A stretch of DNA of 36,475 nucleotides from contig CALMVO010000087.1 of the NCBI GenBank assembly GCA_937873205.1, positions 1 to 36,475 of the forward strand, in the 5' to 3' direction. Both the position numbers and the translations under genes were made by a program. The stretch is from an uncultured Acetobacteraceae bacterium (GTDB taxonomy: Bacteria; Pseudomonadota; Alphaproteobacteria; Acetobacterales; Acetobacteraceae). Below the pieces are notes generated by a model. The model saw nothing but the letters and a program-made list of their open reading frames with translations, made no database searches and was not told the origin of the DNA. This document shows, piece by piece, positions 1 through 36,475 of the stretch (positions are counted from its first letter, which is position 1; each line of letters starts with the position of its first letter).

Positions 1-45
1 CCCCTGGACCCCGCCAAAGGCGCGGCCTTTGGAAACCGGTTTTCA
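1..45. repeat. Partial copy of a dispersed palindromic intergenic repeat
   Basis: The first bases read CCCCTGGACCCCGCCAAAGG followed by a second arm CCTTTGG, forming a hairpin CCAAAGG-CGCGG-CCTTTGG. The same sequence occurs, inverted, at about 13078-13110, and a diverged version at 34210-34245. The copy is cut by the left window edge. Its last bases overlap the stop end of the first gene, as the other copies also abut gene ends. Confidence 0.7.
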
Positions 46-357
46 GGGTGTCCGGCGGCGGCGGAGGTGCCACAGGCGCTCGTAGGCGGCGACCATGCCC
101 TCCACCATGCGGCGATGCGCGGTGGGAGAGGCGCCGCCGCGCGGCGCAAGCACGCCGTCGAGCACCGAGAGCAGGCGTTCGGCGACGTCCAGCTCGCCGA
201 CGTCGCAGGCCTGATGGGCGGCAACCAGGATACGCTCCGGCAGCCGCCGCTGCTGACGCGGCAGCGCCGATGTCGGGCGCAGCAGTCCGCCGAAGCCGGC
301 ATCCTCCCCAGACGGCTCGTCGTCCAGGCACGTGTCGAGCGGCTGCAGAGTCGGCAT
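43..357 (-). CDS. Small conserved-looking hypothetical protein (104 aa)
   Basis: I do not recognise a named family. The protein begins with a short acidic, probably disordered stretch (to about residue 25). A helical segment follows, containing RLPERILVAAHQACD and later AERLLSVLD and MVEGMVAAYERLWHLR, and it ends in a run of arginines. It has no signal peptide or membrane segment. The ATG at 357 is chosen because AAGG lies about 6 bases upstream; the frame stays open to a non-ATG codon at 411 without added support. It looks like a small helical cytoplasmic protein, and codon use matches the housekeeping genes next to it. Function unknown. Confidence 0.6.
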   Translation of the reverse strand: MPTLQPLDTCLDDEPSGEDAGFGGLLRPTSALPRQQRRLPERILVAAHQACDVGELDVAERLLSVLDGVLAPRGGASPTAHRRMVEGMVAAYERLWHLRRRRTP

Positions 358-460
358 GGAGACCTTCGAAAGCAAGACGGGCCCGCGCCGAGCCCGCCAA
401 CAGGCAAGCACTGTATCGTTAATTTTCCGTTGCGAAATGGCCCGGTGCGCGGAATGCCCG

Positions 461-1033
461 TCACGTGTCGGCGGTCGCGAGCCTGACCTTGACTGCGACC
501 GGGCCCGTGTCGGTGGTGTCCGGCACGTAATGCACGAGGTCGCCGCGCCGCATCGTCTCGAAGCGGCCGTTGGTCACGCTGTCGCGGTGGAAATAGAGCT
601 GCGTGCCGCTGTTGTCGATCAGGAAGCCGTGGTCCGCGCCCGGCTCGATCAGCGCCACCCGACCGGCCAAAGGTCCACCGGCGGCGCCGCCGAGACTGGC
701 CCCGTGACGCCGGTCGCGCAGGCCGGCCAGCTGCTTCTCGATCGCCTTGAAGGCGTCGCGCACGGTCGTATGCACGTCCGGATGGGCGTAGCGCTCCTTG
801 GCGTGGTGCGGCTCCTTCGAGACCGCGAGCTCCCGGCCGGGCACCGACAGGGTGACGTGGACCTCGTAGAGATTGCCGGTCTGATGCTGCTGGTGCAGCG
901 CCTCGACGGAGACGCGGCAGCCGTTCAGCTGGCCGTAACGCGTCTCGAGCCGCTCCACCTGGCGCCGGATCTCGGCCTCGACCGACTCCGAGGACTGCAG
1001 GTTGTGGAAGGCGATCTCAAGCGGACGGTCCAT
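461..1033 (-). CDS. HPF/RaiA-type ribosome hibernation factor with C-terminal cold-shock-like domain
   Basis: The 190-residue protein has two parts. Residues 1-105 match the ribosomal-subunit-interface (HPF/YfiA/RaiA, S30AE) fold: an N-terminal beta strand (LEIAFHNL), helix 1 with paired charged residues (VEAEIRRQVERLETRYG), a central HVTLSVPGRELAV strand pair and helix 2 (TVRDAFKAIEKQLAGL). Residues about 120-185 resemble a cold-shock/OB domain, with GFLIDNSGTQLYFHRDSV where cold-shock proteins have their RNP motif GFI...DVFFH. Members of the first family bind the 30S decoding region and stall idle ribosomes; the second domain probably adds RNA binding. GGAG lies about 8 bases before the ATG. 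It differs from long-form HPF, whose C-terminal domain drives dimerisation. Confidence 0.88.
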   Translation of the reverse strand: MDRPLEIAFHNLQSSESVEAEIRRQVERLETRYGQLNGCRVSVEALHQQHQTGNLYEVHVTLSVPGRELAVSKEPHHAKERYAHPDVHTTVRDAFKAIEKQLAGLRDRRHGASLGGAAGGPLAGRVALIEPGADHGFLIDNSGTQLYFHRDSVTNGRFETMRRGDLVHYVPDTTDTGPVAVKVRLATADT

Positions 1034-1138
1034 GGTCAGTCTCCGGGGACGGGATAGACGCCTGCGCCCGGCGCGCCGGAACGCTGGCGTCCTATCGTCA
1101 ACGGATCGACAAACCGCCGGTTCCGGCCGCCGCCCTCC

Positions 1139-2170
1139 TCAGGCCGGGACCGCGGTCGCCTCGTGCCAGTCGCTGCCGATCGAGGAGGTGAACGCCTCCT
1201 CCCAGGTGCCGCTGGTCGACGCACGGCTGTACTCGGTGGAGCGGTTCTCGAAGAAGTTGGCGTGCTCGACGGCGTTGAGCAGGTCGTCGAGCCAGGGCAG
1301 CGGGTTGCTCTCGACGTGGTAGAGCGGCTCAAGCCCCAATTGCGCCAGGCGGCGATCGGCGATGAAGCGGATGTAGGTCTTGACCTGCGCCGCATCGAGG
1401 CCCTCGACCGGACCCAATTCGAAGGCGAGGTCGATGAAGGCGTCCTCGTGATGGACGATGGTGGCGCAGATGTCGGCCAGCTCCTGGCGGAGCTGGTCGG
1501 TCCAGATCTCCGGGTTTTCCTGGATGAAGGTGCGGAACAGCCGGATTACCGACAGGCAGTGCAGCGTCTCGTCGCGCACCGACCAGGTGACGATCTGGCC
1601 CATGCCCTTCAGCTTGTTGTGGCGCGGGAAGTTCAGCAGGATCGCGAACGAGGCGAACAGCTGCAGCCCCTCGGTGAAGGCGCCGAACGCGGCCAGGGTC
1701 TTGGCGATCTCGTGCTTCGAGTCCACCCGGAAGCCCTGCATGTAGTCGTACTTGTCCTTCATCTCCTTGTAGCCGAGGAAGGCCGAGTATTCCGCCTCGG
1801 GCATGCCGATGGTGTCGAGCAGGTGGCTGTAGGCGGCGATGTGGATGGTCTCGATGTTCGAGAACGCCGACAGCATCATCAGCACTTCGGTCGGTTTGAA
1901 GACCTGGCTGTAGTGCTTCATGTAGCAGTTGTTCACCTCCACGTCCGACTGCGTGAAGAAGCGGAAGATCTGCGTGACCAGGTTCTGCTCGGAGGCCGAG
2001 AGGTTCTTGTGCCAGTCCTTGACGTCGTCGGCGAGCGGGACCTCCTCGGGCAGCCAGTGCACGCGCTGCTGGGTGAGCCAGGCGTCGTAGGCCCAGGGAT
2101 AGCGGAACGGCTTGTAGACCGGGTTCGCGGTCAGCAGGTCGAGCCGAGTGCCGAGGGCAAGCTGGTCCAT
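1139..2170 (-). CDS. nrdB: Ribonucleoside-diphosphate reductase, beta (radical-generating) subunit
   Basis: The 343-residue protein is the class Ia small subunit that houses the di-iron/tyrosyl radical used by the large subunit to reduce ribonucleotides to deoxyribonucleotides. All key residues are visible: D76 (SDVEVN), E107 and H110 with radical tyrosine Y114 (ETIHIAAYSH), E167 (FTEGLQ), and E201/H204 (DETLH). The C-terminal tail beyond residue 305 fits the part that docks on the alpha subunit. The ATG at 2170 is chosen because GGAG sits 10 bases upstream and homologues begin near this residue; the frame is open to 2302 but that extension looks non-coding. No nrdA is present in the window, so the subunits are encoded apart or nrdA lies elsewhere. 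Confidence 0.93.
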   Translation of the reverse strand: MDQLALGTRLDLLTANPVYKPFRYPWAYDAWLTQQRVHWLPEEVPLADDVKDWHKNLSASEQNLVTQIFRFFTQSDVEVNNCYMKHYSQVFKPTEVLMMLSAFSNIETIHIAAYSHLLDTIGMPEAEYSAFLGYKEMKDKYDYMQGFRVDSKHEIAKTLAAFGAFTEGLQLFASFAILLNFPRHNKLKGMGQIVTWSVRDETLHCLSVIRLFRTFIQENPEIWTDQLRQELADICATIVHHEDAFIDLAFELGPVEGLDAAQVKTYIRFIADRRLAQLGLEPLYHVESNPLPWLDDLLNAVEHANFFENRSTEYSRASTSGTWEEAFTSSIGSDWHEATAVPA

Positions 2171-2355
2171 GGTGATGACGCTCCGCAATCTGGACGCCGT
2201 GGGGGCCTTGGACGCTATGGGGCCGCGGCCACGAGTCGATGCCCTAGTATGGCCCGGCCGGCGAAGAATACCAGATATTGTGGCCAAGCCGGCTGGCTCC
2301 ACCAGCCCTGGGACGGCCTAACCCCATGATTCTAAAACTTCCGCGGTCAGCGAAA

Positions 2356-3054
2356 TCAGCCGCGCACGTCGTCGATCTCGCTGGCGCCGAAATCCTCCCG
2401 TGCCAGATAGGCGAGCACCGCCCGCGCCGCATCGTCGGGCGACGCCAGCGCCCCGTCGTCGTGGAACGCCTGGAACCGCTCCCGCTGCGGCGACGGCACG
2501 GCGCGGATCACCGCCTGCATCGCGGTGTCGATCAGGCCGGGCGCCAGCGACACCGCCCGCACCCGGCCCTCGGCGTTGAGCGCCCGCACGAAGTTGTCGA
2601 GGCCGGCCTTGGAGGCGCAGTAGGCGCTCCAGTGGGCGATGCCCCGCCGCGCCGCGCCGGACGAGATCGCCAGCACCCGGCGTGGCACCCCCCAATCCGC
2701 GGTCGCCTGGAGGAAGCCAGCGGCGGTCAGCATCGGCGAAACCAGGTTCAGCCGCATGTGCGCCTCCAGCGCCGCCGCCTCCAGCGCCTCCACCGCGGCC
2801 ACCGGCTCCACGGCGCCGGCATTGAGGATCAGCGAGACGGCGTCCGGCCGCGGGCCCTCCGCCACCTCGCGCGTCACCCAGTCGCGGGCCGCTCCGCCGT
2901 CGGCGAGGTCGAGCGCGGTCCAGCGCAGCCGGTCCGAGAGCAGCGGCGCCGCGCCGCGGGCGCAGGCGGCGACGCGGTGGCCGGCCTCCAGCAGCTGACG
3001 GACCATCGCCGCCCCCAGCCCGCGCGAGGCGCCGGTGACGAGCACGAGATGCAT
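2356..3054 (-). CDS. SDR-family NAD(P)-dependent oxidoreductase
   Basis: This is a 232-residue classical short-chain dehydrogenase/reductase. The dinucleotide-binding motif TGASRGLG is at residues 7-14, the structural NAG at 78-80, and the catalytic Ser at 131/132 with YCASK (Y145, K149). It lacks the long C-terminal region of many SDRs, which is typical of the small benzil-reductase/sepiapterin-reductase-like branch; the substrate cannot be told from sequence. The ATG at 3054 starts 5 bases after the stop of the upstream FAH-family gene. A GTG at 3063 in the same frame would overlap that stop as GTGA, so translational coupling is likely with either start. The two genes form a probable operon. 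Confidence 0.88.
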   Translation of the reverse strand: MHLVLVTGASRGLGAAMVRQLLEAGHRVAACARGAAPLLSDRLRWTALDLADGGAARDWVTREVAEGPRPDAVSLILNAGAVEPVAAVEALEAAALEAHMRLNLVSPMLTAAGFLQATADWGVPRRVLAISSGAARRGIAHWSAYCASKAGLDNFVRALNAEGRVRAVSLAPGLIDTAMQAVIRAVPSPQRERFQAFHDDGALASPDDAARAVLAYLAREDFGASEIDDVRG

Positions 3055-3059
3055 GCCGC

Positions 3060-3749
3060 TCACGACCGGGCGTCCCGGTAGGTGATCTCGACCGTGCCGA
3101 CCCCGGCGCAGGTGCCGACGAGCCGGTCGCCGGGCTGCACCGGTCCCACTCCGGCGGGGGTCCCGGTCATGATCAGGTCGCCCGGCAGCAGCGTCACGTA
3201 GCGCGACAGGAAGGCGATCGCGTCCGGCACCGGCCAGATCATCTGCGACAGGTCGCCCGACTGCCGGACCTCGCCGTTGACCGTGAGCGTGATGGCGCCG
3301 GCGGTCGGGTGGTCGATGCGCGTCGTCGGCATCAGCGTGCCGATCGGGCAGGACTGGTCGAACGATTTGCCGAACTCCCATGGCCGGCCGAGCCGCTTGG
3401 CCTCGGCCTGCAGGTCGCGGCGGGTCATGTCGAGGCCGACCGCGTAGCCGAACACGTGTGCGAGCGCCATAGCCGGCTTGATGTCGCGGCCGCCCTGACC
3501 GATCGCCGCCACCAGCTCGACCTCGTGATGCAGCGAGGCGGTCTGTACAGGGAAGTCGAGTTGGCCGCCGCCCGGTACCACGGCGTCGGCGTGCTTGGCG
3601 AAGAAGAACGGCGGCGCCCGGTCCGGATCGCTGCCCATCTCGCGGGCGTGGTCGGCGTAGTTCTGCCCCACGCACCAGATCCGCCGCACCGGGAACGCGC
3701 TCCCGTCCTCGACCGGGATGGTCGGCACCTCCACCGTGACCGCCTGCAT
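3060..3749 (-). CDS. Fumarylacetoacetate hydrolase family protein
   Basis: The 229-residue protein is a single-domain FAH-family enzyme. These hydrolyse or decarboxylate beta-diketo or acylpyruvate substrates using a divalent metal. Metal ligands are visible as E76 and E78 in HHEVEL and D107 in GLDMTR. FGKSFDQSCPIG and the C-terminal MTGTPAGVGPVQPGD are family signatures. Its length and RIWCVGQNYADHAREMG opening are like fumarylpyruvate hydrolase or acylpyruvase (FAHD1-like) proteins, not full-length fumarylacetoacetase. It is followed 5 bases later by an SDR gene, suggesting a two-step catabolic or detoxifying unit. The exact substrate is not determinable here. Confidence 0.9.
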   Translation of the reverse strand: MQAVTVEVPTIPVEDGSAFPVRRIWCVGQNYADHAREMGSDPDRAPPFFFAKHADAVVPGGGQLDFPVQTASLHHEVELVAAIGQGGRDIKPAMALAHVFGYAVGLDMTRRDLQAEAKRLGRPWEFGKSFDQSCPIGTLMPTTRIDHPTAGAITLTVNGEVRQSGDLSQMIWPVPDAIAFLSRYVTLLPGDLIMTGTPAGVGPVQPGDRLVGTCAGVGTVEITYRDARS

Positions 3750-3833
3750 CTCGCATTCCCCATTGCGAAGGCCCCGGATACAGAACCGCGACCCGATCAG
3801 GAAGCCGAACCCGAAAAAGCGCAGGCTTCCGAA

Positions 3834-3848
3834 TGGGCATGATGCCCA
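3834..3848. promoter_or_regulatory. Perfect 15-bp palindrome just before a start codon
   Basis: TGGGCATGATGCCCA has 7-base arms around one central base and ends directly before the ATG of the next plus-strand gene. It lies in the divergent gap between that gene and the FAH/SDR operon. It could be an operator for a dimeric regulator or a small RNA hairpin masking the start codon. Only the palindrome itself is observed. Confidence 0.3.
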
Positions 3849-4238
3849 ATGTCCCCATACTTAAAACAGCTTACGGCGACCAAGAAGAACATCAGCGCCA
3901 TCGACGCGGTCCTGCGCATGGAGAACGCGCGGTACATGCCCGCGCCGGGCAGGTCGAACAAGCGCGGGGCGGGCGTGGCGACGTTCGGGCGTGGCCAGAC
4001 GGCGGCGATCGCGCTCGAGACGGTGCGTTGCCACGGCCAGCCGATGTCGTCGGCCGAGTGTGCCAGGGCGATCTGCGAGCAGCACGGGCTGGCCGACGAG
4101 GTGCAGTCGCAGCTCGCCGCCAGGGTCAACACCATGTTCGACCGAAAGGCGGCGGCGGGCGTCATCCGCCGGATCGCCGACGCCGACGGCCGCCACATGC
4201 GGTGGATGGCGGTGTCGGCGCCGCGTCAGGTGGCCTGA
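3849..4238 (+). CDS. Small hypothetical protein, probable winged-helix DNA-binding fold
   Basis: The 129-residue protein resembles small alphaproteobacterial proteins made of an N-terminal helix (QLTATKKNISAIDAVLRM), a basic linker (residues about 32-42) and a C-terminal winged-helix-like part. In the last part, MSSAECARAICEQHG fits helices 1-2, LAARVNTMFDRKAAAGVIRRI the recognition helix, and DGRHMRWMAV the wing. That assignment is by pattern only. The start has no clear Shine-Dalgarno and directly follows a palindrome, so the true start is uncertain. The 3' end overlaps by 13 bases the end of the decayed IS1595-type transposase on the other strand, so the last residues may derive from the insertion. 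Confidence 0.5.
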   Translation: MSPYLKQLTATKKNISAIDAVLRMENARYMPAPGRSNKRGAGVATFGRGQTAAIALETVRCHGQPMSSAECARAICEQHGLADEVQSQLAARVNTMFDRKAAAGVIRRIADADGRHMRWMAVSAPRQVA

Positions 4239-5344
4239 ACCCCGGCCAGACCGGACAGCAGGTTCCACCCCTGCAGCGCCTCCTCGGCCTTGCCTGAGCG
4301 CTGCCAGTAGCCGCACATGTTCCGCGACACCGGATGCGTCCAGCGCGGCCCCCAGCACCAGCCGGGCCTGCCTGCGGGGGTCGGTCCGTCGGTGGTCCTC
4401 GCGCCAGGCGAGGTCGGCCGCATACCAGTCAAGGTACTTCCCGGTCATCCGATGGTGGATGCCGACCTCGGCCCGCCTGGCACGGCTGAAAAAGCTCTTG
4501 ACCTGGTTGGTGCTGGCGTCCGGGCTCCGCGAGTAAGCCTGGCCGTGGTCGTTCCGTTCCAGCCCGCCGTAGGCCCGGTGCTGGTCTGCACGTAGGGCGC
4601 CGCCGCGGGGCACCAGGTGGCGCCGGACCAGGTGCCTCGCCACGTCGGCACGCTCCTCCGGCGCCCGCACGGCCAGCGTTCGGGCCCCAGGACCGCGCTC
4701 GCGCAGCGCCATGACCACCATCCGCCGGTGGTGTTCTCGTCGTAGCGCCGGTCGACGCGGTCCTCGACCTTGTTCTCGGGTCGCACGTGGCCGCTGACAG
4801 ACATGCCGTCGGCCTCGACGGTACCACCGAGCTGCAGCCCATCCCGCTGCGCGACGATGGCCTCGCGCAGCTTGTGCAGCAGCACGAACGCGGTCTTGTA
4901 GTCGACGCCGAGCTCCCGCTTGAGCTGGCACGACGCCTTGCCCTTGACGCTGTGCACCGACAGGGCCAGCGCCAGCAGCAACGTGCGAAACTTGAGTTTC
5001 CGGTTCGTCAGGATAGTTCCCGACATCGCGCTGAACTCGTGCCTGCAGCCTTCTCGGTGCAGCGCCAGTGCCGCCGCCGGATGGCGGTCGGCGCGGTGGA
5101 GCCGCAGGCCGGACAGTATGGGTTGCCTCGGTTATCCGCCCAGCGGGCGCGGACGAACCAATGCCAGGCGTCGTCCTCGCGCATGGTGGCGACCGTGGCG
5201 ATGGGCTGGGTATTGGCCAGCGGCGACAGCAGGAAGTGCTGACCGGCGTCAGACGTGATGTATGTCCCGGCCTCGGGCCCGTGGTTTCACGGCCCGGCCA
5301 ATCGGCACAGGAGCAGGAGTGGGGATATCGATGGTGTCGGACAT
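4226..5344 (-). pseudogene. IS1595-family transposase, multiply frameshifted
   Basis: Read across frames on the minus strand, this is an ISXO2/IS1595-type transposase. An N-terminal zinc ribbon (NPYCPACGS near 5100, then RHWRC) precedes the helical block RKLKFRTLLLALALSVHSVKG and the DDE core, starting with VEADGMSVSGHV. Coding continuity breaks at about 5258, 5052 (GAGAAGGCTGC seems to lack one G), 4735 and 4330. The pieces continue through RADQHRAYGGL, TNQVKSFFSRARRAEVG and the terminal GWNLLSGLAG. In the third-acidic-residue block the usual NQAESFF reads NQVKSFF, so the catalytic Glu is also lost. It starts near an ATG at 5344. No terminal repeats were found, so this is a dead remnant. Confidence 0.8.
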
Positions 5345-5671
5345 GGGCGAGCTTCCTGTCGGGCGTGCGGTCGCACCGGCGGAAGCCGGTGGGTCAATCG
5401 CCGCCTAGTATGCTCAGGATATCCATGGGCGGAGACATGCCACATCTCCGCGGCCGAGGCAAAGCGCGTTTCCCGGGAAGCGCCGCCAAGCGCGGCAGGA
5501 CGCTCAAGCCGTTGATGCGGCTTGACAGTTTGGTCTGACGGCGACACCGCCGGTGGCAACTGCTCCATAATGCTAGGGATACTCGACACTCGCGCCTGAT
5601 GCCATGATGAGGGAGAAGGACGGTCACGGATGAGATCGCCTCATGGCAGTTGTTAAGGGATAGATGGCGTG
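5345..5671. other. Intergenic stretch without a recognised gene
   Basis: This lies between the IS1595-type remnant and the next plus-strand gene. Reading frames on both strands are short and have no recognisable motif. A weak similarity between GTATGCTCAGGATAT (about 5408) and ATAATGCTAGGGATAC (about 5568) might be a decayed element end, but it is too short to name. The last 20 bases hold an AAGGGA that probably serves as ribosome-binding site for the next gene. Confidence 0.4.
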
Positions 5672-6133
5672 ATGGAAGGCGACCAAAGGTTCCACAGCCT
5701 GGATCGGGCAATTATCACGGCCGTAGCGCGAGAAGGACCTGACGTGGTGGTGACGTTCAGGAATGCTCATCTGGAACGACGGTCCCTATGGCGCCTACGC
5801 TTTACTGCCACGATGCGCTTCATCGACGCGCGCCGGATCAACAGCGAGGATTGTCAGAACATCAGTTATCCTGCCCGCTTGGAGCCGGGATGGCAAGTCT
5901 ATATGGTCACCTTCGATGGACTGTCCGCAGATCTATCAGTGTTCTATACTGACATGCATATGATGGGCTTCGCCTCACATCGTATCTGGTGCGATGCCGC
6001 CGAGTTGAAGCTGCGCTTCGACCCCCTCGGCTCCTTGAAGGCGTACTACTTCCCGTCCTCCTTCTACTCCATCAGTAACGAACCAAACCCCTCGCCGCCC
6101 ATCGAGGGTCAGGAGGGTCCGATGACCGCCTGA
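5672..6133 (+). CDS. Hypothetical protein (153 aa) upstream of the RES-like gene
   Basis: I do not recognise the family. The protein is soluble-looking, has no signal peptide, and alternates strands and short helices: RAIITAVAREGPDVVVTFRNAHLE reads as beta strands, and LSVFYTDMHMMGF, AELKLRFDP and LKAYYFPSSFYSI follow. It ends in a proline-rich tail. The ATG at 5672 or the GTG at 5669 could start it; AAGGGA lies 8-11 bases upstream. The next gene, encoding a RES-like toxin-domain protein, begins 119 bases downstream on the same strand. A role as its partner or immunity protein is possible only from position. Base composition is lower in G+C than the housekeeping genes, which suggests acquired DNA. 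Confidence 0.6.
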   Translation: MEGDQRFHSLDRAIITAVAREGPDVVVTFRNAHLERRSLWRLRFTATMRFIDARRINSEDCQNISYPARLEPGWQVYMVTFDGLSADLSVFYTDMHMMGFASHRIWCDAAELKLRFDPLGSLKAYYFPSSFYSISNEPNPSPPIEGQEGPMTA

Positions 6134-6252
6134 GTGGCCTGGAGACCGCCTGCCGTCCCACATCGCCCCGATCAAGTTTCAGTTGCCGATCCAAGCGGCG
6201 ACATGGTGTTATTTCCACCTCCGTCTCTCGACGACGCAGCAAGGGGTCTCCG

Positions 6253-8100
6253 ATGTCCGACGCGCGGGACGATACCACCCACGGCCACCCTGCCGACGGT
6301 CGTGACGAGACGGCCGTTGTGGGCGTGTCGGCGGCCGCGGGTCGCGACCAGTACGTCGGCGCGCAGATCAGTGCGACGGAACGCGCCGCCCGCACGCAGG
6401 CGACGATCCATTACGATGCAGACCTCTACCGGGCGGTCCAAGCGCGGTGGGCGGGTACCTACGCCAACCATATTGAGAGTAACCCCGGCCGCTACAACTT
6501 GCCGGGGCAGTCCACGGTCTATACCGCACCGACCATGGCCGATCTTCAGGCTGAAGTCGCGAACTACGAGGGACTGGATGGCAAGGCGGTCGTGCGCAGC
6601 CACTTCGAAGGCGAATTGCTGGATGCGCGCACCCTGCCGGGCGTCGGCCAGGGTGCCCTGACGCAGGGCTACGGCGCCGACGGCAGGATGAAGAGCCTGC
6701 TTGCCACCGTCACGGGCGAGGATCCCTACACGCTGCCTCGCGCGGTTGGCGACGTCGCGCGGCAACGTGGCCTGGACGGCGTCGCCGCGCCCGCCAACCA
6801 TGGCAACACCAACGTCGCGCTGTTCCCGGACGACCCGAGCGCACCCGTAAGCGGCCCCGGCCGCCTCGCCACCGGCCTGCGCGGCCTCGACCACGTCGTT
6901 TATGCGGCCGACGGCTCCGGACCCGGACCGGTCTCGACGCTGCCGTACTCGACCGTGCCGGACGCTGCGCCCAACAAGAACTCGCCGCTTGGCATCAGGC
7001 GCGGCAGCGTGACGCCGGCGAACCCTGCCGGCAAGCCGCAAGGATTGTCCGGCTATGCGGCGGCGGTGGAGGCTGACGCGGTGCCGCATGGCCGTGCCGG
7101 CGGTGCCCGCTATGGTGCGGCGGGGGCTGCCATCGTCAGCTTGGCCGAGGGTGCCGCGACCGGGCACGTCGATGGCCGTGCGGTCGCGGCGAACGTCGCC
7201 GTCGGTGCGGCCGCCGGGCAGGCGGAGGGCGCGATCGCACGCGGGCTCACACACGTCCTGCCACCGCCCAACGTCGCCGGCGCGGTCGGTGGGGCGTTGC
7301 CGGAGGCCGCCGCGAGGCTGCGGCCGTCCGGCTTCGCCGCTGGCGTCGGCGCGAGCGGGATCGTGGGCGGCGTGGTTGGCGGTGCCGTGGCGACCTGGCA
7401 CGATGCGGACGAGGTCAAGAGCGGCCGGATGACGGCCGGCGCCGCCACGGCCAACGTGGTGACGCAGACCGGCGTCGGCGTGGGTGCCGGCCTGGCCGGT
7501 GCCGCGGCCGGAGCCGCCGTCGGCAGCGTCGTCCCCGTGGCGGGCACGGCCATCGGCGCGGTGGTGGGGTTCGGCGTGGGAGCGGGGGCCGGCTATCTGG
7601 CCGAACACAGCGCCGCGCTGCACGCGGGCGAGCGGGCGCTCGGCGATGCGCTCACCCGCCACGCCGAGCCGGCTCTGCAGCATGCTTGGCACGGCATCGC
7701 CACCGGCGTCGACGCGGTGAAATCGGCTGAAGCATCGGCCGAGCAGGCGGTGAGGACCGGCCTGCATCGTACTGAGGTTGCCGCCGCAGCTGCCGGACAC
7801 GCGGTCGGCGATGTGGTGACCAACCGCGTCGAGCCGGCGGCGCGCGACCTGTGGCGCGCCACCGCCGCCAGGGCGGACACTGCCAGAGCTGCGGTGGAGC
7901 ACGCGGCGACGGAAGGGGTTCATCGTGCGGAGGCAGATGCCGTGGCCGCCGGCCACGCGGTCGGTGATGCGGCGGCGAGCGCCTGGGGCTCGCTGACCGC
8001 CCTGGGCCAACGCCTCCGGGGGGATACGGAGCAGCATGGCGCCGCACTGCGGGTGGGCGAGCGGGCCCCGCCGGCTCGGACCCTCACGCCGGGACGCTAG
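6253..8100 (+). CDS. RES-like NAD-targeting toxin domain fused to glycine-zipper membrane region
   Basis: The 615-residue protein has a RES-like N-terminal region (about residues 52-220): DADLYRAV with R60, GRYNLPG (R80, Y81), TVYTAPTMADLQAEV (Y90, E101), then VARQRGLDGV and NTNVALFP. RES domains are ADP-ribosyltransferase-fold toxins that consume NAD+. Residues about 265-450 are rich in Gly/Ala, with repeated GxxxG spacing (403-447), like glycine zippers that insert in membranes. The C-terminal third is amphipathic, with a duplicated unit at 503-522 and 555-574 (both contain AAGHAVGD, 52 residues apart). AAGGGG lies 6 bases before the ATG. No signal peptide or Xre-type antitoxin adjoins it. 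Normal RES toxins are about 150-250 residues, so this architecture looks like a secreted effector. RES assignment is by motif pattern, not a search. Confidence 0.6.
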   Translation: MSDARDDTTHGHPADGRDETAVVGVSAAAGRDQYVGAQISATERAARTQATIHYDADLYRAVQARWAGTYANHIESNPGRYNLPGQSTVYTAPTMADLQAEVANYEGLDGKAVVRSHFEGELLDARTLPGVGQGALTQGYGADGRMKSLLATVTGEDPYTLPRAVGDVARQRGLDGVAAPANHGNTNVALFPDDPSAPVSGPGRLATGLRGLDHVVYAADGSGPGPVSTLPYSTVPDAAPNKNSPLGIRRGSVTPANPAGKPQGLSGYAAAVEADAVPHGRAGGARYGAAGAAIVSLAEGAATGHVDGRAVAANVAVGAAAGQAEGAIARGLTHVLPPPNVAGAVGGALPEAAARLRPSGFAAGVGASGIVGGVVGGAVATWHDADEVKSGRMTAGAATANVVTQTGVGVGAGLAGAAAGAAVGSVVPVAGTAIGAVVGFGVGAGAGYLAEHSAALHAGERALGDALTRHAEPALQHAWHGIATGVDAVKSAEASAEQAVRTGLHRTEVAAAAAGHAVGDVVTNRVEPAARDLWRATAARADTARAAVEHAATEGVHRAEADAVAAGHAVGDAAASAWGSLTALGQRLRGDTEQHGAALRVGERAPPARTLTPGR

Positions 8101-8204
8101 GGCATCATCCGATCGAACGGACTCGTTCGATCGGATAAAGATGCTCGTCAAAACAACAAGCTAGAGGATGATCCGTGAGCCTAAGCGATCGGATCATCCT
8201 CTAG
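8101..8204. repeat. Intergenic repeat unit with two hairpins
   Basis: Two perfect inverted repeats follow the RES-like gene's stop codon. CCGATCGAACG/CGTTCGATCGG (8109-8119 and 8124-8134, 4-base loop) is followed by CTAGAGGATGATCCG/CGGATCATCCTCTAG (8161-8175 and 8190-8204, 14-base loop). The pattern resembles dispersed intergenic repeats of alphaproteobacteria. No T-run follows, but the hairpins could act as a transcript end or processing site. Confidence 0.7.
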
Positions 8205-8374
8205 GGCACGCCGGCCGGCCTGACAGAAGGACCCGTTGCGTCACGAAAGGTCGAGGCTGGACGTCGAGCATGTGCATGCTGCATGTGGTTCAGCTCACCG
8301 TGATCAGGCCAATCCATTTTGCCGCGATCGCCGCAGCCACGTCCGGCACCTCATCAGGCCTGACGGTGGTGATG

Positions 8375-8668
8375 TCACCCCGCGTGGGTGGGACCCCCTG
8401 GATCTCCAGATGGATGGTCGGGCGTCTGGCTGTCTCGGTCGCCTGGAATGGTTAAAACCACATGGAACTGGTCTCCATCATCTGCCTTGCTTCCATGTCC
8501 TTTGAAATAGATTAGCCGCTCACTTACGGGATACGGTCCGCTATGTCCGTTCCACTGATCCAGCACCTTTATCCCCAAGCCATTCTGACCTAGGTAGATA
8601 GCGGGACGACTGCTGCCCTTCGTATGGTTGCCGTAGCGTCCATCCGTATCGAAATGTCCGATCTCCCA
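8375..8668 (-). pseudogene. BPSL0067-family amidase, C-terminal fragment (second copy)
   Basis: The encoded piece reads FDTDGRYGNHTKGSS, then GIKVLDQWNGHSG and YFKGHGSKADDGDQF. It is clearly similar to the better-preserved copy at 9045-9414, and the DNA is similar over about 200 bases. It lacks the N-terminal half with the catalytic Cys. The SSHAA of the other copy is SSRPA here, so the catalytic His is lost too, and the frame runs past the usual end. Position and truncation fit an orphan duplicate toxin fragment behind an immunity gene, as is common in effector loci. Confidence 0.7.
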
Positions 8669-8734
8669 CAGCCGCCTCGGGCGGGCGTCAAGTCAAGCCG
8701 GCGCGTTCGGCGGCGGCAGGGCAGCCAGGTGGTC

Positions 8735-9058
8735 CTACTTGCAGTAGGCCCTGAAGGGGATTCCCAGCATGGCGCAGCTCTTGGCGCCGTCTGTATGGAA
8801 CGTCACGGTCTTTGCCGTGTTTGAATAACGACAGACGAGATATGGATCGATACGATCAAGATCCCATACGTCGCGGCCTCCAATGGTTACCGGTATCAGA
8901 TCAGCCATCTCGGACGGGGGTCCGTCAAAGAGCGATGCGTTGTTCAAGGCATGGGCCCTGCCCCGATCAACAAGTCTCTGCGGACACCAGACCGGCGCCA
9001 TCCCCATACAGGATGAAAGGACGAACATCATCCCCAGCACAAATTTACTCGACGACAT
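8735..9058 (-). CDS. STY0301-family lipoprotein, probable immunity protein
   Basis: The 107-residue protein begins with a lipoprotein signal (hydrophobic FVLGMMFVLSSC; lipobox LSSC with Cys17) and would sit in the periplasm. The mature part has WCPQRLV, SLFDGPPSEMADLIP, DPYLVCRYSNT and CAMLGIPFRAYC, including four cysteines likely to form disulfides. This pattern matches STY0301-family proteins encoded beside BPSL0067-type amidases. The ATG at 9058 lies inside the last codons of the amidase gene: the amidase stop at 9045-9047 is overlapped by 14 bases, which indicates translational coupling. An open frame continues upstream to 9238 but runs antisense-like through the amidase. Expected role: binding a periplasmic peptidoglycan amidase. 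Function is inferred from family and position. Confidence 0.75.
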   Translation of the reverse strand: MSSSKFVLGMMFVLSSCMGMAPVWCPQRLVDRGRAHALNNASLFDGPPSEMADLIPVTIGGRDVWDLDRIDPYLVCRYSNTAKTVTFHTDGAKSCAMLGIPFRAYCK

Positions 9059-9414
9059 ATAATTGGTCTCCATCATCAACCTTCTCCCCATGTCCCTTGA
9101 ATCGTATGGTTCGTTCGTGGACGGGCTGCGCGCCACGGTGCCCACTCCACTGATCCAGCACCGGTATTCCCAAATCATTCCGACCAAGGTACATAGCAGC
9201 ATGACTGCTGCCGTTTGTATGATTGCCGTAGCGTCCATCGGTATCGAACGTGGCGATCACGGTATCGACGGGTAGCGACAAGTCATCCTTGACCGACACT
9301 CCCTGATACCAGAGGGATGTTGACGGTATCATGAACGAAGGTGACACACTGCCCGTTGCCGACCAACTTACCGTTGAAACTTTGGGCCTTCAACGAGTTG
9401 GCGATGTAGGGCAT
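9045..9414 (-). pseudogene. BPSL0067-family peptidoglycan amidase (CHAP/NlpC-like), frameshifted
   Basis: Read from the ATG at 9414 the protein begins MPYIANSLKAQ and continues through NGKLVGNGQCVTFVHDTV, with the catalytic Cys in GQC. The frame then breaks at about 9330-9340. It resumes as SLWYQGVSVKDDL, VIATFDTDGRYGNHTNGSSH (catalytic His in SSHAA), GIPVLDQWSG and DGDQLYVVE. Together the two parts make the full family length of about 120-130 residues. BPSL0067-like proteins are small CHAP-type amidases thought to be type VI secretion effectors that cut peptidoglycan. The overlapping STY0301-type gene is the expected immunity partner. One small indel would explain the break; sequencing error cannot be fully excluded. 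Confidence 0.75.
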
Positions 9415-9541
9415 TGGCTCGTGATCAGTTGTGACGTTCCAGGCTACGCTGTCCCGACTACTGAACCATCAAGCGGCATATCTGGTCGCGATCTGTCAGG
9501 TGCCGCGCAGTCAAGAAGCCTACACGGCCGATTTGTCCTGT

Positions 9542-10240
9542 TTAAGCCGATGGGATCAGCCGGTAACCGACGTTGGGCTCGGTTGCGATCATGCGGGCGA
9601 TCGTGGGGCCGAGCTTCTGCCGCAGCTGGCCGATATAGACGCGCAGGTACTGCACGTCCTCGACGTGCGCCGGGCCCCACAGCGTGGTCAGCAGCTGGCG
9701 GTGGGTCAGCACCCGGTCCTCGTGGCGCATCAGCATCGCCAGCAGCTGATATTCGCGCGGGCTCAGCACGACGCGCTCGCCCTCGACCCGGACCTCGTGG
9801 CGGCCGGGATCGAGCGAGAGCGTGCCGCAGACCAGCGGCTCGTCCGGCCGCGCGTCGGTGGTGGGGTCCTGCCGGCGCAGCGCCACCCGCAGCCGGGCCA
9901 GCAGCTCGCCCAGCCCGAACGGCTTCTCCACGTAGTCGTCGGCGCCGGCGTCGAGGGCGGCGATCTTCTCGGCCTCGCGGTCGCGCGCGGACAGCACGAT
10001 CACCGGCACCGCGCTGAACTGCCGCAGCCGCTCCAGCACCACCTTGCCGTCGAGGTCGGGCAGGCCGAGGTCGAGGACGATGGCGGCGGGCGCCTGGCTC
10101 GCCGCCATCCGCAGCGCCTCGGCGCCGGTGTGGGCCGAGACCGGGCGGTAGCCGACCGCCTCCAGCGCCGGACGCAGGAAGCGGTGGATCTGCCGCTCGT
10201 CGTCGACGATCAGCACGGCCAGGCCATCGGTCGGAGTCAC
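9542..10240 (-). CDS. kdpE: Potassium-responsive response regulator KdpE
   Basis: The 232-residue OmpR/PhoB-type regulator has a receiver domain (residues 8-120) with acidic pocket D13/D14, phosphoacceptor D57 (VLDLGLPD), S84 and K106 (VEKPFG). Its C-terminal winged-helix domain (about 132-230) contains SPREYQLLAML, HRQLLTTLWG and VRLYI-like YLRVYIGQLRQKLG, ending NVGYRL. It is phosphorylated by KdpD and activates the kdp operon. The GTG at 10240 overlaps the kdpD stop as GTGA, so the two are translationally coupled. It is the last gene of the operon. Confidence 0.95.
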   Translation of the reverse strand: MTPTDGLAVLIVDDERQIHRFLRPALEAVGYRPVSAHTGAEALRMAASQAPAAIVLDLGLPDLDGKVVLERLRQFSAVPVIVLSARDREAEKIAALDAGADDYVEKPFGLGELLARLRVALRRQDPTTDARPDEPLVCGTLSLDPGRHEVRVEGERVVLSPREYQLLAMLMRHEDRVLTHRQLLTTLWGPAHVEDVQYLRVYIGQLRQKLGPTIARMIATEPNVGYRLIPSA

Positions 10241-12996
10241 GACGCGTCGTCCCCGGGTGCCACGGGCAAGGTAATGGTGACCAGCGTGCCGCGGCCGGCG
10301 CCGGACAGGCCCTGCGGCACCGGGCTCGAGGCGGCGATGGTGCCGCCCATCACCTCGACCAGCCCGCGCGCGATCGCCAGCCCCAGCCCGGTGCCCGGCA
10401 CCACCCGGTCGCCGTGCTGCGCGCGGTAGAAGCTGTCGAACACGTGCGGCAGCTCCCCCTCGGCGATGCCGCTGCCGCCATCGACGATGCGGATGACCGC
10501 GTGACCGCCTTTGGACGCGATGGCGACGTCGACCAGGGGCCGGCCTCCAGGCTCGCCGGCGGTGGAATATTTGAGCGCGTTGTCGAGCACGTTGAACACC
10601 ACCTGCTCCAGCAGCAGCGGGTCGGCCAGCACCGTCGCCGGGGCGTCGGCGTGCACCGAGACCAGCGCCGGGTCGTCCAGCCGATCCACCGCCTGGGCCA
10701 CGATCACGGCGGCCTCGGTCGGCACCAGCCGCGGCACCACGGCACCGCTCTCCAGCCGGGTCATGTCGGTGATGTTGGCCAGGAACCGGGTCATCCGCAT
10801 CGTGTCCTCCTCGATCGCCAGCAGCAGGTCGTCGCGGGTGTCGGAGCCCAGCCGGCTCCAGGCGGTGCGTAGCGTCTCGGCGGCGCCGCGGATGCCGGTG
10901 AGCGGCGTGCGCAGGTCGTGCGACAGCGAGTTCAGCAGCGCCGTGCGCAGCTTCTGGGTTTCGTCGCGGGCGGTGGCGTCGGCCGCATCCCGCACCAGCC
11001 GCACCCGCTCCAGCGCCAGCGCCGCCTGATCGGCCAGCGCCTGCAGGGCCTGCAGCGCCGGCCCGTCCAGCGTCGCGGCCGGCTGCACCGCCAGCAGCCC
11101 GACCAGCCCGCTGGCGCGGCCCTCCGCCGCGTCGCCGCCCGCGGCACCCGCGCCGGCGATGCGGATCGGCAGGAAGCGCCAGGGTGCGGCGGGCAGCGTG
11201 CCGCTGCCGCGCCCGGCCGGCTCGCCGTGCCGCCAGGACCACAGCGCCGCCGCCCAGGAGGCCTCGTCCATGGTGTCGGCCGGTGGCTCGGCGGCGCGGA
11301 TGTCGAGCTCGCCGTCGGTCTCGCGGCCGGCCAGCACCAGCGCCCGCGACGCGATCGAGGCCGCCTGCCGCACGATCTCGTTGCCCAGCTCGCGTTCGGT
11401 GACCGGACCACCCAGCGCCCGGGAGAAGGCGCCGATCCGGCGCAGCCCCTCGATCCGGCCCTGCGCCGCCCGCGCGGTGGCGCCGAGCCGGCTCGCGACC
11501 AAGCCGGTGGCGACGGCCACGGTGGCGAACACCAGGATCGCCACCACGTCGCCAGGACGGTCGATCGAGAAGGCGTAGAGCGGCGGGATGAACAGGAAGT
11601 TCCAGGCCAGGAACGACACCAGCGCAGTGCCCAGCGCCACGCCCAGCCCGTACAGCGCGGCGGCGCCGACCACGGCGGCGAGGAACAGCATGCCGAGCGC
11701 GTCCGGCTCCACCAGGCCGCGCAGCAGCTCGCCCAGTCCCACCGCCGCCAGCACCAACCCGGCCGAGACCGCCCACGTTACGCTCCGGGGCTGCCAGCCC
11801 GGCGGCGGGCCGAGCCGGTGGCGATGCGGGGCGGGGCGGGCCCCGGTCGGCACCACCTGGACGGCGTAGTCCGGCGCCTTTGTCATCAGCGTCGCCGCCA
11901 GGTTGCGGCGCAGGCCGCGTCCGGCCAGCAGTCGGCCGAACGAGCCCCGGCGCCGGGCGCGGCCGACCACGATCTGCGACACGTTGCGCGCCTGCGCCAC
12001 CTCGAGCGCGAGGCCGACGAGGCCCGCGCCCGCGGGGCGCACCGCCCGGGTCTCGACCTCGGCGCCGAGCGCGGCCGCCAGCGCCAGCAGCCGCGCCACC
12101 GCCTGCGCCGCCGCCGCCGCCTCGCCCGCCGGCTCGACATGGAGCGCCAGCCACGGGGCGTGCAGCGCGTCGGCCAGCCGCTTGGCCGCGCGCAGCACCG
12201 GCTCGCCCGCCTCCGGCCCCACCAGCGCCAGCACCCGCTCGCCGGCCGGCCAGGGTCCGGGAATGCCGCTCGCCCGCATGTAGTCCAGCAGCCCGGCATC
12301 GACGTGCTGCGCGGTGCGGCGCAACGCGATCTCGCGCAAGGCCTGCAGGTTGCCCTCGCGGAAGAACCCGCCCAGCGCCCGCGTCGCAACGTCCGGCCGG
12401 TAGACGCGGCCGGCGGCCAGGCGGGCCCGCAGGTCGGCCGGCGAGAGGTCGATCAGCTCGATCTCGTCGGCCAGCTCCAGCACGTGGTCGGGCAGGGTTT
12501 CGGCGACGCGGACGCCGGTGATGCGCAGCACCGTGTCGTTCAGGCTCTCGATGTGCTGGATGTTGAGCGTGGTCCAGACCGGGATGCCCGCCGCGATCAG
12601 CTCGGCCACGTCCTCCCAGCGCCGCGCGTGGCGGCTGCCGGGCGCGTTGCTGTGCGCCAGCTCGTCGACCAGCACCAGCGACGGCCGCAGCGCCAGTGCG
12701 GCGTCCAGGTCGAACTCCTCCAGCGTCTGACCGCGATAGGGGATCCGCAGCCGCGGCAGCACGGCCAAGTCGCCAAGCTGCGCCGCGGTCTCGGCGCGGC
12801 CGTGCGTCTCGATGATGCCGGCGACGATGCCGACCCTGCCCTCGGCCTGCAGCCGGCGCGCCTGGGTCAGCATCTCATAGGTCTTGCCGACGCCGGGTGC
12901 GGCCCCCAGGAAAATCCGCAGGCGTGCCCGCGACGCCTTGGCCTGCGCCGCCAGCAGCGCCTCGGGGTCGGGGCGGCGGTCCGGCTCCGAGCGCAT
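10237..12996 (-). CDS. kdpD: Osmosensitive K+ channel sensor histidine kinase KdpD
   Basis: The 919-residue inner-membrane kinase has the full family layout. The N-terminal KdpD domain carries Walker A GAAPGVGKT (31-39) and Walker B LVLVDELAH (107-115). A universal-stress-protein-like domain (about 253-385, ending VVGRARRRGSFGRLLAG) follows. A four-helix DUF4118 membrane block (about 405-500), a GAF-like domain (about 520-660), HisKA with H693 in LSHDLRTPL, and an ATPase domain (N806, G1 DGGSGIA 839-845, G2 GTGLGLA 868-874) complete it. It senses low K+ or turgor and phosphorylates KdpE. It is separated from kdpC by a 138-bp dispersed repeat, so its expression may differ from the structural genes. 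Confidence 0.96.
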   Translation of the reverse strand: MRSEPDRRPDPEALLAAQAKASRARLRIFLGAAPGVGKTYEMLTQARRLQAEGRVGIVAGIIETHGRAETAAQLGDLAVLPRLRIPYRGQTLEEFDLDAALALRPSLVLVDELAHSNAPGSRHARRWEDVAELIAAGIPVWTTLNIQHIESLNDTVLRITGVRVAETLPDHVLELADEIELIDLSPADLRARLAAGRVYRPDVATRALGGFFREGNLQALREIALRRTAQHVDAGLLDYMRASGIPGPWPAGERVLALVGPEAGEPVLRAAKRLADALHAPWLALHVEPAGEAAAAAQAVARLLALAAALGAEVETRAVRPAGAGLVGLALEVAQARNVSQIVVGRARRRGSFGRLLAGRGLRRNLAATLMTKAPDYAVQVVPTGARPAPHRHRLGPPPGWQPRSVTWAVSAGLVLAAVGLGELLRGLVEPDALGMLFLAAVVGAAALYGLGVALGTALVSFLAWNFLFIPPLYAFSIDRPGDVVAILVFATVAVATGLVASRLGATARAAQGRIEGLRRIGAFSRALGGPVTERELGNEIVRQAASIASRALVLAGRETDGELDIRAAEPPADTMDEASWAAALWSWRHGEPAGRGSGTLPAAPWRFLPIRIAGAGAAGGDAAEGRASGLVGLLAVQPAATLDGPALQALQALADQAALALERVRLVRDAADATARDETQKLRTALLNSLSHDLRTPLTGIRGAAETLRTAWSRLGSDTRDDLLLAIEEDTMRMTRFLANITDMTRLESGAVVPRLVPTEAAVIVAQAVDRLDDPALVSVHADAPATVLADPLLLEQVVFNVLDNALKYSTAGEPGGRPLVDVAIASKGGHAVIRIVDGGSGIAEGELPHVFDSFYRAQHGDRVVPGTGLGLAIARGLVEVMGGTIAASSPVPQGLSGAGRGTLVTITLPVAPGDDAS

Positions 12997-13013
12997 CGCT
13001 ACTCCCTGTATTC

Positions 13014-13151
13014 AAGGCCAGGGCTCTGCCCTGGACCCGCCAAGGGCCGCGGCCCTTGGATCCCTTTTTATAAGCGGTTTCCAAAGGCGAGCCTTTGGCG
13101 GGGTCCAGGGGCGTCGTGCGGAGCACGCTGACGCGTGACGCCCCTGGCCTT
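13014..13151. repeat. Dispersed palindromic repeat between kdpC and kdpD
   Basis: The unit is bounded by AAGGCCAGGG and its inverse CCCTGGCCTT. Inside are nested hairpins: CCAGGGCTCTGCCCTGG, CCAAGGGCCGCGGCCCTTGG and CCAAAGGCGAGCCTTTGG. Related copies are at 1-45 and 34139-34252. The right arm carries an extra hairpin (about 13114-13140) not present in the 34-kb copy. The last bases provide part of the kdpC stop codon. It sits inside an operon and could stabilise or attenuate the transcript between kdpC and kdpD. Confidence 0.8.
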
Positions 13152-13752
13152 AACGGAGCTCGTCCAGCGCCAGGTTGACGCGCAGCACGTTGAGGCGCGG
13201 CTCGCCGATGATGCCCAGAACCCGGCCTCGCGTCATCCGGGCGAACAGCGCTTGGACCTGGTCCAGCGGCAGGTGCCGCGCCCGCGCCACCGCCGGCGCC
13301 TGCAGCGCCGCGTAGGCGGGCGAGATGTCCGGATCGAGGCCGGAACCGGAGGTGGTGACCGCATCCATCGGGATGGTGCCGGCGGGGGCGCCCGCCTTCT
13401 CCAACGTCGCCACGTCACCGGCGACGCGATCGTGCAGCGCCTTGGCAGTCGGACCCAGGTTGGAGGGGGCGGACGAACTGGCGTCGTAGGGGGTGGGCAC
13501 CGTCTTGCTGGGGTCCTTGGGGTCGGTGCCGGTGATCGCCGACGGGCGGGCGTGGACGTAGCGGTCCGACGTGAAGTTCTGGCCGATCAGCGCCGAGCCG
13601 ATCGGATGGCCATCCCGCACGATCAGGCTGCCGCCCGCCTGGAACGGCAGCGCCACGCTGCCGAGCCCGACGAACAGCAGCGGGAACACCAGGCCCAGCA
13701 GCAGGGTGAACAGCACGACGAGGGAGACCGCCGGCCGGAGGTGGGTGAGCAT
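13150..13752 (-). CDS. kdpC: Potassium-transporting ATPase KdpC subunit
   Basis: The 200-residue protein has one N-terminal membrane helix (AVSLVVLFTLLLGLVFPLLFV, about 9-30) and a periplasmic domain with family signatures SALIGQNF, YVHARPSA, PYDASSSAPSNLGP, DAVTTSGSGLDPDISP and LGIIGEPRLNVLRVNLAL. KdpC holds KdpA and KdpB together and raises ATP affinity. The ATG at 13752 is chosen because it begins just before the membrane helix; the frame stays open to 13914 but this extension looks non-coding. The 171-base gap to kdpB contains a perfect 7-bp-stem hairpin (13801-13818). The stop codon lies in the end of the downstream dispersed repeat. Confidence 0.95.
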   Translation of the reverse strand: MLTHLRPAVSLVVLFTLLLGLVFPLLFVGLGSVALPFQAGGSLIVRDGHPIGSALIGQNFTSDRYVHARPSAITGTDPKDPSKTVPTPYDASSSAPSNLGPTAKALHDRVAGDVATLEKAGAPAGTIPMDAVTTSGSGLDPDISPAYAALQAPAVARARHLPLDQVQALFARMTRGRVLGIIGEPRLNVLRVNLALDELR

Positions 13753-13923
13753 GGACCAGTACCTCAAGGAGATTTCGAGAATGGGGTGTGCCGGATGAGA
13801 GTGCCGCGCCAGCGGCACGGTCGGTGTGGCTGCCCGGAACCGGAGCGGAGCGGCCGTCTGGCCGTGAGCCTCGGCAAGCGCAGACAGACGCATCGGATCG
13901 CTGGCACAGCGCATTCTTGAAGC

Positions 13924-16002
13924 TCAGGTGAAGATGTGGAGGGCAGTGAGGATGAGATCGATCAGCTTGATGCCGACGAAGGGCACCACGATGCCGCCGA
14001 GCCCGTAGATCAGAAGATTGCGGCGCAGCAACGAGGCGGCGCTGACCGCCTTGAAGCGCACGCCGCGCAGCGCCAGCGGAACGAGGGCGATGATCACCAG
14101 CGCGTTGAAGATCACCGCGGACAGGATGGCGCTCTGCGGCGTCGACAGCCGCATGACGTTGAGTGCCGAAAGCCCCGGGTAAGCCACCACGAAGATCGCC
14201 GGCAGGATCGCGAAATACTTGGCGATGTCGTTGGCGATCGAGAAGGTGGTGAGTGCCCCCCGCGTGATCAGCAGCTGCTTGCCGATCTCGACGATCTCGA
14301 TGAGCTTGGTCGGATCGCTGTCGAGGTCGACCATGTTGGCGGCCTCGCGCGCCGCCTGGGTGCCGGTCTGCATCGCGACGCCGACATCGGCCTGCGCCAG
14401 CGCCGGCGCGTCGTTGGTGCCGTCGCCGCACATCGCCACCAGCCGCCCCTCGGCTTGCGCGGCGCGGATGTAGCCCAGCTTGTCCTGCGGCGTGGCCTCG
14501 GCGATGAAGTCGTCGACGCCGGCCTCGCCGGCGATCGCCGCCGCGGTGACGCGGTTGTCGCCGGTCACCATCACGGTGCGGATGCCCATGCGGCGGAGTG
14601 CCGCGAACCTGTCGCGGATGCCGGGCTTGACCACGTCCTTCAGCTCGATGACGCCGAGCAGGCGACCGTCCTCCGACACCGCCAGCGGGGTGCCGCCGGA
14701 CCGGGCGACCTTCTCCACCGACTGGGTGAAGGCGGCGGGCGGCCTCGCCTCGCCGATCGCCGCCAGCAGGCTGTCCACCGCGCCCTTGCGCCAGGTGCTG
14801 TCGCCGGCGTCGAGCCCGGACAGCCGGGTGTTGGCCGAGAACGGCACCGGCACCGCGCCGTCGGGTGCGGTGGTGACGACGTCATGGCGCTCGCGGGCCA
14901 GCACGTGCACCGAGCGGCCCTCCGGGGTCTCGTCGCCGACCGAGGCCATGGCGGCGGCGCGGGCCAGCTGCCCCGCCTCGATGCCGGGGACCGGGTGGAA
15001 CGCGGCCGCCATGCGGTTGCCGAACGTGATGGTGCCGGTCTTGTCGAGCAGCAGGGTGTCGACGTCGCCGGCCGCCTCGACGGCGCGGCCGGAGGTGGCG
15101 ACCACGTTGAAGCGCACCAGCCGGTCCATGCCGGCGATGCCGATCGCCGACAGCAGGCCGCCGATGGTGGTGGGGATCAGCGTCACCAGCAGGGCGGCCA
15201 GCACCGGCACCGACAGCACGGTGCCCGAGTAGTGCGCGAAGCCGACCAAAGTGGCGACCGCGATCAGGAAGATGATGGTGAGACCCGCCAGCAGGATGTC
15301 GAGCGCGATCTCGTTTGGCGTCTTGGCGCGCGACGCCCCCTCCACCAGCGCGATCATGCGGTCGATGAAGGTGTTGCCGGACGCGGCGGTGATGCGCACA
15401 AGCAGGCTGTCGGACACCACCTGGGTGCCGCCGGTGACGGCGGAGCGGTCGCCGCCGGCCTCGCGGATGACGGGCGCCGACTCGCCGGTGATAGCGCTCT
15501 CGTTGATCGAGGCGATGCCGCGGATGATCTCGCCGTCGAGCGGGATCAGGTCGTTGGTCTCGACCAGCACGACGTCGCCGACGCGGAGCTCGGTGGAGGA
15601 CACGGTGCCGAACAGCGCCGGGTCGTCCGGGTTCGGCACGCGCTTGGCCAGCGTCTCGTTGCGGGCGCGGCGCAGGCTTTCGGCACGGGCGCGGCCGCGG
15701 CCCTCCGCCATCGCCTCGGCGAAGGTGGCGAACAGCACGGTGAGCCACAGCCAGGCGGCGATCGCCAGCGCGAAGGCCGGCTGCGCGCCGGCGGGCTGGA
15801 ACAGCTCTCGGACGCCCAACACGGTGGTCAGCAGGGCGACGATCTCGGTCACGAAGATGACCGGGTTGCGGGCCAGCTGGCGCGGGTTGAGCTTGACCAG
15901 CGCGTCGCGGGCGGCGCGGGACGCGATCCTGCGGTCGAGCAGCGAGAAGGCGGCGGCGGCCTCGCCGGGGGGCGGGCCGGAGGCGGAGAGGTTGGCGGAC
16001 AT
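13924..16002 (-). CDS. kdpB: Potassium-transporting P-type ATPase KdpB (catalytic subunit)
   Basis: The 692-residue P-type ATPase shows TGES (172-175; its Ser is the inhibitory phosphorylation site known in E. coli KdpB), the phosphorylated Asp in DKTGT (D320), KGAVDSLLA-type nucleotide-binding signatures, MVTGDN and [17 protein letters not shown]. Membrane helices are at about 48-65, 75-95, 235-260, 262-285 and in the last 120 residues. It hydrolyses ATP to drive K+ through KdpA. The ATG at 16002 is 11 bases after the kdpA stop. The N-terminal 25 residues are a Pro/Ala-rich extension. All catalytic residues are present. Confidence 0.97.
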
Positions 16003-16013
16003 CGTCTGGACCC

Positions 16014-17723
16014 TCAGTACGTCGTGCCGGCGTGCAGCACGTAATGTTCGGCGATGGGTCCCAGCGCGTCGGCCGGCAGGAACTGCAGCCCGCCCAGGAT
16101 CACGATCACACCGGCCAGCAGGCCCACGAACAGCAGCCCGGTGGTGGGGAAGGTGCCCGCGTTCATGCCCAGCTTGGGCTTGGCGCCGAGCGAGCCCGCG
16201 ATCGCCAGCACCGGCACCAGCACCGCGAAGCGGCCGAACAGCATGGCGAACGCCTGCCCGTAGGCCAGCAGCGGCGTGGTGGCGGTGATGCCGGCGAACG
16301 CGCTGCCGTTGTTCTGCGTGGCCGAGGTCCAGGCGTAGAGCATCTCGGTGAGCCCGTGCGGCCCGGCGGCGGAGATGGCGGCCAGCCCCGCCGGCAGCAC
16401 CAGCGACAGCCCGGCGCCGCAGAGGATCCACAGCGTCAGGATCAGGAGCGCCAGCATGGCCAGCTTGATCTCGCGCGCCTGCACCTTCTTGCCGAGATAT
16501 TCCGGCGTGCGGCCGACCATCAGCCCGGCCACGAACACCGAGAGCAGCGCGAACACGATGATGAAGTAGAACCCGGAGCCGATCCCGCCCGGCGTCACTT
16601 CGCCCAACTGCATCAGGAACAGCGAAACCAGGCCGCCCAGCGGCATGAAGCTCTCGGCAGCACCCGCCACGGCACCGGTCGAGGTGCCGGTGGCGCCGAC
16701 GTTCAGCAATGCGGTAAGCGCGGTGCCGAAGCGCACCTCCTTGCCCTCGAGGTTGCCCGACACCTGGTCGACGCCGAGCCTGTGCAGGATCGGGTTGCCG
16801 GCAGCCTCGGCCGCGTAGGAGCAGAACACGCCGATCGCCAGGATGCCGACCATGGCCGCCAGCAGCGCCCGGCCCTGCCCCGGCTCCCTCGTGATGCGGC
16901 CGAATGCGACCGGCAGCGCGAACGGGATCAGCAGCAGCATGAAGGTCTCGAGCGCGCAGGTGAGCGCCGTCGGGTTCTCGAACGGGTGCGCGCTGTTGGC
17001 GTTGAAGAAGCCGCCGCCGTTGGTGCCGAGCTCCTTGATCGCTTCCTGGAACGCCACCGGCCCGATGGCGATGGTCTGCCGCGCGCCTTCCAGGGTCGTC
17101 ACCGCGGCGAAGCCGTGCAGCGTGTCGGGGACACCGCTGGCCATCAGCAGCACCGTGAACACGCAGCCGAGCGGCAGCAGGATGTAGAGCGTCGCGCGCG
17201 TGAGGTCGGTCCAGAAGTTGCCCAGCACCTGCAGGCCGCCGCTGGCGAGGGCGCGCATCACCGCGACCGCGACGGCGATGCCGGTGGCGGCGGACAGGAA
17301 GTTGTGCACGGTCAGCCCCAGCATCTGGGCGCCGTTGGAGATGCCGCTCTCGGGCGTGTAGGCCTGCCAGTTGGTGTTGGTGACGAACGAGGCAGCGGTA
17401 TTGAAGGCGAGCGACGGCGGCATGCCGGCGGTGGCCTGCGGGTTGAACGGCAGGTAGAACTGCAGCCGCAGGATCGCGTACAACAGCGCGAAGTGCAGCG
17501 CGTTCATCAGCAGCAGCGCCGCGGTGTAGCCGCGCCACGACATGCCGCGCGCGGGGTCGACGCCCGAAAGCGCGTAGAGGCCGCGCTCGACCGGGGCCAG
17601 CACCGGCGACAGGATCGACCGGCCGCCCTCCATGACGGTGGCCAGGTAGTTGCCGACCGGCACCGCGCAGGCGACGGTGACGATCAGGACGAGGACGAGC
17701 TCGAGGATGCCAGGCGCGGTCAC
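16014..17723 (-). CDS. kdpA: Potassium-transporting ATPase KdpA (K+ channel-like subunit)
   Basis: The 569-residue polytopic membrane protein is the K+-selective subunit. The four filter-like loops are visible: [13 protein letters not shown] (115-127), [19 protein letters not shown] (233-251), [14 protein letters not shown] (346-359) and [11 protein letters not shown] in the C-terminal third. The start is a GTG at 17723: no upstream ATG is in frame, and the N-terminal helix begins directly after it. It follows kdpF by 12 bases. Length is normal for the family (about 560). Confidence 0.97.
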
Positions 17724-17735
17724 CGCCGGCCTCCC

Positions 17736-17825
17736 TCAGAAGTCTTCGGGGCGGATCAGCGCCCAGGCGAGATAGACCAGCAAGCCGAGCGACACCACGC
17801 CGGCAAGGACGAGATCGAAGGTCAT
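17736..17825 (-). CDS. kdpF: KdpF small membrane subunit (29 aa)
   Basis: ATG at 17825 encodes a 29-residue single-helix peptide that begins [16 protein letters not shown] and ends LIRPEDF. The LxYLxWALIRPExF ending is the KdpF signature. KdpF is a lipid-like stabiliser of the KdpABC complex. It lies 12 bases before kdpA and 4 bases after the upstream 27-codon frame. It is too short for most gene finders. Confidence 0.92.
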
Positions 17826-17829
17826 CGTC

Positions 17830-17913
17830 CTAGATCCTGGCGCAGAGCGAGGCGTAGGCGTCCATCAGCAGGATGAGCGCGGTCCCGCCGAAGAGCAGCA
17901 GAATGTCCAGCAT
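17830..17913 (-). CDS. 27-residue membrane microprotein at the head of the kdp operon
   Basis: ATG at 17913 begins MLDILLLFGGTALILLMDAY and ends with ASLCARI before TAG. It is one hydrophobic helix with a short tail containing Cys and Arg. Many kdp operons, as I recall them, have a similar second micro-ORF ahead of kdpF (hydrophobic helix ending in a Cys-Arg/Asp-Arg-Leu tail), usually left unannotated. It lies 4 bases ahead of kdpF, so it is probably co-translated and may be another accessory peptide of the pump. The Shine-Dalgarno is weak (AGAGAT). Coding status is inferred from position and helix pattern. Confidence 0.55.
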   Translation of the reverse strand: MLDILLLFGGTALILLMDAYASLCARI

Positions 17914-17980
17914 GGAAGGATCTCTGGTCAGTGTGGCGGGACGCTAGATCCGGCGCGCGTAAAGGCGATATTCGTCATTC

Positions 17981-17995
17981 ATTAAACGGTATAAA
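17981..17995 (-). promoter_or_regulatory. Possible KdpE operator / kdp promoter element
   Basis: On the minus strand the sequence reads TTTATACCGTTTAAT, an AT-rich island in high-GC DNA about 70 bases ahead of the first kdp reading frame. It resembles the TTTATA-spacer-TTTACA site bound by E. coli KdpE, and a TTTACG lies about 25 bases further on. The match is by eye and the -10/-35 boxes were not assigned. Confidence 0.35.
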
Positions 17996-18022
17996 GGCGG
18001 CGTAAGGGCTGGACTGGAGATC

Positions 18023-18434
18023 ATGCGGACGGACCGCGTGCTGCCGCTGCACGGGCTCGCTGCGGGTGCGCGCTCGATGCGGACCCTCGAGCGCGCCCTG
18101 GATGCGGCGGGTACGGGACGCTGAACTTCGCCGATCCGTCCTGCCGGCTGTCGCTGCGCGATCTCGTCGGGCAGGTGCTTGCGAGCCCGGCGTGGAGGCG
18201 GGGCGGCGACGGTGCGCTGCACGTCGCACCTACTCGATGGGCGGGCTGCTCGCCCGTGCCGCCATCAGCCAGGAACGCCCGGCCAATCTCGGTCGCGTCG
18301 TCATGCTGGCACCGCCGAACGGCGGCAGCGAGATCGCCGACCTCCTCGCCGGCTGGGCCTTCCGCCGCCTGTTCGGACCGGCCGGCGCTGAACTCGCGAC
18401 GCGGCAATCTGACGAGCTGACACGGCTGCTGGGG
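18023..18434 (+). pseudogene. Alpha/beta hydrolase, 5' part, frameshifted and cut by a transposon
   Basis: The ATG at 18023 begins MRTDRVLPLHGLAAGARSM, an alpha/beta hydrolase opening with HG oxyanion motif. The frame breaks near 18110 (GGTACGGG, where a G seems lost) and continues as TLNFADPSCRLSLRDLVGQV. It breaks again near 18228 and continues TYSMGGLLARAAISQERP, with the nucleophile Ser in YSMGG, and VVMLAPPNGGSEIADLL. At RLLG the terminal repeat of the transposon follows and supplies TAG. The 3' part resumes at 22224. The family resembles PGAP1/lipase-like hydrolases acting on acyl esters. Two frameshifts independent of the insertion show the gene was already decaying or decayed later. 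Confidence 0.8.
18423..18434. repeat. Target-site duplication, left copy
   Basis: CGGCTGCTGGGG adjoins the left end of the transposon. The right flank begins CGGCTGCCGGGG at 22224-22235, so 11 of 12 bases agree. IS1-type transposases make duplications of about 8-10 bases, so only part of this may be the original duplication. Both copies read in the hydrolase frame as R-L-L/P-G. Confidence 0.65.
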
Positions 18435-18455
18435 TAGTGTCTCAGTTTGAAATTA
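18435..18455. repeat. Terminal inverted repeat, left
   Basis: The sequence is TAGTGTCTCAGTTTGA followed by AATTA. It matches the reverse complement of 22202-22222 at 20 of 21 positions (mismatch at position 17). Confidence 0.9.
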
Positions 18456-18531
18456 TCCACCTGAAAGTCTGATCTTGGCCCTCGCCGTCGATCGGTGCCA
18501 TGCTTAGCGATAGGCATAAGGAGCTGGACGG

Positions 18532-18732
18532 ATGCTACCTAACCCGCCGCGCAAGCCGCATTCAAAAGGCGCCTATGGTGATGGTTGGGCAGCTTGTGGG
18601 CACGGCCAGAAGCGCCATGAGTGGCCAAATTATCTTAGCCATGAGGAGCGGGAAGCTTTCGGCCGCGGTTGGGATGATCGGGCCGAGCGAATTGCAAGCG
18701 GCTATCGAGACGACGCAAAGGCAGGGGTCTGA
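18532..18732 (+). CDS. Rmf/CrpP-fold small protein (transposon cargo)
   Basis: The 66-residue protein has the spacing of the Rmf/CrpP family: GAYGDGWAACGHGQ, a Pro-containing loop (WPNYL), then EEREAFGRGWDDRAE. Rmf makes inactive 100S ribosomes; CrpP-like relatives have other reported roles. The N-terminal basic extension (PPRKPHSK) could contact RNA. AAGGAG lies 8 bases before the ATG. The stop is one base from the next ATG, so the two small genes are coupled. It is the first gene inside the transposon. Family assignment is by short motif and is moderate. Confidence 0.6.
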   Translation: MLPNPPRKPHSKGAYGDGWAACGHGQKRHEWPNYLSHEEREAFGRGWDDRAERIASGYRDDAKAGV

Positions 18733-18733
18733 C

Positions 18734-18976
18734 ATGCCCAAAGGCCCCCGAGGCGAGCACCGCCCCGCCGATTTGATCGGCGCCGCCGTGAAGGTCATGC
18801 GGATTGCGACCGGCGAGGAGCAGGACGAACGAGAGGCGGCGTCGAGTGCGGCGGTGCAGCTGGGGAAGCTGGGCGGCGCGGCGCGAGCGCGGAACCTGAC
18901 GGCGGAGCAGCGGGCGGAGATCGCGCGGAAGGCGGCAGCGGGGCGATGGCGGACACCGGTTGACAAACGGGGGTGA
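18734..18976 (+). CDS. Small basic Ala-rich protein with RPAD and KAAAxRW motifs (transposon cargo)
   Basis: The 80-residue protein begins MPKGPRGEHRPADLIGAAVK, continues VMRIATGEEQDE and ends LGGAARARNLTAEQRAEIARK followed by AAAGRW. This is a very common alphaproteobacterial small protein family (KGPxGxxRPADxIG...KGGxARAxxLTxxxRxEIAxxAAxxRW) of unknown function; the basic C-terminal helices suggest nucleic-acid binding. The ATG at 18734 is chosen from the family opening; the same frame is open from 18500 but that part overlaps the preceding gene. Its presence inside a transposon suggests a captured chromosomal gene. Confidence 0.75.
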   Translation: MPKGPRGEHRPADLIGAAVKVMRIATGEEQDEREAASSAAVQLGKLGGAARARNLTAEQRAEIARKAAAGRWRTPVDKRG

Positions 18977-19014
18977 TTTTCGGGTATGGTTGCCTTGGGT
19001 GCGGAGCAACCAGA

Positions 19015-19689
19015 ATGATCCCGATGGATTCGAGTTTAGCCGAGTGCTTCCTACTAGATCAGTTCCCGGTCAAATACCGTGCCCTCATCCCTGCAGTACT
19101 CCGGAACGCGCGTGCCTCAGCGGCGACACTCGCCAAATCGGAGCCCATTCTTCAAGTTCAGAGCGCGAAAGATAATTTCGGTCGTCTGATTTCCTGGGCT
19201 GCTGACCTTGGAGTTGAGAAACTAATCAATTCCGGCAGGTGGCCTGTGGATTACAGATGGCGGTGGTTTGCCCAACCGACTGGCCGATATCTCGAAGTGC
19301 GGCTTTCGCATTCAGTGATGAGCATCAGTCAAGTTGCTGACCCACAAATACAGCCGAGAGATGTGAAGTTCCGAGAGAATGCTCGTTTAAACAATCAGCG
19401 TTCGTTTGACTTCCCAGGCCTAAATGACAGCCGCTCCTCGACCGGCATCCCGGCTTTTATTCTTATTCATGGTCGGGCGGAACGCTACGAAATGGAGAGT
19501 GAATTTGCTCACATTGGGGTACCGCACCCCGAGCATAAACGCGACTGGATCTACCGGACCAAGAATATCATGGGTTTGGTGCAGACTGTCGAAAGCGAAC
19601 TTCCTCCCGTTGAAGATACTGATGCAGAAGCGGTCCTGACGATTAGAGAAGAGATTGAGAAGTGGCGGCGGGACAATGGCAACGACTAG
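19015..19689 (+). CDS. Unknown 224-residue protein paired with an XRE-ImmA gene (transposon cargo)
   Basis: I do not recognise the family. The protein has an N-terminal helical part (ECFLLDQFPVKYRALIPAVLRNA), a central beta-rich part (YRWRWFAQPTGRYLEVRLSH), FDFPGLNDSRSSTGIPAFILIHG and a C-terminal acidic helix (TIREEIEKWRRDN). The ATG at 19015 has GGAG 8 bases upstream. The stop overlaps the start of the XRE-ImmA gene by 14 bases, so the two are translationally coupled. This resembles toxin-antitoxin or substrate-protease pairs in which an ImmA/IrrE protein controls its neighbour, but no catalytic motif is visible. The DNA is poorer in G+C than the host genes. Confidence 0.75.
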   Translation: MIPMDSSLAECFLLDQFPVKYRALIPAVLRNARASAATLAKSEPILQVQSAKDNFGRLISWAADLGVEKLINSGRWPVDYRWRWFAQPTGRYLEVRLSHSVMSISQVADPQIQPRDVKFRENARLNNQRSFDFPGLNDSRSSTGIPAFILIHGRAERYEMESEFAHIGVPHPEHKRDWIYRTKNIMGLVQTVESELPPVEDTDAEAVLTIREEIEKWRRDNGND

Positions 19690-20872
19690 CAATGTTGTCA
19701 CGTTTCCAGGCGCCGCCCGTGGGGTCACCTCCGGGCGGCGTTTGATTCCGGCTCGGCTTCGTGCTGCCCGAATTGCGAAGCGCCTTAACCAAGCCGAACT
19801 TGGCGCAGCTATTGGAAAAACCCGGCAAATCATATCGGCCTACGAGCAAGGCGAGAAGGCCCCGGAGGGTCTGACGATGGTGGCTATCGCAGAACTGCTT
19901 GCACAGCCGATGGCTTATTTCACGACACCTGAGCCCGAAGGTTTTGGTCCGTTCGGCACGCGTTTTTATAGGGCGATTGGGCCGGAGACGAAGCGACGGA
20001 ACTTGATGTGCGATGTATATGCAGATTGGCAGGTTCAAATCTCAAAGTATGTCGACGGACTTATTAACTATCCCAGTCTGCTTCTACCTTCAATCGCTCC
20101 GGAGCGCGGCGATCAAGGTTACGAAGATGAGGAGATTGAGGCGGCTGCCACGACGTGTCGGAAGATGTGGGGGCTAGGATATGGCCCGCTCTCCAACGTT
20201 TTGTCCTTAGTAGAAAGTAAGGGGGTGATCGCTTCTCGTCTTATCATGGAAGGGGAGAGGGTTGAGGCTTTCTCATTCTGGAACGGGCCGCGTGCATTTA
20301 TCTTCCTGGCGTCCGAAAAGGACTCAGCTGTGCGCGCTCGTTTTGATGTCGCACATGAGATCGGGCATTTGGTCTTGCACCGTGGGATTGGTCCGGAGGA
20401 TATTGCGGACCCCAAGATCCTTAAGAGGATTGAGGCGGAAGCCAATCGCTTCGCTGGAGCGTTGCTGCTACCCCGCGAATCTTTCCCGTCCGAGGTGTTC
20501 ACTACTCGTCTAGATGCTTTTGTCGAGCTGAAGGCTCGTTGGAAAGTGGCTATTCAGGCAATGGTTTATCGTTGCAAAAGTCTTGATGTATTCGATGAAT
20601 ACCAAGTCACAAACTTGTACAAGCAAATCTCCGCAAGAAAGTGGCGAACCAAGGAGCCGCTTGACGATCCAGATCTCCTACCAATAGAACAACCAAAGAT
20701 GCTTCGAAATGCCGTCGAGATGTTGATTTCTGCAGGGCGGAAGAACGCTGCTGATATCCGTGCAGATTTGTCGCTTTCAAGTCAGGTGATTGAGGCGTTG
20801 TGCAATTTAGAGCTGGGCACACTGACCGTGCCGGAGGCAGAGCCAATCGCGATCGGTCCGACTCTAAAGTGA
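19676..20872 (+). CDS. XRE-family HTH / ImmA-IrrE metallopeptidase fusion (transposon cargo)
   Basis: The 398-residue protein has an XRE helix-turn-helix at about residues 25-80 (RLRAARIAKRLNQAELGAAI, then RQIISAYEQGEKAP) and a COG2856/ImmA-IrrE zinc protease domain at about 170-270. The zinc site is HEIGH (227-231) with third ligand E255 in EAEANRFAGALLLP. Such proteins bind operators and cleave repressors or antitoxins after a damage signal. The C-terminal 120 residues are helical and carry no named motif. It overlaps the preceding gene by 14 bases. In a transposon it may control cargo expression or act as the regulator of the preceding unknown protein. Confidence 0.88.
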   Translation: MATTSNVVTFPGAARGVTSGRRLIPARLRAARIAKRLNQAELGAAIGKTRQIISAYEQGEKAPEGLTMVAIAELLAQPMAYFTTPEPEGFGPFGTRFYRAIGPETKRRNLMCDVYADWQVQISKYVDGLINYPSLLLPSIAPERGDQGYEDEEIEAAATTCRKMWGLGYGPLSNVLSLVESKGVIASRLIMEGERVEAFSFWNGPRAFIFLASEKDSAVRARFDVAHEIGHLVLHRGIGPEDIADPKILKRIEAEANRFAGALLLPRESFPSEVFTTRLDAFVELKARWKVAIQAMVYRCKSLDVFDEYQVTNLYKQISARKWRTKEPLDDPDLLPIEQPKMLRNAVEMLISAGRKNAADIRADLSLSSQVIEALCNLELGTLTVPEAEPIAIGPTLK

Positions 20873-20908
20873 AAACAATGCTTACCGGTAAGGAAAAGGA
20901 CCTGCATT

Positions 20909-21802
20909 GTGCCCGGCATGGCCAACAAGCTCCCCCTTGCCAAGCGCGTTCAGATCCTCTCGATGCTCTGCGAGGGCAGCTCCATGCGCTCGATCAGCCG
21001 AGTGGTGGACGTGTCCATCAACACCGTCTCAGCCCTGCTGGTAGACGCCGGCAAGGCCTGCGCCGCGCATCACGACGCCACCGTGCGCGGTGTCCGCTCC
21101 AAGCGCATCCAGGCCGGCGAAATCTGGTCCTTCTGCTACGCCAAGCAGAAGAACGTCGCGACGGCCAAGGCTGCGCCGGAAGATGCCGGCGACGTGTGGA
21201 CCTGGACCGCCCTGGACGCCGACAGCAAGCTCATCGTGTCCTACCTGATTAGTGGTCGGGACGCGGGCTACGCACACGAGTTCATGCAGGACGTGGCGGC
21301 TCGTCTCGCAAACCGCGTGCAGCTCACCACCGACGGCCACAGGGCCTACCTGGACGCCGTCGAGGGGGCGTTCGGGTCCGACATCGACTACTCCATGCTG
21401 ATCAAGCACTACGGGGACGTGGCCGGTGCGGGCCGCTACAGCCCCGGCGTCTGCACCGGCGCCACTCAGGCGCGCGTGGAGGGTCGTCCCGAGAGGGCCC
21501 ACGTCATCACCAGCTACGCCGAGCGGCAGAACCTCACCATGCGGATGTCCATGCGCCGGTTTACCCGGCTGACGAACGCGTTCTTGAAGAAGGCCGAGAA
21601 CCACACCCACATGGTCGCCCTCTACACCACTTGGTATAACTTCGTCCGCCAGCACAAGACGCTGCGGGTCGCCCCGGCGATGGCAGCCGGTCTATCCGAC
21701 CGGCTGTGGAGCATGGAGGACGTGGTGGCGCTGCTCGACGCGGCCGAGGGGCCGGCGAAGAAGCGGGGATCGTACAAGCCCCGAATGGCGATGGAGCGGT
21801 AG
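20909..21802 (+). CDS. IS1-family-like DDE transposase, first catalytic Asp replaced
   Basis: The protein has an N-terminal helix-turn-helix (LAKRVQILSMLCEGSSMRSI followed by SRVVDVSINTV) and an RNase-H-fold core. The second acidic residue is in VQLTTDGHRAYLDAVE and the third in SYAERQNLTMRMSMRRFTRL. In this family the first catalytic Asp lies in a CDEIWSF motif; here the codons give AGEIWSF, so the Asp is Gly. Loss of that residue should abolish strand transfer unless the neighbouring Glu substitutes. Otherwise the gene is full length (297 residues from the GTG at 20909, 294 from the ATG at 20918; AGGA 8 bases ahead of the GTG favours the former). It probably mobilised the surrounding element. 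Confidence 0.85.
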   Translation: MPGMANKLPLAKRVQILSMLCEGSSMRSISRVVDVSINTVSALLVDAGKACAAHHDATVRGVRSKRIQAGEIWSFCYAKQKNVATAKAAPEDAGDVWTWTALDADSKLIVSYLISGRDAGYAHEFMQDVAARLANRVQLTTDGHRAYLDAVEGAFGSDIDYSMLIKHYGDVAGAGRYSPGVCTGATQARVEGRPERAHVITSYAERQNLTMRMSMRRFTRLTNAFLKKAENHTHMVALYTTWYNFVRQHKTLRVAPAMAAGLSDRLWSMEDVVALLDAAEGPAKKRGSYKPRMAMER

Positions 21803-21805
21803 GTG

Positions 21806-22192
21806 ATGACGGTTCTGGTGCAAGGAGTCCCTTTAAAAAGGGGTAATATTGTTTCGGTCGATTTGGATGGCGCCACGGGCGTTGAGATGCAGAACGGACA
21901 GGACTCAGGCGTTCGCTCGTGCATTATAGTTCAAAATGATAAAGGCAATGCATTTTCGCCAACCACAATAATAGTTCCGCTATCGGACGCCGAGAAGAAT
22001 CAGCGTAGTTTGTCAATTCTTGTTCCATTGCGCTCAGACGAGCTTGGCCCAGGCGGAAAAGACTCAGTTGCTCACTGTGAACAGGTTCGGACTGTTGACA
22101 TAGCCGTACGTATCAAGCGTGTCGTTGGTCACCTTGGGCCAAATGCAATGGATCGGATTGATAAAGCGCTCGCAATCAGCATCGGCCGCTGA
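21806..22192 (+). CDS. PemK/MazF-family toxin-like protein (transposon cargo)
   Basis: The 128-residue protein matches the PemK/MazF endoribonuclease fold. The first strand and loop are LKRGNIVSVDLDGATGVEM with the expected RG, then SCIIVQNDKGNAFSPTTIIVPLS, VAHCEQVRTVDIAVRI and HLGPNAMDRIDKAL. MazF toxins cut mRNA at short motifs. It begins 3 bases after the transposase stop (GGAG 9 bases ahead of the ATG) and ends 9 bases before the right terminal repeat. No small antitoxin gene of the usual kind adjoins it; the only DNA-binding candidates are the XRE-ImmA protein and the small basic protein upstream. It may stabilise the element by addiction, or be silenced. Confidence 0.82.
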   Translation: MTVLVQGVPLKRGNIVSVDLDGATGVEMQNGQDSGVRSCIIVQNDKGNAFSPTTIIVPLSDAEKNQRSLSILVPLRSDELGPGGKDSVAHCEQVRTVDIAVRIKRVVGHLGPNAMDRIDKALAISIGR

Positions 22193-22201
22193 ACGTTGCC
22201 T

Positions 22202-22222
22202 TAATCTCAAACTGAGACACTA
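22202..22222. repeat. Terminal inverted repeat, right
   Basis: The reverse complement reads TAGTGTCTCAGTTTGA followed by GATTA, matching the left end at 20 of 21 positions. The hydrolase coding sequence resumes directly after it. Confidence 0.9.
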
Positions 22223-22223
22223 C

Positions 22224-22235
22224 CGGCTGCCGGGG
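22224..22235. repeat. Target-site duplication, right copy
   Basis: CGGCTGCCGGGG matches the left flank CGGCTGCTGGGG (18423-18434) at 11 of 12 positions. It marks the insertion point in the hydrolase gene. Confidence 0.65.
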
Positions 22236-22500
22236 GAGGTGGACTATCCTCCCGGCATCGTCGCCGGCGACCGGTTCTTGGACCCGATGGGTTTGCAGAT
22301 GATCCCGGGACGCAATGACGGACGCGTCTCGGTCGAGCGGACCCGGCTCGCAGGCATGGCGGACCACCTCACGATCCATGCCACGCATCACGGCATGGTC
22401 CGCAACCGCCACGCCATCGGCCACGTCCTTGCGCTTCCTTCGGGACGGGCATTTCAATCGGCGGGACGCGGCCCCGGACGGCGTCAGAACCCGAGGATGA
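22224..22500 (+). pseudogene. Alpha/beta hydrolase, 3' part beyond the transposon
   Basis: The frame after the right terminal repeat reads RLPGEVDYPPGIVAGDRFLD, then MIPGRNDGRVSVERTRL and MADHLTIHATHHGMVRN. This includes the Asp (NDGRV) and the catalytic His region (THHGM) of the hydrolase begun at 18023. The frame breaks at about 22432 and continues as FLRDGHF, the usual C-terminal motif, to a stop at 22500. Joining both parts at the duplicated CGGCTGC restores one continuous hydrolase of ordinary length. Confidence 0.78.
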
Positions 22501-23818
22501 TGTCGCCGGCCAGCGTGAAGCTGCCGGTGCTGGTCAGGTCGTTATAGGGGCGGCCGCTGCTGAGCGACTTGTCCCAGCGGATCTCGGGGCGGAACGCCAG
22601 GAGCGTCACGTGGGGCACGGCGGGCCTGTAGGTCACGCCGACGGTCCACTCGCTATAGACCTGCCGCCCGGCGGTAAAGGAGGTGTTCGGCAGCCCGTTC
22701 AGGGCGCGGAAGGCGTCGAGGTTGTTCGGGTAGGCGTCGACGAAGAAGCCGGAATCGTCGCGGTAGATCTCGCCGCGGAAATTGGCGGTGAGCGTGGGGG
22801 TGAGCGCGTAGCTGGCATAGCCGGCGCCCCCATAGGCGTTGGCGCCGATCAGGTCGTCACGCAGCCAGCTCAGGTCGAGGACGAAGGTAAGGTTCTTGGT
22901 CGCCTTGTAGGTCGAGGTGACGTCGCTCTCGTAGCGCATGGCACTGTTGGCGCGGGAGCCGAAGGCGTTGGTGGCGTTCTCCGGGCCCAGGTGGGTCAGC
23001 GCCAGGACGGTGAGCTTGCCGGCCGCCAGGTTGTTCAGGCCGAACCCGAACAGCCCGGCCGGCTCGGAGTTGTCGTCTCCGCCGTTGAACGTCGTGTAGA
23101 GGCCGGTGTCGATCTGGCCGTACAAGTCCAGCGTCGGGCTGACATGGGCGATCGCCTGTAGGCCGGTGTGCTGGAACGGGCCGAAGTTGAAGATGTAGGC
23201 GTGCGAATAGAACGGGTCGGTGCTGGGATCGATGGTCTCGTAGCCGATCGGGGTCACGAACTGGCCGAGCTTGAAGTCGATGCCGCCCTTTGCCAGCCAG
23301 GGCGTGTGCAGCAGCAGGTCGGCCTGCAGCACGCTGAGCTGGTCGCGGCTGCTGGTGAGGAAGTTGAACTCGCCGAGATAGTGGGCATAGCGCGTGTCGG
23401 AGCCATAATCGGTCTGCAGGATGAAGCCGGCATCGTAGCCGGTGGCGCCGCTGTCGATCGGCCGCTGCACGGTGAGCTGGATCTGGTTCAGCAGCACGGT
23501 GTTGGCCTTGTCGTTGAACAGCTGGCCGTAGTTCAGCCCGTCGGCGGGACGGTCGAAATTGCCGGTGATGCCGGCATCGACCTGCGCGCCGTAGGTGACG
23601 GTGCTGAGCCAGTCCTTCGAGGCGGCGGGGGCCGCCGGCGGGATGCTCGGCGTCGCGCTCTGGACCTCGGGCACCGCCTTCTGGGCATTCGGCACCGCCG
23701 TCTCGGGGATCGGCGCTGCCGTCTGGGCATGTCCGGGCAAGGCCGCCACGGCCAGCGCGACGGCGGCGATCAACGTCGCCCCGACGGGACGGCATCTTGG
23801 GACGAATCGCAGGATCAC
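22484..23818 (-). CDS. Outer-membrane porin, OmpL-like beta-barrel family
   Basis: The protein has a signal peptide (RFVPRCRPVGATLIAAVALA to PGHAQ) followed by a Pro/Ala-rich linker (about residues 30-68). A beta-barrel follows, with alternating strands and aromatic girdles: WLSTVTYGAQVDAGITGNFD, NQIQLTVQRPID, GGIDFKLGQFVTPIGYE, HTGLQAIAHVSPTLDLYGQI. It ends in the outer-membrane insertion motif GSFTLAGDIILGF with terminal Phe. The pattern fits the putative beta-barrel porin-2 family, whose solute is generally unknown. The start is uncertain: GTG at 23818 leads directly into the signal peptide (444 residues), whereas ATGs at 23920 and 23929 would add a doubtful leader. Its end overlaps the tail of the hydrolase remnant on the other strand by 17 bases. 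Confidence 0.85.
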   Translation of the reverse strand: MILRFVPRCRPVGATLIAAVALAVAALPGHAQTAAPIPETAVPNAQKAVPEVQSATPSIPPAAPAASKDWLSTVTYGAQVDAGITGNFDRPADGLNYGQLFNDKANTVLLNQIQLTVQRPIDSGATGYDAGFILQTDYGSDTRYAHYLGEFNFLTSSRDQLSVLQADLLLHTPWLAKGGIDFKLGQFVTPIGYETIDPSTDPFYSHAYIFNFGPFQHTGLQAIAHVSPTLDLYGQIDTGLYTTFNGGDDNSEPAGLFGFGLNNLAAGKLTVLALTHLGPENATNAFGSRANSAMRYESDVTSTYKATKNLTFVLDLSWLRDDLIGANAYGGAGYASYALTPTLTANFRGEIYRDDSGFFVDAYPNNLDAFRALNGLPNTSFTAGRQVYSEWTVGVTYRPAVPHVTLLAFRPEIRWDKSLSSGRPYNDLTSTGSFTLAGDIILGF

Positions 23819-24236
23819 TGATCGGCACCCACCCGGTGGCTGCGGCAGCGTCGCGATGCGAAGGGCGGGACGAGCGACACGATCGCGCGGTCGCCATGCC
23901 GGCCCTACACCCTGAGGCATGACGCGCATGTAACGTAGCCGGGTCGTGATCGAGACGCCATATCGATCGCGCCGTCGCGGCGTAAGGCTTCCACGAGCGG
24001 CGCCTGTTGACGACGGCGGTCCTGACGCCTGATCGGCCACCGGAACGGAGGCCCGAACGCCGCGCCGGATGTCCGGAAGCGGCGGTCCCCAGCCGCGGCG
24101 GCTTCGCGGCGACCGGCGAGCTGACGCAGGGCTGCCGTTCGGCGGCAGCCCCGGCAAATGGGCAGGATGGCCAGCCGGCAGGCGCAGTGCCCCCCTCGAC
24201 CGGATGGTGACCGGAGGCGAGCGCGCGCGATACCCA
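23819..24236. other. Intergenic stretch between porin and TonB-dependent receptor
   Basis: Frames here are open on several strands only because of the high G+C content; none shows a recognisable motif or a ribosome-binding site. The porin promoter probably lies in the part next to 23819. I see no terminator with a T-run behind the receptor gene. Confidence 0.4.
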
Positions 24237-26633
24237 TTAGAGATGATAGGTCAGGTCGATCCCGATCGTCAGCGGCTGGTTGGTGACGATCCGGTTGAAG
24301 GCGGCGTCGGGAAGCGCTTCCTGATACAGGTTCTCCAGCTGGGCGTGCTTGTTGAACACGTTGTTGGCGAACACGGTGGCCGTCCAGCCATGCGGCGAGC
24401 CGATGCCGACACGGATGTTGGTCAGGTCATAGGCCGCCACCGGCGTGTAGGCGCCGTTGGTCGAGAAGCCTGGGGGGAAGGCCAGCGAGTAGCGCTGGCC
24501 GGTGTACGAGTTCTCGACCTGCGCGGTGAACAGGTAATCGCCGCGGAACTTCCGCGAATACCTGAGCACGACGTCGCCGACCACCCGGGGCACCTCCGGG
24601 ATGATGTCGGTCGGCTGTATCAGCCAGTGAGGTCCGCCGTTCAGGTAGTAGCTCGTGTAGCCCAGCGTGGCGTCCAGGTTGAACCCGTAGCCGAGCTTGG
24701 CCAGCGCCTCGAGCTCGGTGCCGTAGATCTTCGCGCCGATCCCGTTGATGTTCTGCACGAAGTCGCCGGGATAGGCCTCCAGCTGTATGTTGCTCCAGTC
24801 CTCATAGTAGACGCTGGCGTTGAGGATGAGGCGCTGGTTGAGGAGGCTGGCCTTCTCGCCCAGCTCGTAGCTCCACACCGAGTCGGAGTTGTAGCTGGTC
24901 GGCCACTTGCCGTTGGTGTAGTTGTACGGTGCGAAGACGGCGCTCCAGTATGGGCCGACCGTCGGGTAGATCGCGTTGCCGCCGCCCGGACGGTATCCCC
25001 TCGCGACCGTCCCGTAGACCATCAGGTCGGGAGCGACCTGGTAGGACAGGTTGAACTTCGGCGTGGCGCTGTTCTGCGACTGCTTGATGAGGCCCGTGTT
25101 CGAGGGCATCGCCGCCCCCAGTCCCGATCCCCAGCCGCTGATGGAGGACGAGAAGCTGTACTCGTAGTCGGTCCAGCGCACGCCCACGTTGGCCTTCAGG
25201 CGGCTGGTGATCGCATAGGTGACGTCGCCATACACCGCATACTGGTCCTCCGTCGTCGGCGAGACCGCGTCGAACCAGTCGGTGGTCGTGGCCCGATCGA
25301 ACGTGCCGAGGTCCAGGTAGGCGTCTGCGGTCGGCGTCGTGCCGATGAAGTCCCAGACCGACTTGAAGTGGCTGTAGTAGACGCCCGTGACCCAGGCGAG
25401 CCGCCCGGAGGTGTTGGACGAGGCCTTGATCTCTTCGCTGAACTGATGCGACGGATCGTCTTCGTGCGCGAACGCCTCGCCGGATCCGGTCGGCCCGTAA
25501 TATCCCGGGTTGGGCAAGCCGTTGTTGGAGTTGTAGGTCTCGCCGGTCTGCGGGTTGTTGAAGTTCTCGCTGGCATCCTCGGTCTGGGTCGAGGTTCTGA
25601 ACCATTGCGCCGTATCCGAGGTCAGGTCGAACCCGCGGAAATGGTAGCGCACGTTCAGGCTGTAGACGGAGATCCGGTCGGTCAGGGGCTCGGAGATGTC
25701 GAACGGCTGGTAATGCGCCTCCGTGCCCGGGTCGCTGTCGAACGCGCTGATCCCGTCCTGCTTGCTCGACTCGTAGAAGAATGACGGCGTGACCTCGAGG
25801 TTCTCGGTCGGGGCCCAGAGCAGGGTCACGCGGGTGGCATAGATCTGGTACGAGTTGGAGCCGGGATAGTCCGCCGTGATCGGAGCGGCTTCGACATTGC
25901 CGCGGACGTCGCCGTTCTCGGTCGGCAGCGGGAACGGGCTGGCGACGATGCGCTTGATCCAGCCGCTGGTCGCGTTCTCCGTGCCGGTGACCCGAAGCGC
26001 CAGGTGGTCCTGGATCAGGGGCAGGTTGGCCATGATGTTGTCGTCGTGGTTGAAGCCGCCGCCGTCCGTGCCCGAGAGAATGCTCTCGGCGGAGGCGTCG
26101 ACCGCGGTCAGGTCGGGCTTGTTGGTGACCAGCTTGACGTTGCCGCCCATCGACGGCGCGCCACCGGTTGTCCCCTGCGGGCCGCGCTGGATCTCGATGG
26201 AATTAAGGTCGTAGAGCGACGGGTCGATCACGACGTGCCCGTTCTGCGCGCCGGCCGGGCCGGTGAGGGCGGTGTTGTCGAGGTAGAAGCCGACGGTCGG
26301 CGCATGGCCGCCGCTCGACGTCATGCCGCGCTCCTCGATCTCGTTCTGGCTGGGTCCCTCGCTTTTCAACGAGACGCCGGGCGTCGCCTGCGCCAGCGCC
26401 GATAGGGAGACGATCCCGCGCTCCTGCAGGTTCCGTCCGGTGACCTCCACGACGCTAGCCGGGGTGCTCTGCGCCTTCGACCTCAGGCTCGCCGCCTTCA
26501 CCACCACGGCTTCAGGCGTCTGGTCCTTGACAGGAGCGGGCGCGACCGACTGCGCCCGGGTGGTGTCCAGCGCGGACCCGACAAACAAGACCGTGGTCAC
26601 CAGCAGTGATCCACGTCGCGCAACGTATTGCAT
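24237..26633 (-). CDS. TonB-dependent outer-membrane receptor
   Basis: This is a protein of about 798 residues. A signal peptide (GSLLVTTVLFVGSALDTTRAQ) is followed by a plug domain: AQSTPASVVEVTGRNLQERG, SLSALAQATPGVSLKSEG, NEIEERGM, GFYLDNTALTG, LNSIEIQRGPQGTTGGAPSM and GGNVKLVTNKP. A 22-strand barrel follows, with FNLSYQVAPDLMVYGTVARG near the usual FKPE...YxxYSxG signature and NIRVGIGSPHGWTATVFANNVFNK near the end. The TonB box is probably in the segment EAVVVKAASL. Substrate (ferric siderophore, cobalamin or another ligand) is not evident. The ATG at 26633 is chosen for the signal peptide and a GGA 7 bases upstream; ATGs at 26654 and 26672 are possible. No TonB or transporter genes are nearby. 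Confidence 0.92.
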   Translation of the reverse strand: MQYVARRGSLLVTTVLFVGSALDTTRAQSVAPAPVKDQTPEAVVVKAASLRSKAQSTPASVVEVTGRNLQERGIVSLSALAQATPGVSLKSEGPSQNEIEERGMTSSGGHAPTVGFYLDNTALTGPAGAQNGHVVIDPSLYDLNSIEIQRGPQGTTGGAPSMGGNVKLVTNKPDLTAVDASAESILSGTDGGGFNHDDNIMANLPLIQDHLALRVTGTENATSGWIKRIVASPFPLPTENGDVRGNVEAAPITADYPGSNSYQIYATRVTLLWAPTENLEVTPSFFYESSKQDGISAFDSDPGTEAHYQPFDISEPLTDRISVYSLNVRYHFRGFDLTSDTAQWFRTSTQTEDASENFNNPQTGETYNSNNGLPNPGYYGPTGSGEAFAHEDDPSHQFSEEIKASSNTSGRLAWVTGVYYSHFKSVWDFIGTTPTADAYLDLGTFDRATTTDWFDAVSPTTEDQYAVYGDVTYAITSRLKANVGVRWTDYEYSFSSSISGWGSGLGAAMPSNTGLIKQSQNSATPKFNLSYQVAPDLMVYGTVARGYRPGGGNAIYPTVGPYWSAVFAPYNYTNGKWPTSYNSDSVWSYELGEKASLLNQRLILNASVYYEDWSNIQLEAYPGDFVQNINGIGAKIYGTELEALAKLGYGFNLDATLGYTSYYLNGGPHWLIQPTDIIPEVPRVVGDVVLRYSRKFRGDYLFTAQVENSYTGQRYSLAFPPGFSTNGAYTPVAAYDLTNIRVGIGSPHGWTATVFANNVFNKHAQLENLYQEALPDAAFNRIVTNQPLTIGIDLTYHL

Positions 26634-27002
26634 GGGGCATCCAAAAATAGACATGGTGTTGAGAAGCGCCACGAGCCCGCAATATTAAGCGATTTAAATA
26701 ATCGACAGGAGTGGAACCGTGGTCACTATCGAAGCATATACATCAGCAACGACTTTCTAGTCAATCTTGTTGTTCTTTATACTTCTTTATGGGCGACGCA
26801 GATGAAATATCTATACTTTGATGACCGCCAAGGGTCTGGCTTTATGCCGTTCTTAGCTGTCGCAGCAGCTTCCCTGATGCGCAGCGTGATCAGACGACGG
26901 GCGCCGCGGACCATGGCAGGCGACGGGAGATGCACGCCTGCTGTATAGCCCGGCCGACCGCGGCGCCCGGACGGCGCCGTCCCCGACCGGACCGCCCCCG
27001 CC
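26634..27002. other. AT-rich divergent promoter region
   Basis: The stretch next to the receptor start is markedly richer in A+T than anything nearby (about 26680-26820), as expected for a divergent promoter region or for acquired DNA. A partial palindrome CGATTTAAATAATCG is at 26690-26704. I found no clear Fur box and no gene; the short frames here have no motif. The last 60 bases are G+C-rich and lead into the MYG1-family gene. Confidence 0.45.
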
Positions 27003-27947
27003 ATGACCAGCCCGCCTCGCCCGCACCTCGTCACCCATGGCGGCAAGTTCCATTGCGACGAGGTGTTCGCCTACGTCGTGCTGCGCCGGGCGCTGGGGCT
27101 GGAGGCGCCGGGCGGCGACCACACGCTGCTGCGCACGCGCGACGCCGGCGCGATCCAGGCGGGCGACGTCGTGTTCGACGTGGGCGGGGTCGCCGACGCG
27201 GCGGCCGGACGGTTCGACCACCACCAGCGCGGCGCGCCGATGCGGCCGGACGGGACGCCGTTCTCGTCCGCCGGCCTGGTCTGGCAGGTGCATGGCGAGG
27301 CCGCGGTCGCGGCGCTGCTACGGGGCGCCGGGGCGGAACGGTTCGCGGGCGGGATCGCGCGGGAGCTCGATGACGGGCTGGTGCGGCGGATCGACGAGAT
27401 CGACAATGGTGTAGCAGGCGGGGGCGTAGCAGGCGGGCGGGACACGCTGGGTCTGGCCTCGCTCATCGGCGAGTTCAACCCGAGCTGGAACGATCCGGCG
27501 TCGAGCGGGCCGAACGCCGGCGACGACGCCTTCCTGGAGGCGGCCGCGCTCGCCGACGGGATGCTGGTCCGGCGCGTCGGCGCGCTGCGGGCGCGGCTGG
27601 AGGCGGAGGCGGCGGTGCTGGCGGCGCACGCGCGCGCCGAGGATCCGCGCATCCTGGTGCTGGAACGGGGCATGCCGTGGAAGAACGTGGTGCTGGCGCG
27701 GGAGCTGCCGGTGCTGTTCGCGGTGTCGCCGGCCTCGAACGGCCACTGGATGGTGGACACGGTGCCGCCGGAGCCGGGCTCGTTCGCGCAGAAGCGGCCG
27801 CTGCCGGAGGGATGGGCCGGGCTGCAGGACGCGGCCCTGGCCGAGGCCAGCGGGGTGCCGGACGCGGTGTTCGTGCACCTGCGACGGTTCGTCGGCGCGG
27901 CCCGGTCCCGCGAGGGCGCGATCGCGATGGCGCGGGCGGCACTCTGA
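27003..27947 (+). CDS. MYG1-family metal-dependent hydrolase (DHH-like)
   Basis: The 314-residue protein matches the MYG1/UPF0160 family, DHH-like phosphohydrolases; the eukaryotic member is a 3'-5' RNA exonuclease. Metal-site motifs are THGGKFHCDE (residues 11-20) and FDHHQRG (71-77), with EIDNGV, FNPSWND and LERGMPWKNVV further on and a C-terminal FVHLRRFVGAARSREGAIAMA. The length is normal. A 15-base tandem duplication (27408-27422 and 27423-27437) encodes GVAGG twice just after EIDN, in the position of a family loop, and keeps the frame. It stands alone, with no obvious operon partner. Confidence 0.9.
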   Translation: MTSPPRPHLVTHGGKFHCDEVFAYVVLRRALGLEAPGGDHTLLRTRDAGAIQAGDVVFDVGGVADAAAGRFDHHQRGAPMRPDGTPFSSAGLVWQVHGEAAVAALLRGAGAERFAGGIARELDDGLVRRIDEIDNGVAGGGVAGGRDTLGLASLIGEFNPSWNDPASSGPNAGDDAFLEAAALADGMLVRRVGALRARLEAEAAVLAAHARAEDPRILVLERGMPWKNVVLARELPVLFAVSPASNGHWMVDTVPPEPGSFAQKRPLPEGWAGLQDAALAEASGVPDAVFVHLRRFVGAARSREGAIAMARAAL

Positions 27948-28120
27948 CTGGCCGCGCTACGGGCGGGAGCCGTCGTCTTATCCCGACAGGTTTTCTCTGG
28001 TTCTCCTGGAGGCCCTTGACATCCTGAGGGTCTCGACGCTTCCGGTTCCACACAGGCCACGGACGCGGCGGCACGACCTTCCGCACGGCCCGTATAGCAT
28101 CCGATGGTCCGGATGACGGA

Positions 28121-31100
28121 TCACCGCTTGGTTGCCTCGATCGCCTCCATAAACCTGGCACGACTGGGCTCGCCCATCCGCGCCATCCCGCACGCGTTTC
28201 TCATTGCGATCAGGAGTTGCTCGTCCGCTAGGCCAGGCGCACGAACCGCGACGACAAGTGCCATCAACTCCCGCAACGACAGGTCGGCGGGATCAAGGCT
28301 CGAACCCTGCGGCGGTCGGCGGAACGTGCTCCAATCTTCCGGAGCCAACCCGGGCGGCCAGAGGAAGCTGCCGACCGTTTCCGCCGTGCGCGCGCAGCCG
28401 ACGGGCAATAAGGCAAACACGCGGTCGCGGATCTCGCGACCAGCCCGGCCGAACCCGTGCAGCCGCGCGATGCGCTGGATCAGCCGGTCGTCGCGGATCG
28501 GGCCGTCCTCGGCGATGATCCGCGAAACGAGATCCCTGAGCTGGGGCTGATAGGCGTCGAGGTAAAAGCTGGCGGGGTCAATGCCGTCCGAGATGATCGC
28601 TGCAGCAGTTGGCTGGCCGGACTCACCATGTGCCTCTTGCTTCTGCGCCTGCGCCGAGGCCAACGCGGCCGCGGCGATCTCCGTATCGCGCTCGGCACGT
28701 TCGGCTCGCTGCTTCCTCGTCTGGGTCAGGGCCATCTGGAGCGCCTGGTGCAGCCGCTCCGCCTCGCGAGCCGCGTTCGTCCACCAATCAGTCGACCAGA
28801 TGCGCAGGATGCGCCAGCCCAGACCTTCCAGCACCACCTGCCGCAGCCGATCACGGTCCCGGGCGGTGGCGCCGCTGTGGTAGGTGGCGCCGTCGCACTC
28901 GACGCCAGCCAGAAAGCTACCCGGTGCGTCTGGATCAACGACGCCGAGATCGACCCGGAAGCCGGACACCCCGATCTGTGGCTGGATCTCCCAACCCTTG
29001 TCTCGAAGTCGCCGCGCCACGGCGGCCTCGAACGGGCTCTCGAAATCGCCAAGCGAGGTGGAGGCCATGCCGGCGAAGGCGCGCGCGCCCTGCTCCGCGA
29101 ACACCAGGAACTGCTTCAGGTGCTTCACGCCGACGGCACTGGTCCGCGCGAGGTCGATCTGCTCCGGCCGCAGGCTACCGAACACGACGAGCTGCTCGCG
29201 CGCGCGGGTGACGGCGACGTTCAACCGCCGCTCCCCGCCCGACAGGTTCAGCGGACCGAAATTGAGTCCGACCTTGCCGACTTGGTCCGGTCCGTAGGTC
29301 AGCGAGAACAGCATGACGTCGCGCTCCTCGCCCTGCACGCCCTCGAGGTTCTTCACCAGCACCGGCTCGCCGGCTGTGTCGCTGAAGAAGGGCTCCAGAG
29401 CCGGATCGTCGCGGCGCGCCTTGTCGAGCAGATCATTGATCAGGCTCTGCTGCTCGGCGTTGAAGGTGACGATGCCGAGCGATGGCGCCGGCGAGCGGCG
29501 CAGGACCGAGACCGCCTCCACGACCACCGCCCTTGCCTCCACCGGGTTGGTGCGATCCGCGGCGCGGCCATAGGTGGCGTCGGCGACGAAGCGGAAGGAG
29601 ACCGCGGTGTCGGTGGTGACGGGCGAGGGAAACGTGATGAGCCGGCCGCCGTAATAGACGTGGTTCGAGAAGGCGATCAGGCTCTCGTGCCGGCTGCGAT
29701 AATGCCAGCGCAGCTCGATCGACGGGATGCCGGCGCCGCTGCACTCGTCCAGGATGGAGTCGAGGTCCTGGGTCTCGACTTCCACGTTGCCGCCTCCGTC
29801 GCTCGATCCGCGCTCGAAGAAGCTGGTCGGCGGCAGCTGCTTGGGATCGCCGACTATGATGACCTGTCGCCCGCGGCCCACGACACCGACCGCGTCCCAA
29901 GTCGGGATCTGGGACGCCTCGTCGAAGATCACCAGGTCGAACTGAGCGGTATTGGCCGGCAGGTACTGCGCCACGGAAAGCGGGCTCATCATCAGGCAGG
30001 GGGTGAGCTGGCGAAGCGCCTTGGGCATCTTCTGGGCGAGCTGACGCACCGGAAGATGTCTCTGCCGCTTGGCCAGTTCGCGCGTCAGCACCGCGAACTC
30101 GGGATCATGCTGCCGCTGCGCCGCACCCGGGATTGCGGTCGCAAGGCGGGCCCTGGCGAGGCGGCTGGCCAGTTCCAGCATCCGGGTATCGAGTGCTCGG
30201 AACCGCTCGATGCGCGTCTCGTGCTGGGCCGCCACGAAGCTGCGCAGCCGCGGTGCGACGTCCACGGCGCAGCCGATCCACCACCTCGCGTAGTTAGCCT
30301 CGAAGACGCGCACCAGGTCGGTGGACGCTATGACACCATCCTCCACCGCCCGCACCAGCGGTCCTAACCCGAGTTGCGTCGCCGTTCCGGTCACGCCGCA
30401 CCAGGAGCACCAGTCGCGGATCATCGGCGCGGCTTGCGACCAGCCGGACAGATGGCGGGCAAGGGCGGGAACCCAATCCGGTCGGATCGGGTCGACAAGG
30501 CCCGCGGCATCGCGACCGCACTGGACGCTTAGCGCCTCAAGTTCCGCCATGGCAGCCGCCCGCACTTCCAGGAACCGCTGCAAGCAGAGCCCGATCGCAC
30601 CGGTCGGCGCCAGCAGGTCCGGTGTCTCGGTCAGCAACCGGCGGAGACGCAGCCGCAAGGCGATCAAGGCCTCGGGGTCGGGCGCGCAGGCGGCGGCAGC
30701 CGCCCGCAGGGCTTGTGCCCACGCGCCAACCTCGCGCAGTCGTCCGAAATCCGTGGCCAGGCCGCGCCAGCGGGCGCCGATGACGGCGAGCGGTGCGGCC
30801 GTCAACGCGCGGTCGATCTGCTGCAGCTCGACCAGCCGATCGAGATCGGCACCGAGTTCTTCGGCAACCTCGCCGTCCGCGTGGGCGGCGAGACGCTTGC
30901 GCACCGCACGCAGTCCCAGGGCTCGCGGCAGCGCCCATTTGTCCGCGGCCTCCCGCCACTCGCTCCGGATCTCGCCAAGCGGCAGCGTCATGACACCGGG
31001 TCGCCATCGGCCGGCAAGCTCTGACCAGAGCGCATGATGCCGGACGATCCGCGCCTCCTCGTCGTCGAGTGCCGTCCGGGTCTGCTCCACCTGGTCCGAA

Positions 31101-33988
31101 ACAGCCCATCCGGCCTCGGCCGCTTCCGGTTTCAGCAGCAGGGCGGCGAGCGTGGCCAGGTGCAGGAGCGAGGCGCTGTCCATGGCCCGATCGCCGATCC
31201 CGAGGGCGCCGGTCGTTGCGGCACTTTCACGCGCCAGCGCGTCCAGGCGTGCCGCGGCGGCGGCCGACGCGGTCAGCAAGCGGGTCTGCCAGACCGGCGA
31301 CCAGTTCGGCTGCTCGATCCCGACCAGGGCCGGGGCGCGGGCGACGTCGCCGATGCGATCCACTGTCGCTGCCAGCTCCTCGGTCGCCTCGACCAAACGT
31401 TGCCACGCGGCCGCATCGTGTTGGTCGAGGTTCGGCCAATGCAGCTTCACGTCCGGGACCGCGGCCGCTTCCGCTCGCAACACCAATCCGATGGCCCGGA
31501 ACGGTGTCCATCCGTTCCGGGCCTTGCGGTGCAGCTCGCGGACATAGTCGTTCAGCTCGTCGCGCAGCACGGCGATGTCGCGCCGGGCCGCCATCCAGCT
31601 TTCCTGGCCGGATGCTTCATGGGCCTGCTGGGCACGGTCGAGCTGTTCCAGCACCTCCATCTTGCTGGCCTTGCTGGAGAACAGGTCCAGGCAGAAATCT
31701 GCCAGCCCGACCTGGCGCAGGCGCCGTTGCACCACCTCGAGCGCCGTCCGCTTCTCGGCCACGAACAGCACTGTCCGCCCCTGGGCCAGGGTATTGGCGA
31801 TGATGTTGGTGATAGTCTGACTTTTTCCGGTCCCCGGCGGCCCGATCAGCACAAAGCTTTCTCCGGCTGCGGCTCGCGCGACGGCCTGCAGCTGCGAGGA
31901 ATCCGCTTCCATCGGGCAGACGAGATCCGCAGCCGCGAGCGCCTCGTCCAGGTGCCGCGCGCCGGCCCCGAAAGACGAGGCCGAAACGGTCGCCGGCTGA
32001 TCGACCGGGCCGTCCATCAACCGGCGCACCACGGCGTTCTCGTGCAGGAACGGCGCGCGCTCCTCGAGATCCTTCCACATCAGGAACTTGGTGAAGGACA
32101 GGTTGGTGAGGGCGACGCTGTCCTGCACCTCCCAACCCGGGATGTCGCGCAGCTTCGCCCGAAAGATGTCGATGATCTTCGGCACATCGAGGCCGGACTC
32201 GTCCTCCGGGAGGTGGTCGCCTTCGAATGCCGGGAAGCGGATATCGAACTCCTGCTTCAGCATCTCGATCAGGGTGGCGTTCAGCCGGCTCTCGTCGCCG
32301 TGCGGCCTGAGCAGGAAGCCGGACCGGACGCTCGGTCGCTCCAGCACGACCGGCACCAGGATCAGCGGCGCCTGGTATGGCTTGTCGCGGTTCTTGGGCT
32401 TCCACCACAGGCTGCCGATGGTCAGGAACAAGGTGTTCGAGCCGCCTTCCTGCTCGTCAGAGCGGCTCTTGCGGTAGATCTCGGTCAGTGCGCTTTGAAT
32501 GGCATCGTCGCCACGGCCAACCATGAGCTCGCGCTTGGCCAGGGCCTGCCGGGCATAGACGAGGCCCGCATCCTCGTTCAACCGACTGCGGTGCAGCGCT
32601 GCGCTGCGCGGGTCCGCTCCAGTCATGACGTCAGGCCAGGCCCGGAAGCGCAGCGGCGTCCCCCGGCCGCCACCGCGCATGACGGCGAGCATGTTCTCCA
32701 GCTCGGCCGGGTCCGGGCAGTCGATGGCAACGAGCTGCTTGTCCGACTTGGGCAGGTTGAGCAGCCGGTTGCGGCCCGAAAGGTCCAGCAGCCGGTTGCG
32801 CCAGCGCTGCAGACGGCTGGCCGGCGTCAGAGCGGCGGGCTCCTCTTCAGCGGCCGGCTCCTCGCGGAGGATCGGAGCTGGACCGATCGGTGGGAGCATC
32901 ACATCCTGCTCGGCTTCCATCGTCTCGCCAAAACCGTCGCGAGCCGATCGGCTGGGTAGCGGCAGGATCCGCCGTTGCCTCGCCCGATGCACGTCGATCA
33001 CCGCCTCAAACTGCTCGTCCGCCTCCTGCTTCAGGTGTTCCTCGCCCTGGTCGCAGGCGACCTGGAACATGGGCTTGCGGCTTTGGGTGGCGAGCGTCGT
33101 CTCGAAGACCCTGAGATCGTCCAGCTTGAGCCGGGTCCGGATGCCCGGCGCATCATCGACGGTCGAGACGCCGAAATCCCCTTTCGACAGCCATAGACCG
33201 GCGAAGGCATGACCCTTCTGCAGGACGATAAGAGGACGGAGGCCGATCGCTTCGAGGCAGGAGGCGAACAGCAGCGTGGTGTCGAGACAGGTCGCCAAAC
33301 GCTCGGCGACGATCTGCTGCGCCGATCGGATGCGCTGGCCATCGCTGACGAAGGAGGCAGGCGGGTTGATGTAGCGGATATCGAGTCTGCAGATGGCGGA
33401 CCATATCGCCTGCGCCTGCTCCCAAGCGCGCCGCTTGTCGCCCTGGTAGCCCTCAAGGCTGTCAACGAGACCGGCAGCACGGAGGAGGTCGGATGCCTGC
33501 CGGAGGATGGGCGCGATCGCCGGCTCATTGGGCTGGACGAAAGCGGCCAGGATGTCCGGGATCATCCGGGCTCCGCCCCATTCGTTTGAGGCGAGCACCC
33601 TCACCTCCTGGCAAAATGTGGCGACGACATCCGCGCCAGCCCGCGCGGTGAGGGTGACGCTGCACAAGGACGCCTCGGTGAATGCCTGCAAGGCGATCCC
33701 ATCAAATTGAACGTCGAGATCGGTGAAGAGATGGACTTGCCCCGCCTCCGCCTGCTGGAGCCGCCAGCTTCGGGGCCGGAACAAAGGCGGCTGGCTCTCG
33801 AGGTCGATGGTCACCTCGTGGAGCGCGGTATCGCTCATCTGGACGAACGAGAGCTCGGTCAACATCGGCACGCTGTTTTGCCACAATGCGGCGTTCATGA
33901 CCGGCTGGAACCGCACGTCGATCTTGCCAGTCAGCATGCCCGGATCGTCAGGAACCGGGCCCTTGTCCCCACTGGCTGCTTCAGACAT
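28121..33988 (-). CDS. Hhe-like giant defence protein: DUF4011, SF1 helicase, Vsr-like nuclease, DUF3320
   Basis: The protein has about 1955 residues. After an N-terminal beta-sandwich-like part (about 15-130) comes a transglutaminase-like region (Cys in ATCLDTTLLF, His in QKGHAFAGLWL, about 235-270). DUF4011 follows (about 395-640, SRLQRWRNRLLDLSGRNRLL). A split SF1 helicase has Walker A GPPGTGKS (716-723), motif II IFDEAS (about 1355) with GDPKQLPP, and motifs NLEGVQGEERD and LNVAVTRARE. A Vsr/MTES_1575-like nuclease (about 1640-1735; FRVDLGVV, GVECDGATYH, ILRIWSTDWW) precedes DUF3320 (about 1800-1860). This is the domain order of the single-gene antiphage system I know as Hhe. The ATG at 33988 is chosen from the family-like opening; the frame is open to 34108. 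All helicase motifs are intact. Target and trigger are unknown. Confidence 0.85.
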   Translation of the reverse strand: MSEAASGDKGPVPDDPGMLTGKIDVRFQPVMNAALWQNSVPMLTELSFVQMSDTALHEVTIDLESQPPLFRPRSWRLQQAEAGQVHLFTDLDVQFDGIALQAFTEASLCSVTLTARAGADVVATFCQEVRVLASNEWGGARMIPDILAAFVQPNEPAIAPILRQASDLLRAAGLVDSLEGYQGDKRRAWEQAQAIWSAICRLDIRYINPPASFVSDGQRIRSAQQIVAERLATCLDTTLLFASCLEAIGLRPLIVLQKGHAFAGLWLSKGDFGVSTVDDAPGIRTRLKLDDLRVFETTLATQSRKPMFQVACDQGEEHLKQEADEQFEAVIDVHRARQRRILPLPSRSARDGFGETMEAEQDVMLPPIGPAPILREEPAAEEEPAALTPASRLQRWRNRLLDLSGRNRLLNLPKSDKQLVAIDCPDPAELENMLAVMRGGGRGTPLRFRAWPDVMTGADPRSAALHRSRLNEDAGLVYARQALAKRELMVGRGDDAIQSALTEIYRKSRSDEQEGGSNTLFLTIGSLWWKPKNRDKPYQAPLILVPVVLERPSVRSGFLLRPHGDESRLNATLIEMLKQEFDIRFPAFEGDHLPEDESGLDVPKIIDIFRAKLRDIPGWEVQDSVALTNLSFTKFLMWKDLEERAPFLHENAVVRRLMDGPVDQPATVSASSFGAGARHLDEALAAADLVCPMEADSSQLQAVARAAAGESFVLIGPPGTGKSQTITNIIANTLAQGRTVLFVAEKRTALEVVQRRLRQVGLADFCLDLFSSKASKMEVLEQLDRAQQAHEASGQESWMAARRDIAVLRDELNDYVRELHRKARNGWTPFRAIGLVLRAEAAAVPDVKLHWPNLDQHDAAAWQRLVEATEELAATVDRIGDVARAPALVGIEQPNWSPVWQTRLLTASAAAAARLDALARESAATTGALGIGDRAMDSASLLHLATLAALLLKPEAAEAGWAVSDQVEQTRTALDDEEARIVRHHALWSELAGRWRPGVMTLPLGEIRSEWREAADKWALPRALGLRAVRKRLAAHADGEVAEELGADLDRLVELQQIDRALTAAPLAVIGARWRGLATDFGRLREVGAWAQALRAAAAACAPDPEALIALRLRLRRLLTETPDLLAPTGAIGLCLQRFLEVRAAAMAELEALSVQCGRDAAGLVDPIRPDWVPALARHLSGWSQAAPMIRDWCSWCGVTGTATQLGLGPLVRAVEDGVIASTDLVRVFEANYARWWIGCAVDVAPRLRSFVAAQHETRIERFRALDTRMLELASRLARARLATAIPGAAQRQHDPEFAVLTRELAKRQRHLPVRQLAQKMPKALRQLTPCLMMSPLSVAQYLPANTAQFDLVIFDEASQIPTWDAVGVVGRGRQVIIVGDPKQLPPTSFFERGSSDGGGNVEVETQDLDSILDECSGAGIPSIELRWHYRSRHESLIAFSNHVYYGGRLITFPSPVTTDTAVSFRFVADATYGRAADRTNPVEARAVVVEAVSVLRRSPAPSLGIVTFNAEQQSLINDLLDKARRDDPALEPFFSDTAGEPVLVKNLEGVQGEERDVMLFSLTYGPDQVGKVGLNFGPLNLSGGERRLNVAVTRAREQLVVFGSLRPEQIDLARTSAVGVKHLKQFLVFAEQGARAFAGMASTSLGDFESPFEAAVARRLRDKGWEIQPQIGVSGFRVDLGVVDPDAPGSFLAGVECDGATYHSGATARDRDRLRQVVLEGLGWRILRIWSTDWWTNAAREAERLHQALQMALTQTRKQRAERAERDTEIAAAALASAQAQKQEAHGESGQPTAAAIISDGIDPASFYLDAYQPQLRDLVSRIIAEDGPIRDDRLIQRIARLHGFGRAGREIRDRVFALLPVGCARTAETVGSFLWPPGLAPEDWSTFRRPPQGSSLDPADLSLRELMALVVAVRAPGLADEQLLIAMRNACGMARMGEPSRARFMEAIEATKR

Positions 33989-34138
33989 TCGGAGCACACT
34001 CGCGATACGGTTTTCATGACGATCGCAGCCAATGCGAGGTGTGGCAACGCGGCTGGATCGATCGAGACGGACCGTCGATCGAGGGCGCCCGGGCCTCAAC
34101 TCATACAAGCCAGCCGAAAGATTGAGCTCGAGTTCAGC

Positions 34139-34252
34139 AAGGCTGGGCTCTGCCCAGACCCGTCAAGGGCGGAGCCCTTGAAACCCGATCTTCAAGAATT
34201 GGATTCTCAAGGCCAGCCTTGAGCGGGGTCCAGGGGCAGAGCCCCTGGCCTT
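34139..34252. repeat. Dispersed palindromic repeat upstream of the Hhe-like gene
   Basis: The unit starts AAGGCTGGGCTCTGCCCAG and ends inverted with CAGGGGCAGAGCCCCTGG then CCTT. Inner hairpins are CAAGGGCGGAGCCCTTG and CAAGGCCAGCCTTG, separated by the symmetric TTCAAGAATTGGATTCTCAA segment. It shares end sequences and layout with 13014-13151 and with the left window edge. The permease stop codon lies 4 bases beyond its right end. Confidence 0.8.
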
Positions 34253-34255
34253 GCC

Positions 34256-35746
34256 TTACTTCCGGTCCTCGAGCACCCGCCGCGTCAGCAGGATCGAGGG
34301 CGCGGTCTGCGGCATCAGGATCGGGCTGGTGCGGCGCAGGCTCCACCAGCCGAGCGCCAGCAGGGCGGCGATCAGCGGGATCGCGGCCACGGTGTAGGTG
34401 CCCTCCGGGTAGTCGAAGCCCATCAGCACGACCACGGAAACGAGGAAGAGCAGGGTCGCCCAGGAGGTGAAGGGGGCGCCGGGCATGCGGAAGCCGTGGT
34501 CCTTGATCTCACCGCGATCGACCTTGCGGCGGAAGGCGATCTGGCTGGCGACGATGAAGCTCCAGGTGCTGACGATGCCGAGTGCCGAGACGTTCAGCAC
34601 GATCTCGAACACCCGGGACGGCACCACGTAGTTCAACAGGACGCCGACTAGGTAGATCGCCACCGTGGTCAGGATGCCGGCGGCCGGCACCGAGAACCGG
34701 TTCATGCCGCCCAGGTAGCGCGGCGCCGAGCCGCCCAGGGCGAGGGCGCGCAGGATGCGGCCGGTGGCGTAGAGGCCGGAGTTCAGGCTGGAGAGGGCGG
34801 CGGTCAGCACCACGATGTTCATCACCGTGCCGATGCCGGGGACGCCCAGCGTCTGGAAGAAGGTGACGAACGGGCTGGTGCCGGCGCGGTAGGCGGTCCA
34901 GGGCAGCAGCAGCACCAGCAGCACCACGGAGCCGACGTAGAACAGCGCGATGCGCCACATCACGGAGTTCACGGCGCGCGGCAGGATCTCGCGCGGGTTC
35001 TCGCACTCGCCGGCGGCGGTGCCGATCAGCTCGATGGCCGAGTAGGCGAACACCACCCCTTGCGTCAGCACCAGGGCCGGCAGGATGCCGTGCGGGAACA
35101 GCCCGCCGTTCTCGCTGATCAGGTGGAAGCCGGTGGCGTGGCCGCCGACCGGCACGCGCACCCCCAGGATGATGGCGCCGGCGACCAGGAACAGCGAGAG
35201 CGCCACCACCTTGATCAGCGAGAACCAGAACTCCATCTCGCCGAAGTACTTGACCCCGATCATGTTCATCGAGGTGACGACGACCAGTGCCCCCATGGCG
35301 AACACCCACTGCGGCACGTCGGCGAAGGTGCCCCAGTAGTGCATGTAGAGGGCGACCGCGGTGATATCGACGATGCCGGTCATGGCCCAGTTCAGGAACG
35401 ACATCCAGCCGGCCACGAACGAGGCGCGCTCGCCCAGGAACTCCTGGGCGTAGGAGACGAAGCTGCCGCAGGTGGGCCGGTACATGACCAGCTCGCCCAG
35501 CGCGCGCAGGATCAGAAACGAGAAGGCGCCGCAGACCAGGTAGACCACGGCCAGCGACGGCCCGGCGTGCTGCAGCCGGGAGCCGGCACCGAGGAACAGC
35601 CCGGTGCCGATGGCGCCGCCGATGGCGATCATCTGGACCTGACGGTTGCCGAGCCCCTTGTGGTAGCCGTCGTTGCCGTCGGCGTCCGGGTTCCCCACGT
35701 CGCCGGAGCGTTCCTCGGGTCGCAGGGCGCCGAGCGGGTTGGCCAT
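34256..35746 (-). CDS. Amino-acid permease, AnsP-like (APC superfamily)
   Basis: The 496-residue integral membrane protein has 12 predicted helices. The family signature after a hydrophilic N-terminus is GYHKGLGNRQVQMIAIGGAI, continuing GTGLFLGAG; further matches are LRALGELVMYRPTCGSFVSY, WMSFLNWAMTGIVDITAVAL, YMHYWGTF, ECENPREILPRAVNSVMWRI and LNSGLYATGRIL. The WAMTGIVDITAVALYMHYW block is typical of L-asparagine permease (AnsP) rather than GabP or CycA, so asparagine/proton symport is the best guess. It lies 4 bases from the dispersed repeat. Confidence 0.88.
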   Translation of the reverse strand: MANPLGALRPEERSGDVGNPDADGNDGYHKGLGNRQVQMIAIGGAIGTGLFLGAGSRLQHAGPSLAVVYLVCGAFSFLILRALGELVMYRPTCGSFVSYAQEFLGERASFVAGWMSFLNWAMTGIVDITAVALYMHYWGTFADVPQWVFAMGALVVVTSMNMIGVKYFGEMEFWFSLIKVVALSLFLVAGAIILGVRVPVGGHATGFHLISENGGLFPHGILPALVLTQGVVFAYSAIELIGTAAGECENPREILPRAVNSVMWRIALFYVGSVVLLVLLLPWTAYRAGTSPFVTFFQTLGVPGIGTVMNIVVLTAALSSLNSGLYATGRILRALALGGSAPRYLGGMNRFSVPAAGILTTVAIYLVGVLLNYVVPSRVFEIVLNVSALGIVSTWSFIVASQIAFRRKVDRGEIKDHGFRMPGAPFTSWATLLFLVSVVVLMGFDYPEGTYTVAAIPLIAALLALGWWSLRRTSPILMPQTAPSILLTRRVLEDRK

Positions 35747-35830
35747 CGGATGGTGCTCCTGTGCGTGTGGCGCGGGGCTCCATTGTCGATGATGGATGGC
35801 GCCGCGCCAAGGCCGTCCCTTCCCGGCCCC

Positions 35831-36475
35831 TCAGCCCGGGTCGAACACCGGCAGCTCGTCGTGATGCAGGAGGTGGACGGCGTTGGTGCGCGCGAGCTGA
35901 CGGGCGGATGGGGTGTAGGCGGCGTTGGACACCACCGCGGCGTGGTCGGCGCGGTGGTGCAGCCGGGCCGCCGACACCTCCTGCACCGCGGCGTTGCCGA
36001 CCGGCCGGCCGTAGAGCTTGCACTGCACCACCAGGACCCGTCCGCCGCGCCGGGCCAGGATGTCGGTGCCCTGGTCGCCGCTGGCGGGAGTGACGCGGGC
36101 CTCCCAGCCGGCGCGGCGCAGCAGCAGCGCGCAGTGGTGCTCGTAGTGGACGGCGTCCATCCTCGGGTCGAAGGCGTGCGGGTCGCCGGCGCGGGAGGCC
36201 GCGGCGGCCGCGATCGGTTGCATCGCGGCGGCCTCGATCCGGCCGAGGACATCGCCCTCGATGACGGCCCACTGGTCCGCCAGTCCCCCGGCCGCGAGCG
36301 GGCCGAGCAGGCGGGTCTTACAGAAGTACGCCTTCTCGTCGTTCCAGCGGCCCGGGTCCACGGTGCCGTAGGCGTCGATCTTCACCAGCTGCAGCCGCCG
36401 GACGTGGAGGGCGCGCTGCTGGGCGGCGATCTCCCCGGTGGCGACGGCGAGGGCCGCGTCGCGGCGGCGGGCGAC
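35831..36475 (-). CDS. Mrr-type restriction endonuclease-like protein, partial at right edge
   Basis: The C-terminal half is an Mrr-cat (PD-(D/E)XK) nuclease domain. Numbered from the GTG at 36385, D108 in DQGTDIL and Q121-C-K123 in VVQCKLY are the catalytic residues, preceded by DAVHYEHHCALLLRRAGW and followed by VGNAAVQEVSAAR. The frame continues without a stop to the window end, encoding a helical, Arg-rich stretch (RRRDAALAVATGEIAAQQRA), so the true start is outside the window. Mrr-like enzymes cut modified or foreign DNA, although many stand-alone members have unknown roles. It is separated from the permease by 84 bases on the same strand. Confidence 0.85.
   Translation of the reverse strand, partial: VARRRDAALAVATGEIAAQQRALHVRRLQLVKIDAYGTVDPGRWNDEKAYFCKTRLLGPLAAGGLADQWAVIEGDVLGRIEAAAMQPIAAAAASRAGDPHAFDPRMDAVHYEHHCALLLRRAGWEARVTPASGDQGTDILARRGGRVLVVQCKLYGRPVGNAAVQEVSAARLHHRADHAAVVSNAAYTPSARQLARTNAVHLLHHDELPVFDPG

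Follow-up and report, generated by a model that had tools for sequence, protein, structure and literature searches.

The window, the whole 36,475-nt stretch of contig CALMVO010000087.1 from an uncultured Acetobacteraceae bacterium, contains a hydrolase gene that is split by a cargo-bearing unit of 3,792 bp (18433-22224). Between its terminal inverted repeats, the unit encodes a 66-aa ORF, a small basic protein (SBP), an RmrT-like toxin with an RmrA-like antitoxin, a transposase, and a PemK/MazF-like toxin (Table 1). The initial annotation described the locus as an IS1-like unit with cargo and defined ends in a hydrolase gene, and this description was borne out by the repeats, the target duplication, and an empty site.

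Table 1. Features of the unit and of the interrupted hydrolase gene (window coordinates)
Feature	Position	Strand	Evidence or remark
Hydrolase gene, portion left of insertion	18240..18434	+	uninterrupted hydrolase of relatives
Target-site duplication, left copy GGCTGCTGG	18424..18432	.	8/9 vs right copy
Left terminal inverted repeat	18433..18455	+	23 nt, 22/23 matching right arm
66-aa ORF	18532..18732	+	no Pfam/NCBIfam family at E ≤ 1
SBP gene, family core gene	18734..18976	+	found in 60/60 complete units
RmrT-like toxin gene of RosmerTA	18973..19689	+	PADLOC RmrT 1.2e-85, residues 22-237
RmrA-like XRE-ImmA protease antitoxin gene of RosmerTA	19676..20872	+	PADLOC RmrA 1.4e-170
IS1-like DDE transposase gene, 297 aa, open frame	20909..21802	+	NCBIfam NF033558, 49.7 bits
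PemK/MazF-like toxin gene, right slot	21803..22192	+	PF02452 1.2e-21
Right terminal inverted repeat	22202..22224	-	23 nt, 22/23 vs left arm
Target-site duplication, right copy GGCTGCCGG	22225..22233	.	8/9 vs left copy
Hydrolase gene, portion right of insertion	22227..22463	+	contiguous match in G001 (L111) and G002 (L114)

Ends, target duplication, and empty site

The terminal repeats, first reported to match at 20 of 21 bases, were found to be real but longer than reported (Table 1), and the 3.8-kb unit earlier placed at 18435..22223 was retained with its start moved two bases upstream and its end one base downstream. Bases 1-19 of the left arm recur exactly or nearly exactly at the ends of related units. 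An imperfect duplication is also present, though not as the 12-mer originally proposed, whose extra bases belong to the repeats; a length of 9 bp with 8 matching positions fits it best, compared with an exact 8 bp in other complete units. The hydrolase gene was found to be uninterrupted in two genomes of the same genus, providing the empty site that the initial annotation had suggested looking for. In one of these (L111), the alignments of the left and right flanks overlap by 9 nt (L111 1690-1698) and join in frame, as anticipated from the restoration of the hydrolase frame across the element. The genome of the window has a single transposase match, i.e., one copy of the unit, and five end motifs, namely the two ends of the unit and three others on contigs C3 and C53.

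Genes carried by the unit

The count of five cargo genes and one transposase was correct as a number of ORFs, but SBP belongs to the core of the family rather than to its cargo. For the 66-aa ORF, the label of ribosome-factor (RMF)-like was unsupported by Pfam and NCBIfam, and a tblastn search over 79 units matched the window only. The gene listed as unknown is an RmrT match in PADLOC, with a start codon that may be the ATG at 19015. It overlaps by 14 bp the gene of the XRE-ImmA protein, an assignment confirmed by Pfam Peptidase_M78 (1.2e-19) and HTH_3 (3.4e-10) as well as by PADLOC RmrA, and a HEIGH motif is readable in the translation. The pair resembles RosmerTA, an anti-phage toxin-antitoxin system treated in PMC10440598, in that (i) the RmrA-like protein combines an ImmA-type protease with an HTH; and (ii) an RmrT-family gene adjoins it upstream, both genes being matched by PADLOC models. 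It differs in its location inside an IS1-like unit, with the RmrT subtype known here from sequence alone. These two genes look like a RosmerTA-type anti-phage system, and this copy may act against phage. The PemK-like toxin was likewise upheld by its Pfam match, and no recognized antitoxin adjoins it. The suggestion of a stabilization or defense cargo was thus right in kind. The window RmrA is only 25-28% identical to RmrA-like proteins in other units, which indicates that RosmerTA was not inherited as a block by the family.

Relationship of the transposase to the IS1 family

The score of the window transposase falls below the cut-off of the NCBIfam transpos_IS1 model (49.7 versus 100 bits), a threshold exceeded by none of 40 transposase relatives. 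Assignment to IS1595 was rejected, with 17.5 bits (cut-off 75) for that model. A family profile of 53 rows (six of the 60 complete units were omitted for stops or a broken frame and one as a duplicate) was matched by hhalign to E. coli InsB (E-value 3e-7, probability 93%), and the motifs around profile positions 70, 142, and 205, which include the catalytic positions, were in register with InsB. IS1 ends follow the consensus GGnnnTG and IS1 duplications are about 8-10 bp; the GGTAGTG ends and 8-9 bp duplications found here fit this pattern. The differences from IS1 are that (i) the window transposase is one continuous ORF, not the insA/insB frameshift arrangement of classical IS1; (ii) it has its own HTH-like N-terminal region, seen as a weak HTH_38 match; and (iii) cargo and SBP occur in all 60 complete units. 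Single-ORF subgroups exist within the IS1 family. Elements of ISfinder's ISMhu11 subgroup, also of the IS1 family, can reach several kb; a literature search for ISMhu11 yielded no paper. Residue 70, the predicted first catalytic aspartate, is glycine in the window and aspartate in 52 of the 52 other aligned rows. D142 and E205 are kept, leaving the predicted DDE triad incomplete, and because of the missing aspartate the window copy may no longer be self-mobile.

Related units and their mobility

Loci were taken as the best 80 of 109 confirmed matches plus the window, and for each of these 81 loci the end pair giving the best duplication was chosen by script. Complete units were identified at 60 loci, 59 of them with an exact 8-bp duplication, while 1,000 shuffles in which flanks were randomly re-paired gave no exact match. 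Their lengths start at 1,862 bp with a median of about 3,020 bp; with no complete unit under 1.86 kb, all 60 carry cargo and none is a bare IS, so the view that passenger genes are unusual does not hold in this branch. Among the 21 loci for which the main scan gave no end pair, one (L104) yielded an end pair flanked by an exact 8-bp duplication in a freer search only, three (L031, L062, and L095) had both ends and no duplication, and the other 17 had one motif orientation and a transposase no more than 1.6 kb from a contig end on one or both sides. A further 19 units were found in 32 whole-genome stretches, most of which had been picked around transposase or SBP matches, and units were present at three of four plasmid loci. 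The proposed search for other units with the same ends was therefore positive. A search of phages gave a single distant match (32%), in Brevundimonas phage Gurke. Movement of a whole unit including its cargo was evidenced for one relative only, a 3,316-bp unit present twice in one Sphingopyxis genome (L041/L042) with 0 mismatches, different duplications, and flank identities of 0.265 and 0.245. Overall, the mobility of the family and the modularity of its cargo are well supported.

Cargo exchange and defense content

When copies were compared, as the initial annotation had advised, cargo was found to differ among units and can be unrelated even between transposases that are 94-97% identical. 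The breakpoints fall inside the SBP gene and beside the transposase. For example, at a blastn E-value of 1e-3, L051 and L054 (transposase 97%) have in common only nt 1-177 and the transposase, the same pattern was seen for L049/L051, and similar exchange was seen for L038/L043 and L044/L052. The particular cargo set of the window was found in no other unit among the 79 searched.

Recognizable defense or toxin-antitoxin genes were detected in about 28 of the 60 units, with no recognized defense gene in 26 (32 on a stricter count). PADLOC analysis of 126 cargo ORFs gave RmrA (9), PD-Lambda-2_B (8), and HEC-09 (6), a tally that rests on the best 25 of 266 families (a count inflated by the many RmrA models), compared with 13 families of one member each for 126 flanking ORFs drawn randomly from 287. 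Recognizable defense or toxin-antitoxin genes were almost absent from the flanks. The cargo set comprised 126 of 127 listed ORFs (the 158-aa window ORF containing SBP was omitted, as was L042 as a duplicate), and since ORFs were picked mechanically some are probably spurious antisense ORFs.

A possible explanation of this content, though one in which we place limited confidence, is that toxin-antitoxin cargo benefits the transposon, acting as an addiction module by which loss of the element is penalized, with any anti-phage effect secondary. Cargo of this type includes, besides PemK, HigB/HigA-like (L044), Fic (L067), and Panacea (L059) genes, and PMC7157771 proposes that toxin-antitoxin pairs of Tn3-family transposons aid stable invasion during transposition. 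Yet much of the cargo is of a defense type with no obvious addiction logic (NYN/HEC-09 genes, PD-Lambda-2_B, DNA methylase-HNH, and type IIG restriction genes), and the PemK gene of the window stands without a recognized antitoxin.

The small basic protein

The protein noted as part of the cargo is indeed present, but its occurrence in 60 of 60 complete units makes it a core gene of the family. No match to SBP was found outside units in 840,600 bases, and only nine of the 81 loci lacked it, none of which has more than 1,522 bp to the left of the transposase. Across 289 genomes of the class, at least 22 strong SBP matches (window included) were detected, 22 of 22 near a transposase match or terminal-repeat motif; the counts from this search and from that for the C-terminal motif are lower bounds because in some genomes a subset of the first-look candidates was scored. 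Usually the gene lies a short way in from the left end; L149, L154, L095, and L074 have it on the opposite strand, and in L074 it is located to the right of the transposase. Comparison with solved structures gave nothing meaningful (best E-value 0.35).

The two halves of SBP were examined in 57 of the 60 units (without L042, L098, and L105; one N-terminal half, L037, aligned poorly). The N-terminal half was found to track the transposase (r 0.63), and the C-terminal half hardly did (r 0.19). In the 31 units of known cargo class, as assigned by us, the C-terminal halves were more alike within a class (0 of 5,000 permutations reached the observed value). This pattern, together with SBP-like C-terminal motifs in at least some other ORFs, would suit a regulator or antitoxin, not a transposition factor, that acts with the cargo and has been kept throughout since no cargo can do without it. 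We consider this unlikely, however, as (i) in many cases cargo ORFs lie on the opposite strand and belong to unrelated kinds; (ii) the N-terminal half tracks the transposase and shows a cargo effect as well (20 of 5,000 permutations); and (iii) a 937-bp derivative without an intact transposase retains SBP. We infer instead that SBP has a part in transposition or its control. More speculatively, and with considerable doubt on our side, SBP may be a dedicated second protein in a transposon of the cassette-exchange kind, in which the N-terminal half would work with the transposase and ends, the C-terminal half and its gene would mark the joint for new defense cassettes, and the family would shuffle single-operon immune modules between bacterial phyla.

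Discussion

The unit very probably represents a transposon, complete in structure, from an IS1-like family that combines constant ends, transposase, and SBP with exchangeable cargo slots, as reflected in the ends, the duplication, the empty site, the relative found twice as a whole unit, the constancy of SBP, and the exchange of cargo. The family transposase is presumed to recognize the repeats and to insert the unit as a whole, leaving an 8-bp duplication (9 bp in the window); the window copy is probably immobile now unless helped in trans. Up to three slots (left end to SBP, SBP to transposase, and transposase to right end) would have their contents replaced independently, often by short defense or toxin-antitoxin genes, with RosmerTA as the putative content of the middle slot in the window and the PemK-like toxin gene in the right. 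RmrA would be expected to restrain RmrT until phage infection frees it, upon which the infected cell would stop growing. A one-off capture of genes by an ordinary IS1-like element could account for a cargo set unmatched elsewhere, but is highly improbable given that complete units occur at 60 of 81 loci and none is bare. Coincidental repeats around genes, with the hydrolase broken by another rearrangement, might explain why the duplication is imperfect, but are more improbable still in view of the repeat match, the 9-nt overlap at the empty site, the like ends and duplications in 59 relatives, and the shuffle control.

Several known systems share features with this transposon. Duplications of 8 bp are typical of the IS1595 family. 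This family and the passenger-bearing "transporter IS" (Siguier 2009, as cited in PMC3129680) are likewise IS-sized elements carrying additional genes; the window transposase is nearer the IS1 model. Small toxin-antitoxin modules are swapped between related Tn3-family transposons according to PMC7157771, which places the exchange at the res site, whereas the breakpoints here lie in SBP and beside the transposase. No resolvase was found in the cargo among the best 25 of 51 Pfam families. Tn7 has a multi-protein machinery and a larger size, unlike the one transposase and one small protein in 2-5 kb of the present family. The two are alike in near-universal cargo rich in defense genes, as nearly all Tn7-like transposons carry cargo that is defense-enriched (PMC8649781).

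No published description of this IS1-like cargo family was found among the literature matches listed (titles and abstract openings, with few subscription journals); an ISfinder entry is possible. The family adds to the IS elements known to carry cargo and is widespread but little described. Defense genes are thought to spread via large islands, prophages, and Tn7-type transposons, and an element of 2-5 kb that has exact ends, a single transposase, and a small protein present throughout, and that is repeatedly found with differing defense or toxin-antitoxin genes, is a simple, directly testable vehicle for this spread. Furthermore, since the constant ends delimit the cargo precisely, the unassigned genes of the units (encoding P63C-domain proteins, right-slot proteins of about 240 aa, and HARE-HTH proteins) are candidate defense genes.

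Structure of the unit and its insertion site

The cargo-bearing IS1-like unit in the hydrolase gene was delimited to 18433..22224 (3,792 bp) by inverted terminal repeats of 23 nt each, matching at 22 of 23 positions. The target-site duplication just outside these repeats, GGCTGCTGG / GGCTGCCGG, comprises 9 bp with 8/9 identical; the 12-mer proposed in the initial annotation had taken in bases that are part of the repeats. Among the genes carried were homologs of RmrT and RmrA, the toxin and antitoxin of the RosmerTA anti-phage system, which overlap by 14 bp given the listed RmrA start. The PemK-like toxin gene, beside which no antitoxin was recognised, begins directly behind the stop codon of the transposase.

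Genes within the window unit (SBP, small basic protein of the family)
Feature	Position	Strand	Matches
66-aa ORF	inside unit	+	no Pfam or NCBIfam family
SBP, 80 aa	inside unit	+	
RmrT-like gene	inside unit	+	PADLOC RmrT 1.2e-85
RmrA-like gene	ATG 19676 as start	+	PADLOC RmrA 1.4e-170; Pfam Peptidase_M78, HTH_3
Transposase, 297 aa	inside unit	+	
PemK-like gene	21803-22192	+	PF02452 1.2e-21

The left part of the hydrolase gene was matched in 10 of the 60 genomes searched, including the window's own. In a same-genus locus (L111), with the left and right flanks searched separately, identity across the left piece was 68%; this piece stops at 1698 and the right piece starts at 1690, a 9-nt overlap with the frame kept, as expected where a relative retains a single copy of the duplicated target. 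The hydrolase of a second same-genus locus (L114) was likewise uninterrupted. A second frame problem may exist in the window hydrolase upstream of 18240.

A family of units that move with their cargo

One genome per species was scanned for relatives, and the best 80 of 109 confirmed were kept, giving 81 loci with the window. Both ends and a duplication were found in 60 of these, the duplication being an exact 8 bp in 59 of the 60, and random re-pairing of flanks (1000 rounds) yielded no exact duplication match. Complete units ranged from 1,862 to 4,866 bp (median ~3,020 bp, n = 60), compared with ~0.9 kb for the transposase alone, and no bare insertion sequence (transposase without cargo) occurred among the 60. 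According to database-record taxonomy, in which any single placement may be wrong since most records are metagenome bins, complete units occur in Alpha-, Beta- and Gammaproteobacteria, Nitrospira relatives, Planctomycetes, Acidobacteria, Dehalococcoidia, Zixibacteria, and Actinobacteria. Units with duplications were also present in 19 of 32 whole-genome stretches, mostly picked for a transposase or SBP match (17 exact 8 bp and 2 at 7/8; transposase in 18, SBP in 19), and complete units with exact 8-bp duplications in 3 of 4 plasmid loci, all 4 of which had the SBP.

Sphingopyxis sp. PET50 (L041/L042) was found to carry two copies of one 3,316-bp unit with 0 mismatches; their duplications differ and their flanks are unrelated (identity 0.265 and 0.245). 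Thus, as seen for this unit, the element transposes in one piece, cargo included. A 937-bp unit (L142:670-1606) with a perfect 8-bp duplication and an intact SBP is a non-autonomous derivative; a fragment resembling transposase by eye is fused behind its SBP, and the unit also has a small Zn-ribbon-like ORF. Further single ends of the family were detected in the window genome (L143, contig C3, at 2672 and 2927; L144, contig C53, at 2003), one of them adjoined by a 71-aa Zn-ribbon-like ORF with 59% identity over 56 aa to that of L142.

Relationship of the transposase to IS1

The window transposase scored 49.7 bits against the NCBIfam IS1 model (cut-off 100), 26.6 against IS6, and 17.5 against IS1595. 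A 53-row profile of the family matched E. coli InsB (E 3e-7), with positions 70, 142, and 205 aligned to the D, D, and E motifs of InsB, which we take to be the IS1 catalytic residues. D142 was present in 53/53 rows, and E205 and D70 in 52/53 each; the sole row lacking D70 was the window transposase, which has glycine. The family is thus distantly IS1-type, and the window copy, despite its open frame, is probably catalytically inactive, in agreement with its single genomic copy and imperfect duplication. An unannotated transposase relative (32% identical) was noted at 174791-175669 of the 321-kb genome of Brevundimonas phage vB_BpoS-Gurke (L170).

The SBP is a core gene

An SBP profile search detected the gene in 60/60 complete units, always on the transposase strand; the match was weak in L105 (E 5e-4) and part of a longer protein in L098. 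As some of these same units had gone into building the profile, the count outside them (0 matches in 840,600 bases) and the wider genome searches, whose counts are lower bounds, provide fairer tests. Of the 21 loci outside these 60, 12 had the SBP (on the opposite strand in L095 and L074, in the latter right of the transposase), and the remaining 9 hold at most 1,522 bp left of the transposase. A search of 289 genomes from the same class, among them that of the window, found at least 22 strong matches: 17 upstream of a transposase match on the same strand, 1 on the strand opposite to a transposase match in its own unit (L149), and 4 on contigs without a transposase, each with a terminal-repeat motif within ~0.5 kb. 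Five weaker partial matches (E 5e-11 to 8e-9) were also detected, 3 near a transposase match and 2 not. Among 60 relatives, at least 10 full-length matches were found, 8 adjoining a transposase; the others were the 937-bp unit, with its exact duplication and no intact transposase, and L156, where the match lies between a pair of end motifs and neither a transposase nor a duplication is present. Of 6 partial matches, 1 lay inside L156 and 5 elsewhere. The SBP is, thus, a core gene of the family. One plasmid record annotates it as 'histone H1'. In a Mycobacterium unit (L098:8470-8859) it appears to have an inserted stretch, HicB-like by eye, between the two conserved halves, and the L105 SBP may be similar.

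Exchange and identity of the cargo

Cargo occupies slots between left end and SBP, SBP and transposase (middle), and transposase and right end (right). Units L051 and L054 have 97% identical transposases and differ in both slots; common sequence (blastn, E 1e-3) was limited to nt 1-177, covering the end and first half of the SBP, and the transposase from about start to stop. L049/L051 displayed the same pattern. In L049/L054 (transposase 96%), the right slots differed, and common sequence covered the SBP as well as part of the middle slot. Left end, SBP, and transposase were common to L038/L043 (94%), and ends, SBP first half, and transposase to L044/L052 (94%), L052 having an additional ORF between end and SBP. 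Across 57 units, correlation with the transposase was r 0.63 for the N-terminal and r 0.19 for the C-terminal SBP half. With the transposase effect removed, units of the same cargo class were more alike in both halves (permutations reaching the observed value: N half 20/5000, C half 0/5000; unit pairs are not independent of one another). This pattern fits joints within the SBP gene, short of proof.

Among the matches listed, PADLOC analysis of 126 cargo ORFs identified up to 9 members of RmrA, 8 of PD-Lambda-2_B, and 6 of HEC-09; 266 models were matched, many redundant for one family, compared with 13, one member each, for 126 random flanking ORFs. Pfam matches listed included NYN (9), P63C (9), nSTAND/AAA (4), and PemK (2), plus methylases and specificity domains. 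Single-ORF scans revealed a HigB-like/XRE pair (L044), AAA_21 (L047), methylase-HNH (L056), Panacea (L059), Fic (L067), NYN (L073), and sub-threshold AbiEii (L069); SDH protease and HARE-HTH were also matched. A named defence or toxin-antitoxin family was assigned to 28/60 units, or 34/60 once nSTAND, AAA_21, lone NYN, and AbiEii were added, with scans extended through blastp clusters, whose members are presumed to share their representative's family, and L041/L042 counted twice. We infer that the type IIG matches lie in L070 and L078. At a Pfam threshold of 0.01, 24/40 singly scanned cargo ORFs had no match. A ~240-aa protein recurs in the right slots of L037, L039, L054, and L066, without Pfam or PADLOC match for the L037 copy scanned; a 78-91-aa ORF adjoins its gene on the opposite strand in 3 of the 4 units. 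The P63C-domain proteins (L026:8931-9974 and relatives) are among the commonest cargo (9/126 ORFs), had no PADLOC match for the 3 scanned, and are candidate new defence genes.

Proposed function and context

The family transposase likely inserts the unit, while the SBP, mostly adjoining the left end, would act either in transposition, as an accessory or controlling factor comparable to IS1 InsA, or else as a regulator of cargo. Long IS1-type elements are included in the ISMhu11 subgroup of ISfinder. No description of this IS1-like family was found in the literature searched, whose scope left out ISfinder and most subscription journals. Published cargo-bearing elements include IS with passenger genes ('transporter IS'; PMC3129680), Tn3 with toxin-antitoxin pairs (PMC7157771), and Tn7-like transposons with defence cargo (PMC8649781). 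In view of these elements, ISMhu11, and the scope of the search, the family is not presented as categorically new. RosmerTA is described as an ImmA-protease antitoxin with varied toxins that protects against phages, and one studied toxin depolarises the membrane (PMC10440598); the window RmrT may hit another target. The cargo may be retained either for host defence or for persistence of the element itself.
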